Below are positions 1 to 64,000 of a stretch of 64,000 nt of DNA, piece after piece. Made by a program: the position numbers and the translations under genes. The notes beneath the pieces were generated by a model. It ran no database searches and was not told the DNA's origin. It saw nothing but the letters and a program-made list of their open reading frames with translations. The stretch lies in contig NZ_CP124038.1 of the NCBI RefSeq assembly GCF_030436345.1, positions 186,001-250,000 of the forward strand. Direction: 5' to 3'. Positions within the stretch are counted from its first letter, which is position 1. Each line of letters starts with the position of its first letter. The stretch is from [Borrelia] tanukii (GTDB taxonomy: Bacteria > Spirochaetota > Spirochaetia > Borreliales > Borreliaceae).

Positions 1-112
1 TGACGTAACAAAAGCAATAACTAATTTAAATATGGCAAGCTTAGCTTATCAAGTATCTTTAGGAATCTCCGCTAAAATAATGCAAACAACTTTATTAGAT
101 TTTATTAAATAG
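1..112 (+). CDS. flgL: Flagellar hook-filament junction protein FlgL, C-terminal end only
   Basis: The frame starting at base 2 is open from the window edge to TAG at 110-112 and ends in the residues TTLLDFIK. The heptad-like pattern ([20 protein letters not shown]) is what the C-terminal D0 helix of flagellin-family proteins looks like. The position directly upstream of fliW and csrA supports FlgL (HAP3), which joins hook and filament, because I recall flgK-flgL-fliW-csrA as the order in Borrelia. Only about 36 residues are present, so the call rests on this helix and on context. The stop lies 1 base before the fliW ATG, so the genes are probably cotranscribed. Confidence 0.75.
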
Positions 113-113
113 A

Positions 114-506
114 ATGATACATGAAAAAAGTATAGAATTTGATTTCCCCGAAGGGATACTTGGATTTGAGAACATTAAAAAATTTATAATAAAAGACTCT
201 AAATATAAGCCTTTTTCTATTATGGAATCCATAAATAAAGACGTAAGTTTTTTAGTGACATCTCCTTTTAATTTTTTAAGCGAATACTTACCAAATATCC
301 AGGAAAAAGATTGGTTGGACATTGAGGCAAAAGCAGAAGATGAAAAAGTTATACTATGTATAATCAATATGCACGTTAATGATTATAAAGACATTACAGC
401 TAACCTAAAAGCACCAATCATAATAAACAAAAAAAAATTACTTGGAAAACAAGCTATATGCACAAATGAAAAATACTCACTACACCATAAAGTTTTCAAG
501 GAATAA
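114..506 (+). CDS. fliW: Flagellar assembly factor FliW
   Basis: A 130-residue protein of normal FliW length. The N-terminal stretch [20 protein letters not shown] is the typical FliW opening, and the C-terminal half has the expected KKLLGKQ and Y-S-x-H-H motif. In the family FliW binds CsrA and flagellin in turn: free flagellin takes FliW away from CsrA, and released CsrA represses flagellin translation. The neighbour csrA starts 2 bases after the fliW stop, and flgL ends 1 base before its start, so antagonist and target are made together. The ATG at 114 has no strong Shine-Dalgarno of its own and probably relies on coupling with flgL. Confidence 0.93.
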
Positions 507-508
507 AA

Positions 509-754
509 ATGCTAGTATTGTCAAGAAAAGTAAATGAAAGTATTAAAATAAACTCTAACATTGAAGTTTTAATATTAGAGATAAAAAAGGATACTGTTAA
601 AATAGCAATTAAAGCTCCTGAAAACATTAAAATATTTAGATCTGAAATTTATGAATTTATTATAGAAGAAAATAAAAAATCAATACTAAAAGACAAACAC
701 AATATCGGCAAGATTAAAAGTCTATTCAATCACTATTTCAAGAATGAAAATTAA
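509..754 (+). CDS. csrA: Carbon storage regulator CsrA, RNA-binding translational regulator
   Basis: 81 residues beginning [12 protein letters not shown], the invariant CsrA N-terminus that forms the first beta strand and part of the RNA-binding face. The second signature, [18 protein letters not shown], follows at about residues 33-50. CsrA dimers bind GGA motifs near ribosome binding sites; in Borrelia the flaB transcript is the known target and FliW the antagonist. The tail after residue 55 is longer and more basic than in E. coli CsrA (61 residues). The 3' end overlaps the convergent tsaB gene by 17 bases. Confidence 0.95.
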
Positions 755-1391
755 GCTCTGCATCACTTTGTCTTACATAAAGAGGTCCCGACAAAATATC
801 ATCGCTTTTGCGATTTTTTAAGTATTTAGCTATCCCAAGTTCTGTTAAAATTTTTCCAAACGAACTTAAATTTTCATTGATTTTAAATTTATAATTGAAT
901 TCTTTGCAAACATCCTCAAGATTGTTCCCAATAAGCACTGAATTTGAATCAATCTGAGTTAGATATTCAAATAAATCTTCCTTAGAAAAACACAAAATCT
1001 TCCCTATTAATCCGCAATTTTTATAACGCCCAAGAAAATATTTACCGGCAGTAAAAGTTAATACAATTACATTGGAACTGTTTTTAGCCGAATTTGCAAA
1101 AACATCCAATGTAGGAATATTGACAAAGGGAATAGAAAGGCCTAAGGCAAGACCTTTGACAAAACTTAAACTAATTCTAAGACCAGTAAAAGAACCAGGT
1201 CCACAAGAATTTATAATTAATTCAATTTGATTAATATCGATGTTATTTTTAATTACAAAATCATTGAAAATTTTTGGAATACTAAAATTAGAATTCGATT
1301 TAAATTTAACTAATGAAAAATCCTTATTATTCATTCTGCAATAAATTATTAATGCTTTATATGAATACTCAAATGCAAGTGCATTAATCAT
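738..1391 (-). CDS. tsaB: tRNA t6A synthesis subunit TsaB
   Basis: 217 residues with the ASKHA-fold segment [23 protein letters not shown] at about 63-85, the hallmark of TsaB (YeaZ). TsaB pairs with TsaD and TsaE to transfer threonylcarbamoyl onto A37 of ANN-decoding tRNAs in the cytoplasm. The tsaE gene lies directly upstream and overlaps its start by 8 bases, so the two are made from one message and probably translated in a coupled way. TsaB is a catalytically inactive paralogue of TsaD, so the lack of metal ligands here is normal. The 3' end overlaps csrA on the other strand. Confidence 0.9.
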
Positions 1392-1797
1392 TTAATTCTA
1401 TAATCCTGCCTGAACCAACTATTTTAAAAGTTAAAGAAAATAATCTGTCTTTTGGAACAATACTCAAAGCAATTTGTGGCCATTCAATAGCAATAATTGA
1501 ATCAAGATCCATAAGTATTTCTAATCCTCCAATAAGTTCAAATTCTTCTAAAGAAAATACCCGATATAAATCAATATGATAAAACTTAAAATCTACAAAA
1601 TCATAAACATTGAAAATGTTATAAGTTGGACTTGTAAAATAAGAAATTCCAAGGTTAAGGGCAAGTCCCTTTAAAAAACTAGTTTTTCCAGACCCCATAT
1701 CACCAATTAAAGCAAATATTTTACCAATAGGTAAAGGATAAAAAAAAGATTTGGAAAAATTTATCATTTTTTTTTCTGATTTAAATTCCAAAATCAA
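1384..1797 (-). CDS. tsaE: tRNA t6A synthesis ATPase TsaE
   Basis: 137 residues. A Walker A motif GDMGSGKT lies at residues 32-39, followed by the TsaE signature SPTYNIFNVYDF and, later, FYHIDLYR and the IAIEWPQ segment. TsaE hydrolyses ATP to reset the TsaB-TsaD complex during t6A synthesis. It overlaps the upstream small gene by 4 bases and tsaB by 8 bases, which indicates translational coupling in one operon. Confidence 0.92.
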   Translation of the reverse strand: MILEFKSEKKMINFSKSFFYPLPIGKIFALIGDMGSGKTSFLKGLALNLGISYFTSPTYNIFNVYDFVDFKFYHIDLYRVFSLEEFELIGGLEILMDLDSIIAIEWPQIALSIVPKDRLFSLTFKIVGSGRIIELND

Positions 1798-2054
1798 GAA
1801 AGCTTCCCCTTAAATTCCAAATCAATTACACGCCTTTTAATTGCAACCATTAACTTTAAAACGGGATAATTCAAAGGATCTACAAAATCAATAGTGACAT
1901 GTTTTTCTCCTAAGGGTGTAGCCTCAATAACAAACTTTACTTTTTTGGTTTCCAACACGTCATTATACTTATAAACAACATCAGCAAAATATACATTTCT
2001 ATAATGAATAAAACTTTCTTGCTTTTCAATATTATTAAGAGAAACAAGCTGCAC
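1794..2054 (-). CDS. Small hypothetical protein upstream of tsaE
   Basis: An 86-residue protein I do not recognise. It has no signal peptide or membrane segment. It is mixed in charge, with alternating hydrophobic residues that suggest beta strands (VYFADVVYKY, KVKFVIEATP, KHVTIDFVD) and a basic end (AIKRRVIDLEFKGKLS). Its stop overlaps the tsaE start by 4 bases, so it is very likely a real, coupled gene rather than a chance frame. It could be a small cytoplasmic partner of the t6A genes or simply an operon neighbour; nothing in the sequence decides. Confidence 0.65.
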   Translation of the reverse strand: MQLVSLNNIEKQESFIHYRNVYFADVVYKYNDVLETKKVKFVIEATPLGEKHVTIDFVDPLNYPVLKLMVAIKRRVIDLEFKGKLS

Positions 2055-2240
2055 AATAACAATCCTTAAAATAAATCAAACTCCCAAAAAGCCAACATAA
2101 GAACATTTTTATTTAGCGCTATTTTTCAAGGCGGAATTTTGATTCTTAACCTTTGAATTGCATTTAGCTATCATCGACTAAAAATTTTCAAATTCCTAAA
2201 TTTAATGAGATGTCGCAAAAAAATAACTCCAATTCTTAAA

Positions 2241-2264
2241 ATTAAACCCCCCAGGAGTTTTAAT
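2241..2264 (-). terminator. Probable terminator of the infC-rpmI-rplT operon
   Basis: On the minus strand, 4 bases past the rplT stop, AAACTCC and GGGGTTT can pair around a 3-base loop with one G-U pair, and TTTAATTTT follows. The stem lies where the operon should end, in a 213-base gap. The T-tract is interrupted, so this is a moderate call. I see no other clear signal in the rest of the gap (2055-2240). Confidence 0.4.
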
Positions 2265-2267
2265 TTT

Positions 2268-2615
2268 TCATTTTCTTATTTCTAAAACAATTGCTTTAAA
2301 AGCTTCAGCATCTTCAATTGCCAAATTAGACAAAATTTTTCTATTAATTTTTATATTAGATTTCAATAAACCCTCAATAAATCTTGAATAACTAACCCCA
2401 GTATCACTTAAAGCAGCAGAAATTCTTGAAATCCACAAGCGCCTGAAATCTCTTTTCCTAGCTTTTCTATCTCTTGTAGCATACATCATACCCTTTCTCA
2501 AGGTATCCTTAGCTTTTTTATAGTTACTCTTTTTTGTACCCCAAAACCCTTTTGTTTTTTTTAAAATTCGCTTACGCCTTGCAACATGCACTGTGCCGTT
2601 TTTAGCCCTAGCCAT
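2268..2615 (-). CDS. rplT: 50S ribosomal protein L20
   Basis: 115 residues with the L20 pattern: a basic N-terminus with RRKRILKKTKGFWG at about 13-26, then YATRDRKARKRDFRRLWISRI, the long helix that binds 23S rRNA. L20 is needed early in 50S assembly. The gene is last in infC-rpmI-rplT, the conserved bacterial order in which L20 often represses its own operon. It starts 19 bases after rpmI. Confidence 0.98.
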   Translation of the reverse strand: MARAKNGTVHVARRKRILKKTKGFWGTKKSNYKKAKDTLRKGMMYATRDRKARKRDFRRLWISRISAALSDTGVSYSRFIEGLLKSNIKINRKILSNLAIEDAEAFKAIVLEIRK

Positions 2616-2634
2616 ATCTATCTCCTAAAATATT

Positions 2635-2835
2635 TTAACCATAAGGTAATAAAGTTTTAATTCTTTTAACTTCAAAACAAGAAATATTGCCCAATTTCCT
2701 TAAATTTCTCTTACGCTTAGAAGACTTTTTTGTCAAAATATGCCTTAAATTTTGCTTTTTATACTTAACCTTACCATTTACAGTAAAAGAATACCTTTTT
2801 TTTGCACTTTTTCGTGTTTTCATTTTACTTGCCAT
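2635..2835 (-). CDS. rpmI: 50S ribosomal protein L35
   Basis: 66 residues, very basic, beginning [18 protein letters not shown], with the family core [27 protein letters not shown]35 is a small 50S protein. It sits between infC (22 bases upstream) and rplT (19 bases downstream) in the standard operon. Confidence 0.97.
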
Positions 2836-2857
2836 TTTATCCCCTTTAATTTAGCAT

Positions 2858-3418
2858 TTATTTTTTAAACTTAGGCGCTACAATCAAAAACATTGTTTTA
2901 CCTTCCATTTTAGCTGCAGACTCCAAAACGTAATTCACATCTCCTACTTTTTCAAGAATACTATTCAAAATACCATATCCTAAATACGTATGAGCAAGTT
3001 CACGACCTCTAAATCTTATTGTAACCTTAACCTTATTACCCTCTTTGAGAAAAGTTAAAATGTTTTTTGATTTAAAATCAAGGTCATGGGTATCTATCTT
3101 AGGCTGCATTCTGACTTCCTTAAGCTTAATTACTTTTTGATTCTTTTTCTGCTCTTTTTGACGCTTTTCTTGATGAAATTTATATTTTCCATAATCAATA
3201 ATCTTGCAAACCGGAGGAGACACATTGGGAGAAACCTCAACCAAATCAAGTCCAGCTTCTTTTGCTTTTTTAATAGCATCTTCAATTAATAAAACCTCTT
3301 GTGTTCCATTTTCAAAAATAACTCTTACCTCGCGAGCCTTAATTCTGTAATTAATTTTCAATTCTTTGTCATTTGATCTGGACCTATCCCTATCTCTATT
3401 GGCATTTCTATTTATCAT
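2858..3418 (-). CDS. infC: Translation initiation factor IF-3
   Basis: 186 residues. The N-terminal domain has the family opening [13 protein letters not shown] (about 23-35) and [22 protein letters not shown]. The C-terminal domain has [17 protein letters not shown], the IF-3 signature that binds 16S rRNA. The ATG at 3418 is preceded directly by an in-frame TAG, so it is the most upstream start possible. The AGGAG lies about 14 bases upstream, unusually far for this genome. IF-3 prevents early joining of 50S and checks the start codon. Confidence 0.97.
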
Positions 3419-3472
3419 CTAAAAAATATATACTCCTAAAGCAATTAATAATTAACATTAATACTTAATTCT

Positions 3473-3501
3473 AATATACATTCACCAAAAAGTAAATTCA
3501 A
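3473..3501 (-). promoter_or_regulatory. Sigma-70-type promoter for infC-rpmI-rplT
   Basis: On the minus strand TTGAAT (3496-3501) is separated by 17 bases from TATATT (3473-3478). It lies about 55 bases upstream of the infC ATG and points to it, leaving a leader of roughly 48 bases with AGGAG. The match to the consensus is good, but AT-rich DNA gives chance matches. Confidence 0.5.
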
Positions 3502-3576
3502 AGAATAATGTTTGCAAAAATTAACAACATTAATAAAAAATAAATATCCAAATCACACAAGTTTTTAACCAATCAA

Positions 3577-3605
3577 TTGATTTAAAAAACATTTAAAAGT
3601 AGAAT
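3577..3605 (+). promoter_or_regulatory. Candidate promoter ending at the start codon of the membrane-protein gene
   Basis: TTGATT (3577-3582) and TAGAAT (3600-3605) are 17 bases apart, and a perfect TATAAT occurs at 3606-3611. With the first pair, transcription would begin near 3612, only about 4 bases before the ATG at 3616. No Shine-Dalgarno precedes that ATG. Confidence 0.35.
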
Positions 3606-3615
3606 TATAATTGCA

Positions 3616-4269
3616 ATGAATTTATTTTTATTAACGAGCCTACCATTAATATTAAAAATTTATATGAATACTCAATTAAAACAAAGTAAAACAAAAAATG
3701 CTCAAGCCCATGTTTTAGTAATATTTTTTGCAATAACAATTTTTTCTTTTCTTTATTTAACTCAAGAATTTATTCTATACAGATCATTTGAATTAAATTA
3801 CACATCAAGAATAAGCCTAGGAATTTCAATATTTATCAAAGAACATTTATACTACTATATATTCCCACTATTAATATTTATATTTTTTTTTACTCTAAAT
3901 GAAAATTCTTCATTTAGAAAAAATTTAACAATTCTTATACATTTTGCATTTGGATTAATATTTTCTAAAAACCTAGAAATAGCAATCCTAAATAGCAAAA
4001 TTTTTGGAGTCTATGAATACATTGAATTACCAATAATTAATACAATAGAGTTAATATTTTCAGCCATAATCTTTGAAAAGACAATTAAAAAATGCCAAAA
4101 ATATTCGGTAAAAGAATACAAAATCATCCTTTCTCCTATTCTATTTTTAGGATTATTTATTGCAACCTTAAAAACATTAATTTTAACCAATATGGGTATC
4201 TATACATTAATAATATTTGCATTGGTTTTAATATTTATAGCAATTAACAATAAATATGCTAGGAAATAA
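3616..4269 (+). CDS. Hypothetical multi-pass membrane protein
   Basis: 217 residues, mostly hydrophobic, with likely membrane segments near 32-52, 73-93, 102-118, 138-153, 170-190 and 193-211. I see no family motif. The C-terminus is short and basic (NNKYARK). The next gene, a lipoprotein, starts 1 base after this stop, so the two are an operon and may act together at the inner membrane. The start at 3616 has no ribosome binding site and sits at a likely transcription start; ATG at 3664 (Met17) is an alternative. Function unknown. Confidence 0.7.
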   Translation: MNLFLLTSLPLILKIYMNTQLKQSKTKNAQAHVLVIFFAITIFSFLYLTQEFILYRSFELNYTSRISLGISIFIKEHLYYYIFPLLIFIFFFTLNENSSFRKNLTILIHFAFGLIFSKNLEIAILNSKIFGVYEYIELPIINTIELIFSAIIFEKTIKKCQKYSVKEYKIILSPILFLGLFIATLKTLILTNMGIYTLIIFALVLIFIAINNKYARK

Positions 4270-4270
4270 A

Positions 4271-5011
4271 ATGCCTAGTCCAAAAACACTTGCTATAATA
4301 GCACTCTTAATAATTTTAACACAAGGGTGCAAAGAATCTTCCATTATTGAAAAACAATTTAATTACGCAATAATTTTCTCGGATGCAACCGAATATTTTT
4401 TTGAAATTCAAAAAACTCCATTCATAAAAAACGAAATACTATTTATAAATGACAAAAACTTAGAAATTGTAAAAGATAAACTCAAAACAACAAAAAAAAT
4501 ACTATTAACCCACAAATCAAATAATGAGCTATTAAATAACGAAATTCTAAAAGAGAAAATTTTTTATCTATCAAAAATAAAATTTTCTCTAAAAAAATCT
4601 ATTGATTTTCTGCTTAATGGAAAATCAATAAATTTGCAAAAAACATTGTTATTTAGAGACAAATCTCTAAATAACGAAGATCTTGAATACTTGGAAAAAA
4701 AAGGTAAAGAAAAAAACGTTAATATCACCCTAATAAACGAAACAAACATATCCTATATAAAAACATTCATTACTCCCCAAATAAAAACAATAATATTATT
4801 CTCTTTAAGAGATAATAATATTATTTTAAAAAGGATATCAAATTCACCTTTTTTCAAAAATATAAACTTTGTACTAATTGGCAATACAAGAAAAGACTTA
4901 AAAATTATTAAGCTAAAATATATAATCACTCTTAAAGAATCTGATTTGATGAAAATAGTAAAAGACGTTGAAAAAGATTTTCAATATGAATTTAACATTT
5001 ACAAACAATGA
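4271..5011 (+). CDS. Hypothetical lipoprotein
   Basis: 246 residues from the ATG at 4271. The N-terminus has a basic residue, a hydrophobic core and the lipobox LTQGC with Cys20, so it should be lipidated and periplasmic or surface-anchored. An in-frame ATG at 4256 adds five residues but overlaps the upstream gene and spoils the signal peptide, so 4271 is preferred. The mature part alternates short hydrophobic strands with Lys-rich helices (for example IKTIILFSLRDNN, NFVLIGNTRKD), which loosely recalls a substrate-binding fold, but I cannot name a family. Confidence 0.75.
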   Translation: MPSPKTLAIIALLIILTQGCKESSIIEKQFNYAIIFSDATEYFFEIQKTPFIKNEILFINDKNLEIVKDKLKTTKKILLTHKSNNELLNNEILKEKIFYLSKIKFSLKKSIDFLLNGKSINLQKTLLFRDKSLNNEDLEYLEKKGKEKNVNITLINETNISYIKTFITPQIKTIILFSLRDNNIILKRISNSPFFKNINFVLIGNTRKDLKIIKLKYIITLKESDLMKIVKDVEKDFQYEFNIYKQ

Positions 5012-5066
5012 GAATTATTAAATTTGCAACTAATAATAAAACATGCAAACTGTTTAAATAAACAAT

Positions 5067-5876
5067 TTAATGCAACAATAAAAGATCTTTAAAACTATTG
5101 TATACGGCAATAGCAACATCATTAACAGAGCAATTTTTAATCCTTGCAATCTCAAGACATACATATCCTAAAAACAAAGGCGAATTTATTTTACCTCTTA
5201 ATGGCGCTGGAGCTAAAAAAGGACTATCCGTTTCTATTAAAAGATCGTTGGTATTTAATTTGCTAGCAACAATCCTCAAAGGTTCTGCATTTTTAAAAGT
5301 TATATTACCCGAAAAAGAAACTTTAAATCCCAAATCAATAAATTTCTTAGCACATTCATAATTTCCTGAATAACAATGCAATATACCCCTATTAAAAAAA
5401 TTTAAAGACCTTACAATATTATAGGCATCATCATAGGCATCTCTTATATGCAAAATAACTGGCTTTTTATATCTATCAGCCAAATACAATTGCTCTTCAA
5501 AGGCCTTAATTTGAAATTTCTTGTTATCTGCCTTAAAATAATCAAGACCTATCTCACCAACAGCAACAACATTCTCATTAATCAAAATTTTTTCAAGCTG
5601 CTTAATATCATCTTTAAAATTATCACCTAAATTTAAAGGATGAATACCTGCTGTTAAAAACACATTGGAATAAGAGCTTAAAAGATTTTTCCTATCATTA
5701 AAATCACTAGGGTGCAAACCAACGTCAAGAAAATAAGAAAAGCCGTTTTTAAAACATTCATTAATAATATAATTGACATCCAAGGACTTTTTCTTTAATT
5801 CATAAAAGTGAACATGAGTATCTATTAATTTATCAAAAAAAATAGATTTTTCAGTTTCAAGTAAGCAGTCCATCAT
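5067..5876 (-). CDS. tatD: TatD-family metal-dependent hydrolase (DNase)
   Basis: 269 residues in a TIM-barrel amidohydrolase pattern. Metal ligands are visible: HVH at residues 21-23, the Glu in VAVGEIGLDYFK, the His of PVILHIRDA, the His of GILHCYSG and the Asp in LLIETDSPFLAP. TatD proteins are Mg-dependent 3'-5' exonucleases or D-aminoacyl-tRNA deacylase-like enzymes in DNA quality control. The N-terminus is about 16 residues longer than usual. The gene overlaps the upstream TPR gene by 4 bases. Confidence 0.88.
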   Translation of the reverse strand: MMDCLLETEKSIFFDKLIDTHVHFYELKKKSLDVNYIINECFKNGFSYFLDVGLHPSDFNDRKNLLSSYSNVFLTAGIHPLNLGDNFKDDIKQLEKILINENVVAVGEIGLDYFKADNKKFQIKAFEEQLYLADRYKKPVILHIRDAYDDAYNIVRSLNFFNRGILHCYSGNYECAKKFIDLGFKVSFSGNITFKNAEPLRIVASKLNTNDLLIETDSPFLAPAPLRGKINSPLFLGYVCLEIARIKNCSVNDVAIAVYNSFKDLLLLH

Positions 5877-7012
5877 TCCATTTTTTTCCTAAGAGCTGTA
5901 AGATAGTCAATAACAACAATATTTTTCATGCCAAGATGCAAAAAGCTTGATAAAATATCAACAGCATTTCCAATCTGTCCTAATGCCTCATAACATTCAG
6001 CAGCACTAACATATAATGCTGAATTTTTAGGATTGTTTTTAATTAAGCTTTTAATAGCTATTAATGCTTCTTCATATTTACCTTGCTCCTTTTGAAGAAG
6101 GGCAAGTCCAAGTATAGCAAACATATCAAAATCAACATCAAGAGCCTTTTTATAATAAATTTGAGAATTTTCATAATCATTCAAATAACGATAAGCATCT
6201 CCTATCCTTGTAAGAACCAAATTATTTTTTGGATCTTTTTCGATAATATCAAACCAATACTTTAAAGCCTCTTTATACTCCTTATTACCCCTATAACAAT
6301 CAGCAAGTCCAAAAACAGCATAAAAATTGCTAGGTGAAATTTCTAAAGCTTTTTGAAAAAAATAAATTCCTCTGGTAAATTCCCTTAGTTTACGATAACA
6401 ATTGCCAATTGAAGTTAATACTCTAACATCAACCTTGGATTGATTTAATTCGTACATTTTAAGCCAATACTTCAAAGCCTCTTTATATTCTTTAAAGTCG
6501 TAATATAAATGGCCAATCCCCACAAGCGCATAATCATTCTCAGGCATTAATTCCATTACCTTAAGATACGTTTGCTTAGATTTTTGAAAATTTTTTAGCT
6601 TTCTGTAAGATGACGCAACTCTTGTTAAAACCGTTATATTCTCAGGATCATATTTTAAATACTCTTCCCATATCTCTGTAGCTTTTTTATAATCATCCAA
6701 ATTTCTGTAGCAATCTCCAAGTCCAAAAAGAGCATAATTATTGTTTGGATGCTTTACTAGGCACTTTTGATAATAAACTATTGCTTTATCGTAATTATTC
6801 TTCTTCCTTTCAATATCCCCAAGTCCAACAAGAGCATAATTATTCTCATTATCCTTTTCAAGGATATCAGAAAACAAACTTTCTGCTTCAGGAAGCCTTT
6901 CTTCTTTGATCAACTGATACCCTCTTTTTGATTTCTCAGTGACATCAAGAAGCTGATCATCAGAAATGCTTGAGAGATCCTCTAAAGCATCCAAAATTTT
7001 TTCATTTAACAT
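5873..7012 (-). CDS. Tetratricopeptide-repeat protein, cytoplasmic
   Basis: 379 residues built almost entirely of about nine TPR units from residue 30 onward. They recur as A-L-x-G-L-G-D-x-Y-R ... Y-x-K-A-L-x-Y-x-x-K-A-L-E-x-x-P. Several units share the phrase NYALVGLGD or NYALFGLGD, so repeats in the array arose by duplication. No signal peptide is seen, so it is probably a cytoplasmic scaffold for protein complexes. It is the first gene of a pair with tatD, overlapping it by 4 bases. An AGGGG lies just upstream of the ATG. Confidence 0.88.
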   Translation of the reverse strand: MLNEKILDALEDLSSISDDQLLDVTEKSKRGYQLIKEERLPEAESLFSDILEKDNENNYALVGLGDIERKKNNYDKAIVYYQKCLVKHPNNNYALFGLGDCYRNLDDYKKATEIWEEYLKYDPENITVLTRVASSYRKLKNFQKSKQTYLKVMELMPENDYALVGIGHLYYDFKEYKEALKYWLKMYELNQSKVDVRVLTSIGNCYRKLREFTRGIYFFQKALEISPSNFYAVFGLADCYRGNKEYKEALKYWFDIIEKDPKNNLVLTRIGDAYRYLNDYENSQIYYKKALDVDFDMFAILGLALLQKEQGKYEEALIAIKSLIKNNPKNSALYVSAAECYEALGQIGNAVDILSSFLHLGMKNIVVIDYLTALRKKME

Positions 7013-7350
7013 AAATACCCCTTTTAAATCGGTTTATCAAAGATATAACTTTAACTACCTTGAACACACCACAAATAATAATACGCAAAGCTCAATTTAT
7101 ATACAAATACAACAAAACTTAATCTAACTTTAATATCCAACTTAATAACATTTATTATATAAAAAAACATGAAAAAATATAATTGATTTTTTACTCAAGC
7201 TTATTCTATTTATTCCAATAAAAGCAGTTTTAAAAAATCATATTGAAATAAAACATAAAAATGCGCATCCTAACATGAAACTTGCCAAAAAGTCTAACAA
7301 AAAAATCTAAAATTAATATAAACTATTACTATCTTTCAGGAGAAATCATA
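7013..7350. other. Divergent intergenic region, TPR gene / prfA
   Basis: A 338-base AT-rich gap that must hold the promoters of the leftward TPR-tatD pair and the rightward prfA operon. A weak rightward candidate is TTGATT near 7192 with TATTTA about 18 bases on. I see no hairpin, RNA gene or coding frame with a ribosome binding site apart from the prfA leader, where CAGGAGAA ends 6 bases before the ATG at 7351. Confidence 0.5.
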
Positions 7351-8424
7351 ATGTTTTTAGAAAAATTAAATTCAGCAACAAGTAAGATTAAGTCAATAGA
7401 AGAAAAATTGCAAGATATAAACCTAATTAAAAATCAAAAAGAATATTCTAAAATAATAAAAGAATACACGCATTTAGAAAAAATAAATACTAAAAAAATT
7501 GAATACGAAAAAATACTAAGTCAAATCAATGATAACAAAACCATCTTAGAAAAAGAAGAGCAACAAGAGATGAAAGAACTAATAAAACAAGAGCTAATTG
7601 ATCTGGATAAAAAAAAAGAAGATCTTGAACATCAAATAAAAATACTACTTTTACCTCAAGATGAAAATGACAGTAAAAACATAATAATTGAAATTAGGGC
7701 TGGAACAGGCGGAGAAGAAGCCGCTCTTTTTGCAAACAATCTTTATAGCATGTATATAAAATATTCAGAGAAAAAGAAATGGAAAACAGAAATCATAAAC
7801 TTTAATGAAACAGAACTTGGGGGATTTAAAGAAATAATTTTTGAAATCAAAGGAAAAGATGTTTTTAAAAAATTAAAATACGAAAGTGGTGTTCATAGAG
7901 TGCAAAGAATACCTATAACAGAGTCTAACGGAAGACTTCAAACCTCGGCTGCTACTGTAGCGGTACTACCTAATATTGAAGAAACTGAAATTGATATCAA
8001 TGAAAAAGATTTAAGAATTGATGTTTACAGATCATCTGGAGCTGGTGGACAACACGTCAATACAACCGATTCTGCGGTTAGAATAACACACTTACCAACA
8101 GGAATTGTCGTACAGTGCCAAAACGAAAGAAGTCAACATAAAAACAAAGATCAAGCAATGAAAATATTAAGAGCAAGGCTTTATGAATTTGAAGATTCCA
8201 AAAAACAAGAGCAAAGATCAAACAATAGGAAACAGCAAGTAGGCTCAGGAGATAGATCTGAAAGAATTAGAACCTATAATTTCCCTCAAAATAGAATAAC
8301 GGATCACAGAGCAAACATCACTCTTTATAAATTAGAAGAATTTATGCAAGGAGAACTTGATCAGCTTCTTGATCCCTTGACAATAGAACTTCAAGAAGAA
8401 ATATTAAAAAGCAACAACATATAG
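7351..8424 (+). CDS. prfA: Peptide chain release factor 1
   Basis: 357 residues from the ATG at 7351, chosen because CAGGAGAA lies 6 bases upstream; the frame is open back to 7282 but that stretch has no ribosome binding site. The catalytic GGQ is at residues 232-234 in [12 protein letters not shown]. The family motif for codon reading lies before it ([21 protein letters not shown]). RF1 releases the peptide at UAA and UAG. The gene for its modifying enzyme, prmC, follows after 2 bases. Confidence 0.97.
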
Positions 8425-8426
8425 TA

Positions 8427-9248
8427 ATGAATGTAAACGAAGCTATAAATTATGCTAAAAATAAAAATTTAGATACAATAGAAGCACTACTAATACTTGA
8501 ATTAATTTTAAAAACCAAAAAAGAGTTAATATTTACAAATATAAAAAAAAGCTTAACAAAAAGGGAAAAAAAACTTTTTTTTGATCAAATAGATAAAATA
8601 GAAAAAGGAACCCCTATTCACTACATACTACAAAAGAAAGAATTTATGGGCATTGAATTTTACCTAAACAAGCATGTCTTAATTCCAAGGTTTGATACAG
8701 AATGTTTGGCAGAAGAAGCCTTAATTCAAATTCAACAAAATGGCTTTAAAAAAATATTAGACTTATGCTGCGGCAGCGGATGCATAGGGCTTTCTATTGC
8801 CTATTACACTAAAAAAAAAGTAATGCTCTCAGACATTTCAATAAAAGCTTTACAAATAGCCTCAAAAAATACAAAAAAGCTCAAACTTGAAAAATTTGTA
8901 GAAATAATTCACTCTAATTTGCTAAAATGTATAGGGATGGGGCTTGATATAATTATTACAAATCCTCCTTATTTAAACAAAGAAGAATTAGAGATAAAAA
9001 ATAAAATAAACAAAGAACCCACAAAAGCTCTTTTGGGATTTGGAAAAGATGGACTTAATATTTCTAGAAAAATATTAAGCCAAGCAAAAGAAAAGCTTAA
9101 CCCAAATGGACTTATAATAATAGAATCAGCTCCTTGGCAAATGAAAAGCTTGAAAGATTTTGCAATCAAAAAAGGATTTACACATTTAAAAACCATTTAT
9201 GATCTTGAAAAAAGAGCAAGAGCGCTGGTATTAGGACAAAGAGCATGA
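8427..9248 (+). CDS. prmC: Release factor glutamine N5-methyltransferase
   Basis: 273 residues. It has the SAM-binding motif ILDLCCGSGCIGLSIAY and the catalytic NPPY at residues 179-182, which binds the glutamine of the release factor GGQ loop. The N-terminal helical domain with LIPRFDTE fits PrmC (HemK). It methylates the GGQ glutamine of RF1 and RF2, which fits its position 2 bases after prfA. The stop overlaps the rel start by 4 bases. Confidence 0.95.
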   Translation: MNVNEAINYAKNKNLDTIEALLILELILKTKKELIFTNIKKSLTKREKKLFFDQIDKIEKGTPIHYILQKKEFMGIEFYLNKHVLIPRFDTECLAEEALIQIQQNGFKKILDLCCGSGCIGLSIAYYTKKKVMLSDISIKALQIASKNTKKLKLEKFVEIIHSNLLKCIGMGLDIIITNPPYLNKEELEIKNKINKEPTKALLGFGKDGLNISRKILSQAKEKLNPNGLIIIESAPWQMKSLKDFAIKKGFTHLKTIYDLEKRARALVLGQRA

Positions 9249-11248
9249 TACAAGCATATGAAATTGCACATTTAATAAAAATAAACGATCTTGAAAAAGC
9301 TAGAAATATTTTCAAAAAAACTGTTGAGAATACCTACAAGGATGAATTTGAACGAAAAAGCATATTTAAGGCTCTAGAAATAGCAGAACAGCTCCACTAT
9401 GGCCAATACAGAGAAAGTGGGGAACCTTACATTATTCATCCAATAATGGTCTCATTATTTCTTGCTAAATTTCAACTGGATTTTAAAGCAACTATTGCTG
9501 GACTACTCCATGACGTACTTGAAGACACAAATATTGAAAAAGAAGAAATAGTAAAAGAATTTGACGAAGAAATTCTAAGCTTAATCGACGGTGTAACCAA
9601 AATTCATGATTTACACAATAAAACAAGAAGCATAAAAGAAGCTAATACTATTTCAAAAATGTTTTTTGCAATGACGCATGACATTAGAATAATAATAATA
9701 AAGCTGGCAGACAAACTTCATAACATGACTACTCTCTCTTATTTGCCTAAAAACAGACAAGATAGGATTGCAAAAGATTGCCTTTCAACTTATGTTCCAA
9801 TAGCAGAACGCCTTGGAATCTCATCTCTTAAAACATATCTTGAAGATCTTTCATTTAAGCATCTTTATCCTAAAGACTATAAAGAGATAAAAAATTTTTT
9901 ATCTGAAACAAAAATAGAAAGAGAAAAAAAATTATACAAAGGCAAATTATCAATAGAAAAAGAACTTCAAAAAAGCGGAATTGAAGCAGAAATTACAGTA
10001 AGATCAAAACACTTTTATTCAATATTTAGAAAAATGCAAGCAAGAACAAACAAGCTTACCCAAATTTTTGATACTCTAGGAATAAGAATAATTTGCAAAA
10101 AACAAAAAGAATGTTATGAGATATTAGAAATTGTTCACAGAGTTTGGAAACCAATCCCAGGAAGACTTAAAGACTATATTGCAAGTCCAAAAGAAAATAA
10201 ATACCAATCACTACACACTACCGTAAGAATACCTGAGGACAATCAGCTTATTGAAATACAAATTCGAACAGAAGAAATGGACAGAATTGCTAATTATGGA
10301 GTTGCAGCCCACTGGATATACAAAGAACAAATTGAGCTTAAAGCTGATGATCTTTCATTTATAAATCGAATAAAAAAATGGCAACAAGAATCGGCTAACA
10401 AAAGTCAATATTCGATGAACGATATACACAAAGAACTGCTAAATACATTCATATATGTTTATACCCCAGAAGGAGAAGTGGTAGAGCTTCCTTTTGGATC
10501 AAATTCAATTGATTTTGCATACATAATACACACAGATATTGGAGACCAAGCTCTTTATGCAAAAATAAATGGGAAAATAAGTTCAATCACAAAACCGCTT
10601 AAAAACGAACAAATTGTTGAAATATTCACATCAAAAGATTCAAAACCAGACGTAATATGGCTAAACAGTGTAAGAACAAAAAAAGCCAGATCAAAAATCA
10701 GATCATGGCTTAACAAAAACGACAACACAATTCTTGTAGACAATAATATTATTGCGTACCTTGTTGGAGCAAACAAAGAACAAAGAAAGCTTTTTAGCCT
10801 ATTTAAAGCTTATACTAAAAACAAAATAAAAAGAATTGCAATAGACTCTGAATGCAATCCCACAACAGGTGAAGATATTATTGGAATAATACATAAAGAC
10901 GAGATAATAGTACATAATGAAAATTGTCAAAAGCTCAAATACTATAAAAAAAATCAATTGATTGAAGTTGAGTGGGAAGCAACACCAACTAGAAAAGTAC
11001 ATCACATTATTTTGCTTTTGAAAGAATTGAAAGGAATATTTAGTTATCTTGAAAACATTTTCACAATCAATGACGTAAGACTTATTAGCGAAAAAATAGA
11101 AGACTGTGGTAATGGTCATGGAATAACAAACATAATAGTCTCGTCAAATGCTAAAAGTATCGCAAAAATTATTTCCGCTTTAAAAGAAAACCCAAATATT
11201 TTACAAATAATGCAAGTAGAAGAAGACATTAAAAATTATGATAATTAA
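9245..11248 (+). CDS. rel: Bifunctional (p)ppGpp synthetase/hydrolase Rel
   Basis: 667 residues with the full RelA/SpoT layout. The HD hydrolase domain has HP at about 64 and HDVLEDT at about 89. The synthetase domain has YQSLHTTV at about 320. A TGS domain starts near 403 (IYVYTPEGEVVELP), and an ACT-like regulatory end follows from about 590. Both active sites look intact, so it should make and degrade (p)ppGpp. In Borrelia I recall a single Rel protein that controls the stringent response needed in the tick. It overlaps prmC by 4 bases and the next gene by 11. Confidence 0.96.
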   Translation: MIQAYEIAHLIKINDLEKARNIFKKTVENTYKDEFERKSIFKALEIAEQLHYGQYRESGEPYIIHPIMVSLFLAKFQLDFKATIAGLLHDVLEDTNIEKEEIVKEFDEEILSLIDGVTKIHDLHNKTRSIKEANTISKMFFAMTHDIRIIIIKLADKLHNMTTLSYLPKNRQDRIAKDCLSTYVPIAERLGISSLKTYLEDLSFKHLYPKDYKEIKNFLSETKIEREKKLYKGKLSIEKELQKSGIEAEITVRSKHFYSIFRKMQARTNKLTQIFDTLGIRIICKKQKECYEILEIVHRVWKPIPGRLKDYIASPKENKYQSLHTTVRIPEDNQLIEIQIRTEEMDRIANYGVAAHWIYKEQIELKADDLSFINRIKKWQQESANKSQYSMNDIHKELLNTFIYVYTPEGEVVELPFGSNSIDFAYIIHTDIGDQALYAKINGKISSITKPLKNEQIVEIFTSKDSKPDVIWLNSVRTKKARSKIRSWLNKNDNTILVDNNIIAYLVGANKEQRKLFSLFKAYTKNKIKRIAIDSECNPTTGEDIIGIIHKDEIIVHNENCQKLKYYKKNQLIEVEWEATPTRKVHHIILLLKELKGIFSYLENIFTINDVRLISEKIEDCGNGHGITNIIVSSNAKSIAKIISALKENPNILQIMQVEEDIKNYDN

Positions 11249-13502
11249 GATAATATTATCATTATTGTTAATCAACTTAACAAACACCCCCATTGCGCCA
11301 AATAAAATGGAAAAAAATGTATCCAATCCAAGCAATAAAATTGCAAACATAGAAACTGAAAATAATATAAAAGCTCATATTAGAAAAATTAATCAACTAA
11401 ACAAAAAACAAGAAAATATAATAAACACTTTTAATTATATAAAAAAATATTTTAATATAAATGAAATTAAATATATGGAATATTCTTTACAAGAAATTGG
11501 ATTTATTGGGTATTCGCAAAAAATAATACATTCCAGAATCAAGGGGAAAAGCACAGCTATTTATAATATAATCATTCCAATTAAAATACAAAATAATTTA
11601 AAAAATAATTTAGCAATTGGAATTGCTATTGAACTTTTAAACAAACTTAAAAATACTAACCCTGAAAACAATATAAATTTTTTTTTTGTTGAGGATGATT
11701 CTTTAGAAGAAAATACAATAATTAGCAGCAGAATTTTGCTTAGCAATAATTATTTAAGAAAAAATACAAACACAATATACTTAATGCTAAACGAAAATAG
11801 AATAAAAAATAAAATTAGCTTAAAAAATGAATCTTTCATAACAAATTCAAAAACAAATTTGGGATTTTTAAAAACTATTATAAGGACCTTTGAAAAAAAT
11901 AAACTTGATTTTAATACAGCAAAAATAACTGAAAAAAAATTAAACAACTTATACAATCTATATTGGGATGAATCTATACCCTTTTTAATAATAAATAACA
12001 ATTTGAATCCTATTTTAACTCAAAATAAAAACAATATTCTTAAAATTTACAAATCAATCGAAGAAGCGTTGACCAGTCAGTACAAAAGTAAAAATACTAA
12101 TGAAATACACTATATTGTAATTGATACTCCTTTTAAAAAAATAATAATTAATGAAATTGCCTTAATAGCATTAATTTACATTTGCTACAACTTAATTATA
12201 ATTGTATTTATTAGAAAATTTAAAGAAGCTGGATTGGTCTTGAAGAAAATAAAAAATAATTACTACAAATTGGTAAGATTGTTTTTTACTTTATTTTTAA
12301 GCACGTATCTATCCTTATTAATTGCAAATAAAATATTTGTAAGCTATGAAAACACAGCGGTTTACAGTATAACAAATCCCAAATATCTAATAACCTTTTT
12401 TACAACTTTACTCATACATAACCTTTTGTCTCTTTTTACATATAATTTCACAATATATTTAAATTACAGACAACTTAAATACCTGGCAATATCAACCTCT
12501 ATTATTGAACTAATAATATTAATGTTTATTAAAATAGAATTTATTTTAATAATTATAATAAAAAGCATACTGCTATTATTAAAACCAAATAAAAATACTA
12601 TTATTCAAAAAATAATAGTATTAATTATTTGGATAATCAATTTTGTATTAATAACATTAATACAAAATACTACATCAATCACAAATACACTTACACTAAG
12701 CTATCTAATCTCAATTTGTCTTTTTTCTACAATATTTATTAATGCCTCAGAACATTTAAAATCTAAACTCTCAAAAATTAAACAAAATTTTAAAAAAGCT
12801 GAAAAACTTGGCTTTGTAACCTTTTTTTTAATAATCACAATCATAATATATAGCAATATCGACAAAGAAGGGCATGTAATACAAATAGAGCAAACGGTTA
12901 GCTTTCCAGAAAAAATAAATAAAATAAAAATTGAATACCTGAAAGACAATAAAAATCCTATCCAAATAATTTCAAATGATTTTAACCTCACTTTACAAGC
13001 AAACGAAAAAACATTAGAAACTAGTATTAAAGTCTATGATGAGCTAATGAGTATTGATTTTGAAAAAATAGATATAGCAGAAAGAGCTGTTTATAGCATC
13101 AATTTGGTTACTCAAAAAATTGCAAATCAAATCGACTTACATTTTAAAAACGCATCTAAGCTAATAATCTATCAAAGCAATACTCCTTACAAAATATTGG
13201 CTAATAAAATTATCTTTTCACTTAAAAACATTAACTCTAAAAAAACAACAATTGCATTTACTCTTAAATCTCAAGATGACATAGAATATGAAGCATTTGC
13301 AAATCTTCATATTAAAAAAAATCAAATTAAAATTTACAATAAAACCAATAATGCAGAAGAAAAAAATATAAAAATAAATTACTCTTACAAGATAAAATAT
13401 TCAGGAATATTACCTAAAGCAGAAAAATACAAAAATCTTGAATACTTCAAACTAAAAAATGATAAAGAGATTGAAAACCTAAAAACTTTAAAATTAAATT
13501 AA
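11238..13502 (+). CDS. Large membrane protein with two extracytoplasmic domains, possibly M28-like
   Basis: 754 residues, unnamed. A signal-like segment at 1-18 is followed by an ectodomain to about 303, then some seven membrane segments between 304 and 548, then a second soluble domain rich in beta strands from about 550 to the end. The first ectodomain contains YNIIIPIKIQNNLKNNLAIGIAIELLNKL and NFFFVEDDSLEENTIISSRILL, which recall the aminopeptidase M28 core, but I cannot find the metal-binding His/Asp/Glu set. It overlaps rel by 11 bases, so it is cotranscribed with it. Confidence 0.75.
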   Translation: MIIKIILSLLLINLTNTPIAPNKMEKNVSNPSNKIANIETENNIKAHIRKINQLNKKQENIINTFNYIKKYFNINEIKYMEYSLQEIGFIGYSQKIIHSRIKGKSTAIYNIIIPIKIQNNLKNNLAIGIAIELLNKLKNTNPENNINFFFVEDDSLEENTIISSRILLSNNYLRKNTNTIYLMLNENRIKNKISLKNESFITNSKTNLGFLKTIIRTFEKNKLDFNTAKITEKKLNNLYNLYWDESIPFLIINNNLNPILTQNKNNILKIYKSIEEALTSQYKSKNTNEIHYIVIDTPFKKIIINEIALIALIYICYNLIIIVFIRKFKEAGLVLKKIKNNYYKLVRLFFTLFLSTYLSLLIANKIFVSYENTAVYSITNPKYLITFFTTLLIHNLLSLFTYNFTIYLNYRQLKYLAISTSIIELIILMFIKIEFILIIIIKSILLLLKPNKNTIIQKIIVLIIWIINFVLITLIQNTTSITNTLTLSYLISICLFSTIFINASEHLKSKLSKIKQNFKKAEKLGFVTFFLIITIIIYSNIDKEGHVIQIEQTVSFPEKINKIKIEYLKDNKNPIQIISNDFNLTLQANEKTLETSIKVYDELMSIDFEKIDIAERAVYSINLVTQKIANQIDLHFKNASKLIIYQSNTPYKILANKIIFSLKNINSKKTTIAFTLKSQDDIEYEAFANLHIKKNQIKIYNKTNNAEEKNIKINYSYKIKYSGILPKAEKYKNLEYFKLKNDKEIENLKTLKLN

Positions 13503-13506
13503 TCTT

Positions 13507-14592
13507 CTAATCTTCAAAATTAATCCTTTTTTTCCTATTAATGAAACTCTGAAAAGCATAATCAATTAAATTATCCACCAGGTCTTTAAACTGAAGGCCA
13601 TCATGACTACACATTTTTGCAAACATAGATATATCAGTAAATCCAGGAATAGTATTTATTTCATTAAGATAAATTGTTCCTGATTTTTTTTCAACAAAAA
13701 AATCAACTCTTGCCATACCTCTGAGTTCTAAATTCTTATAAACAAGAAAGGCATATTCCTTAATGCTTAATAGCTGATTTGTCTCAAGATGTGCGGGGAT
13801 ATTAAAGATAATAGAATTTCCAGGAATAACAGAATATTTAGCATCATAATCATAAAATATAAAATCCTGAACAACAACTTCTCCAGGAGAAAATATTTTA
13901 ATCTTTTCATTCCCAATAATAGAACACTCAATCTCTCTAGCCTCAATAAATTTCTCTATTACAATAGTAAGGTCATACTTTAAAGCTTCCTTAATAAAGG
14001 ATTCAATCTGATTCTCACTGTAGGCTACATTTATTCCAATCGAAGACCCCAATACTGCGGGTTTAACAATAACAGGATAGCCCAAAGATTCCTTTACATT
14101 TCTTTTTATTTCCTCTTTATCTAAAAAATAATCATACTGTCTAAATCCAATAAAAGGCACTAAAGGGATATTAAAACTTTTAAGCAAAAGTTTGCAAAAA
14201 TACTTATTACTAGAAATAGCACTCCCCATAATACCAGCACCAACACAAGGAATGTCCATAACTTTTAAAACTCCCTGAATAGCACCATCCTCACCGGTTC
14301 TTCCATGAACAACAGGAAAAACAACATCAATCTCAAGATTTTTGTTATTCGCAAAAATTCCAAGACCTGGCAATAGACTAACAATAGGCAAAACATCTAC
14401 ATCGATGGGCTTTGGGGGATCAGAAACAGAATCTAATAAATACCAAATACCTGTACACTTATCAATATAAACAGGATAAATATTATACTTATTTAAATCT
14501 AAAAGGGTTAAATAAATGCTATAAGCAGATTTACAAGAAATTTCATGTTCAAAAGAAACACCACCAAATATTAACATAAGATTTTTCTTCAC
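13507..14592 (-). CDS. ddl: D-alanine--D-alanine ligase
   Basis: 361 residues in ATP-grasp form. The N-terminus has LIFGGVSFEHEISCKSA, the middle has FPVVHGRTGEDGAIQGVL, and later come GYPVIVKPAVLGSSIG, EIECSIIGN and the metal-binding end INTIPGFTDISMF. It joins two D-Ala to make the dipeptide for MurF in the cytoplasm. The start codon is GTG at 14592, with GGAGAAG upstream; it comes 1 base after the murE stop, so murE and ddl form one wall-synthesis operon. It converges on the membrane-protein gene with a 4-base gap. Confidence 0.96.
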   Translation of the reverse strand: MKKNLMLIFGGVSFEHEISCKSAYSIYLTLLDLNKYNIYPVYIDKCTGIWYLLDSVSDPPKPIDVDVLPIVSLLPGLGIFANNKNLEIDVVFPVVHGRTGEDGAIQGVLKVMDIPCVGAGIMGSAISSNKYFCKLLLKSFNIPLVPFIGFRQYDYFLDKEEIKRNVKESLGYPVIVKPAVLGSSIGINVAYSENQIESFIKEALKYDLTIVIEKFIEAREIECSIIGNEKIKIFSPGEVVVQDFIFYDYDAKYSVIPGNSIIFNIPAHLETNQLLSIKEYAFLVYKNLELRGMARVDFFVEKKSGTIYLNEINTIPGFTDISMFAKMCSHDGLQFKDLVDNLIDYAFQSFINRKKRINFED

Positions 14593-14593
14593 A

Positions 14594-16120
14594 TTACTTC
14601 TCCTTTTCTGATTTTTTTAAACTTAAAATAGCATTTTTAACTACCTCTTGTTCATTCCAAAAAATCTCTTTATTTTTATAAATTATTGAACTTTCATGGC
14701 CTTTACCCAAAGCTACAACCAAATCCCCTGCCTTTGCAAGACTTATTGCTTTTTCAATAGCCTGCTTTCTATCAGGAATAAAAAATAAATCCTTATTTAC
14801 AACTTTATTAACAATTCCTTTTGCAATATCTTTAATTATACACATACTATTCTCACCTCTTGGATCTTCATCACAAAGCACTATTAAATCAGAATAAATA
14901 TCTGAAATTTGACCTTGTAAAAATCTTTTTGCAATATCTCTTTCTCCTGCAGAGCCAAAAACAGAAATCAATCTATTTGTAACAAATTTTTTAAAAATAG
15001 GAAAAAGTTTAGAAAAAGCACCAGGTGTGTGGGCATAATCAATTATTACAGAAAAATTTTGTCCCAAATTAATACTATTCATACGCCCATCAAGACTTTT
15101 AATACAAATGAGACTGTCAACAATGTCTTGAATATCGCTATTTAAAATCTGAGAAACTAAAATAAGAGCAGCCATTACATTCTCAACATTAAAACTCCCC
15201 AACAGGTTAACATTAGCAAAATATTTAACCCCTTTGTGATAAAATTCAAACTCAGTAGAATCTGTTTTTTCATTAATAAAACTGACAAAAAAATCTGCTT
15301 GACTATTTTTTAAACTATAAGTAAAAGATTTTTTAATAGCATTCTTAAAGTCAGAAGAATAAAAGTCGTCAAGATTAATAACGCCAAAGCCAGCATCATC
15401 ACTAACAGATCGAAAAAGACCTAATTTTACATTTAAATAATTTTGAATTGTACCATGAAATTCAAGATGCTCATGTCCAATATTAGTAAAAACAGCTGCA
15501 AAATAATTAACATCAATAAGCCTTGCTGTTTCAAGATCAAGTCCATGAGAAGTAGATTCAAGGATTGCATATTGAACCTTATTTTTAACCATATTGCTTA
15601 AAAATAAATGTATTTCTGTAGACTCAGGGGTTGATTGTCTGTAAGGATTTTTAATCAAACTCCCACTCCCATCATCAAAAAATACAGTTGATATAAAACC
15701 TACTTTAACACCTTTTTTTTTAAAAAGAAGGTATATATAATAACAAACAGAACTTTTACCATCAGTACCAGTGACTCCAATAACTTTTAATTTTTTTGAA
15801 GGCTCATCATAAAAAATATTTGAAAAATTAGACATAAATCTTCTTATGTTAAAGTCATCTATCTTAATATAAGTAACATTGGGACTATAAAAATCCATAT
15901 CTCGTGAACACACAATAACATTGCTGCCCTTTTGAATTGCAATTTCAATAAAATCATGTCCATCAAAATGAATCCCTGGAAGAGCAAAAAACACAAACCC
16001 AGGTAAAACTAATTTAGAACTGTAAGTAATTCCTGATATTTCCAAATCAAGAGAACCTTTTACATATTTTATTAAATCTTGATCTAATTTAAATAAAACG
16101 TCATTAAGCTTTTTCTTCAT
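14594..16120 (-). CDS. murE: UDP-MurNAc-tripeptide ligase MurE, probably adding L-ornithine
   Basis: 508 residues. The Mur ligase P-loop is GVTGTDGKSS, and STPESTEIH, the SGLDL/HGLDL region, TNIGHEHLEFHG and DYAHTPGAF are in family order. The residue-3 specificity motif, DNPR in diaminopimelate enzymes, reads DEDPRGENS here. Borrelia wall is known to carry ornithine at position 3, so the enzyme probably uses L-Orn; that is inference from biology, not from this motif alone. It leads the murE-ddl pair. Confidence 0.94.
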   Translation of the reverse strand: MKKKLNDVLFKLDQDLIKYVKGSLDLEISGITYSSKLVLPGFVFFALPGIHFDGHDFIEIAIQKGSNVIVCSRDMDFYSPNVTYIKIDDFNIRRFMSNFSNIFYDEPSKKLKVIGVTGTDGKSSVCYYIYLLFKKKGVKVGFISTVFFDDGSGSLIKNPYRQSTPESTEIHLFLSNMVKNKVQYAILESTSHGLDLETARLIDVNYFAAVFTNIGHEHLEFHGTIQNYLNVKLGLFRSVSDDAGFGVINLDDFYSSDFKNAIKKSFTYSLKNSQADFFVSFINEKTDSTEFEFYHKGVKYFANVNLLGSFNVENVMAALILVSQILNSDIQDIVDSLICIKSLDGRMNSINLGQNFSVIIDYAHTPGAFSKLFPIFKKFVTNRLISVFGSAGERDIAKRFLQGQISDIYSDLIVLCDEDPRGENSMCIIKDIAKGIVNKVVNKDLFFIPDRKQAIEKAISLAKAGDLVVALGKGHESSIIYKNKEIFWNEQEVVKNAILSLKKSEKEK

Positions 16121-16191
16121 ACATTAAAAGTTTACATAAAACTAATAAAAATAGCTAAGAAATTCAAAATTATGCTTAAATAGAAAATATA

Positions 16192-16220
16192 TTTACAATT
16201 TCCTATTTTTTTAATAAACT
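16192..16220 (+). promoter_or_regulatory. Promoter for tRNA-Cys
   Basis: TTTACA (16192-16197) and TAAACT (16215-16220) are 17 bases apart, which places the start of transcription near 16227, about 8 bases before the mature tRNA. Confidence 0.5.
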
Positions 16221-16234
16221 AAGCAATGTTACAA

Positions 16235-16307
16235 GGCGCTGTACCCAAGTGGCTAAGGGAGAAGTCTGCAAAACTTTGATTCGCCGGTTCGATTCCGGTC
16301 AGCGCCT
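16235..16307 (+). tRNA. tRNA-Cys (GCA)
   Basis: A 73-base cloverleaf. The acceptor stem GGCGCTG pairs with CAGCGCC, followed by discriminator T, which is the usual base for Cys. The anticodon loop CTGCAAA gives GCA. The T arm has GGTTCGATTCC. The 3' CCA is not encoded and must be added after transcription. Confidence 0.96.
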
Positions 16308-16391
16308 TTAAAATCAAATTAAAAATATTTTTATTACTTAAGAGTATAATTTAAAGCATTTTTATTAAAGATAAATTAAAATAATACATAT

Positions 16392-17630
16392 ATGTTAGAA
16401 TTAATCGTGATACTACTATTTATAATATTATCTGCTATTTTCTCAGCATCTGAGACAGCTTACACTTCCTTAAGCATAATTCAAATACAAGATATAAGAA
16501 AAAAAGGGAAATCAGGAATATCGGTGTACAACTTGGTTCAATCTCCTTCAAAATTAATCACTACTATTCTTATTGGTAACAATATATCAAATATTATAGC
16601 AAGCACACTTACAACAAAATTTGTACTTGAAAAATACGGAAATAGTGCACTTGCAGTATCAACAGGCCTAATAACAATAATCGTTCTAATTTTTGCAGAA
16701 ATACTTCCAAAACAAATTGCAATTCTAAATAATGAAATCATTGCTCTATCTACTTCATTTTTTTTAAAACCATTAATTTTTATATTTACCCCACTAATAT
16801 ATATAATAAATAAAATAATAAAAAAAATATTAAATCTCTTTAAAATTAAGACAAACCATAAAATGACCAAAGAGAGCATTAAAAATATGCTCTCTTTAGC
16901 AGGAAATTTGGGAATTCTAAAAAACGACTCTAGAATATTTATGCAAAAAATGTTAGACATAGATCAGGTAAGGGCTTCTGAGATCATGACTCACAGAACA
17001 GAGGTTTTTTCACTCTCAAGCTCATCAAAGCTAAAAGCTGTAATTAAATTGATCAAAGAGGAAGGATACTCTAGAATTCCTATATACAAAGGGCAAAGCA
17101 GAGAGCAAATAATTGGAATTTTAATAGCCAAAGACCTCATAGAAGTCAATAAAAAAGATATGAATAAAAACGTTTCTCAATTTATTAAACCAGCTGTATT
17201 TGTACAGCAAAACAAAAGAATAAAAGATATATTAGACATTATGAGAAAAAAACAAAAAATAATGGCAATCGTAATTGATGAGTACGGTGGTTTTTCAGGA
17301 ATACTTACAATAGAAGACATAGTAGAAAAAATTTTTGGAGCAATATCTGACGAATACGATATTAAAGAAGAAAAATCTCTGATTACGCAAATCAACGACA
17401 ATACTTACTCAATACTTGGAGAAACCACTTTTGACGAGATTGAAGAGATAATTGGAATATCTATTAAACATAAAGAGTATACAAATACAATTGGGGGATA
17501 CTTAATAGATTTACTTGACAAAATACCAACAAAAAACGAAACCGTAAAAACAATCGATGGAGAATATTTTATTAAGGAAATTCAGAATAATAAAATCGAA
17601 ACAATAACTTTTATCAAATCTAAAAAGTAG
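16392..17630 (+). CDS. tlyC: CNNM/CorC-family membrane protein TlyC (annotated as hemolysin)
   Basis: 412 residues. An N-terminal DUF21/CNNM domain with about four membrane segments covers 1-145 (SAIFSASETAYTSL, IGNNISNIIAST, FAEILPKQIA). A CBS pair follows at about 190-310 (VRASEIMTHRTEVF, AIVIDEYGGFSGILTIEDIVEKIFG), then the CorC/HlyC domain. The family is tied to Mg or cation transport; the old hemolysin name comes from a Brachyspira relative and should be taken with caution. It starts 84 bases after tRNA-Cys. Confidence 0.9.
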   Translation: MLELIVILLFIILSAIFSASETAYTSLSIIQIQDIRKKGKSGISVYNLVQSPSKLITTILIGNNISNIIASTLTTKFVLEKYGNSALAVSTGLITIIVLIFAEILPKQIAILNNEIIALSTSFFLKPLIFIFTPLIYIINKIIKKILNLFKIKTNHKMTKESIKNMLSLAGNLGILKNDSRIFMQKMLDIDQVRASEIMTHRTEVFSLSSSSKLKAVIKLIKEEGYSRIPIYKGQSREQIIGILIAKDLIEVNKKDMNKNVSQFIKPAVFVQQNKRIKDILDIMRKKQKIMAIVIDEYGGFSGILTIEDIVEKIFGAISDEYDIKEEKSLITQINDNTYSILGETTFDEIEEIIGISIKHKEYTNTIGGYLIDLLDKIPTKNETVKTIDGEYFIKEIQNNKIETITFIKSKK

Positions 17631-17679
17631 CGATAAAATTCGCTTACAAAAAAATAATTAAAAACATTGGGAGAAACAA

Positions 17680-18615
17680 ATGTTTGAAATAAAACAAATT
17701 TTTAATAAAACTTACGAATATTTAATAATTATTATTACTTTAATACTAATATCAATAATACTTATTGCAAACATATTCATAGTCGGGCCATCAGAAGAGG
17801 CAATTGTACTTCGTCTTGGCAAGCTTAATAGAACTCTTGATTCAGGAATACATGTAAAGATTCCATTAATCGAAGAAAAGTTTATCTTACCTGTAAAAAT
17901 AGTCCAAGAAATTAAATTTGGATTTATAATATCTCCAAACGATATTAGAGAATATGACAATGCAAGCGATGAGGGCATGATTATCACTGGAGATTTAAAT
18001 ATCATAAATATTGAATGGCTAGTGCAATACAAAATAAGAGATCCTTACTCATTCAAGTTTAAAGTAGAAGACCCTGAGACAACAATTAAAGATATTGCAA
18101 AGTCATCAATGAATAGATTAATTGGAGACAATACTATTTTTGAAATAATCAATGATAACAGAGTGGGAGTGACAGAAGGTGTGAAATCTTCTATGAATGA
18201 AATAATAGATAATTATAATTTAGGTATTGATGTAGTGCAAGTACAAATTAGAAATGCCCTACCCCCAAAAGGAAAAGTTTACGAAGCTTTTGAAGACGTA
18301 AACATTGCCATTCAAGACAAAAATAAATACATAAACGAGGGTAAAAAAGAATTTAATCAAATAGTTCCTAAAATTAAAGGTGAAGCATTAAAAGTTATTG
18401 AAGAAGCCAGAGGATACAAAGAAAGCAGAATAAACAATGCATTAGCGGACACAGAAATTTTCAATGGTATACTAGACGCTTACTTAAAAAATCCCGACAT
18501 TACAAAAGAAAGGCTTTACAATGAAGCTATGAAAGAAATACTTGAAAACAAAGATAATATTGAATTAATTGACAAAAACTTAAAAAATTTTCTACCATTT
18601 AAAGAGGTAAAATAA
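17680..18615 (+). CDS. hflK: Membrane protease modulator HflK
   Basis: 311 residues. One N-terminal membrane segment at about 15-36 is followed by a SPFH/prohibitin domain (GPSEEAIVLRLGKLNRTLDSGIHVKIPLIE) and a long helical part near 210-260. HflK and HflC form a membrane cage round the protease FtsH and limit its action on membrane proteins. The ATG has GGGAGAA 5 bases upstream. hflC begins on the base after this stop, as in other bacteria. Confidence 0.93.
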   Translation: MFEIKQIFNKTYEYLIIIITLILISIILIANIFIVGPSEEAIVLRLGKLNRTLDSGIHVKIPLIEEKFILPVKIVQEIKFGFIISPNDIREYDNASDEGMIITGDLNIINIEWLVQYKIRDPYSFKFKVEDPETTIKDIAKSSMNRLIGDNTIFEIINDNRVGVTEGVKSSMNEIIDNYNLGIDVVQVQIRNALPPKGKVYEAFEDVNIAIQDKNKYINEGKKEFNQIVPKIKGEALKVIEEARGYKESRINNALADTEIFNGILDAYLKNPDITKERLYNEAMKEILENKDNIELIDKNLKNFLPFKEVK

Positions 18616-19587
18616 ATGAAATTTATAATAAATCTTTTATTATCTACTGTAAAAATTGTAACCTTTGCAATAATAATTTGCTTGACTATTTTATCTATTT
18701 TTCAACCAATTTATATTTTGAAAGAAAATGAAATTTCAATAACCACTCGACTTGGAAAAATTCAAAGAACTGACAGTTTAGCTGGGCTTAAATATAAAAT
18801 CCCATTAATTGAAAATGTACAAATATTTCCCAAAATTATTCTTAGATGGGATGGAGAACCTCAAAGAATCCCAACAGGGGGAGAAGAAAAGCAATTAATA
18901 TGGATTGATACAACAGCTAGATGGAAAATTGCAGACATAAATAAATTTTACACAACAATAAAAACAATGAGTAGAGCTTACATTAGAATTGATGCAGCAA
19001 TTGAACCTGCTGTTAGAGGAGTTATAGCAAAATACCCTTTGCTTGAAATTATAAGAAGCTCAAACGATCCAATTCAACGTTTGTCTAACGGTGTACTAAC
19101 TCCACAAGAAACAAAAATTAATGGTATTTATAAAATAACAAAAGGACGAAAGATAATCGAAAAAGAAATAATTCATATAGCAAACAACAATACCAAAGAC
19201 ATTGGGATTGAAATTGTAGATGTACTAATAAGAAAAGTTACTTACGACCCAAGCCTTATTGAATCTGTAAACAACAGAATGATTTCAGAAAGACAACAAA
19301 TCGCAGAAGAACAAAGAAGCATAGGATTAGCTGAAAAAACAGAAATTCTTGGAAGCATAGAAAAAGAAAAGCTAAGGCTATTAAGCGAAGCAAAAGCCAC
19401 TGCTGCAAAAATAAAAGCCGAAGGGGACCGGGAGGCCGCAAAAATTTATTCAAATACATATGGTAAAAATATTGAATTTTACAAATTTTGGCAGGCATTA
19501 GAAAGCTATAAAGCAGTACTAAAAGATAAAAGAAAAATTTTCTCAACAGATATGGATTTCTTTAAGTATCTTCACAAAAGAAATTGA
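18616..19587 (+). CDS. hflC: Membrane protease modulator HflC
   Basis: 323 residues, paralogous to HflK. A membrane segment covers about 8-30. The SPFH domain starts at LKENEISITTRLGKIQR. The coiled-coil near 210-275 has ERQQIAEEQRSIGLAEKTE and the Ala-rich ATAAKIKAEGDREAAKIY that is typical of HflC. It acts with HflK on FtsH at the inner membrane. The AAATAAATG junction with hflK leaves no gap, so expression is coupled. Confidence 0.93.
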   Translation: MKFIINLLLSTVKIVTFAIIICLTILSIFQPIYILKENEISITTRLGKIQRTDSLAGLKYKIPLIENVQIFPKIILRWDGEPQRIPTGGEEKQLIWIDTTARWKIADINKFYTTIKTMSRAYIRIDAAIEPAVRGVIAKYPLLEIIRSSNDPIQRLSNGVLTPQETKINGIYKITKGRKIIEKEIIHIANNNTKDIGIEIVDVLIRKVTYDPSLIESVNNRMISERQQIAEEQRSIGLAEKTEILGSIEKEKLRLLSEAKATAAKIKAEGDREAAKIYSNTYGKNIEFYKFWQALESYKAVLKDKRKIFSTDMDFFKYLHKRN

Positions 19588-19855
19588 AAATTTATTGTAT
19601 AAATTTTCTCTTTAAATACCTATAAAATAGAAATTCTAAAGTACTGTTACTACAACTAAGCATCAATGTAAACCTTTATTTAAATTTAAAAAACACATAA
19701 AATCATTTAAAAAATCCCCAATAAAAAATAATCGCTTATTTAAAGTCCAAAGCTAACTATAAATCATTTTTTAGCACTACGTTCAAAAGCTACTCTTTAA
19801 AAAGAGTTGACAAACATATTTACTTATGAAAAAATTAAGGTATTAGAATAAAAAC
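19588..19855. other. Gap between hflC and the tRNA-Phe pair
   Basis: 268 AT-rich bases without a coding frame that has a ribosome binding site. A 7-bp inverted repeat, ACTCTTT and AAAGAGT around AA, lies at 19792-19807 and runs into TTGACA at 19807-19812. That TTGACA has no -10 at a normal distance. A weaker pair, TTTACT (19819) and TATTAG (19841), fits the tRNA start better. Confidence 0.4.
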
Positions 19856-19928
19856 GCTGCTGTAGCTCAGTTGGTAGAGCATAGGACTGAAAATCCTTGT
19901 GTCAGGAGTTCGATTCTCCTCGGCAGCA
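19856..19928 (+). tRNA. tRNA-Phe (GAA), first copy
   Basis: A 73-base cloverleaf. The acceptor arm GCTGCTG pairs with CGGCAGC with one G-U pair at the sixth position, and the discriminator is A. The anticodon loop CTGAAAA gives GAA. No CCA is encoded. From position 4 through position 69 the sequence is identical to the second copy 19 bases downstream. Confidence 0.95.
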
Positions 19929-19947
19929 TGTTAATTAGATTACAATT

Positions 19948-20020
19948 GTCGCTGTAGCTCAGTTGGTAGAGCATAGGACTGAAAATCCTTGTGTCAGGAG
20001 TTCGATTCTCCTCGGCGACA
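19948..20020 (+). tRNA. tRNA-Phe (GAA), second copy
   Basis: Same body and anticodon as the first copy. The acceptor arm is GTCGCTG with CGGCGAC, so pairs 2 and 3 are changed on both strands while pairing is kept. Discriminator A, no encoded CCA. It ends 28 bases before the next gene and is probably cotranscribed with the first copy. Confidence 0.95.
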
Positions 20021-20048
20021 TTTATTTAAAGATTAGAAGGATCTAAAA

Positions 20049-21626
20049 GTGATACTTAAAGAATTAAAGCAAATAAAAGATCTAAACGAACAAGACATAA
20101 TTTTTGCAAGAATAGGAAATTTGTCAAAACTTGGCACAAGAGTAAATGAAAAAATTATTAAAATACTTGCTAAAGGCAATACACCGTACATTCCTGTACT
20201 AAAAAAAGAAGAAGATGTATCATATGAGGACCTGATAAAAAAAATAAATGAAGAAATTTTAAATGATGATCTTGGCTACTTAAGAGAAAAGCTAATAGAT
20301 AATCTAAAAGACGTATACAAACCCTTTAAGGAAGACGACCCAATATTTTCTGCCAAAGGGAAAAAGCCACTCATGAAAATAAATACATTGATGGAAGCTG
20401 AGCCAAATCAAATTTATTGGAAAGAAATATTGGAAGGAAGCTTTAAAATACTTCCAAGACATAAAATAGCATCATTGCAAAAAATTTTATTAGAAATATA
20501 TCATTATTTTGATGTTCAAAAGCTTAGAACAAAAGAAAACCTTAAAGACAAAAAAACTTTAAAAAAATTATATTTATATTCGGCTAGAAGAGATTATGAA
20601 TTTTTTAAAGGAAAAGTCAAAACAGAAGGCGATTCAATACTACTACATTCAGTCGACACAACAATTTATTTTCTAATTACAATTGCAAATTTAAACAAAA
20701 TAAGATCTTTACAAAATGCACCTCGCTCAACTATCAAATTTTTTCTTGATAAAACTGAATATACCGAATTTACAGAATTTTTTTATGCAGAAGACATGAT
20801 ACTACAAGCCGCACTTGGATCATTGCTCCACTCAATAGGATTGATGCATATAACAATATTAGAAAACATAGGAAATAAAATAAGCCTTAAAGACAAAAAT
20901 TTCAAAGAGCAGCACAAATTAAAAATAGAACACTTGGAAAAAAATATTAACATTGCTAAGAATTTGTTTAGAATAAGAGATGATATTTCAGCTATTACAA
21001 AAATGATAATCAATGGACAAAAAGAATACCTTGATGCCACTGGATATCCACAACTAAAAATCAACAAATTTATTCATGAACTTGTTAGAATTTTCTGCAT
21101 AATAGATACTTACGATGAATTGGTAAATCCAATAATAATAAAAGAAAGCGCTAACCCTTTAGAAGCTATTAAATTCCTAATAGAAAATAGCGAGAAATAC
21201 TATTGGAGCAGAAAAGACCCAAACGAGCAAACAAAAAACAAAAAATTTGACATCAAAATGCTAGAAAATTTTTTAACAATACTTGCGCCCTTTGATTATG
21301 GGCAAATAGTAAGTGTAAACAAAAAAAATAATGATGAAAATCTTTTTCAAGCTGCTGTTATTGAGTACAAAATGAACATTATGCCAAATTTATCTATAAT
21401 AAACAAAAAAAACCAGACTTACAAAATAGAAGAAATAATAATGGATCTTGAAAACAAGGAAATTTTAATAAAAGATGCAAATGGAAATTACAAAAAAAAT
21501 CCATTAAAAAATGTGGATGATTTTGTAATAAAAAACAATATTCCAGAATTAAATAAAAATGAAATTCAACTAATTCTCTTTAGCTATGACAAAAAATCAA
21601 ATCCTACAATATTTTCAAAAAAATAA
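20049..21626 (+). CDS. Protein with a degenerate HD-GYP domain
   Basis: 525 residues from a GTG start with AGAAGG 8 bases upstream. The N-terminal 190 residues are helical and unassigned. From about 195 to 420 the order of HD-GYP motifs can be followed: LLHSVD, AALGSLLHSIGLMHITILE (normally LLHDIGK), KIEHLEKNINIAKNL, then KEYLDATGYPQ (normally HHERxDGxGYP) and VRIFCIIDTYDELV. The metal-binding Asp of HD and the His pair before GYP are replaced, so c-di-GMP hydrolysis looks unlikely. The protein may bind a nucleotide or a partner. It overlaps the convergent rsmD by 23 bases. Confidence 0.75.
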   Translation: MILKELKQIKDLNEQDIIFARIGNLSKLGTRVNEKIIKILAKGNTPYIPVLKKEEDVSYEDLIKKINEEILNDDLGYLREKLIDNLKDVYKPFKEDDPIFSAKGKKPLMKINTLMEAEPNQIYWKEILEGSFKILPRHKIASLQKILLEIYHYFDVQKLRTKENLKDKKTLKKLYLYSARRDYEFFKGKVKTEGDSILLHSVDTTIYFLITIANLNKIRSLQNAPRSTIKFFLDKTEYTEFTEFFYAEDMILQAALGSLLHSIGLMHITILENIGNKISLKDKNFKEQHKLKIEHLEKNINIAKNLFRIRDDISAITKMIINGQKEYLDATGYPQLKINKFIHELVRIFCIIDTYDELVNPIIIKESANPLEAIKFLIENSEKYYWSRKDPNEQTKNKKFDIKMLENFLTILAPFDYGQIVSVNKKNNDENLFQAAVIEYKMNIMPNLSIINKKNQTYKIEEIIMDLENKEILIKDANGNYKKNPLKNVDDFVIKNNIPELNKNEIQLILFSYDKKSNPTIFSKK

Positions 21627-22140
21627 GTTTTGATCCCCCATATCTTTTCAAATTATAAACTGAGAACTTTGATGTATCTATGTCTAAATCTTCGCTAAAA
21701 GGACAATGCATAATGATATTAACTTTATCATTTAAAATTTTACCTTTTAAAATAATCTCAAGCAGATTAACCTTATTTTTATAATTAAAAGGGGGATCAA
21801 GATAAATAAAATCGTAAAAAAGATCTTTTTTACTCAAAAAATCCTCTGCTTTTTGGAAAAAAAATTTATAAAATTCCTCAACAAAACTAAAATTTTTCAC
21901 CAATGTAATTTTAGTTTTCTTATTACATTCAACAAGATGGGCAAGACTTGCTCCCCTGCTAAGAGCTTCAACAGACATTATGCCGGTCCCTGCAAAAACA
22001 TCCAAAAATTTTGAATTAACAATATCCTTGAAAATAATAGAAAAAAAGGCTTCTCTGACAAGAGACATGACAGGACGAACAGCACAAGTCTTGGGAAACA
22101 AAATTTTTTTACCTTTATATTTACCCGAACTCACATACAT
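21604..22140 (-). CDS. rsmD: 16S rRNA (guanine966-N2)-methyltransferase RsmD
   Basis: 178 residues from the ATG at 22140, chosen because MYVSSGKYKGKKI lines up with the start of RsmD/YlbH proteins; an ATG at 22173 would add 11 residues. The family core RPVMSLVREAFFSII, the SAM motif FLDVFAGTGIMSVEALSRGA and the catalytic DPPF in FIYLDPPF are all present. It methylates G966 in the 30S head. The gene is alone on the minus strand between two rightward genes and diverges from galU. Confidence 0.9.
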   Translation of the reverse strand: MYVSSGKYKGKKILFPKTCAVRPVMSLVREAFFSIIFKDIVNSKFLDVFAGTGIMSVEALSRGASLAHLVECNKKTKITLVKNFSFVEEFYKFFFQKAEDFLSKKDLFYDFIYLDPPFNYKNKVNLLEIILKGKILNDKVNIIMHCPFSEDLDIDTSKFSVYNLKRYGGSKLIFLKIL

Positions 22141-22225
22141 AAATAAAGATTTTAAAACAATTTCAAAAAACATTGAATATACAAAATTAAATTTTTGCTA
22201 TAATCTTATTTCAAGAGAGAAAAGT

Positions 22226-23062
22226 ATGAAAGGCATTATTCTGGCAGCTGGATATGGGACAAGATTTTTACCAATAACAAAAACAATTCCAAAAGAAATG
22301 TTACCAATTTTAAACAAACCAGCCATAGATTATATTATCCAAGAATTTATCGATTCAGGAATAAAAGACATTTTATTAATAAGTTCAAGACGAAAAAAAG
22401 TTCTTGAAGATTATTTCGATAGAGAAATTGAACTTGAAAATATCTTTTTAAAAGAAAATAAAAAAAATGAATTAGAAAAGATTAAAAGCAAAAAAATTAA
22501 CATAAGCTTCATAAGGCAAAAAGAAATGCAGGGCACAGGAAATGCACTACTTTATGCAAAACCTTGGATAAACAGAGAACCTGTAATTGTGGCTTACCCT
22601 GACGATCTTCACATTGGGAATCCACCACTAAGCTTACAATTGATCAAGCTTTATGAAAAAACTGGAAAAAACATAATATCTATCATTGAAAATCCAGAAA
22701 ATATAAACAGATACGGGGTAATAGATCTTTACAAGGACAAAATCCATGTAAAAAACATTGTTGAAAAACCAAAAATTGGAAGTGAGCCTAGCAATAAAGC
22801 ATCTATTGGAAGATTTTTGTACAACTATGAATTTTTTGAACATTTAGAAGAAGGATTTAAACTGCATCAAAAAGGTGAATACTATCATATTTATGCTTTA
22901 AAAAAACTGATGGATCAAAAAAAAGTATTATATAAAAATATTAAGGGGAAAAGAATTGACATAGGAACTCTTGAAGGTTATCTGGAGGCAATAATAAATT
23001 TTGCAAAAAAAGATAAAAATTTAATGGAAATTATAAAAAAAGGAATAAATGAAAACACTTAA
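22226..23062 (+). CDS. galU: UTP--glucose-1-phosphate uridylyltransferase
   Basis: 278 residues from the ATG at 22226; the open frame extends further upstream but overlaps rsmD, and only here is there an AGAGAG ribosome binding site and the family start MKGIILAAGYGTRFLPITK. Other GalU motifs: PKEMLPILNKPAIDYI, MQGTGNALLYAKPW, VAYPDDL and VEKPKIGSEPSNKASIGRF. It makes UDP-glucose for envelope glycolipids. It overlaps the next gene by 14 bases. Confidence 0.94.
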   Translation: MKGIILAAGYGTRFLPITKTIPKEMLPILNKPAIDYIIQEFIDSGIKDILLISSRRKKVLEDYFDREIELENIFLKENKKNELEKIKSKKINISFIRQKEMQGTGNALLYAKPWINREPVIVAYPDDLHIGNPPLSLQLIKLYEKTGKNIISIIENPENINRYGVIDLYKDKIHVKNIVEKPKIGSEPSNKASIGRFLYNYEFFEHLEEGFKLHQKGEYYHIYALKKLMDQKKVLYKNIKGKRIDIGTLEGYLEAIINFAKKDKNLMEIIKKGINENT

Positions 23063-24797
23063 AAAGGATCCAGAATTTTATGATTCCCTTGCTACATTAA
23101 AAAAGTACATAATAAAATATATAGAAGAAAAAGTTTTAAAATACAGTATTTTTTCCCAACTTTACAAATTAGAAAAACCTGAAATAATTGAACTTATAAA
23201 AATTAGCAATGATTATGAAAAGGAAAAAAATGTATTAAATAATTCACTCGAGGAATACTACTACAAAAAAACTCAAAATGAAATAATTAAAAAATGGATA
23301 CTAGAAATAGTAAGAAGTAAAAACTTCGCTCAAATAAGCAAAGAAGCCAGCTTCAACACCAAAAAACTAGGAATAACATATAAACTAAAATCTAACAACT
23401 TTTTAAAACTAATTGAAATACAAAATAACCCTTATTATTCTCAAGAAAAAAAAGATATTTACAAACAAATTATATTAAATTTTTCTAGCAACATTAACAT
23501 TGACAACTTAGAGCAAACAATAGATATTCTAGTAGCTGTAAGAAACAAAAATAAATCTAAAATATTAAATATTTTAAATAAAAATTCAAAAAATCAATCA
23601 GAAAATCAAAAAGTTTTTAAATCAAGCTTAATTAATAAAGAAAGCAGACTAATAAAACTAACAAGAATACTAATACTTACATATTGGCCGGTTGGATGTT
23701 TAAGTAAAAACATTTTTATCAAAATTTTAATAAAACATTACAAATACTTAGAAGAAGAAATTCTAGCACTAAAATACAATGAAATTTTAAACTACTTACG
23801 CGCAATAAAAGCTTTAAGTCTTAATGAAATTTTTTATAAAGGTTCGAGCAAAAATATTAATTTTAATTATTTTTTCAGTGATTTTACACAATACACTCCA
23901 AAGGATTTTCAAGGCACATTAAAGTGTTATTTATATGTAGTCGAAAAAACAATAACAAAAAAATATTTAACTTGGTTTTTCAAGGATAAAATATCAAATA
24001 ATTGGGAATCTTTCATATATGCACTTGAATACATTGAAAAACACAAATTAATCAACATAAAAGAAAAAATTAAAGAAATTATAACTGCAAAATTTCAAAC
24101 AGAAGACTTTTTTATTTCTTTTGACAAAACAAATTTCAACCCTTATGAAAGCTCAATCATATTTAAAGAAGAATACATTAAAAATGCATTCTTAGAAAGC
24201 ATCATAAACCATGTTGAAAAAAATTCTCAAAATATCGAAACTTATGGATGGATTGCATTCTATATTTATGCTGATAATAAGGATAAAAAAAATTTTTGTC
24301 AACACATAAAAGAATTTTTCAAAACTAAAACCTTTGAAATACAAAATCAAATATTTGTATATTTTTTATCTTTTTATCCCAATATTGAAAATAAACATTT
24401 CAAATTTATATCAGATATACTGCTTTACCTTGACGAAAATAAAATTACAATACCTAAAAAAATAATAAAAATACAAAAAATAAATCCCAATCAGCTAGAT
24501 TACCAAAGATCATATCTTTTAATAAAATCACTAAAAACAAGATCAAGAATTTTAAAAATTATTCTCAAAAATATAAGATTTAATCTTATTGAAAAACTGG
24601 AAGATGAAAATGAGAAAAAATTATTACCTGCAATATGCTATTTAATATATTGTGAGAATCTGGTAGAATTAAGAAACAATGTAAAGATAAAATCTAATGA
24701 AAAAAATAGTTTATTAGAATTTATTTCTTTTTTCAAAACAAAATTGAAGCAAAAAATAAATTTTAAAAAAGAGCTTATGAAATCTAAAGGCATTTAG
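23049..24797 (+). CDS. Hypothetical protein, helical, cytoplasmic
   Basis: 582 residues, not recognised. It has no signal peptide or clear membrane segment and is rich in Lys, Ile, Asn and Glu, with long runs that look helical. Near 390-400 it has ETYGWIAFYIYAD, and its C-terminus is basic. It overlaps galU by 14 bases and is followed after 26 bases by a TPR gene, so it belongs to the operon that runs through lmp1 to mutL. No function can be read from the sequence. Confidence 0.7.
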   Translation: MKTLKKDPEFYDSLATLKKYIIKYIEEKVLKYSIFSQLYKLEKPEIIELIKISNDYEKEKNVLNNSLEEYYYKKTQNEIIKKWILEIVRSKNFAQISKEASFNTKKLGITYKLKSNNFLKLIEIQNNPYYSQEKKDIYKQIILNFSSNINIDNLEQTIDILVAVRNKNKSKILNILNKNSKNQSENQKVFKSSLINKESRLIKLTRILILTYWPVGCLSKNIFIKILIKHYKYLEEEILALKYNEILNYLRAIKALSLNEIFYKGSSKNINFNYFFSDFTQYTPKDFQGTLKCYLYVVEKTITKKYLTWFFKDKISNNWESFIYALEYIEKHKLINIKEKIKEIITAKFQTEDFFISFDKTNFNPYESSIIFKEEYIKNAFLESIINHVEKNSQNIETYGWIAFYIYADNKDKKNFCQHIKEFFKTKTFEIQNQIFVYFLSFYPNIENKHFKFISDILLYLDENKITIPKKIIKIQKINPNQLDYQRSYLLIKSLKTRSRILKIILKNIRFNLIEKLEDENEKKLLPAICYLIYCENLVELRNNVKIKSNEKNSLLEFISFFKTKLKQKINFKKELMKSKGI

Positions 24798-24823
24798 TCT
24801 AAATTAAGTATAATGGAAAAAAA

Positions 24824-25591
24824 ATGAAAGTTTATTTATTATTAAATAAAAATTGTAAAATTTTTATTTTATTTTTACTTTTAATATTTAATTCAAAATT
24901 GGCATATTCTCAAAGACTAATTAGAATCGGCAAAGAAGAAATGAAAAACAAAAATTATATTCAAGCAATCGAAACACTAAGCGACGCTATTAAAAAATAT
25001 CCAAAAGTACAACTCGGCTATTACTTTTTATCAATAGCATACAGAGAAAATAACCAACTAACAGAAGCAGAAGGAGCCTTGCTTGATGGAATTGCAGTAG
25101 GAGGTGAAATCGATTACATACTATATTATGAATTAGGTAACATAATGTTTAACAGAGGAGAAGGTTACTATCCTCTAGCAATAAAATATTATTCTAATTC
25201 TATTAAAAGTAAACCCAATTATGACAGCGCACTGCTAAACAGAGCTAATGCCTACGTTCAACAGGGCAAAATAACATCTAAAGAAAAAGAATACCAAAAG
25301 GCTTGGGACTCATATACTATGGCTATCCATGACTATTCACAATTTATTACCCTTAGATCAAAAACAGAAAAAAAAGACAGCATTTTGCTTATAATAAGCT
25401 ACTTAAGAAATGAAAAAATTAATCTTGAAAAACTTGACAAAAGTTTAAAGGGACGAACCGATCATATTGTATACGCAAAAGAAGATAAAAATCAAATACT
25501 TAAAGATAGTTTTAAAGACAACCTGGAAACAAATTCTTTAATTGAGCTAGAAAAACTTAATTGGCAAGAGGAGTTATACATAGATGAATAA
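24824..25591 (+). CDS. Secreted TPR protein
   Basis: 255 residues. A signal peptide with basic LLNKNCKI and a hydrophobic core ends near LAYSQ, so it should be periplasmic. TPR-like units follow: IRIGKEEMKNKNYIQAIETLSDAIKKYP, then YYFLSIAYRENNQLTEAEGALLDG, YYELGNIMFNRGEGYYPLAIKYYSNSIKSKP and ALLNRANAYVQQGK. It overlaps lmp1, another TPR protein, by 8 bases. The pair may work together in the periplasm. Confidence 0.82.
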   Translation: MKVYLLLNKNCKIFILFLLLIFNSKLAYSQRLIRIGKEEMKNKNYIQAIETLSDAIKKYPKVQLGYYFLSIAYRENNQLTEAEGALLDGIAVGGEIDYILYYELGNIMFNRGEGYYPLAIKYYSNSIKSKPNYDSALLNRANAYVQQGKITSKEKEYQKAWDSYTMAIHDYSQFITLRSKTEKKDSILLIISYLRNEKINLEKLDKSLKGRTDHIVYAKEDKNQILKDSFKDNLETNSLIELEKLNWQEELYIDE

Positions 25592-28500
25592 AAAACGTAC
25601 AAATTTTTCGGTATTATTGCTTTTAATTTTCTTACTTATCTTATCATTTGGTGGCTTTGGTTACTATATATATCAAAGCAAATTAAATGACAAAAATCGA
25701 GAAATAATGCTAAACGAAGTTAAAAATAGTGTAATAGATCGAAACTATAAAAAAGCATATTCTGTTGCAAAACTTCTGCAAGACAAATACCCAAAAAATG
25801 AGGATATTGCGATGCTTACAAATACACTAGCAGAAATTGCCAACAGTAGCCCTTTTGAATCAAACGACTTGCAAAAAGATTCTGCAAATCAAATACTAGA
25901 TAAAATCAAAGGTAAAGACAATGCAAAAATAAATGTAAACGAAAATTTTGATATCGCATTTAATAATAGATACATTAAAGACAGCGCAATAACAGAAAAC
26001 TACTCTGACAGAAACGATGACGTTGGCATTGAAGATGAAGACATATCTGAATTTAAAAAAAGCAAAATCCCAGAAAAAATAAACCTAAATACAAAACCAA
26101 AAGAAGAAGATCAAACAATACAATCCCCAAATTCAAAATTAAGCGCCAATGATCAAAAAAATTTTTTTAATTTGGAAAAACTAAAAAAAAATTTAAGTGA
26201 AAAATCAAATAATGAAAATATTTTAAACAATCCTCAAAAAATAGAAAATAATAAGCAAAACACAAATTCTTCCAAAGAAAAAAATTTAGAACATATTTTA
26301 AAAACTCCAGACAACAGTAAATATTTAAACAATGATAATGCTACATCTTTAAAAAAGATTTCTTCAAATTCTAAAAAAGAAAGTGATCTTTCTCCATCTA
26401 GTCAAACAATAATAGGAAAAATTCATAGACCATATAGTTACTTAATAAAAAAAGAGCTCTATGAAATATTAGACGATATTAATACTGGTAGAGTCACACT
26501 TGGAAAAAACAGATTAAAAGAATTAATTAAAAAAGGTTTAAGCGACAAATTTCAAAAAGTAAATGAGTTGATTGAAAGCTTAAAGCATAAAGAAGCCTCT
26601 AATTTACTATTAACCTTAATAAAAAAAGATATTGAACCAAATTTAATTAATGTACCAAAAGATACTTACAAAAAAGACATTCTTCAATTAAATAAAGAAG
26701 ACAAGAAAACTCAATATTTGGAAGACCTTAAATCTAAGGTTTATTCAATAAAACCTGTTGATCTTGAAAACCCAAACACCCGTCAACAGGCCATTAAAGA
26801 TCTAAACGAATTCTTGACAATCAATCCCAATGACATCCATGCTTCTAAAACTTTAGCTCAAGCCAATAAAATACAACACTTAGAAGACCTTAAATCTAAG
26901 GTTTATTCAATAAAACCTGTTGATCTTGAAAACCCAAACACCCGTCAACAGGCCATTAAAGATCTAAACGAATTCTTGACAATCAATCCCAATGACATCC
27001 ATGCTTCTAAAACTTTAGCTCAAGCCAATAAAATACAACACTTAGAAGACCTTAAATCTAAGGTTTATTCAATAAAACCTGTTGATCTTGAAAACCCAAA
27101 CACCCGTCAACAGGCCATTAAAGATCTAAACGAATTCTTGACAATCAATCCCAATGACATCCATGCTTCTAAAACTTTAGCTCAAGCCAATAAAATACAA
27201 CACTTAGAAGACCTTAAATCTAAGGTTTATTCAATAAAACCTGTTGATCTTGAAAACCCAAACACCCGTCAACAGGCCATTAAAGATCTAAACGAATTCT
27301 TGACAATCAATCCCAATGACATCCATGCCTCTAAAACTTTAGCTCAAGCCAATAAAATACAACACTTAGAAGACCTTAAATCTAAGGTTTATTCAATAAA
27401 ACCTGTTGATCTTGAAAACCCAAACACCCGTCAACAGGCCATTAAAGATCTAAACGAATTCTTGACAATCAATCCCAATGACATCCATGCCTCTAAAACT
27501 TTAGCTCAAGCTCATGAAAACAATGGAGATTTACTAAAAGCAGAAAATATATATGAAAAAATTACTAAGCTCAAAAATACCAAAGAAGATTACTATAAAC
27601 TTGGAATCATTAGATTCAAGCTTAAAAAATATGAACATTCAATAGAATCATTTGATCAAGCAATAAGGCTCGACCCAAAACATAAAAAAGCACATAATAA
27701 CAAAGGAATAGCTTTAATGATGCTAAATCAAAACAAAAAAGCAATAGAATCTTTTGAAAAAGCAATACAAATTGATAAAAATTATGACACTGCCTACTAC
27801 CAAAAAGGAATAGCAGAAGAAAAAAATGGAGATATGCAACAAGCATTTGAAAGTTTTAAAAACGCCTATAATATCGACAAAAAGCTTAATTACGCTTTAA
27901 AAGCTGGAATAGTATCAAACAACTTAGGCAACTTCAAAAAAAGTGAAGAGTATTTAAGTTTTTTTAATGACAATACAAAAAACCCTAACGAAATTGCTAT
28001 TTATAACCTATCAATAGCAAAATTTGAGAACAATAAACTTGAAGAATCTCTTGAAGCAATAAACAAGGCCATCAATTTAAATCCAGAAAAAAATGAATAT
28101 TTATATTTAAAAGCATCTATAAATCTTAAAAACAAAAATTACCAAAATGCTATATTACTTTACAACTTAGTAATTGAAAAAAACCCTGAAAATACTTCAG
28201 CCTATATAAACCTAGCAAAAGCATACGAAAAATTAGGAAATAAGACTCAAGCGATCTCAACTCTTGAAAAGATAATAAACAAAAACAATAAATTAGCCTT
28301 AAACAATCTTGGAATACTTTATAAAAAAGAAAAAAATTATCAAAAAGCAATTGAAATTTTTGAAAAAGCAATAATCAATTCAGATATTGAAGCAAAATAT
28401 AATCTTGCAACCACCCTAATTGAAATTAATGATAACGCAAGAGCTAAAGACCTTCTAAAGGAATACACAAAATTAAAACCAAACAATCCAGAAGCCTTAC

Positions 28501-28619
28501 ATGCACTCGGAATAATAGAATATAATGAGAATAACAATGATCAAACATTAAGAGAACTTGTTAAAAAATTTCCAAATTACAAAAAAAATGAAAATATTAA
28601 AAAAATCATAGGAATATAA
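25584..28619 (+). CDS. lmp1: Surface-located membrane protein 1, with repeats and TPR end
   Basis: 1011 residues. A signal or anchor segment lies at about 10-30 (LLLIFLLILSFGGFGYYIY). A polar Asn/Lys/Ser-rich region runs to about 370. Five copies of a 54-residue repeat cover about 377-643, and TPR units fill 644-1005 (YYKLGIIRFKLKKYEHSIESFDQAIRLDP and others). In B. burgdorferi Lmp1 is reported as surface-exposed and linked to immune evasion and adhesion. I recall 1119 residues and seven repeats in B31, so this allele would lack two. No lipobox is present. It overlaps the upstream TPR gene by 8 bases, and mutL follows after 6. Confidence 0.9.
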   Translation: MNKKRTNFSVLLLLIFLLILSFGGFGYYIYQSKLNDKNREIMLNEVKNSVIDRNYKKAYSVAKLLQDKYPKNEDIAMLTNTLAEIANSSPFESNDLQKDSANQILDKIKGKDNAKINVNENFDIAFNNRYIKDSAITENYSDRNDDVGIEDEDISEFKKSKIPEKINLNTKPKEEDQTIQSPNSKLSANDQKNFFNLEKLKKNLSEKSNNENILNNPQKIENNKQNTNSSKEKNLEHILKTPDNSKYLNNDNATSLKKISSNSKKESDLSPSSQTIIGKIHRPYSYLIKKELYEILDDINTGRVTLGKNRLKELIKKGLSDKFQKVNELIESLKHKEASNLLLTLIKKDIEPNLINVPKDTYKKDILQLNKEDKKTQYLEDLKSKVYSIKPVDLENPNTRQQAIKDLNEFLTINPNDIHASKTLAQANKIQHLEDLKSKVYSIKPVDLENPNTRQQAIKDLNEFLTINPNDIHASKTLAQANKIQHLEDLKSKVYSIKPVDLENPNTRQQAIKDLNEFLTINPNDIHASKTLAQANKIQHLEDLKSKVYSIKPVDLENPNTRQQAIKDLNEFLTINPNDIHASKTLAQANKIQHLEDLKSKVYSIKPVDLENPNTRQQAIKDLNEFLTINPNDIHASKTLAQAHENNGDLLKAENIYEKITKLKNTKEDYYKLGIIRFKLKKYEHSIESFDQAIRLDPKHKKAHNNKGIALMMLNQNKKAIESFEKAIQIDKNYDTAYYQKGIAEEKNGDMQQAFESFKNAYNIDKKLNYALKAGIVSNNLGNFKKSEEYLSFFNDNTKNPNEIAIYNLSIAKFENNKLEESLEAINKAINLNPEKNEYLYLKASINLKNKNYQNAILLYNLVIEKNPENTSAYINLAKAYEKLGNKTQAISTLEKIINKNNKLALNNLGILYKKEKNYQKAIEIFEKAIINSDIEAKYNLATTLIEINDNARAKDLLKEYTKLKPNNPEALHALGIIEYNENNNDQTLRELVKKFPNYKKNENIKKIIGI
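26712..27512 (+). repeat. Five in-frame tandem copies of a 162-bp unit in lmp1
   Basis: The unit starts at LEDLKSKVYSIKP (26721, 26883, 27045, 27207, 27369), each exactly 162 bases apart, with the last copy ending in AQA before the sequence changes to HENNGD. By eye the complete units are identical at DNA level except one silent site: copies 1-3 have GCTTCT and copies 4-5 GCCTCT in the HASK codons. The second half of the unit (AIKDLNEFLTINPNDIHASKTLAQA) looks like part of a TPR. Confidence 0.95.
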
Positions 28620-28625
28620 ATTTTA

Positions 28626-30461
28626 ATGAACAAAATAAGATTCTTAGATAAATACTTGGTTCAAAAAATAGCAGCGGGAGAATCAATAGACAGACCATGT
28701 TCAATATTAAGGGAATTGCTAGACAATTCAATAGATTCTGGAGCTACTAAAATTGAGGTCTTTCTTGAAGAGGGGGGAATTCACAAAATCTTAATAATAG
28801 ACAATGGAAGCGGAATAAGTCAAGAAGATTTAAAAATCTGCTACCTACCACACACTACTTCAAAAATATCATCAGAAGAAGATTTAAGAAAAATAGGAAC
28901 TCTGGGATTTAGAGGAGAGGCGCTCTCCAGTATTGCAATTTGCTCTAATATTTCAATAACAAGCTCAACAACTAGCAATGAAAGCTATCAAATAGAAGTA
29001 GAAAATGGAATTGAAAAATGCTTTAAAAAACAACCAGCCATAAACGGAACAATAGTAGACGTTACAAAAATATTTCACAACTTTCCAGCAAGAAAAAGAT
29101 TTCTAAAACAAGAACCCATTGAAACAAAAATGTGTTTAAAAGTTTTAGAAGAAAAAATAATAACTCACCCCGAAATCAATTTCGAAATCAATTTAAATCA
29201 AAAATTAAGAAAAATTTACTTTAAAGAATCGTTAATTGATAGGGTGCAAAACGTATATGGAAATGTAATAGACAATAATAAATTTAAGGTCTTAAAAAAA
29301 GAACATGAAAATATAAAATTAGAAATATTTTTAGCACCAGCTAATTTTTCTAAAAAAAGTAAAAGACATATTAAAACATTTGTCAACAGAAGACCTATCG
29401 ATCAAAAAGATCTCTTAGAAGCAATAACTAATGGTCACAGTAGAATACTTTCCCCTGGCAACTTCCCAATATGTTATTTATTCTTAGAAATAAACCCTGA
29501 ATATATTGACTTTAATGTTCATCCTCAAAAAAAAGAAGTAAGATTTTTTAATCTTCCATTTTTATTTAAACTAATCTCCGACAATATAAATAATTTTTTC
29601 AATAAAGACATAAATAACTACAACGATATAATAATAAAAAGACAATTAACAGAAGATCATCATTTAATAGAAATGATAAATCAATCAGAAAACTTTAATA
29701 AACTTGACGCATATGATGTATCACAAAACAAAAATTTAGAAACAGAAGATAATGTAAACGAATTAAACAAAAACGCAATACAAAACGATATTAACCTTGT
29801 AAAATATAATTCAATCATACAAAATAGACCATCGCTTAAGGAAAGCATTACAAACATTTTCTCTGACAACTTTTTAGAATTTGAAGAGTCAACAAGCAAA
29901 CCTGAAAAAGAAGAAATAAAATTTAACTATATTGGACAAATATTCTCTGAATTTTTGATCGTTGAAAGGGTAAATGAAATTTACTTCATAGACCAACATG
30001 CAGTTCACGAAAAAATAATATATGAAAAACTTAGAAATTCAAAAAAAACTGTTCAAAAGCTTCTAATACCAATTGAATTCACAATAGCTGATAAGAACAT
30101 AGAAGAAATTGTCGATAGTGAAATCGAAGAATACAAAAAAATGGACATTATAATCTCTAAAATAGGCCCTAAAAAATATCAACTTGAATCTATTCCTAAC
30201 ATTTGCAATCAATATGAAAATACTCTTATTAACTTTTTTCAATCAAGAAGAAGTAGAACAATAAATTCTCTTGAATCTGATTTATATGCAACTATTGCCT
30301 GCAGAAAGGCTGTTAAAACAAATGACATATTAAGCATTGAATTTAGCAAATTTTTAATAACTGAATTTTTTAAACTAGAAATCAAACATTGTCCTCATGG
30401 ACGAAAAATTTATTATAAAATATCTAAATTTGAGCTTGAAAAAAAAGTTGACAGAGCATAA
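28626..30461 (+). CDS. mutL: DNA mismatch repair protein MutL
   Basis: 611 residues. The GHKL ATPase domain has [35 protein letters not shown] and the [14 protein letters not shown] lid. The C-terminal half has [12 protein letters not shown], matching the endonuclease motif DQHA-x2-E-x4-E, and CPHGRK near the end. So it should be a nicking MutL of the type used in bacteria without MutH. It starts 6 bases after lmp1. Confidence 0.95.
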
Positions 30462-30479
30462 AATAAAACCAGAGTTCCC

Positions 30480-31514
30480 ATGATGAAAAAAATCAAATCT
30501 GAAATCAGCTCGTTAAAACTAGAAAAAGAAAAAAGTTTAATTGAACTTGGAAAAATATTAAAAAGTAGCAATATAGTAGAATTAAAAAATTTAAACCACT
30601 ATCCTAATCTAAAATCAGTAGAAAAAGAATTGTACCAAATGAAAAGCAATTTAAGCAAATCAGAAGAAAATGAAAACACATTAAAAAATTTAAACAAACA
30701 GATTTATATTCTTAAAACAGAATACAAATCCGTCAGCAAATCATATAAAATAAAACTTAAAGAAATTGCTAAAACAATAATCAAAACCTATCCTCAAAAT
30801 CTAGAATTAATATCAAAATACAACATGAATTTTTCTAAATTGAAACTTGAAAAATATCAAAAAATAGAATTAGCAAGTGATTTAAAAACAAAAAATTCTT
30901 TACAAAGAATAATACTTAAAGTCGCCTCAGCAATAAAAAATATTATAAATATGATAAATGTATACAAAATATCAAAAGAATTCGAAAAACAAGTATTCAC
31001 AAAATATTACCTTTCTGAAAACTTTGAAAGCATAATTAATGAATTTTCATTAAATCAAAAATTAAGCAATGCAATTATTAAAGAATTCAAAATAATAAAT
31101 GAAATCAAAACAAATATAAAAAACACAAAAGAAGAAATAAAACAATTAATATATACAAGTAAAAAAGAAAAAACATACAAAAAGAATCAAATAAAAAACG
31201 AAATCAATGTTATTATAAAAAACAAAGAAAATATTTTAAAAAAAATTGCTGAAGAATTTATTGAAACCACAAAAAAAGATAAAATTACAGCTAAAACCAA
31301 TGCAATCAACTCAGTAATCCAAAAAATAGAAAAAATAAACCAAAAAATATTAAACTTAGGTAACGATTTAATAAAAATAACAAAACAGGAAGAAATAAAA
31401 AACATTCAACAAAAAATGCAAGCTCTAACAAAAGAAAAAGATAAAATTAATAACAAATTAGATGCATTAACTTCCAAAATAGAAGTTATTCAAAATGAAC
31501 TTGACAATGAATAA
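30480..31514 (+). CDS. Hypothetical coiled-coil protein
   Basis: 344 residues, mostly charged helix: Lys/Glu-rich heptads at about 1-110 (ISSLKLEKEKSLIELGKIL, LNKQIYILKTEYKSV) and 190-344. A short hydrophobic stretch near 145-160 (ILKVASAIKNIINMINVY) is too polar for a sure membrane segment. No known family. It is the last protein gene of the galU-mutL run, 19 bases after mutL, and is followed by a tRNA gene. Start ATG at 30480 or the next codon. Confidence 0.7.
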   Translation: MMKKIKSEISSLKLEKEKSLIELGKILKSSNIVELKNLNHYPNLKSVEKELYQMKSNLSKSEENENTLKNLNKQIYILKTEYKSVSKSYKIKLKEIAKTIIKTYPQNLELISKYNMNFSKLKLEKYQKIELASDLKTKNSLQRIILKVASAIKNIINMINVYKISKEFEKQVFTKYYLSENFESIINEFSLNQKLSNAIIKEFKIINEIKTNIKNTKEEIKQLIYTSKKEKTYKKNQIKNEINVIIKNKENILKKIAEEFIETTKKDKITAKTNAINSVIQKIEKINQKILNLGNDLIKITKQEEIKNIQQKMQALTKEKDKINNKLDALTSKIEVIQNELDNE

Positions 31515-31541
31515 AAAATAAATATAATAAATTAAAGCTAA

Positions 31542-31615
31542 GGGCCCATAGCTCAGTTGGTTAGAGCACCCGACTCATAATCGGTAGGTCCCAGGTTCAA
31601 GTCCTGGTGGGCCCA
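31542..31615 (+). tRNA. tRNA with CAT anticodon, probably tRNA-Ile2 (lysidine), possibly elongator Met
   Basis: A 74-base cloverleaf. The acceptor GGGCCCA pairs perfectly with TGGGCCC, discriminator A, no encoded CCA. The perfect first pair rules out an initiator. The anticodon stem-loop CCGACTCATAATCGG is like that of bacterial tRNA-Ile2, whose CAU is changed to lysidine-AU by TilS, and unlike the usual elongator Met arm. The reading is an inference from that arm. Confidence 0.85.
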
Positions 31616-31626
31616 ACTTGATCTTT

Positions 31627-32280
31627 TTAATTGACCTTAAAAAAAAGATTTGAATTTTTTTCGACATAATAAAAACTTATATAATTATCTAATGTTTTAT
31701 CAATCTCTAAAGTATCTATTGAATCAATTTTAGCAACTGAAGAGGCAGGATATAGCTTATCTTTAAAAGTTTTAATAAAAAATACTTGAGAATTGCTTAA
31801 CTTATTTAACATTGCCATATCTTTAGACTTATATACATAATTATGAATATCATCTAAATCATATTTTGACATACCTAAAGAAACAACAAGCTCTTTACTG
31901 TATACCCTCATACCCTTATCAAAAAGACGAACACACGAAGTAAAGTCTTCAAAAGTTTCATCAAAAAAATTAAACCTCAAATCCCTACAATATAGAATAT
32001 CCTTGCCAAGACTAGAATCAATAAAAAAAGAGCTATAATTATTATTAATCACTTGAATAAACTCATTAGTATTTTTATTCTCTATTGATAATTTAAAAAC
32101 ATCTTTTGGATTGAAAACTTTAATTGCAAAATCAAAACTCATAAAATAATCTAAGCGATTCTCAGTAAAATAATAATTTATCTTATAATCAAGCTCTTTT
32201 ATCTCCGGGTAATCTATTTCACAAGAACAAACAACACAACAAAAAAACAATATTAATTTAGCTTTTAATCCGCTCTGCAT
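31627..32280 (-). CDS. Hypothetical lipoprotein downstream of efp
   Basis: 217 residues. The N-terminus MQSGLKAKLILFFCCVVCSC gives a short signal with Cys20 in the lipobox VCSC. The mature part has beta-like segments (YKINYYFTENRLDYFMSFDFAIKVFNP) and no motif I know. Its start overlaps the efp end by 23 bases, so it is translated from the efp message. Probably a periplasmic or membrane-anchored protein of unknown role. Confidence 0.75.
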   Translation of the reverse strand: MQSGLKAKLILFFCCVVCSCEIDYPEIKELDYKINYYFTENRLDYFMSFDFAIKVFNPKDVFKLSIENKNTNEFIQVINNNYSSFFIDSSLGKDILYCRDLRFNFFDETFEDFTSCVRLFDKGMRVYSKELVVSLGMSKYDLDDIHNYVYKSKDMAMLNKLSNSQVFFIKTFKDKLYPASSVAKIDSIDTLEIDKTLDNYISFYYVEKNSNLFFKVN

Positions 32281-32836
32281 ACTCTTTGGTTTCAGAATTA
32301 ACTAAAACTTTATCTCCAACGTTAATAAAAAGCGGAGCTTTTACTACAAGCCCTGTATTAAGAGTAATATTTTTCATTGCATTTGTTACAGTGTCGCCTT
32401 TAACAGCTGCTTCAACCTCTACAACTTCAAAAGCAATCTTTGGAGCCAACTTAATATCAATAACCACATTGTCAAACGTTATAAGAGAATAGATTTCCGA
32501 TTCCTGCAAAAAAGGCACCTTATCTTGGAAACTAGCAATTTCCTTTAAGTCCAAACTAACTTGATCATAAGTTTCCAAATCCATGAAAACCAAAACGTCT
32601 TTATCTTTGTATAAATACTGAGCACTGACCTCATAAATTTCAATCGCTTCTGCAGTATCTGCACCTTTTAAAGTTTCTCTAATGACAAATTTGTTTTTTA
32701 AGTTCTTAAGCTTTAACCTTACTATTGCCCCTCCCCTACCTGTTTTTGAAAATTCTCTTTCAAGAACAATGTGGGGAGCCCCTTTGATAAGCAAAAAAGA
32801 ACCTTTTTCAATCTCACTAGATTTCACTACCGCCAT
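32258..32836 (-). CDS. efp: Elongation factor P
   Basis: 192 residues with the three-barrel EF-P layout. It opens MAVVKSSEIEKGSFLLIKGAPHIVLEREF, and the C-terminal signature region contains VKAPLFINVGDKVLVNSETKEYAERIKS. The tip loop that carries the modified Lys34 in E. coli (KPGKG) reads KTGRGG here, with Arg34. EF-P frees ribosomes stalled on polyproline. The start ATG has GCGAGG upstream. It diverges from pstS. Confidence 0.95.
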   Translation of the reverse strand: MAVVKSSEIEKGSFLLIKGAPHIVLEREFSKTGRGGAIVRLKLKNLKNKFVIRETLKGADTAEAIEIYEVSAQYLYKDKDVLVFMDLETYDQVSLDLKEIASFQDKVPFLQESEIYSLITFDNVVIDIKLAPKIAFEVVEVEAAVKGDTVTNAMKNITLNTGLVVKAPLFINVGDKVLVNSETKEYAERIKS

Positions 32837-32903
32837 TTAAATACCTCGCAAAACTTAACATACAAATCTAGTAGTAATTTATACCAAAAAATTAAAATAT
32901 TTG

Positions 32904-32932
32904 CTATTATTCCCCAATTATAACTCAGTCAA
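32904..32932 (-). promoter_or_regulatory. Candidate promoter for efp
   Basis: On the minus strand TTGACT (32927-32932) and TAATAG (32904-32909) are 17 bases apart, about 70 bases upstream of the efp ATG. The -35 lies close to the -35 of the divergent pstS promoter. Confidence 0.4.
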
Positions 32933-32942
32933 TAAAGTATAA

Positions 32943-32970
32943 TTGACTTATTTTAAATTAATGCTATTAT
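32943..32970 (+). promoter_or_regulatory. Promoter for pstS
   Basis: TTGACT (32943-32948) and TATTAT (32965-32970) are 16 bases apart. AAAGGAG follows at 32981-32987, 8 bases before the ATG at 32996. No recognisable Pho box is seen. Confidence 0.5.
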
Positions 32971-32995
32971 ATACTTAAACAAAGGAGTTTACTTG

Positions 32996-33835
32996 ATGAA
33001 AAAATTTATTATCTTAATTTTTATGCTATCAACAAGTTTATTATACAACTGTAAAAATCAAGACAATGAAAAAATTGTACCAATTGGGGGATCTACAACT
33101 GTAAGCCCAATACTAGACGAAATGATTTTAAGATACAATAAAATAAAAAATAATACTAAAGTAACATACGATGCACAAGGAAGTAGTGTTGGCATAAACG
33201 GACTATTTAACAAAATATATAAAATAGCTATATCATCAAGAGATTTGACACAAGAGGAAATTGAACAAGGAGCAAAAGAAACTGTATTCGCTTATGACGC
33301 TTTAATTTTCATCACAAGCCCTGAAATAAAAATTACAAATATTACAGAAGAAAATTTAGCTAAAATATTAAATGGAAAAATTCAAAATTGGAAACAAGTG
33401 GGGGGCCCTGATGCTAAAATCAACTTTATTAATCGAGACTCCTCTTCTGGCTCTTATTCGTCTATAAAAGATCTACTTCTTAATAAAATATTTAAAACTC
33501 ATGAAGAATCTCAATTTAGACAAGACGGAATAGTAGTAAAATCTAATGGAGAAGTAATTGAAAAAACAAGTCTTACTCCATACTCAATAGGATATATAGG
33601 TCTTGGATACGCAAAAAATTCAATAGAAAAGGGTTTAAATATACTTTCTATCAACAGCACATACCCTACAAAAGAAACAATAAATAGCAATAAATATACT
33701 ATTAAAAGAAATTTAATAGTAGTTACAAATAATAAATATGAGGATAAAAGCGTAACTCAATTTATTGATTTTATGACAAGCTCAACCGGACAAGATATCG
33801 TTGAAGAACAAGGTTTTTTAGGGATAAAAACATAA
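32996..33835 (+). CDS. pstS: Phosphate ABC transporter substrate-binding lipoprotein PstS
   Basis: 279 residues from the ATG at 32996; the TTG just before it is closer to the AAAGGAG and less likely. The signal peptide ends in the lipobox LLYNC with Cys19. Phosphate-binding segments are intact: GGSTTVSPIL near the N-terminus and RDSSSGSYSSI in the middle, with ITEENLAKILNGKIQNWKQVGG between them. It catches inorganic phosphate for PstCAB. A strong hairpin separates it from pstC. Confidence 0.95.
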   Translation: MKKFIILIFMLSTSLLYNCKNQDNEKIVPIGGSTTVSPILDEMILRYNKIKNNTKVTYDAQGSSVGINGLFNKIYKIAISSRDLTQEEIEQGAKETVFAYDALIFITSPEIKITNITEENLAKILNGKIQNWKQVGGPDAKINFINRDSSSGSYSSIKDLLLNKIFKTHEESQFRQDGIVVKSNGEVIEKTSLTPYSIGYIGLGYAKNSIEKGLNILSINSTYPTKETINSNKYTIKRNLIVVTNNKYEDKSVTQFIDFMTSSTGQDIVEEQGFLGIKT

Positions 33836-33851
33836 TTAAATTAAAGAAAAG

Positions 33852-33881
33852 ATTACTTGACTTGCTATTAAGTCAAGTAAT
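33852..33881 (+). repeat. Perfect 12-bp inverted repeat between pstS and pstC
   Basis: ATTACTTGACTT and AAGTCAAGTAAT flank a 6-base loop GCTATT, 17 bases after the pstS stop. No T-run follows, so a full terminator is unlikely. Such hairpins after a binding-protein gene often protect the 3' end of its mRNA or let only part of the transcripts continue. Confidence 0.8.
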
Positions 33882-33924
33882 ACAATATATCACTGAGATG
33901 AGCTTTAAGGGATTCTTTTAAAAA

Positions 33925-34833
33925 ATGCATCTAAGCTTAAAGACAAAAAGAAAGATAATTGGAATTATTTTCAAGTCTTTTATTCTTATATCTGCAATAA
34001 TCAGCTCCTTATCAATAATGTTTTTAGGTGCGTTTATATTAAAAACCGGAATAACACCATTTATTAATAACAAAATTAAAATTTTCAACTTTTTATTTAG
34101 TACAAATTGGGATCCTACTAATAATCTACAAAAATCTTATGGCATCTTATCGTTCATTATTAATTCCTTTTTAACTACACTTTTTTCTATTTTAATTGCT
34201 TTGCCAATTGGATTGGGATTTGCAATATATTTACTTGAAAAAGCAAAAGGATTTTATCGAAAATTTTTGCAAACAGTAATAGAGCTTTTGGCAGGAATTC
34301 CTAGTGTGGTTTATGGATTTTTTGGAAGCACATTTATTGCCGCTTTAGTAAAAAACATTTTTCAAAGGGAAGACAATTTGGGATACAATTTAATAAGCTC
34401 ATCACTCATATTAAGCATAATGATAGTTCCTACAATAATTAGCGTTTGTTATTCATCGCTTAAAGCCGTTCCCAAATCATATAAATTTGCATCTCTTGCA
34501 TTAGCAGCAACAGACTGGCAAACAATATATAAAATAACAATACCATCAGCTAGTCGCGGCATTTTAGCAGGAACAATATTAGCAATAGGAAGAGCTATTG
34601 GAGAAACAGTGGCAGTATTAATGGTCGGGGGGGGATCTCCTCTTTTTATAAAAAATGTATTTTCTCCCATTAGAACACTAACTGTAAATATTGCTATGGA
34701 CATGGGATATGCCTCAGGCACACACAGAGAAGCGCTCTTCTCTACAGCTCTAGTATTATTATTATTTTCAATAATTACAAATTTACTCAAAAATTTCATA
34801 CTATCTTCAAATAAAAGGCTAAAGAAAAAGTGA
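33925..34833 (+). CDS. pstC: Phosphate ABC transporter permease PstC
   Basis: 302 residues with six likely membrane segments. Permease motifs: ELLAGIPSVVYGFFG and the EAA-type loop SLALAATDWQTIYKITIPSASRGILAGTILAIGRAIGETVAVLMVGGG, which touches PstB. It forms half of the membrane channel with PstA. The stop overlaps the GTG start of pstA by 4 bases. Confidence 0.95.
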   Translation: MHLSLKTKRKIIGIIFKSFILISAIISSLSIMFLGAFILKTGITPFINNKIKIFNFLFSTNWDPTNNLQKSYGILSFIINSFLTTLFSILIALPIGLGFAIYLLEKAKGFYRKFLQTVIELLAGIPSVVYGFFGSTFIAALVKNIFQREDNLGYNLISSSLILSIMIVPTIISVCYSSLKAVPKSYKFASLALAATDWQTIYKITIPSASRGILAGTILAIGRAIGETVAVLMVGGGSPLFIKNVFSPIRTLTVNIAMDMGYASGTHREALFSTALVLLLFSIITNLLKNFILSSNKRLKKK

Positions 34834-36374
34834 CCAAAACTCAAATAAACAAATTGATTAACAAGTTCTATTTCTTTATAATCAATTTTATTGCTTATTT
34901 TTTAACAGCGCTATTAATTTTTCTAATAGCGTATATATTGTACAACTCTTTGTTTTATTTCAAAAAAAAACAAACTTTATTTTTAAATAAAACTCAAAAC
35001 TTTGTACCATTTAAAACAGAAGACGACAAAGAAATACAAATTGCCTTTATTGTTAATAAAAATATAAATATAGATAAAATCTCAACAGAAGACATTTACA
35101 ACATATATAATAATAAAATTTCACACTGGGGAAGCATTTCAGATCAAGGAATCGATATTATACCTATTGCCAATTCAATTGATAGTATATCTAACAAAGC
35201 TATTCTAAGAACACTAATCAAAAATAATGAATTTAATAAAAGATACATAAAAATCGAACCATCTACCCAAAAAATACTTCAAACCATAAATAGCACAATA
35301 GGTTCTGTAAGTTACCTAACAAAAGAAGAATTCGAATCCTTGGATTTTAAGCTATATCCCAATATTAAAGCTTTAAAAATAAAAACTATGTCTGTCCTAA
35401 TAAGTAAAAAAACTTTAACAAAAAACGAAAATGAAATCATCAATACGCTGGGTGTTGATGAAGTTGAAAAACTTATTAAAGGTAAAGAAAAATGGATTAA
35501 TTTAATATCAAAGGATATTAAATTAAAAATAATAAAATATTTTGATCAAAAAGAAAAAATAATACAAACTATAGAAAAAACAGAAGGCACACTAGCAGTC
35601 GTACCTTGGCATTATTTTCAAAATATTAAAGCACCCTTTATTAAAATGCATTACTTTGATAAAAGTAGTCCTTTGAATTTAAATTTCATATTATCTATTC
35701 CAAGAGATTCTGGTGCATATGGTGGGATTTCTTACTTAATTTTAAATACTTTTTATGTAATATTACTAACAACTGCTATTTCAATATGCATTGGCATAGG
35801 AACTGGTATAATGCTTGCCGAATATACTTCTAACAAAATATTTTACAAAATACTATCTATGAGTGTTGATATTTTGTCTTCAATTCCTGCAATAATTTTT
35901 GGACTTTTTGGGCTAATATTTTTTGTGCCCATTTTTGGAATGGGAATACTTTCAGGAGCAATAACAAGTTCCTTAATGATATTACCAATGATTGTTAAAA
36001 CAACTGAAGAAACATTTAAAACAATCCCAAAATCATACAAGTATGCTTCATTCGCCTTAGGAGCAAACAAAACAGAAACCATAATTTTAATTATGGTTCC
36101 GGCAGCTATTCCTGGAATATTAACGGGAATAGTTCTTGCAATAGGACGGGCTTTAGGAGAAACAGCTGTATTACTTTTTACAATGGGAACAAACTTGGGG
36201 CTCGCAACAAATTTAAATGAACCATCAAGAACATTAACTGTGCACCTACTGATGTTATTTCAAGAAGGACACCTGGACAAAGGATTTGGAACGGCTTCAA
36301 TACTTGTAATAATGATACTCATAATAAATTTAACATCAAAATTTTTAATAAACAAATTATATAGGATTAAATAA
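34830..36374 (+). CDS. pstA: Phosphate ABC transporter permease PstA with an inserted PstS-like domain
   Basis: 514 residues from a GTG start, against roughly 280-300 for ordinary PstA. A membrane segment covers about 14-40. Residues about 65-280 are soluble and should face the periplasm; within them IDKISTEDIYNIYNNKISHW resembles the PstS segment ITEENLAKILNGKIQNW, and STIGSVSYLTKEE resembles the later IGYIGLGYA region. The permease proper runs from about 295 to 512, with SIPAIIFGLFG and the loop FALGANKTETIILIMVPAAIPGILTGIVLAIGRALGETA. The phosphate-binding Arg-Asp-Ser set is not kept in the insert. Confidence 0.92.
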   Translation: MTKTQINKLINKFYFFIINFIAYFLTALLIFLIAYILYNSLFYFKKKQTLFLNKTQNFVPFKTEDDKEIQIAFIVNKNINIDKISTEDIYNIYNNKISHWGSISDQGIDIIPIANSIDSISNKAILRTLIKNNEFNKRYIKIEPSTQKILQTINSTIGSVSYLTKEEFESLDFKLYPNIKALKIKTMSVLISKKTLTKNENEIINTLGVDEVEKLIKGKEKWINLISKDIKLKIIKYFDQKEKIIQTIEKTEGTLAVVPWHYFQNIKAPFIKMHYFDKSSPLNLNFILSIPRDSGAYGGISYLILNTFYVILLTTAISICIGIGTGIMLAEYTSNKIFYKILSMSVDILSSIPAIIFGLFGLIFFVPIFGMGILSGAITSSLMILPMIVKTTEETFKTIPKSYKYASFALGANKTETIILIMVPAAIPGILTGIVLAIGRALGETAVLLFTMGTNLGLATNLNEPSRTLTVHLLMLFQEGHLDKGFGTASILVIMILIINLTSKFLINKLYRIK

Positions 36375-37157
36375 GTGGTAAAAGAAAAAGATAAACCAAA
36401 AAATGAAATTATAATAGAAACAGAAAATTTAAATCTATTTTATACAGATTTTAAGGCTTTAAATAAAATAAATATTAAAATACTAAAAAATAGCATTACC
36501 GCTTTAATAGGACCATCTGGCTGCGGTAAATCAACATTCTTAAGAACTCTAAACAGAATGAATGACCTTGTTGAAGGCATTAAAATAGAAGGCAATGTAA
36601 TATATGAGGGGAAAAACATTTATTCAAATAATTTCGATGTCCTAGAGCTTAGAAGAAAAATAGGAATGGTATTCCAAACTCCCAACCCATTTTTAATGTC
36701 TATCTACGACAATATAAGCTATGGTCCAAAAATTCACGGAACAAAAGATAAAAAAACACTAGACGAAATAGTAGAACAATCACTAATAAAATCTGCACTC
36801 TGGAACGAGGTCAAAGACAAACTTAATACAAATGCCTTAAGCCTGTCAGGGGGTCAACAACAAAGACTCTGCATTGCAAGAACTCTTGCAATAGAACCGA
36901 ATGTAATACTAATGGATGAACCTACTTCTGCACTCGATCCAATATCAACAGGCAAAATTGAAGAGCTAATAATAAACTTAAAAGAAAGTTATACAATAAT
37001 CATTGTAACTCACAACATGCAACAAGCCGGTAGAATATCTGATAGAACTGCATTTTTCCTTAATGGATGCATTGAAGAAGAAAGTCCAACTGATGAACTA
37101 TTCTTCAATCCTAAAAATACTAAAACTGAAGAATATATCAGTGGAAAATTTGGATAA
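36375..37157 (+). CDS. pstB: Phosphate ABC transporter ATP-binding protein PstB
   Basis: 260 residues from a GTG start on the base after the pstA stop. Walker A is GPSGCGKST, the signature is [16 protein letters not shown], Walker [14 protein letters not shown] and the switch His lies in [15 protein letters not shown], which is typical of PstB. It powers phosphate import through PstCA. The operon has no phoU here. It faces gufA with a 2-base gap. Confidence 0.97.
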
Positions 37158-37159
37158 TT

Positions 37160-37981
37160 TCAACCTAATGAAACATCAAGAAACATCATTAATGTAAAAC
37201 CAATAACACCAAATATACTTGGCACTTTATTATCAATGTCTTTTCTCTTAGCTTCAGGTATTAATTGTTCAATTGACACATAAATCATAGCTCCTGCTGA
37301 GAAAGCTAAAGCAAAAGGTAAAATTCGGGTAAAAGAATAAACTGCATAAGCACCCATAAGGCCCCCTACAATTTCCACTAATCCCGACATTTGGCCATAA
37401 TTAAAGCACTTTATTAAAGCAACATTACCTCTTCTTAAAGGCAGAGAAATAGCTGCTCCTTCAGGAATATTTTGAATTCCAATACCAAGCGTAAGAAGCA
37501 TAGCCCCAACTAAAGTTTGAATATCTGGATTAGACGCTAAGGCTCCAAAAGCAACTCCAACAGCCAATCCTTCTGGGAAATTGTGCAAAGTAACAGCAGT
37601 AAAAAGTAAAAAATCTTTTTTACCGTGTTTAGTTAAATCTTCATCAATAAAAGTAAGCTTATCAAGATCTGGAACAAATACATCTACAATATATATAAAA
37701 AATGCTCCAACAAGAAATCCAAAAACAGCGGGCACCCAAGTAATGTATCCAAGCTCTTCAGCTCTTTCTATAGCCGGCTGAATAAGCGAAAAAAAACTGG
37801 CCGCTATCATAATACCTGCTGAAAAACCAAGCATAGCGTCCATTATTTTATTATCTACCTTCCTAAAGAAAAAAACTGCTCCTGCTCCAAAAGCTGTAGT
37901 AAACCAAGTGAAAGTAGAACCTAAAAGTCCTAATAGTACAGGATGCAAAGTCAACAAATAATCCAAAATTGAGTTTATCAT
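37160..37981 (-). CDS. gufA: ZIP-family metal transporter (GufA type)
   Basis: 273 residues with about eight membrane segments. The metal site of the ZIP family is plain: HNFPEGLAVGVAFG in one helix and NIPEGAAISLPLR in the next, plus the C-terminal SAGAMIYVSIEQLIPEA. GufA-type ZIPs move zinc or manganese into the cytoplasm. Borrelia is known to need Mn rather than Fe, so either metal is possible. GGAGG lies 4 bases before the ATG. Confidence 0.92.
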   Translation of the reverse strand: MINSILDYLLTLHPVLLGLLGSTFTWFTTAFGAGAVFFFRKVDNKIMDAMLGFSAGIMIAASFFSLIQPAIERAEELGYITWVPAVFGFLVGAFFIYIVDVFVPDLDKLTFIDEDLTKHGKKDFLLFTAVTLHNFPEGLAVGVAFGALASNPDIQTLVGAMLLTLGIGIQNIPEGAAISLPLRRGNVALIKCFNYGQMSGLVEIVGGLMGAYAVYSFTRILPFALAFSAGAMIYVSIEQLIPEAKRKDIDNKVPSIFGVIGFTLMMFLDVSLG

Positions 37982-38022
37982 AAAGCCTCCTATTACAATA
38001 AATCAACAATTAATAAACAATT

Positions 38023-39807
38023 TTACTCATCAATCAAAATAGCTTTTATTCTTCTTATACCTGAAGATGAGGATTGTTCTTTTTGTATTTTAAAAGTACC
38101 AAGTTCATTGGTATTCTCTACATGAGGGCCTCCACAAACTTCAAGTGAAAATCCATCTATCTCGTAAACGCTCACCAAATTATCATATTTTTCTCCAAAA
38201 AGAGCCATAGCGCCTTTTTCTCGAGCCTCACTTAATTCCATTATATATTTTTTTACAGATAAAGAATTTTTTATCTGTAAATTAACAATTTCTTCAACTT
38301 TTTTTATCTCATCATCAGTCATCTTTTCAGAATGAACAAAATCAAACCTTAATCGCTCAGCAGTAATATTGCTTCCTTTTTGCTTAACATGATCACCTAG
38401 TACTAATTGAAGCGCCTTATGAAGCAAATGCGTCGCCGTATGCAACTTAGTGGTTTCATAAGTATAATCAGCAAGCCCTCCTTTAAAGACTTTGTCACCC
38501 CCTTTCTTTGAAATCTTTTGATGCTTTTTAAAATACTCATTAAAACCTAATTTATCAACATTAAAGCCATATTCAAAAGCAAGCTCTTCTGTTACTTCAT
38601 ATGGAAAACCATAGGTATCGTAAAGTTTAAAAGCAATATCACCAGGAATAGTCTTGGAAGATAAATTTCGTGTTACTTTAATAAATTCTTGCTCACCTTG
38701 AAATAAAGTTTTAAAAAACTTTTCTTCTTCTGTACTCAACTCCTTTTTGATAAAATCTTTTTTTTCTGTTAACTCACTATAAAAAGATCCATAAATGGTC
38801 TCTACAGAATCAACAAGATCAGCTAAAAAATGGGATTTTATTCCAAGCTTCTTTGCATATCTAATCGATCGCCTTATTAATCTTCTTAAAACATATCCTT
38901 GGCCCAAATTCGAGGGAAAAACAACAGAACTATCAGCAAGAATAAAGCAAGCCGCTTTAATATGATCAGAAATTATTCTAATACATCTATCATCGTCTTC
39001 TTTTTGGCCATAAATTTTACCAGAAATAAATTCTATTCTCTTTATTATGGGCATAAATGCATCTGTATCATAAACTGAAGATTTGCCCTGCAAGAAAGCA
39101 ATTGTTCTCTCAAGTCCCATTCCCGTATCAACACATTTTCGATCCAATTCTATGTAATTACCATTTTCATCTTTATTGTATTGCATAAAAACATTATTCC
39201 AAATTTCAAAATACTTGCCACAAGAACACGTAATATTACAGTCAAGAGAGCACTTAACCTTTCCGGTATCCACATATATTTCAGTATCTGGTCCACAAGG
39301 CCCTTTAGATCCAACAGGTCCCCAAAAATTATGGTCTTTAGAAAGATAATATATTCTATCTTTGGGAATACCCAAGCTTTCCCAAACTTTAGCCGTCTCT
39401 GTATCACGAGGAATTTCTTGATCGCCTTCAAAAACACTCACATAAAGACTGTCTTTTGGAATGTTTAAATAATCAGAAGAAGTCAAAAATTCAAAACTAC
39501 ACTTTACAGAATACTCTTTAAAATAAGCTCCAAGAGACCAATTTCCAAGCATTTCAAAAAAAGTTAAATGGGTCAAATCTCCAACCTCATCAATGTCTCC
39601 TGTTCTTAAACATTTTTGAACATTAACAAGCATATCTCCTGATGGATGCGCTTCCCCAAGAAGATAAGGAATAAGAGGCTGCATGCCAGCTGTATTGAAA
39701 AGAACTGTAGGATCATTTTCGGGAACCAATGATTTACCCATTATTTCAAAATGTTTTTTTGATTTAAAAAAATCAATATATTTTTTACGCAACTTATCAA
39801 GTGTCAT
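38023..39807 (-). CDS. alaS: Alanyl-tRNA synthetase, short form without the C-Ala domain
   Basis: 594 residues against about 875 in E. coli. The class II catalytic core starts at LRKKYIDFFKSKKHFEI, with NTAGMQPLIPYLLG, LTHLTFFEMLGNWSLGAYFK and RTIAFLQGKSSVYDTD. The tRNA-binding middle and the editing domain are present, with HTATH and CGGPH as zinc ligands. The sequence ends soon after the editing domain (IRRIKAILIDE), so the oligomerising C-Ala domain is absent. Its ATG shares one base with the fliG1 stop. Confidence 0.95.
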   Translation of the reverse strand: MTLDKLRKKYIDFFKSKKHFEIMGKSLVPENDPTVLFNTAGMQPLIPYLLGEAHPSGDMLVNVQKCLRTGDIDEVGDLTHLTFFEMLGNWSLGAYFKEYSVKCSFEFLTSSDYLNIPKDSLYVSVFEGDQEIPRDTETAKVWESLGIPKDRIYYLSKDHNFWGPVGSKGPCGPDTEIYVDTGKVKCSLDCNITCSCGKYFEIWNNVFMQYNKDENGNYIELDRKCVDTGMGLERTIAFLQGKSSVYDTDAFMPIIKRIEFISGKIYGQKEDDDRCIRIISDHIKAACFILADSSVVFPSNLGQGYVLRRLIRRSIRYAKKLGIKSHFLADLVDSVETIYGSFYSELTEKKDFIKKELSTEEEKFFKTLFQGEQEFIKVTRNLSSKTIPGDIAFKLYDTYGFPYEVTEELAFEYGFNVDKLGFNEYFKKHQKISKKGGDKVFKGGLADYTYETTKLHTATHLLHKALQLVLGDHVKQKGSNITAERLRFDFVHSEKMTDDEIKKVEEIVNLQIKNSLSVKKYIMELSEAREKGAMALFGEKYDNLVSVYEIDGFSLEVCGGPHVENTNELGTFKIQKEQSSSSGIRRIKAILIDE

Positions 39808-41033
39808 TAAATAAATTCCTCATTTTTTCTATATATTACTAAATCACCTTTTAAAGTTAAATTTTTAATATAATTAATAAAAGATAATGTCATGGTTTTT
39901 AAATCTTTTTTACTTATTTTTCCTAAAAAAGCTTCTTCATCTAAAATAATTTCTTTACGCCTTTTTGAAACATTTGAAAGCATTTTATCTCTAACCTCAT
40001 CGGTTTTATCTTTAATAATAATTGCAATTTCTTTGTCTGTAAACTCTCTTAAAATATTATGCAGATCATTATCCATGATTCTCAATATTACATTAATATC
40101 AAATATTTTTTCTCGAATTTCACTGTCCACAACAGGATTTAAATCCCTCATATTAATCTTACTAAGCAGATTTTTCTCTTCATTAGAATCCATATAGCTT
40201 AAAATATCAACAAGTATCTTAGATCCATCAAGCTTATCTGTCTTAAGACTTCCTTGTATCTTAAATCTATCTTTAAGCTTATTTGAAATTGCCTCTATTG
40301 TCTCCATACTCAATTGCCTTGGTTTAGCAAGATCTTTTATAAATTCTCTTCTATCTTCTTCTCCTAGCATCGAAAAAACATACTTTTTTTGATCTTTATT
40401 TAAATAATTATATAATATAACTAGCGTTTTAATATTCTCATCTTTAATTAATGCCCAAAGTTGTTCATGCTCAATTTGAGATAAATAATCAAAAGGAATA
40501 AAAATATCATTGCCAGTAACTTTTTTATAAATTGATTTTGCTTTAGATTTTCCTAACGTTTTATTTAATAATTCATAAGCAAAATTATCATCAACCTTAA
40601 CATACCTTTTTTCATTTCTTAATAACTCTTCAAATTCTTTAATAATATGATCTTTTTCTTCTGGAGCAATATAACTAATCTTTGAAATTTCTCTGGTGAT
40701 CAAGATTATATCCGAATCATCAAGCTCAGACATAATCTTTGCAGATCTTTCAAGTCCAATAGCCAAAAAATATTTTGCAATCTTTGTAACCTTACTCTCT
40801 TTGCGAATAAATCCTGGCTTTAAATCATTAATATTATCAGATTTAGATTCAATAGGTGCTTTATTTTTATTACCCTTAACTAAACTTATCCAAGATCTAA
40901 GCATAGAGCCTTGAATCTCTGAATCGGAAAAGTTTTTATTTAAATTAAAAGTATCAATTTCTTCAACGGTTTTTTTGCTTAAATTTTTAGTATTTTTATA
41001 CTTAGAAAGCCTAGGATCCTGCATAACTTTCAT
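39807..41033 (-). CDS. fliG1: Flagellar motor switch homologue FliG1
   Basis: 408 residues. A polar N-terminal extension of about 80 residues precedes FliG-like N, middle and C domains. The middle has EHEQLWALIKDENIKTLVILYNYL, like the EHPQ region, and later FTDKEIAIIIKDKTDEVRDKMLSNVSKRR. Borrelia has two FliG proteins; FliG2 builds the switch and FliG1 is reported at one cell pole and needed for normal motility. The N-terminal extension favours FliG1. It overlaps pgl by 23 bases and alaS by 1. Confidence 0.87.
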   Translation of the reverse strand: MKVMQDPRLSKYKNTKNLSKKTVEEIDTFNLNKNFSDSEIQGSMLRSWISLVKGNKNKAPIESKSDNINDLKPGFIRKESKVTKIAKYFLAIGLERSAKIMSELDDSDIILITREISKISYIAPEEKDHIIKEFEELLRNEKRYVKVDDNFAYELLNKTLGKSKAKSIYKKVTGNDIFIPFDYLSQIEHEQLWALIKDENIKTLVILYNYLNKDQKKYVFSMLGEEDRREFIKDLAKPRQLSMETIEAISNKLKDRFKIQGSLKTDKLDGSKILVDILSYMDSNEEKNLLSKINMRDLNPVVDSEIREKIFDINVILRIMDNDLHNILREFTDKEIAIIIKDKTDEVRDKMLSNVSKRRKEIILDEEAFLGKISKKDLKTMTLSFINYIKNLTLKGDLVIYRKNEEFI

Positions 41034-41718
41034 CTCTTTTAATGTTTGTAAGAACTAATAAATTTGGATGCTCTTTGAGAAGTCTGGCTGGACATTCATT
41101 AATAGAACTATTAAAACCTAAAAAATTTTCTAAAGCACGCTTTTTGTCAACTCCCATAAATAACAAAACAACAGCTTTTGAATTAAACAAGGTTTTTGGC
41201 GTCAAGCTTATTCTTTTACTAGGAAATTTGGGAGAATTGTATTCATACTGATAACCTTCTACATCTGAAAACAACAATTTACTTGAAGGAAAAAGCGATG
41301 CAATGTGACCATCCTCACCAGCAGAAACTAAAATAAAATCAAAAATATTAAACCTAGAATTAAATTCAATATTATAGTCATAAATAGCAGTTTTTTCGTC
41401 TATTTCGTTATAAGTAAAAGCATGAAATTTGGAAATGCTTATTAAATTTTTATCAACCATTTTGGAAAAAAAATTTTTATTCAAAAGATTATAGTTGCTA
41501 TTCTTGCTATTCAATGGAACACACCGTTCATCAACTAAAAAAAAATGTGCTCTTTTAAAAGAAAAATTTTGTTTAAGAAACACACTTAAAAAAGTGACTA
41601 TACTTCTACCACCACAAATTCCAATACTTGTATATTTATCTTTATCTATATTCATATTAAAAAAATCAAAAAATCTATTTTTTAAATAATTCTCTTCATC
41701 AGAATATAAAAACTCCAT
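41011..41718 (-). CDS. pgl: 6-phosphogluconolactonase
   Basis: 235 residues of the NagB/SOL type. Motifs: SIGICGGRSIVTFL, FFLVDERCVPLNSKNSNYNLL and AGEDGHIASLFP, the loops that hold the lactone phosphate and catalytic residues. It hydrolyses 6-phosphogluconolactone in the pentose phosphate path, the main NADPH source in Borrelia. It overlaps the start of fliG1 by 23 bases. Confidence 0.92.
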   Translation of the reverse strand: MEFLYSDEENYLKNRFFDFFNMNIDKDKYTSIGICGGRSIVTFLSVFLKQNFSFKRAHFFLVDERCVPLNSKNSNYNLLNKNFFSKMVDKNLISISKFHAFTYNEIDEKTAIYDYNIEFNSRFNIFDFILVSAGEDGHIASLFPSSKLLFSDVEGYQYEYNSPKFPSKRISLTPKTLFNSKAVVLLFMGVDKKRALENFLGFNSSINECPARLLKEHPNLLVLTNIKRDESYAGS

Positions 41719-41742
41719 TTAATTTCCTTTATACATATTAAT

Positions 41743-42066
41743 CTAAATAATAAAAAATGGTAAATAATAAGAAATGGTTGCAATAATCATTAATATTCTT
41801 TTGGGATAAAGCTTTTGATTATCAAAGCTTCTATCAACTGAAAAAAATTCAAAGTATTTTTGATTTGCATTTTTAATTTTACCTAATTTTAAACCAAAAT
41901 ATCTTGTAAATTCCAAAGCTGCCAATTCTGCATTTCTTATTAAATTTGCTAGCATTTCGGACTTTATATCATTGATTTTATCAAAACAATATATTGAACC
42001 TCCATTATTACCAATCAAAAGAACTTGATCATAAAGCTCAATAATATTTTTCTTTAATATTTTCAT
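41743..42066 (-). pseudogene. C-terminal part of a broken SIMPL/DUF541-type gene
   Basis: 107 residues. The segment MLANLIRNAELAALEFTRYFGLKLGKI is the typical C-terminal end of SIMPL-domain proteins (YggE relatives). Reading the same frame back beyond the ATG gives IANTIDVEKM, as expected just before it in the family, after a TAA stop. So this frame looks like the second half of one gene whose first half is the open frame at 42117-42440, in another frame. Either half may still be translated. Confidence 0.6.
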
Positions 42067-42116
42067 TTTCTCAACATCAATTGTATTGGCAATTTAAGAA
42101 ACATACATGTGTACCT

Positions 42117-42440
42117 TTAATGAGAGTTTTTATAACTCCACTCATTAAACATAAATCCTATTTTTATATGGTTTTCATTGAACCCACATTTAATAAAAAA
42201 ACTTTTAACCTTGTTAAGTAAATTTAAATTATTTACTCTAATACTGTCATCAACCGTATCACCATCCAAATCATATTGTAAATTCGAACTCAAAGATATT
42301 AAGAAGATTTCTTTTTCATTTATTCCCTTAATTGCAATATAATTACCATTCTTGGTTTTAATGTTTTTTATTCTATAAGAAATTACACTTGACAATGCTA
42401 GAAAAAGTGGTAAAAAAAACAAATCTTTTCTTCCAAACAA
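42117..42440 (-). pseudogene. N-terminal part of the same broken SIMPL/DUF541-type gene
   Basis: About 108 residues. AGGAGG lies 8 bases before a TTG at 42440, taken as the start; a TTG at 42446 is too close. A hydrophobic anchor (LFFLPLFLALSSVISY) is followed by NYIAIKGINEKEIFLISLSSNLQ and LNKVKSFFIKCGFNENHIKIG, the opening pattern of SIMPL proteins. It stops after NEWSYKNSH, where the family continues. The missing continuation is found in another frame in the next open frame. Confidence 0.6.
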
Positions 42441-42509
42441 AGACAATTCCTCCTAAAAACAAGAACAAATAATTGTTAAATTAGCTCGTTTATTCTAACA
42501 TATTATGTA

Positions 42510-43517
42510 ATGTTAATGAATCGTAAAATATCAATAGCTCCAATGGTAAACATTACAGACGAGCATTTCAGATATTTAATAAGACTTTTATCAAAAAAAG
42601 TTACATTATATACACCAATGATTTCTGCAAAGTCAATAATTATGGGTGATGTAAAAAAAATTGTAAAACAAACGCCCTTAGAATCTCCAATTGCAATCCA
42701 AATAGCAACAAATTCTAAAAATGATGCTCTTAAAGCCATTCAAATTCTTGAAAAACACTTCAATTTTGATGAATACAACCTTAATGTTGGATGTCCATCG
42801 CTAAAAATCCAAAATGCAAATTATGGGGCTTGTCTAATGAGCAATGCTAATCAAGTAGGTGAAATTTTAAAAACAATGAAAGAAAGCACAAATAAACCTA
42901 TTTCAATTAAACATAGATTGGGCATAAGGCTTTTACCTAGTGATTACAAAAATGAAAGTTATTCTGAGGTAAAAAGCTTTGTCAAGACAATCTCAGATTT
43001 TGGTATCAAAAATTTTATTGTACATGCAAGAGTTGCAATATTAAAAGGATTTTCTCCTAAAAATAATAGGAATATCCCAAAATTAAGACATGAATTTGTA
43101 CATAATCTAAAAAAAGAAAATAAAAATTTGTTTATTGAAACAAACGGAGGCATCAACAGCTCAGAGCAAATTAAAAACCACTTGTCTGTCGTTGATTCTG
43201 TTATGATTGGAAGAAGTGCGTTTGAAAATCCATACTTTATTGCAAAGGCCTCAAGAGAATTTCTAAACGAAACTGCTGAAATTCCCACAAGAAAAGATAT
43301 ATTGATGCAAATGGTAGAATATATTAAAGAATACGAAAATTATTTATCAATAAATATATTATTCAAACATCTTATGGGAATAACATTTTCCAAAGAAGGA
43401 GCTAAAAAATTTAGGCAAAATTTAACAGCACCATTTCCAAAAAACTTAAGAAAATATGAAATATTGTTAAAAGCTATAGAAACATTGCCAGAAAAAATAC
43501 TAAATTCTAATTCTTAA
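42510..43517 (+). CDS. dusA: tRNA-dihydrouridine synthase, DusA type
   Basis: 335 residues, FMN TIM barrel. It opens [24 protein letters not shown] and has [14 protein letters not shown]. The catalytic Cys lies in [19 protein letters not shown], and later come [15 protein letters not shown] and [14 protein letters not shown]. The pattern is closest to DusA, which reduces U20/U20a in the D loop. It shares 11 bases at the 3' end with the convergent serS. Confidence 0.92.
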
Positions 43518-44784
43518 AAGGAATGTAATCAAACCCTGTATACTTAACCAAACTTTTAGGAATTCTAACCCCTCCCTTTTCATCTTGAAAGTTTTCAAGT
43601 ATGGAAATAATAACTCTTGTTGTAGCTATTGCTGTTCCATTTACCATGTGTGCAAATTTATTTTGCCCATCTTGATCTTTATATCTAATTCTAAGCCTTC
43701 TTGACTGATAATCTGTACAATTTGATGTTGAGGTAACCTCTCCATAACTACCTTTACCATCTCTTCCAGGCATCCATGCTTCGATATCATATTTTTTATA
43801 TGCTGGAGAACCAAGATCAAAAGAACAAATATTTAAAACCCTATAAGGAATTTCAAGCTCAGTAAAAATTTGCTCTTGAATGCCCAAAAATTCATCGTGA
43901 ATAACCTGAGATTCTTCTGCTTTACAAAAACAAAACATCTCCACCTTGCTAAATTGATGAACTCTATAAAGGCCTTTCGAAAGCTGACCGTATGCTCCAG
44001 CTTCTTTTCGAAAACAATGTGAAAATCCTGCCATTCTTATTGGCGAAGTGAGATCTATTATTTTATTATAATAGTAACCGCCAAGCGTAATCTCAGAAGT
44101 ACCTACGAGATATTTATCTGTATCTTCAATCTTATAAATATTACTTTCATTGCCACGAGGATTAAAGCCAATCCCATCAACTATAAACTCTCTTGCAACA
44201 TCAGGAGTAATAAAAACATCAAAACCTTTTTCTCTTAATTTATTTAAAGAGAAATTAATTAGAGCAATTTCTAGAAAAACCGCTTCATTTTTAAGATAAT
44301 AAAATTTATTTCCGCTAACCTCACGTGCTCTGTCAAAATCTAGAAGATCTAAACCTCTGCCAAGCTCTAAATGATCTTTTGGCTTAAAATCAAACCTTGG
44401 AACAACTCCCACTTTTTTTATCTCAAAGTTACTCTCTTCACTATTGCCAATAGGCACATCGGGCGACAAAATATTGGGTACTCGCCTATTTTCAAGATCA
44501 AAATCAAAAGATATCCTCTCAAGCTCTTCTTCTAGATCAATAAGCTGTTTTTTAAAAATCTTTCCGGTTTCTATTAAAGAAATTTTCAAATCCTCATCAA
44601 GATTTTTTCGCATTTTAGAGGAATTTTCATTTCTTTTTGCATTAAGCTCGCCAATTTTAGTAACTATTTTTTTTCTCTTATCATCAAGATAAATTAACTT
44701 ATCAATATCTAAAACAAGACCCCTTGCTTTAATACTTCTCTTAACAAGATCAAGATTATCTCTAATAAATTTCAAATCAAGCAT
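43507..44784 (-). CDS. serS: Seryl-tRNA synthetase
   Basis: 425 residues. The N-terminal coiled-coil arm that grips the long arm of tRNA-Ser covers about 30-110 ([17 protein letters not shown]). The class II core has [12 protein letters not shown], motif 2 [27 protein letters not shown], and motif 3 near [18 protein letters not shown]. The [16 protein letters not shown] segment is typical. It also serves as the first step for selenocysteine in some bacteria, but nothing here suggests that. Confidence 0.97.
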
Positions 44785-44913
44785 CTTATCTCCTAAGATA
44801 TATCTTAAGTAAAATTTTAAAACAAAATTACAAATAATATTAATTCATATCAAGGTTATTATATAATATCTTATAACAGGATTAGAATAAATATTGCAGG
44901 GAGAAATCGCCGT

Positions 44914-45615
44914 ATGCTAAATCCAAAAACAATAAATGTAACTTTTGTGTTAATATCTACATTAATGATTTTTAACGGATGTGCAAAAAAAACAACCAAA
45001 ATCAATTTTAAAGAAATTAACTCAAATAACAACGAAATGAATTCTTTAATAATAACTTCAATGAGTTCAAAAGAAGAATCAAAATTTTATGAATACAACA
45101 TTAGAATACCTAAATTAATAATTGAAGGAAAAGAAAAAGGAAATCTTGAGGAATTTAATAATGAACTTAATGAATATGTAAGTCAAATTGTAGCAAGACT
45201 TGATATTGTTAGTAACGAGCTTAAACCTGAGGACAAAAAATTTAGCTTAAAAATAGACTATGAAATTCACCATGGGTACAATACTTATACAATAATACTT
45301 ATTGCAACTCAAGAAATACATGATAGTCCTATTACAAATTACAGAGCCTATTACATTCAAGATAAAGGGAATTATATTCATAACATTGACGACATAATTA
45401 AAACAGATGAAGCATTCCCATTTTTTATAAAAAAAATTAAAGAAAAAATTTTACCTAACGAATTATTATTTGATTTACAGCAAGCAGTAATTTACTTTGA
45501 AAACAAAAAAATTATTATTAAATTCCCTGAATACACATTTAAACTGGACGACACAGAGGAGCTCCAAAACATATTTGAATTTAATGCAAGCGAAATAGAA
45601 CAATTTGTAAAATAA
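44914..45615 (+). CDS. Hypothetical lipoprotein, possibly DUF3298/DUF4163-like
   Basis: 233 residues. A signal peptide ends in the lipobox IFNGC with Cys23. The mature part has YNIRIPKLIIEGKEKGNLEEFNNELNEYV and later DSPITNYRAYYIQDKGNYIHNIDDII, which loosely follow the pattern of PdaC/RsiV-type extracytoplasmic domains. AGGGAGA lies about 10 bases before the ATG. It is followed by the protease gene after 15 bases and may share its message. The family link is weak. Confidence 0.75.
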   Translation: MLNPKTINVTFVLISTLMIFNGCAKKTTKINFKEINSNNNEMNSLIITSMSSKEESKFYEYNIRIPKLIIEGKEKGNLEEFNNELNEYVSQIVARLDIVSNELKPEDKKFSLKIDYEIHHGYNTYTIILIATQEIHDSPITNYRAYYIQDKGNYIHNIDDIIKTDEAFPFFIKKIKEKILPNELLFDLQQAVIYFENKKIIIKFPEYTFKLDDTEELQNIFEFNASEIEQFVK

Positions 45616-45630
45616 GGATTAAAACCATAA

Positions 45631-48546
45631 ATGAAAAAGAAAAAAATTTTTAAGCTAATTTCAAAAACTTATTTAGAAGAATATGATGCAGAAGGATCTT
45701 ATTTTAAACACGACAGCGGTCTTGAAATATTTCACTTAAAAAGCGATTCTTTTAAAGAGAATGCATTTTGCATAGCTTTCAAGACAATACCTTCAAACAA
45801 CACCGGAGTTGCACATGTTTTAGAACATACAATTTTTTGTGGTTCTAACAAATATAAAATAAAAGATCCATTTCTTTATCTATTAAAGGGAAGCCTAAAC
45901 ACATTTTTAAATGCAATGACATTCCCAGACAAAACCATCTACCCAGCAGCATCAACAATCGAAAAAGACTATTTTAATTTATTTCATATCTATGCCGATT
46001 CTATATTTCACCCATTGCTTAAAAAAGAAGCATTTATGCAAGAAGGATACAATATAAATCCAAAAGATTTCAAAGTATCTGGAATTGTTTTTAATGAAAT
46101 GAAGGGCAGCTACTCAAATAAAAATTCTCTAATCAACGAAATAGCAAGTAGCTCTCTTTTTGAAGAGGGAGCATATAAATACGATTCGGGCGGAATTCCA
46201 ACAAATATTATTGATCTTACCTATGAAAGTTTTTTGGATTTTTATAAAAAATATTATACACTTGAAAACTGCAAAATATTTTTATGCGGAAACACTCAGG
46301 CTGAAAAAAATCTAAATTTCATTGAAAAATATATAATAAGGCCTTATAAAAAGGAAAAAAGCAATGTTAATATTGAAATAGAAAATGTTAAAAGATGGGA
46401 AAAAGGGAAAAAATTAACATACAAAATTCCTAAAGAAAACGATAATACCCTTGGGGTATACACAATAAACTGGCTTTGTACAGAAATTAACAATATTGAA
46501 GACAGCATTGGTCTTGAAATTCTCTCAGAAATACTCTTAGATGATTCTTGTTCATTCACAATCAATATCTTAAAAAGCGGGATTGGAGAAGATATAGCCC
46601 CTATTAGCGGAATCAATACGGATTTAAAAGAATCCATTTTTTCATTTGGACTTCAAAATGTTGTTGAAAAAAAAGAAAAAGAATTTAAAAATTTAATTTT
46701 CAATGAGCTTAAAAATTTAGTAAAAAATAAAATTCCAAAAGACCTAATAAAAGGAATTCTTTTTGGCTACGAATTTGCTCTAAAAGAAGAAAAAGGACAA
46801 AATTTCCCCATCGCTTTAATGATAAAAAGTTTCAAAGGATGGCTAAATGGCATGCACCCAATTAAAACATTACAAACAAGCCACTATATAAATGAAATTA
46901 CAAATAAATTGGAAAAAGGAATTTATTACTTCGAAAACTTAATCGAAAAATATCTAATACTTAACAATCATTACACATTAATAAGCTTCATTCCATCACA
47001 TGATACAGAAAAAGAAATGGAAGAAGAAATTGAAAAAAAATTAATGGCAAAGGAAATTGAAATTAAACAAAATCCAGAAGAATTTTTACAATTTAAAAAA
47101 GACTTTAATCAGTTCAAAAAATACCAAAATAAAAAAGATTCTAAAGCAGATATAGCAAAACTTCCTCTACTAAAGATAGAAGACTTGCCAAAACAAATAG
47201 AAAAAAGTTTAGATCTTAATGAAATAAAAGAACTAAATCTACATTCTTTTAAATTTAAAAATAACAATATTTTTAATGTAAACTTATTTTTTAAACTAAA
47301 TTTTTTAGAAAAAGAAGATTATGTATACCTGTCTTTATTCAAAAGAGCTCTCCAAGATTTATCTACAAGAAACTATTCTTATATAGATATTAACAACAAA
47401 ATCCAAAATACTTTGGGGCAAATAAATATATCTGAAAGTTACGACGAGGATATTAATGAAAACATTTTAAATTCATTTAATATTAGCTTTAAATCTTTTA
47501 ACCATAAAGTCAAAGAATCATTTGAACTAATCAAGGAAATTTTAATTAATATTAACTTCCATGATTATGAGAGATTAAAAGAAATAACACTAAGCTTGAA
47601 AAACGATTTTAAATCATTATTAATCCCCAAAGGACATCTTTTGGCAACATTAAGATCCAAATCAAAGCTAAAATTAAATGAATATTTAAAAGAATTGCAA
47701 AATGGAATAACAGGTAGAGAATTTTGGCAAAAAATAAAAATCGATACAGAGTCTTTAAAAGAAATCGCAAATAAATTAGACAATTTAAAAAATAAAATAA
47801 TTTTAAAAAACAATCTATCTGCACTAATAATGGGAAACACTGACGATATTCTTAAAAACTTGGAAAATGAATTGTTTAATCTAAAAGAAAACCTAAAAGA
47901 AAATAATTATTACAATGGATTGCTCAATATTGAGACAAACAACAAAGCATTAAAAGAGATAATAATTATCCAATCAAAAGTAGCTTTCAATGCCATATGT
48001 TTCCCCAGTTACAAAATCAACGATGAGAATTATCCAAAAGCAAATTTTTTGGAACATATATTAAGAAGTGGAATTTTTTGGGAAAAAATAAGGGTAATAG
48101 GCGGTGCATACGGAGCAAGCGCATCGATCGCTAACGGGATTTTTTCTTTTGCATCCTACAGAGACCCCAATTTTATTAAAACGTACCAAGCTTTCGAAAA
48201 CTCTTTAGAAGAATTGGCTAATAATAAAATGACAAATGAAGAGATTTATACCTACTTAATAGGTTTAATAGGGACCAACATATATGTAAAAACTAAAGCT
48301 ACAGAAGCTTTGCAAAGCTATAGAAGAAAAATGTTAAACATTAGTGATAATTTAAGACAAACCATTCGAGATGCCTACTTTACAATTACACCTCAAGATA
48401 TTAAAGAAATATCCGAAAAGATTCTAACACAATTGAGACAACACAATAGCATTGCGGCTTTCGTAAATAACCAAACATATGAAGAAGAAAAAAATAATCT
48501 GGAAAGATTAATAGGAAAGGAGTATAACGTAAAAAAAATTTATTAA
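45631..48546 (+). CDS. M16C zinc metalloprotease, presequence-protease (PreP) type
   Basis: 971 residues. The inverted zinc motif HxxEH appears as HVLEHTIFCGSNKY near residue 64, followed by PFLYLLKGSLNTFLNAMTFPDKT and, about 75 residues on, the distal Glu region VFNEMKGSYS. The second half is the usual inactive M16 pair, with GVAFNAI-like FNAICFPSYK and IRVIGGAYGASAS. Such enzymes enclose and degrade short unfolded peptides. No signal peptide is seen, so it is probably cytoplasmic. Confidence 0.9.
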   Translation: MKKKKIFKLISKTYLEEYDAEGSYFKHDSGLEIFHLKSDSFKENAFCIAFKTIPSNNTGVAHVLEHTIFCGSNKYKIKDPFLYLLKGSLNTFLNAMTFPDKTIYPAASTIEKDYFNLFHIYADSIFHPLLKKEAFMQEGYNINPKDFKVSGIVFNEMKGSYSNKNSLINEIASSSLFEEGAYKYDSGGIPTNIIDLTYESFLDFYKKYYTLENCKIFLCGNTQAEKNLNFIEKYIIRPYKKEKSNVNIEIENVKRWEKGKKLTYKIPKENDNTLGVYTINWLCTEINNIEDSIGLEILSEILLDDSCSFTINILKSGIGEDIAPISGINTDLKESIFSFGLQNVVEKKEKEFKNLIFNELKNLVKNKIPKDLIKGILFGYEFALKEEKGQNFPIALMIKSFKGWLNGMHPIKTLQTSHYINEITNKLEKGIYYFENLIEKYLILNNHYTLISFIPSHDTEKEMEEEIEKKLMAKEIEIKQNPEEFLQFKKDFNQFKKYQNKKDSKADIAKLPLLKIEDLPKQIEKSLDLNEIKELNLHSFKFKNNNIFNVNLFFKLNFLEKEDYVYLSLFKRALQDLSTRNYSYIDINNKIQNTLGQINISESYDEDINENILNSFNISFKSFNHKVKESFELIKEILININFHDYERLKEITLSLKNDFKSLLIPKGHLLATLRSKSKLKLNEYLKELQNGITGREFWQKIKIDTESLKEIANKLDNLKNKIILKNNLSALIMGNTDDILKNLENELFNLKENLKENNYYNGLLNIETNNKALKEIIIIQSKVAFNAICFPSYKINDENYPKANFLEHILRSGIFWEKIRVIGGAYGASASIANGIFSFASYRDPNFIKTYQAFENSLEELANNKMTNEEIYTYLIGLIGTNIYVKTKATEALQSYRRKMLNISDNLRQTIRDAYFTITPQDIKEISEKILTQLRQHNSIAAFVNNQTYEEEKNNLERLIGKEYNVKKIY

Positions 48547-48580
48547 TATTTTCTCAAAATTTCATGCAAAAAACTAATTT

Positions 48581-48826
48581 TTAAGACTTTTTATACCTTT
48601 TATTAAATTTATCAATTCTTCCTGCAGCATCAACAAACTTTTGTTGACCAGTATAAAAAGGATGTGATTTGCTTGTAATCTCCACAGTAATCAGTGGATA
48701 TTCCTTTCCATCAATATATTTAATAGTTTCCTTTGAATTCAAGGTAGACCTGGTTAAAAACATTGCTCCATTTGATCCGTCTTTAAATACCACCAAATTA
48801 TTTTTAGGATGTATATCTTTTCTCAT
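48581..48826 (-). CDS. rpmE: 50S ribosomal protein L31, type B
   Basis: 81 residues beginning [29 protein letters not shown] and containing [27 protein letters not shown]. It lacks the four Cys of zinc-binding L31 and has the longer middle of the type B form, so it does not need zinc. It bridges the 50S and 30S subunits. It follows rho after 60 bases on the minus strand. AGGAGG lies upstream. Confidence 0.95.
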
Positions 48827-48886
48827 AAAATCCTCCTTTCAACCTTCACTAAAGTTTAATTTACATTAGAAATAATGTCAATTTTT

Positions 48887-50434
48887 TTAACTACCATTAC
48901 TCATTGTCTTTAAAAAAATCTCATTATTTTTGCTTTTTTTCATCTTTTCTATCAGAACTTCAACTCCCTCATAATCATCAACACCTCCGAGTATTCTTCT
49001 AATAAGCAAAATCTTAGAACGCTCCTCTTCGCTAAGAAGTAACTCTTCTTTTCTGGTACCCGACTTTTTAATATTAATAGCAGGGAAAAGTCTTCTGTCT
49101 GCCAAACTTCTATCAAGAATTAATTCCATATTACCGGTACTTTTAAATTCTTCAAAAATAACTTCATCCATTTTACTCCCGGTATCAACCAAAGCAGTAG
49201 CTATAATAGTTAAACTTCCCCCTTCCTCAATATTTCTAGCAGATCCAAAAAACCTCTTTGGCTTATGAAGAGCATTAGAATCTACCCCGCCAGATAAAAT
49301 TTTACCAGAAGTTGGCATAGTTTGATTATATGCTCTTGCAAGTCTTGTAATAGAATCAAGCAAAATAACAACATCTTTTTTGTTTTCAACAAGCCTTTTT
49401 GCCTTTTCAATAACCATCTCTGCTACCTGAACATGCCTACTAGCTTGTTCATCAAAATTAGACGCAATCACTTCACCTTTAACACTGCGAATCATATCTG
49501 TAACTTCTTCTGGTCTCTCATCAATAAGCAATATCATCAAAATAACATCCGAATAATTAGTAGTTATTGCATTAGCTATTTTTTGAAGCAAAGTGGTCTT
49601 TCCCGCTTTTGGAGGAGACACTATTAAAGCCCTTTGTCCCTTACCTATAGGTGAAAAAAGATTAATAAGCCTTGTAGAAATATTGCAATTTTCATATTCA
49701 AGATTCAATTTAATATTAGGATAAAGAGGAGTTAAATTATCAAAAGGTATTCTGTTTTGAGCAAATGTAGGATCTTGATTATTAATAGATTTAATTTTAA
49801 CCATGGCAAAAAACCTCTCACCATCTCTAGGCGATCTAATTTGCCCATATAAAATATCACCTGTCCTTAAATTAAAAAGTCTAATCTGAGAAGGAGAAAC
49901 GTAAACATCATTGCCTCCTGAAAGATAAGAATTTGATGCGGTTCTCAAAAACCCATAGCCATCACTAAGCACATCAAGCACGCCTGTAAATAAAACATTA
50001 ATATTATTTTCACTTAATATTTTTACCAACAAAAATATTAATTCGGTTTTTTTCATTGTTACAGCAATAGTATGATTGGTTCCAAGACCTTCAACAATTT
50101 TTCTAACCTCTGTAATTGGCTTGTCATAAAGTTTTTCAATCTCTAAATAATCTTTGCCATTAAAAAACTTAATGATATTACTTTGCTCTAAAGTTTTAAT
50201 ATTATTTTCTAAACCTGAAGCAGAAATATCATAATCAAATTCGGGAAACACTACGCCATTTGCATCCTTTGCGCTACTTAAATCTGCAGATTTTGTTGCG
50301 TTAGATGCAGAATCCTTTTTGGCAACAACTTTAACCACTTTTTTTTTCAAATTATCTTCAATTTTAAACTCTTTAGAAATATCCAACCGCCTTATTTCAC
50401 TTTCTAAATCAAATTCACCATTTTTTTTATCCAT
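48887..50434 (-). CDS. rho: Transcription termination factor Rho
   Basis: 515 residues, about 95 longer than E. coli Rho because of a charged N-terminal region. The RNA-binding cold-shock-like domain has [15 protein letters not shown] and [16 protein letters not shown]. The ATPase has [22 protein letters not shown] and [13 protein letters not shown], then [29 protein letters not shown]. It is a hexameric helicase that ends untranslated transcripts. Confidence 0.97.
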
Positions 50435-50513
50435 ACTTTCCTCTACGAATTAAATTTTTGAGAAAGGATTTTATAAAAATCTACTTATTATTAATTAATA
50501 AAAAACACCGAAC

Positions 50514-50921
50514 CTATTGCAAAGTATCTTTTATTTGTGAAACGGTGAAAGAAAACAAATCTACAATTTCATTAGACTTTATCATTTCACACTTACCATC
50601 AAAAATTATATTATCATTAATAAATATTTTTTTTGTCTTTACATCCCCATATATTTTACAACCGCTGTTTAAATAAACTTTACTAGCAGCATTTACATTG
50701 CCCTTCAAAATTCCTTCTACTATTAATGTATCACAAATTACCACATCGGTGATAACCTTGCTGTTTTTGCCAATAAAAAGCACACCCCCTTTTGAAGATA
50801 TTTCACCCTCAAAAGAAGAATCGAGATACAAAGTTCCTTCAAATTTTAATTTTCCTCTAAAAGTTAAACTAGAATCCAGCTTACAATCCCATTTATAAGA
50901 ATCTACCATATTAACCGGCAT
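50514..50921 (-). CDS. Bactofilin-family protein
   Basis: 135 residues. A short N-terminus leads into a right-handed beta-helix pattern of about six-residue steps: SLTFRGKLKFEGTLYLDSSFEGEIS, LFIGKNSKVITDVVICDTLIVEGILKGNV and VYLNSGCKIYGDV. This is the bactofilin (DUF583) fold, which polymerises into filaments that place wall enzymes or shape cells. The ATG comes directly after the hbb stop. A second bactofilin gene lies at the right edge of the window. Confidence 0.88.
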   Translation of the reverse strand: MPVNMVDSYKWDCKLDSSLTFRGKLKFEGTLYLDSSFEGEISSKGGVLFIGKNSKVITDVVICDTLIVEGILKGNVNAASKVYLNSGCKIYGDVKTKKIFINDNIIFDGKCEMIKSNEIVDLFSFTVSQIKDTLQ

Positions 50922-51248
50922 TTAACCTTTAATACCCCACACTCTCTCTTTCAAATCTTTGCCTGGACGAAAATACGCAACATGGTGGTCTAGAACCTTA
51001 ACATATTCCCCTGTTTGAGGATTGCGCGCATTTAAACGTCCCTTTCTTTTTCTAACTTCGAATGTACCAAAAGATCTAAACTCAATAACATTATTCAAAC
51101 AAAGATTGCTTTTAAGCTCTTCAAAAAAAGCATCTATTACAAGTCTTATGTATTTCTTTTCTAATTTTAGATTATTATTTCTAATATTTAAAGATATTTG
51201 ATCAACAATATCTGACTTAGTAATCTTTGGTCTTCTTGGAAAAGACAT
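50922..51248 (-). CDS. hbb: HU/IHF-type DNA-bending protein Hbb
   Basis: 108 residues. The family arm is present as [26 protein letters not shown], with the DNA-intercalating Pro in RNPQTG. The N-terminus is slightly longer than in HU ([20 protein letters not shown]). Hbb is the only HU/IHF-like protein I know in Borrelia and bends DNA strongly. It lies 12 bases after rpsT, an arrangement I recall from B. burgdorferi, and just before the bactofilin gene. Confidence 0.94.
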
Positions 51249-51260
51249 AAACTAATTTCC

Positions 51261-51518
51261 TTACTTTAACAGCAAAACATTTAAACGAGATTTTTTTCTA
51301 GCAGCCTTATTTTTATGAATTATTCGCTTTCTAGCAGCAGTGTCTAGTTTTTTTGCAACAAACTTAAAAAATTCAATAGCTTCGTCTTTATTGCCCGCTT
51401 TAATCATGTTGATACAGCGTTTTTCTATCGTTTTTAATTCACTTTTTACACTTACATTTCTAATCTTTCTTTTTAAATTTTGACGAGAGCGCTTCAATGC
51501 AGATGCATTTTTTCTCAA
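51261..51518 (-). CDS. rpsT: 30S ribosomal protein S20
   Basis: 85 residues, highly basic, with the family pattern ASALKRSRQNLKRKIRNVSVKSELKT and the end KLDTAARKRIIHKNKAARKKSRL. S20 binds 16S rRNA early in 30S assembly. It is followed by hbb on the same strand after 12 bases. Confidence 0.96.
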   Translation of the reverse strand: MRKNASALKRSRQNLKRKIRNVSVKSELKTIEKRCINMIKAGNKDEAIEFFKFVAKKLDTAARKRIIHKNKAARKKSRLNVLLLK

Positions 51519-51587
51519 GTGATACTCCTTAATTTATTAAACAATGAATTTAATATACCAACTAATTCAAATATAGTCAATCAAAGC

Positions 51588-52415
51588 TTAAATTAATTCA
51601 GCATTATAGTTTTGATTAATATATTCAAAAACTTTTTGCATGGAATAAGAAATTTTTTTATTCAAAATATATACTTTTTTTGACGAATGATTCCCTTTAT
51701 AGGAAAAACACAAATAATTTTTATTGTTAAATTCGAATTCCCTGGTAATAAAAATTTTTTCAAAAAATTCATAAAAATAAATTTCACTTTTAAAGATTTT
51801 CCTTTCATAAATTGAATCTTTTCTAAATTCATAAAACAACACTATATTACTAATAACCGAAAAATCACCCAACAAAACTTTAATGTCAATAAAACAAATA
51901 AATAAAAAAATAAATATATTACTTAATGAAATATAATAAACAAATAAACTAATCATAATACGAGCTAAAAACATGCAAAGATATGCATAAGACAAATAAT
52001 ATCTTATTGGAAAATTTTCTAATTTTAGGATAAACAAATCTTTTCTTTTAAATTTAAGCTCTTTAAATAATTCACTCGAACCATTGCTTATCAAAAAATA
52101 AATTTTAATCTTTTTTTTATTTTTTAATTTCAAAATCAAAACATTGTCTGGCAATCTTTTTTCAAGCGAAATAATGTCATTAAAATCAAAATTACAACTA
52201 AAAAAAATGCTCTTATAATAAATTTTAGATCCCTTAAAAGAAATGGAACAAAAATATCTTAAATAAAAAAGAATTACAAAAAAATTTACTAAAAGAAGTG
52301 CCAGAACAGAGTAAAAAAAACTTGTATCATACAAAAACAAATAAAGCAAACAAATTACAATATTAAAAACAAACAAACTAACTAATTTTATATTATTGAA
52401 AAATAAATTACCCAT
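51588..52415 (-). CDS. Hypothetical membrane protein, possibly with PH-like domains
   Basis: 275 residues. Two hairpins of membrane segments are likely, at about 10-53 and 145-180. After each comes a soluble part rich in beta strands: SISFKGSKIYYKSIFFSCNFDFNDIISLEKRL with VLILKLKNKKKIKIYF, and later SIYERKIFKSEIYFYEF with FITREFEFNNKNYLCFSYKGN. The pattern resembles bacterial PH (DUF304-like) membrane proteins, but this is an inference from secondary structure. It lies between ychF and rpsT. Confidence 0.7.
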   Translation of the reverse strand: MGNLFFNNIKLVSLFVFNIVICLLYLFLYDTSFFYSVLALLLVNFFVILFYLRYFCSISFKGSKIYYKSIFFSCNFDFNDIISLEKRLPDNVLILKLKNKKKIKIYFLISNGSSELFKELKFKRKDLFILKLENFPIRYYLSYAYLCMFLARIMISLFVYYISLSNIFIFLFICFIDIKVLLGDFSVISNIVLFYEFRKDSIYERKIFKSEIYFYEFFEKIFITREFEFNNKNYLCFSYKGNHSSKKVYILNKKISYSMQKVFEYINQNYNAELI

Positions 52416-52429
52416 AATATAAAATAAAT

Positions 52430-53536
52430 TTAAACATTAAATTTAAAAAAGATTACATCTCCATCTCTTACCAGATACTCTTTACCCTCAATTCTAATAA
52501 GCCCTTTCTCTTTTAGTTTTTGAGCACTTTGAAATTTAAACAAATCCTCACAAGAATAAACTTCTGCTTTAATAAAACCCCTCTCAAAATCACTATGAAT
52601 TATTCCAGCAGCTTTAGGAGCTTTCATACCGTGCTTAAATGTCCAAGCTCTAACTTCTTGCAAACCTGCTGTAAAATAAGTTCTAAGTCCCAAAGTATAA
52701 TAGGCTTTTTTAATTAAATTACTAAGACCGCTATCATTTATTCCAAATAATTCTAACATTTCATTTTTATAAGATATATCCTTTATTCCAGCAAGCTCGG
52801 CTTCAATTTTGGCACATAATACTAAAAAATCATTCCCTTCTTTCAAAGCAATATTTTTTACAATATCTGTATATTTATTGCCACTAAGTGAATTTTCATC
52901 AACATTGCAAACATATAAAACTTTTTTAAAAGTCAAAAGATTTAAAGATCTAATAAAGTTGTATTCGAAATCATCAAATTCAAACTCAATAGCAGGATTC
53001 ATATTGCTTAAATGATTTTCAAGTCTTTTTAGCATTAAAACAATTGCCTTAGAAGATTCACTAATTTTTTTATCAGTGCTTTTAGCATTTTTTTCCTGCT
53101 TTTGAAGGCTTTTTTGAACAGTTTCAAGATCTGATAGACAAAGTTCAACATTGATTGTAGTTATATCTCTCTCAGGATTAATCTCATTATTAATATGAAT
53201 AACTTCTTTTTCTTCAAAGCATCTTACAACATGAACAATAAGAGAAACTTCTCGAATATTTGCCAAAAATTTATTACCAAGCCCTTCACCTGTTGATGCT
53301 CCTTTAACAAGACCTGCAATATCCACAAATTCCATAACAGCAGGAATAATCTTTTGTGGAACAATACACTCTGCAATTTTTAAAAGCCTTTCATCAGGAA
53401 TCTCTACTATTCCTACATTTGGCTCAATAGTACAAAAAGGATAATTAGCAATCTCAACCTTAGATGATGTCAAAGACGCAAATAAAGTAGATTTGCCCAC
53501 ATTGGGAAGCCCCACAATTCCCGCATTAAGTTTCAT
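52430..53536 (-). CDS. ychF: Ribosome-associated ATPase YchF
   Basis: 368 residues, full length for YchF. The P-loop GLPNVGKST is at residues 8-16, then FVDIAGLVKGASTGEGLGNKFLANIRE, the changed G4 region that favours ATP over GTP, a coiled-coil arm, and the TGS end with TFKHGMKAPKAAGIIHSDFERGFIKAEV. It binds ribosomes and is linked to stress responses. It follows the TPR/NHL/VWA gene after 32 bases. Confidence 0.96.
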   Translation of the reverse strand: MKLNAGIVGLPNVGKSTLFASLTSSKVEIANYPFCTIEPNVGIVEIPDERLLKIAECIVPQKIIPAVMEFVDIAGLVKGASTGEGLGNKFLANIREVSLIVHVVRCFEEKEVIHINNEINPERDITTINVELCLSDLETVQKSLQKQEKNAKSTDKKISESSKAIVLMLKRLENHLSNMNPAIEFEFDDFEYNFIRSLNLLTFKKVLYVCNVDENSLSGNKYTDIVKNIALKEGNDFLVLCAKIEAELAGIKDISYKNEMLELFGINDSGLSNLIKKAYYTLGLRTYFTAGLQEVRAWTFKHGMKAPKAAGIIHSDFERGFIKAEVYSCEDLFKFQSAQKLKEKGLIRIEGKEYLVRDGDVIFFKFNV

Positions 53537-53568
53537 ATCTCAAACCTCTAATAAAATCAAAAAGCAAT

Positions 53569-55575
53569 CTAATTAATAAAATATGCAAACTCCCCTCTTC
53601 CTGTCTGTTGATTTATATTTACTTCAACAGATAAATTAAAATATTTATTAGGCTCTTGAGGACCTGGATAATAATATTCTAGCAAATAAGTGCCTGTTTT
53701 TTGTTCTAAAATCAAATCATAAACTTTAGATACTCCTTCATAAGACGAAAAAGGAATTATAGCACCACCTGTTTCATTAACCAAATACTGAAGCTTACTA
53801 TTAACAGGATCATTGCCAAACAATATTAAGTAAAACCTTATATCATTATTTTTATAATAGCTTACTATTGTATCTAAAGAATATTTTTCAAAAGCTTTGC
53901 GATTTAAAACGCCACCACTAAAATAAACTACTGCTCTTCTTGAGCTTTTTGACATAAGCCCAGAACCTGCTAATTTCAAACTAACATCTGTTTTTACGGC
54001 ATCTGTACTATAAGGACCAAGAGAACTTGTGTTTTTAATACTGCTTGTCAAGCTTTCAATATTATCTATAATAGGCACATTTGTTGCATTTATAAAACTA
54101 AAGTTTTTATTTTTTGACGACTCCATTAAAGCATTTAAACCTACAATTTGATCTAAATCATAATTTTTCATATAAGAAGATTTATCAAAAACAACTGCTA
54201 TATTAATATCTTTTGAAGCATTTACATTGTATGCTACCTTGGGATTGACAATATAATAATTTTCATTTGCAATTGAAAAATTTTCACTTTTAAGCCCAAC
54301 AACCGGTAACCCGCTTTTACTGCTTACATTAAGCTCAACGTAAATTTTAGGGCCTCCAAGTCTAACTATTCTTCTAACATCAACATTTAAACTGTCGTAA
54401 AGACTTGAATCACTCTTGTAAACTGAAACCTTGGCATTATTAAAATCTGAGACAATCATCTGATTATTAGCATCCAAAATAGATGAAGAAATTTTAGAAT
54501 TCGCTTTATCTGCATTTAAAATTTTTGTAATTGTCTTTTTGGCAATATTGTACTTATAAACACCATATTTTGAAGATACTATAACATTGTTACCGGTAAA
54601 ATCGCTACTAAGCCCCTCTATTCCTTCAATAGAAGTAAAAACTGAATACAAATGATTGCCACTAGTATCAAAAACTTCAATAGTATTTCTCAAAGAATCT
54701 GCAACATAAATATTTTCATTCAAATAAGTAACACCTGTGGGACCCAAAAGACCCTTGTAACCCGAAGTTCTATAGCCAAAATGCAGAATAAAATCACCAT
54801 CAAGTCCAAATTTACTAACCCTTTTATTCCCCCACTCACTCACATAAATATAGTTTCTCTTATCAATAGCCATATACTGAGGAGCAAGCAATTCGCCATC
54901 TTTTGTGCCTTTTTTCCCAATAGATCTCCTTTTAACTCCAAGAACTTTGTCGTAAACACCAACTTCATCACTTGAATAAAGAGTCACATAAAGCAAATTA
55001 TTAGCTTCAATAACATCATAAGGTGATTTTAAATAACTAAATCCATCTTTAACCAAAGTATTAGCATTATTATTAACATCAAAATACAATATTTCATTAC
55101 CTACAAAATTAGCAGCATAATATCCACCGTACCTATCAGCCCTCAAAGATGTAATCTGATACCCGTGCGGCCTTTTGTAAATAGAATTATCAAGAGAAGC
55201 AACTTTTACAAGTTTTTTAAAGTTAAGTTCATAATTTGAAAAAATACCTCTCCTTTGTTCAATAGTAGAAATCAAATGTCTAAGATAGGGAACCTTATAA
55301 CCTTGATCTTTTAAATTTCTCCATTCCATTAAAGCTTCTTCAACATAACCTAGTCTGTAATAAACATTACCAGTCCAAAAATGATAATCAAGGTTATTAG
55401 GATCAAAACTTAAAATTTTTTTAAAAGATAAAAGAGCATCATCATAAATTCCATTATTATAGGAATTAAGAGCCCATTTAAACTCTTCTTGAGCATCTTT
55501 ATTGGTAACTATTCCTTGAGCATGCAAACTGAAAAAATTTAAAAAAAACAAACCAATAAAAACAAAAGCTAACAT
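53569..55575 (-). CDS. Secreted protein with TPR, NHL-propeller and VWA-like domains
   Basis: 668 residues. The signal peptide ends near SLHAQG. TPR units follow at about 25-105 (WALNSYNNGIYDDALLSFKKILSFDPNN). From about 125 to 400 comes a beta-propeller with NHL repeats, for example LLAPQYMAIDKRNYIYVSEWGNKRV and LLGPTGVTYLNENIYVADSL. From about 460 to 640 there is a von Willebrand A-like domain (INIAVVFDKSSYMKNY, RAVVYFSGG). The MIDAS DxSxS motif reads DKSSY, so metal binding is doubtful. It should be periplasmic and protein-binding. Confidence 0.85.
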   Translation of the reverse strand: MLAFVFIGLFFLNFFSLHAQGIVTNKDAQEEFKWALNSYNNGIYDDALLSFKKILSFDPNNLDYHFWTGNVYYRLGYVEEALMEWRNLKDQGYKVPYLRHLISTIEQRRGIFSNYELNFKKLVKVASLDNSIYKRPHGYQITSLRADRYGGYYAANFVGNEILYFDVNNNANTLVKDGFSYLKSPYDVIEANNLLYVTLYSSDEVGVYDKVLGVKRRSIGKKGTKDGELLAPQYMAIDKRNYIYVSEWGNKRVSKFGLDGDFILHFGYRTSGYKGLLGPTGVTYLNENIYVADSLRNTIEVFDTSGNHLYSVFTSIEGIEGLSSDFTGNNVIVSSKYGVYKYNIAKKTITKILNADKANSKISSSILDANNQMIVSDFNNAKVSVYKSDSSLYDSLNVDVRRIVRLGGPKIYVELNVSSKSGLPVVGLKSENFSIANENYYIVNPKVAYNVNASKDINIAVVFDKSSYMKNYDLDQIVGLNALMESSKNKNFSFINATNVPIIDNIESLTSSIKNTSSLGPYSTDAVKTDVSLKLAGSGLMSKSSRRAVVYFSGGVLNRKAFEKYSLDTIVSYYKNNDIRFYLILFGNDPVNSKLQYLVNETGGAIIPFSSYEGVSKVYDLILEQKTGTYLLEYYYPGPQEPNKYFNLSVEVNINQQTGRGEFAYFIN

Positions 55576-55723
55576 AATCTCCTTTACTCTTTAAAGACCT
55601 ACTACAAGCATAAATTTTCCAAAAAAATACTAAAATTTAATGCTATCATATAAAATTATTAATGATAATGTTAAATATATTACATCATTATGCTACTACT
55701 AATAATAGTAAAAAAGAGGAAAA

Positions 55724-58017
<2,294 letters not shown>

Positions 58018-58062
58018 TCAACTTTTAAATAAAACAAAAGAATGTCAATCTACTATAAGTAA

Positions 58063-58665
58063 TTATAATACAAGTTTATCTCTAATTAAAGAAATCACTT
58101 TATTCTTATCTTCTTCGTTAAAAATATTTATATCATCGTAAGAAAATTTTATCTTTGAAGACAAGCTATATTCATTATACCACTTCAAATATTTACTATT
58201 AAGACCCTCAAGATAATCTCTGGGAATATTCATTTCAAAACTCCTATTTCTATTTTTAATTCTGCGCTCAACCTCATCAATACTGCAATCAAGATAAACA
58301 AGCAAACTTGGTCGCTGCGAATGTTCAAGCATATTGTCAAGAAGATCAATATATATTTTATACTCCTCATCAGAGATATATCCATCGCAATTTAAAAGAG
58401 ATGCAAACACGCAATCACCATAAATAGATCTGTCAAGTATGCCCCCTTTTGTTCTAAACACACCTTTTATTAACTTAAACCTCTCATTGAGAAAATTAAT
58501 TTGAACTGGAAATGCCCATCTAGATTTATCCTTATAAAATTTACCTAATATGGCCAAAGTAAAATCATTATTCAGTTCACTGTAAAAAGGAACTTTTAGC
58601 TCCTTTGATAAAATATTTCCAAGAGTAGTTTTTCCTACTCCAATTAAACCTTCTATTACAATCAC
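58063..58665 (-). CDS. dck: Deoxynucleoside kinase (deoxyadenosine/deoxyguanosine type)
   Basis: About 200 residues. The ribosome binding site GGAGG lies 8 bases before a GTG at 58665 and 5 before a TTG at 58668; one of these is the start, since the longer frame would place GGAGG inside the gene. The P-loop is IEGLIGVGKTT. Also present are the DRS motif in ILDRSIYGDCVFA and the arginine-rich lid RRIKNRNRSFE. It phosphorylates salvaged deoxynucleosides, important because Borrelia lacks de novo purine synthesis and depends on salvage. Confidence 0.87.
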   Translation of the reverse strand: MIVIEGLIGVGKTTLGNILSKELKVPFYSELNNDFTLAILGKFYKDKSRWAFPVQINFLNERFKLIKGVFRTKGGILDRSIYGDCVFASLLNCDGYISDEEYKIYIDLLDNMLEHSQRPSLLVYLDCSIDEVERRIKNRNRSFEMNIPRDYLEGLNSKYLKWYNEYSLSSKIKFSYDDINIFNEEDKNKVISLIRDKLVL

Positions 58666-58812
58666 CAAGTCTACCTCCAAAAATAACTTAAATAACTCAC
58701 ATATAAGCTAAAAAAGAATTGCTAAAACATAAAACTTAATTTAATAAAAAAATCCAATGTAAAAATTTTAATATAAAATAAAAAATCCTTAAACAAATTT
58801 TTATAAAAGAAA

Positions 58813-58848
58813 TCAATAATTTAAAAATTAAAATTTTTAAATTATTGA
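58813..58848 (+). repeat. Perfect 17-bp inverted repeat over the glp -35 box
   Basis: The arms TCAATAATTTAAAAATT and AATTTTTAAATTATTGA are separated by AA. The right arm contains the TTGA of the -35 hexamer at 58845-58850. Apart from one C-G pair near the ends it is all A-T. It could be an operator for a dimeric repressor or form a cruciform. Confidence 0.75.
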
Positions 58849-58873
58849 CATTAATCTTAATTAAAAATAATAT
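58845..58873 (+). promoter_or_regulatory. Promoter of the glpFKD operon
   Basis: TTGACA (58845-58850) and TAATAT (58868-58873) are exactly 17 bases apart. Transcription would begin near 58880, giving a leader of about 194 bases before the glpF ATG, which agrees with the long leader I recall for this operon in B. burgdorferi. In that species c-di-GMP signalling raises glp expression in the tick. Confidence 0.75.
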
Positions 58874-59073
58874 ATTAAATACGAAATTTATAAATTTATA
58901 ATTAAAAATATTAATTTTTTTTGAAAGCAAGAGGCTAAAATATAAAAATCCTAACTATTTAAAAAAATAATACAAAATTTGATTAAAAAAATTTAATAAA
59001 TCCAAATTGAAAAATCAAAAATTAAAACTTTTTAAGAAAAAATAAAATTATTATAAAAACAAGGAGATAAAAT

Positions 59074-59838
59074 ATGAATTATACAAAATTCCAAGAATTT
59101 ATATCGGAATTTTTGGGAACATTTATACTATTAGCTCTAGGAACTGGATCTGTCGCAATGACAGTATTATTTCCCTCAAGTCCTGAAATATCAGGAGAAA
59201 TAATAAAAGGGGGATATACAAATATAGTATTTGGATGGGGATTGGGTGTAACATTTGGTATTTACACATCAGCAAGAATTAGTGGAGCACATCTAAATCC
59301 AGCCGTTAGCATAGGATTAGCAACTGTTGGAAAATTTCCCGCTTCAAAACTTTTACATTACATTGTAGCGCAAATATTAGGAGCATTTACAGGCGCATTA
59401 ATGACACTTGTCGTATTTTATCCTAAATGGATAGAAATAGATCCTGGCCTAGAAAATACTCAAGGCATAATGGCAACTTTCCCTGCTATTCCTGGATTTT
59501 TGCCTGGATTTATTGATCAAATTTTTGGAACTTTTTTGCTAATGTTTTTAATTTCTGTTGTTGGAGATTTTGTAAAAAACCATAATGATAACCCATTTAT
59601 TCCATTCATTGTGGGATCAGTGGTTTTAGCAATAGGAATAAGTTTTGGGGGAATGAACGGCTACGCTATTAATCCTGCAAGGGATTTAGGACCAAGAATT
59701 TTACTCTTATTTGCTGGATTTAAAAATCATGGCTTTAACAACCTAAGCATATTTATTGTGCCAATAATTGGTCCAATAATTGGAGCAATTTTAGGCGCTA
59801 CAATCTACGAATTTACACTAAAAAATAACAAAGACTAA
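59074..59838 (+). CDS. glpF: Glycerol uptake facilitator
   Basis: 254 residues, six membrane helices and two half-helices of the aquaporin fold. The two NPA motifs are intact: HLNPAVS with Asn75 and AINPARDLGPR with Asn200; the D after the second NPAR is typical of glycerol channels. It lets glycerol enter for lipid synthesis and energy. AAGGAG lies 8 bases before the ATG, and glpK follows after 37 bases. Confidence 0.97.
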   Translation: MNYTKFQEFISEFLGTFILLALGTGSVAMTVLFPSSPEISGEIIKGGYTNIVFGWGLGVTFGIYTSARISGAHLNPAVSIGLATVGKFPASKLLHYIVAQILGAFTGALMTLVVFYPKWIEIDPGLENTQGIMATFPAIPGFLPGFIDQIFGTFLLMFLISVVGDFVKNHNDNPFIPFIVGSVVLAIGISFGGMNGYAINPARDLGPRILLLFAGFKNHGFNNLSIFIVPIIGPIIGAILGATIYEFTLKNNKD

Positions 59839-59875
59839 AAGATATTGATCTTTGTCAAAATAAAAAGGAAGAATT

Positions 59876-61381
59876 ATGAAATACATTTTATCTATTGATC
59901 AAGGTACTACTAGCTCAAGAGCAATAGTATTTGATAAAAATGCAAACATAAAAGGGCTTGCCCAAAAAGAATTTACTCAAATTTATCCACAACCAAGTTG
60001 GGTGGAACACGATCCTAACGAAATATGGGGGTCACAACTTGGAGTTATAACAGAAGCTCTTGCAAATTCGGGAATTTTACCAAATGAAATTGATGCTATT
60101 GGAATAACTAATCAAAGAGAAACTACAGTTGTATGGGAAAAAAGTACAGGAAAACCTATTTATAATGCAATAGTATGGCAAGACAGAAGAACTGCAAAAA
60201 TTTGCGACCAATTAAAAAAAGAAGGAAAAGATAAAATTATTTTGGAAAAAACAGGCTTGGTGCTAGATTCTTATTTTAGTGGAACAAAAATACTGTGGAT
60301 CTTGGATAATGTAGAAGGTGCTAGACAAAAAGCTGAAAATGGTGAATTATGCTTTGGAACAATAGATACATGGCTATTATGGAATCTGACTCAAAAAAAA
60401 GTACATGCGACTGATTATTCTAATGCTTCAAGAACATTATTGTTAAACATTAGAACATTAGAATGGGATGATGAACTTTTAAGTATATTGAATATTCCAA
60501 AAGCAATTTTGCCAGAACTTAAAGAAAGTTCTACAATATATGGCGAAACAGATAAATCACTATTTGGAGCGGAAATTCCTATTGCAGGAATTGCCGGAGA
60601 TCAATTTGCAGCGACATTTGGACAAGCCTGTCTTAAAAAAGGTATGGCTAAAAACACATATGGAACTGGTTGCTTTTTAACAGTAAATATAGGTAAAGAA
60701 CCAATTATTAACCACGAAAAGCTTTTAACTTCAATTGCATGGGGAAGAAAAAAATCCGTAACCTATGTTCTTGAAGGAAGTGTTTTTATTGGTGGAGCCG
60801 TAATCCAGTGGCTAAGAGACGGTCTTGAATTTTTCAGAAAAAGTTCAGATGCAGAATCATTAGCAAGCTCTGCTCCAGATAATGGAGGAGTTTATTTTGT
60901 CCCAGCATTCGTTGGACTTGGTGCACCCCATTGGGATTCCTATGCAAGAGGAACAATCCTAGGAATAACAAGAGGATCAACAAAAGCTCACATTACAAGA
61001 GCTGCTCTTGAAAGCATAGCATTTCAAAGTTTTGACATACTAAATACCATGAAAAAATCTGTTCCCAACTTTGAAATTCAAGAACTAAGAGTAGACGGGG
61101 GAGCAAGTCAAAACAATCTATTAATGCAATTTCAAGCTGATCTTTTAGAATGCAAAGTTGTAAGACCTAAAATAACAGAAACAACCGCTCTTGGGGCCGC
61201 TTATCTTGCAGGACTTGCATCAGGTTATTGGCAAAGCGCCGAAGAAATCATAAGCCTTTGGCAAGCAGATAAAATATTTGAACCTTCAATGCCAAAAAAT
61301 CAAAGAGAAAATCTTCTTGAGAATTGGAACAAAGCAGTTGAAAGATCAAAATCCTGGATACAGGATTCTCATAATCTATAA
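59876..61381 (+). CDS. glpK: Glycerol kinase
   Basis: 501 residues, full length. FGGY family: [15 protein letters not shown] at the start, [54 protein letters not shown] and the C-terminal [21 protein letters not shown]. It traps glycerol as glycerol-3-phosphate in the cytoplasm, for GlpD or lipid synthesis. AAGGAAG precedes the ATG. Confidence 0.98.
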
Positions 61382-61404
61382 AAGTTCAAAACAAGACGTT
61401 TATA

Positions 61405-61467
61405 ATGCTATTTAATAAAATTAAAACAAATGATCTTTGCGAATTTTTCAAATCTAGCTTTAATTAA
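61405..61467 (+). CDS. Possible very small ORF between glpK and glpD
   Basis: A 20-codon frame (MLFNKIKTNDLCEFFKSSFN) in the 107-base gap. I recall a small gene, BB0242, at this point in B31, which is the main reason to list it. It has no clear ribosome binding site, so it may be untranslated spacer. Confidence 0.2.
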   Translation: MLFNKIKTNDLCEFFKSSFN

Positions 61468-61488
61468 GAAGAAAAGAAATTAACTAAA

Positions 61489-62985
61489 ATGGAGGAATAT
61501 TTAAATTCCATGAATAATAACAAAGAAACAAAATTAAAAGATCTTGAAAATCAAGAATTTGATCTCATAATAATTGGAGGAGGCGCAACAGGTCTTGGCA
61601 TCGCAGTAGACGCAATTACAAGAGGATATAAAGCAATACTTATAGAAAAATTTGATTACGCAAAAGGAACTTCCTCTAGATCAACCAAATTAATTCACGG
61701 TGGTGTAAGATATTTAGCTCAATGGAATATTTCTTTGGTTAAAGAAGCTTTGCATGAAAAAGCCATTCTTGAAAAAAATACACCCCATTTAATTAACGAA
61801 TGTGCGCTTATTACTCCTATTTATAACATTTTAGAAATACCTTATTATTATTTTGGATTAAGCTATTACCACAATCTTATGGGGAAGGAAAAAGCTACCA
61901 AACGCAAAACTAAATTACTATCCAAAGCATCTACTATTGAAAAAGCTCCTAATATTAAAGCAGAAGGCCTTAAATGCTCTGTTCTATATTACGATGATTC
62001 ATTCGATGATGCTAGAATGGCAATAACATTATTAAGAACTTTTACCGAAAAAGGGGGCATTGCCCTTAACTACACAGAGCTTAAAAAATTCAACAAGGAA
62101 AACGGAAAACTTTCGGGGGTCATTATACAAAACAAATTGTCAAAAGAACAAATTTCATTGAAAAGCAAATGCATAATAAACGCAACAGGAATATTTTCAG
62201 ATGAAATAAGAAGATTAGATGATGAAAAAGCTTTAAACATTATCAAACCTTCTCAAGGTAGCCATTTAATAGTCAAAAAAGACAAATTCCCCAAAAATCA
62301 TGCAATATTAATGCCTAAAACTAGTGATAATAGAATTTTATTCGCTATTCCTTGGTATGATAGTGTTGTTTGCGGAAGTACCGACATTCCAATAAAAGAA
62401 ATAGAAGAAGAACCTAAAAGATTTGATGAAGAGATTGACTTTATAATAAATAATTTAAACAACTATTTAAATATTAAGATAGAAAAATCAGATATAAAAA
62501 GTGTATATACTGGAATAAGACCATTAATAATGGATCCAAAAGCTGAAGGCAACACTTCAAAAATTTCAAGAAATGAAAAAATATTTATATCAGATTCAAA
62601 TCTTATTACAATAGCGGGGGGAAAATATACTACATATAGAAAAATGGCAGAAAAAACCTTGCTCAAGGCCATAGAAAAAAATTTAATACCAAATTATACA
62701 TCAACCACAGAAAATTTAAAGTTACACGGGTATCTTAAAAAAGAAGAAGCAATAAAAATTCCTGAACCTTTTAGAGCTTATGGTAGTGACTTTGAAATTC
62801 TAAAAAATATGGAAGGTTTTGACAAAAAAATACACGAAAATTTGGATTTAAATGAAGCTCAAATAGCTTTTTCAATTGAATTTGAGCAAGCCAAAACTAT
62901 TGACGATGTTTTAGCTAGAAGAACAAGGTCGTTACTTTTAAATCCTCAAGCTACAATTGAAGCTGCTCAAGAGTTGCTGAAATAA
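61489..62985 (+). pseudogene. glpD: Glycerol-3-phosphate dehydrogenase GlpD, C-terminus lost by frameshift
   Basis: 498 residues before the stop. The FAD-binding start is LIIIGGGATGLGIAVDAITRGY, followed by KGTSSRSTKLIHGGVRYL and, near 370, TIAGGKYTTYRKMAEKTL. At the end ARRTRSLLLNPQATIEAA is followed by QELLK and TAA. One extra base near 62968 would restore PRVAEIMMKKLNKSEEW and so on to TAA at 63075-63077, which fits the C-terminus of the mitochondrial-type GlpD family. The protein may still be made without its last helices. ATG at 61510 (Met8) is an alternative start, with GGAGG 14 bases before it. Confidence 0.85.
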
Positions 62986-63077
62986 TGATGAAAAAATTAA
63001 ATAAATCTGAAGAGTGGAAAAATGAACAAATAAAAAACTTTTTAGAGATAAGTAAAAAATATTTAATTGAAAATTAA
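62968..63077 (+). pseudogene. Out-of-frame remainder of glpD
   Basis: In the frame shifted by one base, 36 codons run from the break to TAA at 63075-63077: VAEIMMKKLNKSEEWKNEQ and then a helix ending KKYLIEN. The tandem ATGs at 62985-62990 could in theory restart translation, but no ribosome binding site is near. Confidence 0.75.
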
Positions 63078-63098
63078 TTTAATAATATTTACCATTAA

Positions 63099-63125
63099 AA
63101 AAGGGATTGTTAAACAATCCCTTTT
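63099..63125. terminator. Bidirectional terminator between glpD and the YaaR gene
   Basis: A perfect 12-bp stem, AAAAGGGATTGT and ACAATCCCTTTT, with a 3-base loop TAA, lies between two convergent genes. A-runs and T-runs on both sides let it work in both directions. Confidence 0.85.
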
Positions 63126-63163
63126 AATTTAAAGCTTAAACATTTTAAAGGTCTTAAACCTAA

Positions 63164-63658
63164 TCACATTAGTAAATTTACAAGCAAACCTTGAATCTCT
63201 TCAATGCTATCTAACAGTTTAATCTGAGTCATTTGATTTTGTAAAACAGAATAAGCAAGTTTGTCCAATTTGTCGTTAATAATCTTAATAATTCTATACT
63301 TGGGCCGCTTAGGATCTCCCAAGCGGCCTCCTTTCTGCTCTTTCAAACAAACAGAAGATGATATAATAATGGATATAAACTCTGAAATAACTTTTTTGTA
63401 AAAAATCACATTTTGCCTGGAAGGTTCGCTCAAAAGTCTCTCGCCAATCTCGTTAATTCCATCTAACATATTTTTAATCAAATCAAGATTAAATTCACCA
63501 TTTTCAAGCAAAATAAAATGCTTATCCTCTTTAACACTTTCAATCTGAAACACCGAAGAAAAAACATTGCCTTTATCAGAAAATACTTTTTTGCCACCTT
63601 TTTTATAATCTTTTGAATTAAGATTTAATGCTCCAGCAATCAAATTATTTACTTTCAT
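63164..63658 (-). CDS. YaaR/DUF327-family protein
   Basis: 164 residues, helical. The family pattern is clear in the second half: IDGINEIGERLL-like DGINEIGERLLSEP, FYKKVISEFISIIISSSVCL and the end KIINDKLDKLAYSVLQNQMTQIKLLDSIEEIQGLLVNLL. YaaR proteins are of unknown or signalling-related role. The start overlaps the upstream bactofilin gene by 14 bases, so the two are coupled. Confidence 0.8.
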   Translation of the reverse strand: MKVNNLIAGALNLNSKDYKKGGKKVFSDKGNVFSSVFQIESVKEDKHFILLENGEFNLDLIKNMLDGINEIGERLLSEPSRQNVIFYKKVISEFISIIISSSVCLKEQKGGRLGDPKRPKYRIIKIINDKLDKLAYSVLQNQMTQIKLLDSIEEIQGLLVNLLM

Positions 63659-64000
63659 CTATTTTACTCATAACACTTGAAAAACATTTATCATCTTCAC
63701 CTTCTAAAGGTTGAAAAGATTTTTTTTCTTCTTGATACTCCTTATTGATTTCAATTAAAAGATCTTCATTAACCTTATAAGAACCGGTATAAAAAAATGT
63801 ATTTCTTTCGGGGGTTCTAAGATACTCAGCACCAATATCCATATACCCATCAATAATAGCGCCCTCTTCAACTTCAATCGACTTACAAGAAATATTCCCA
63901 ATAACACACCCCGATGCAAATATTTTAATTTTGCTTTTAGCATAAATATTGCCCACAACCATTCCAGAAATAACAAGCTCGTTAGCATCAATACTAGACT
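63645..64000 (-). CDS. Bactofilin-family protein, 5' end outside the window
   Basis: About 118 residues are visible. The frame stays open past Met at 63962 to the window edge, reading SSIDANELVISG before it, so that Met is internal. The beta-helix repeats ELVISGMVVGNIYAKSKIKIFASGCVIGNISCKSIEVEEGAIIDGYMDIG are the bactofilin core, followed by an acidic, unstructured tail of about 45 residues. It is coupled to the YaaR-like gene by a 14-base overlap. Confidence 0.85.
   Translation of the reverse strand, partial: SSIDANELVISGMVVGNIYAKSKIKIFASGCVIGNISCKSIEVEEGAIIDGYMDIGAEYLRTPERNTFFYTGSYKVNEDLLIEINKEYQEEKKSFQPLEGEDDKCFSSVMSKIDESK

What the first reader, a model, noticed from the sequence alone, without database searches (positions are those of the whole stretch)
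62940..63077. Single-base frameshift removes the conserved end of GlpD
After ATIEAA the open frame ends in QELLK-stop, but adding one base near 62968 gives PRVAEIMMKKLNKSEEW and a helix up to a stop at 63075-63077. That restored end matches the pattern of mitochondrial-type GlpD (LPRIVELMxxELNW) from memory. Thus about 36 residues are lost from an enzyme linked to persistence in the tick. It is either a strain-level mutation (for example after laboratory passage) or a sequencing error.
Basis: partly seen in the sequence, partly recalled or inferred. Interest (0 to 1): 0.7.

Follow-up and report, generated by a model that had tools for sequence, protein, structure and literature searches.

The report
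Shortened GlpD enzyme in Lyme-group spirochete
A glycerol-metabolism gene in a Lyme-group spirochete genome has lost its last stretch through a one-base change, and two sister species show separate breaks in the same end of the same gene, which hints that the loss is recurrent rather than a one-off accident.

Summary
In the window (a Lyme-group Borrelia, most likely B. tanukii) glpD runs 61489-62985 and gives 498 residues. Of 18 congeneric genomes (one per species, window included), 15 have 527 or 529 residues, and the family-type end is still readable in another frame of the window up to 63077. B. turdi TPT2017 (497 residues) and a B. garinii genome (509) carry in-frame stops. So 3 of 18 species have independent lesions that remove 18 to about 30 residues, against 0 of 126 copies of seven control genes (3 of those 126 are 5-6 residues short). 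The rest of the gene is not decayed in the window, so its event looks recent. Best reading: a real, recent, probably impaired glpD allele, tolerated because glpD is dispensable in culture. A sequencing error in the window cannot be excluded: the B. tanukii genomes of PMC11389397 rest on older long reads alone, and no reads or sister strains were available. The other two lesions are substitutions, less prone to that error. An ordinary kind of mutation in a known gene; the recurrence is the interesting part.

The parts
61489..62985 (+). glpD, shortened: FAD-dependent glycerol-3-phosphate dehydrogenase, 498 residues, early stop at 62983-62985
   Evidence: Pfam DAO 5.3e-45 and partial DAO_C 1.4e-10
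62967..63077 (+). out-of-frame remnant of the conserved GlpD end, undecayed, stop at 63075-63077
   Evidence: remnant matched on its own as G000:C1:248958-249074
62985..63077 (+). possible 30-residue restart reading frame overlapping the glpD stop (TAATG); expression not shown
59074..59838 (+). glpF, glycerol facilitator, intact
   Evidence: Pfam MIP 1.5e-43; full-length match in 18 of 18 congeneric genomes
59876..61381 (+). glpK, glycerol kinase, intact
   Evidence: Pfam FGGY_N 5.1e-84 and FGGY_C 1.2e-45; match in 18 of 18 congeneric genomes, two of them 6 residues shorter
63100..63124 (.). inverted repeat after glpD, probable terminator
   Evidence: read by eye in the alignment, where all 17 rows have it or a paired variant (L008 not aligned); the consensus scan did not report it

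Best explanation
The window carries a real and recent allele of glpD in which a one-base loss removes the last helix region of the enzyme. It is one of at least three independent C-terminal truncations in Lyme-group species. The FAD domain is left intact, but the conserved end of the DAO_C domain is missing, so the enzyme is probably unstable or weakly active. Such alleles are tolerated, and perhaps favoured, in culture: glpD mutants of B. burgdorferi grow normally in rich medium, and under nutrient stress glycerol kills strains that have GlpD and spares those that lack it. Shown here: the lesions, their independence, the undecayed gene body, the intact neighbours. Taken from papers: dispensability and GlpD-dependent killing. 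Inferred: impaired activity, the helix (no structure was computed), and culture or storage as the setting.
For: Different lesions at different codons in three species, each absent from the other two. Names: B. turdi TPT2017 (L027 equals L003 over the 1400 bases compared, both 497 residues); B. garinii (G009:C4, 100% over 12 kb to NZ_CP018747.1); window near B. tanukii (cp26-like contig 98.6-99.1% to three records, next species 92%). 3 of 18 lose 18 or more residues against 0 of 126 copies of seven control genes: Fisher 0.0017, or 0.015 leaving the window out. In 345 and 343 orthologous ORFs of 400 kb each, the glpD stop removes more of a gene's end than any other in B. garinii (18) and B. turdi (30), after leaving out a 116-residue ORF over the glpK-glpD junction and stops within 25 residues of a start. 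Window genome: 5 of 686 orthologous ORFs are split by frameshift, so the assembly is not error-ridden, and the glpD site holds no one-letter run above 2. Gene body: 2 private amino-acid changes against 3 private silent ones. PMC8929704 sections 7, 8, 18 and PMC3131272 abstract.
Against: No reads and no second strain of the window's species. The B. tanukii genomes of PMC11389397 were assembled from P6-C4 long reads alone (section 29), where single-base gaps are the typical error (recalled). The same paper gives fewer than 10 passages for its isolates, which weakens long laboratory passage as the cause. No activity data for any short GlpD. Three of the 126 control copies are also shortened, by 5 or 6 residues; counting any shortening gives 3 of 18 against 3 of 126, Fisher 0.026. 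No p-value allows for glpD having been picked for its lesion. The private-change ratio is no clear sign of decay: intact B. japonica has 10 to 4 and intact G013 11 to 12.
Confidence: 0.5

Rival explanations
1. The one-base difference in the window is a consensus error of a long-read-only assembly; the strain's GlpD is full length.
For: PMC11389397 section 29: no B. tanukii isolate is among the 11 sequenced with HiFi reads, so they belong to the P6-C4 group. Gene body undecayed. Another 4 of 686 ORFs in this genome are frameshift-split, and two of those four sites have a one-letter run of 6 or 7 nearby.
Against: No one-letter run above 2 at the glpD site; few splits in the chromosome; two sister species have lesions in the same segment that are substitutions.
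Confidence: 0.3
2. The tail is dispensable: the short protein works, and the recurrent truncations are neutral trimming of an unimportant end.
For: Lesions gather near the end and the body stays conserved; the profile match to E. coli GlpD stops at 481 of 501; the B. garinii form, 509 residues, keeps the stretch that the Pfam DAO_C match covers in an intact congener. Two other genes also show shortening by 5-6 residues in some congeners.
Against: The tail is kept in 15 of 18 congeners, in 16 of 18 genomes of the sister genus and in distant homologues including 3DA1 and 2RGH.
Confidence: 0.15
3. Split GlpD: ribosomes that stop at 62985 restart at the overlapping ATG and make the tail as a separate 30-residue peptide that docks on the body.
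For: TAATG overlap in the window; an ATG as second codon after the stop in B. turdi.
Against: The intact gene already has methionine codons at these places, so the overlap can be chance; no such ATG lies just behind the B. garinii stop; nothing shows expression.
Confidence: 0.04

Closest known systems
GlpD (BB0243) of Borrelia burgdorferi, aerobic-type glycerol-3-phosphate dehydrogenase of the glp operon (PMC3131272)
   Same: Gene order and domain architecture; the shared part is 91-96% identical to the 17 congeners (which of them is B. burgdorferi was not established)
   Different: The window's protein ends about 30 residues early
Alpha-glycerophosphate oxidase / GlpD family structures 3DA1, 2RGH, 2QCU
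   Same: FAD domain and the region of the DAO_C domain; in 3DA1 and 2RGH the profile of intact proteins covers the tail
   Different: 3DA1 and 2RGH have the tail that the window lacks; the match to 2QCU does not extend over it
Engineered glpD mutants of B. burgdorferi (PMC3131272, PMC8929704)
   Same: Loss of GlpD function is the likely consequence
   Different: Here the change is spontaneous, partial and in other species

Membership tests
GlpD / FAD-dependent glycerol-3-phosphate dehydrogenase | N-terminal FAD-dependent oxidoreductase domain (DAO) | tested here: met
   PF01266 5.3e-45, residues 25-349
GlpD / FAD-dependent glycerol-3-phosphate dehydrogenase | C-terminal DAO_C domain, complete | tested here: not met
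   PF16901 over its cut-off but only profile 37-111 of 126, against 37-124 in an intact congener; a truncated member by descent
GlpD / FAD-dependent glycerol-3-phosphate dehydrogenase | NCBIfam equivalog cut-off for glycerol-3-phosphate dehydrogenase | tested here: not met
   Window 272.4 bits against a cut-off of 360 for NF008899; the intact congener (273.3) also falls short, so this says nothing about the truncation
GlpD / FAD-dependent glycerol-3-phosphate dehydrogenase | Place behind glpF and glpK | tested here: met
   59074-62985, same order in congeners
GlpD / FAD-dependent glycerol-3-phosphate dehydrogenase | Enzyme activity on glycerol-3-phosphate | not testable with these tools
   none
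Pseudogene | Disrupted frame against orthologues | tested here: met
   0 of 17 congeners share the lesion
Pseudogene | Decay beyond the first lesion | tested here: not met
   Body and remnant tail undecayed

The most novel reading that the evidence does not exclude
Working GlpD is a liability in part of the life of Lyme-group spirochetes or in their handling: glycerol-rich, nutrient-poor conditions kill cells with active GlpD, so C-terminal knock-down alleles are repeatedly selected, and several reference genomes carry them.
Probability: 0.2. Interest if true: 0.6.

Novelty: new member of a known kind. Interest (0 to 1): 0.35.

Why it matters
GlpD supports B. burgdorferi in the tick and its best growth on glycerol (PMC3131272, abstract). 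If genomes that stand for several Lyme-group species carry shortened glpD, comparative metabolic models and tick experiments with these strains may not represent wild populations; and a repeated loss would make the published GlpD-dependent killing by glycerol a testable source of selection.

Tried and rejected
Same lesion shared by relatives: rejected, 0 of 17. Inheritance of one event by B. turdi and B. garinii: a tree of the glpK end plus the first 480 glpD codons pairs them at 85/73 and counts 2 changes for the mere state 'short', but their stops are at different codons and neither has the other's, so three events are needed; the tree is otherwise poorly resolved. A first run of the tree lost 15 of 20 rows to a motif filter and was discarded. 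Generally error-ridden assembly: rejected at 5 splits in 686 ORFs; G003 itself shows 8 in 675. An earlier, differently built count over the first 400 kb found glpD the only ORF of 358 split over two frames. Programmed frameshift: no slippery heptamer seen by eye; not tested further. The displaced tail alone gave one Pfam hit below its cut-off (DUF7660, 0.0057), taken as chance. Literature: the listings show, in titles and abstract beginnings, no report of truncated glpD in B. tanukii, B. turdi or B. garinii; most of the listed papers were not opened. In-paper searches found no 'truncat' in PMC3131272 or PMC8929704, no 'frameshift' in PMC3131272, and no 'frameshift' or 'glycerol' in PMC11389397 or PMC13155636. 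'Borrelia tanukii' with PacBio gave nothing. Strain: the window is perhaps Hk501(T), one of four B. tanukii isolates in PMC11389397, since plasmids of three B. tanukii genomes, not identical to the window's, are listed; this is inference. I had first counted the three controls as full length.

Full report
What is there. The window lies at C1:186001-250000 of a genome of 1,011,368 bases in 4 contigs. Its cp26-like contig is 98.6-99.1% identical over 12 kb to three B. tanukii plasmids and 92% to the next species, so the genome is most likely B. tanukii. glpF (59074-59838, Pfam MIP), glpK (59876-61381, Pfam FGGY) and glpD (61489-62985) follow each other on the + strand. glpD gives 498 residues and stops at 62983-62985; the family-type end is encoded in another frame up to 63077.

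Comparison in the genus. Of 18 genomes (one per species, window included), 15 have a GlpD of 527 (8) or 529 (7) residues and 3 are short (17 loci read, L008). The three short ones are the window (498, one-base length change), G015 (497, in-frame stop) and G009 (509, in-frame stop). G015 is B. turdi TPT2017, NZ_QBLM01000001.1. G009 is B. garinii: its contig C4 has 27,673 bases, the length of record NZ_CP018747.1, and is 100% identical to it over the 12 kb compared. Each lesion is absent from the other two, so they are three events. Behind each lesion the codons are still nearly those of the intact copies, so the events look recent.

Wider comparison. This rests, with 12 loci read, G020 and G023, and G026 and G029 judged from the table alone. 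Across the phylum 110 of 149 genomes have some match; in 17 of the 27 best rows outside the family it reaches query residue 505 or beyond, in 10 it ends earlier. The profile of 37 intact proteins covers the tail in 3DA1 and 2RGH but stops at residue 481 of 501 in E. coli GlpD, 2QCU. The tail is therefore an old part of the family, though not equally conserved in all branches.

Is it more than chance or error? Controls in the same 18 genomes: glpK, glpF, gpsA by its C-terminal domain and open frame and four other genes of 508-521 residues from the window, 126 copies in all. None loses 10 residues or more. Three are short by a little: glpK of G010 and G017 by 6 residues, the gene in G007 by 5. 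The control queries are the window's own proteins (gpsA excepted), so a shortening in the window itself would not show. 3 of 18 against 0 of 126 gives Fisher 0.0017; leaving out the window, 2 of 17 against 0 of 119 gives 0.015; counting any shortening, 3 of 18 against 3 of 126 gives 0.026. None of these allows for the fact that glpD was picked for its lesion, so the recurrence is suggestive, not proven.

Genome baseline. With 800 kb each, 686 of 695 ORFs of G003 have an orthologue in the window's genome, and 5 are split by frameshift, glpD being the longest. The reverse test gives 8 splits in 675. In-frame stops inside matches number 20 in the window's genome: 15 within 25 residues of the start, taken as start-site differences, and 5 that cost at most 7 residues at the end. 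In 400 kb of G009, 345 orthologues show 3 splits and 9 stops; in 400 kb of G015, 343 show 2 splits and 9 stops. In both, the glpD stop removes most of a gene's end (18 and 30 residues). I left out stops within 25 residues of a start and a 116-residue ORF that lies across the glpK-glpD junction (one stop in G009, one split in G015). The glpD site of the window holds no one-letter run above 2, while two of the other four split sites have a run of 6 or 7 nearby; the stretches looked at were 21 to 52 bases long, and 25% of random 21-base stretches hold a run of 5 or more.

Decay. Over the first 490 codons the window's glpD has 2 private amino-acid changes and 3 private silent ones, B. turdi 1 and 7, B. 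garinii 6 and 1; but intact copies reach 10 and 4 (B. japonica) and 11 and 12 (G013), so this gives no clear sign of relaxed constraint.

How it probably works. GlpD turns glycerol-3-phosphate into dihydroxyacetone phosphate. In B. burgdorferi, glpD mutants are fully infectious in mice but reach lower densities in nymphal ticks (PMC3131272, abstract). They grow like wild type in rich medium (PMC8929704 section 7). [quoted passage not shown] glpD loss suppresses several gpsA defects (section 18). gpsA is present with an open frame of 354-364 in 18 of 18 genomes here. So a weakened GlpD costs little in culture and may help under glycerol stress. That the short enzymes are weak, and that culture or storage selected them, is inference; PMC11389397 states fewer than 10 passages for its isolates (passage).

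Uncertainty. PMC11389397 lists four B. tanukii isolates (passage) and, in section 29, PacBio-only P6-C4 assembly for all isolates but the eleven made with HiFi reads, among which no B. tanukii isolate is named. If the window is one of these four, a consensus error remains possible (I give 0.3). The B. turdi and B. garinii lesions are substitutions and less exposed to that error. PMC13155636 was seen in passages only.

Verdict. Observation confirmed, interpretation partly supported, an ordinary kind of change in a known gene, with a recurrence that did not surface in the paper listings seen here.

Noticed in passing
G026:C223:203841-204301; G028:C1:245883-247865 (sister genus): glpK is a decayed remnant in both, glpF is a remnant in G028 and without a match in G026, while glpD is full length by the table in G026 and read as full length in G028. 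GlpD seems to be kept there without glycerol uptake.
   Followed up: partly
G021:C1:258776-264430; G018 (sister genus): G021 has both glpK and glpD in two pieces; G018 has no match to glpF, glpK or glpD.
   Followed up: no
G003:C1 about 414555-415584 and its orthologues: A 342-residue frame in G003 is split at about residue 135 in G000, G009 and G015; either a fusion in G003 or a shared old split.
   Followed up: no
G003:C1: Eight of 675 ORFs of the window's genome are frameshift-split in G003, against 5 of 686 the other way.
   Followed up: no
L216 and L217, end of glpK (G017 = L016/L022 B. yangtzensis, G010 = L017/L023 B. japonica): glpK ends 6 residues early in both, at the same query position 496, one by TAG and one by TAA.
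   Followed up: no
window 63100-63124: Inverted repeat between glpD and the convergent gene on the - strand, probably a two-way terminator; seen by eye, not reported by the consensus scan.
   Followed up: no
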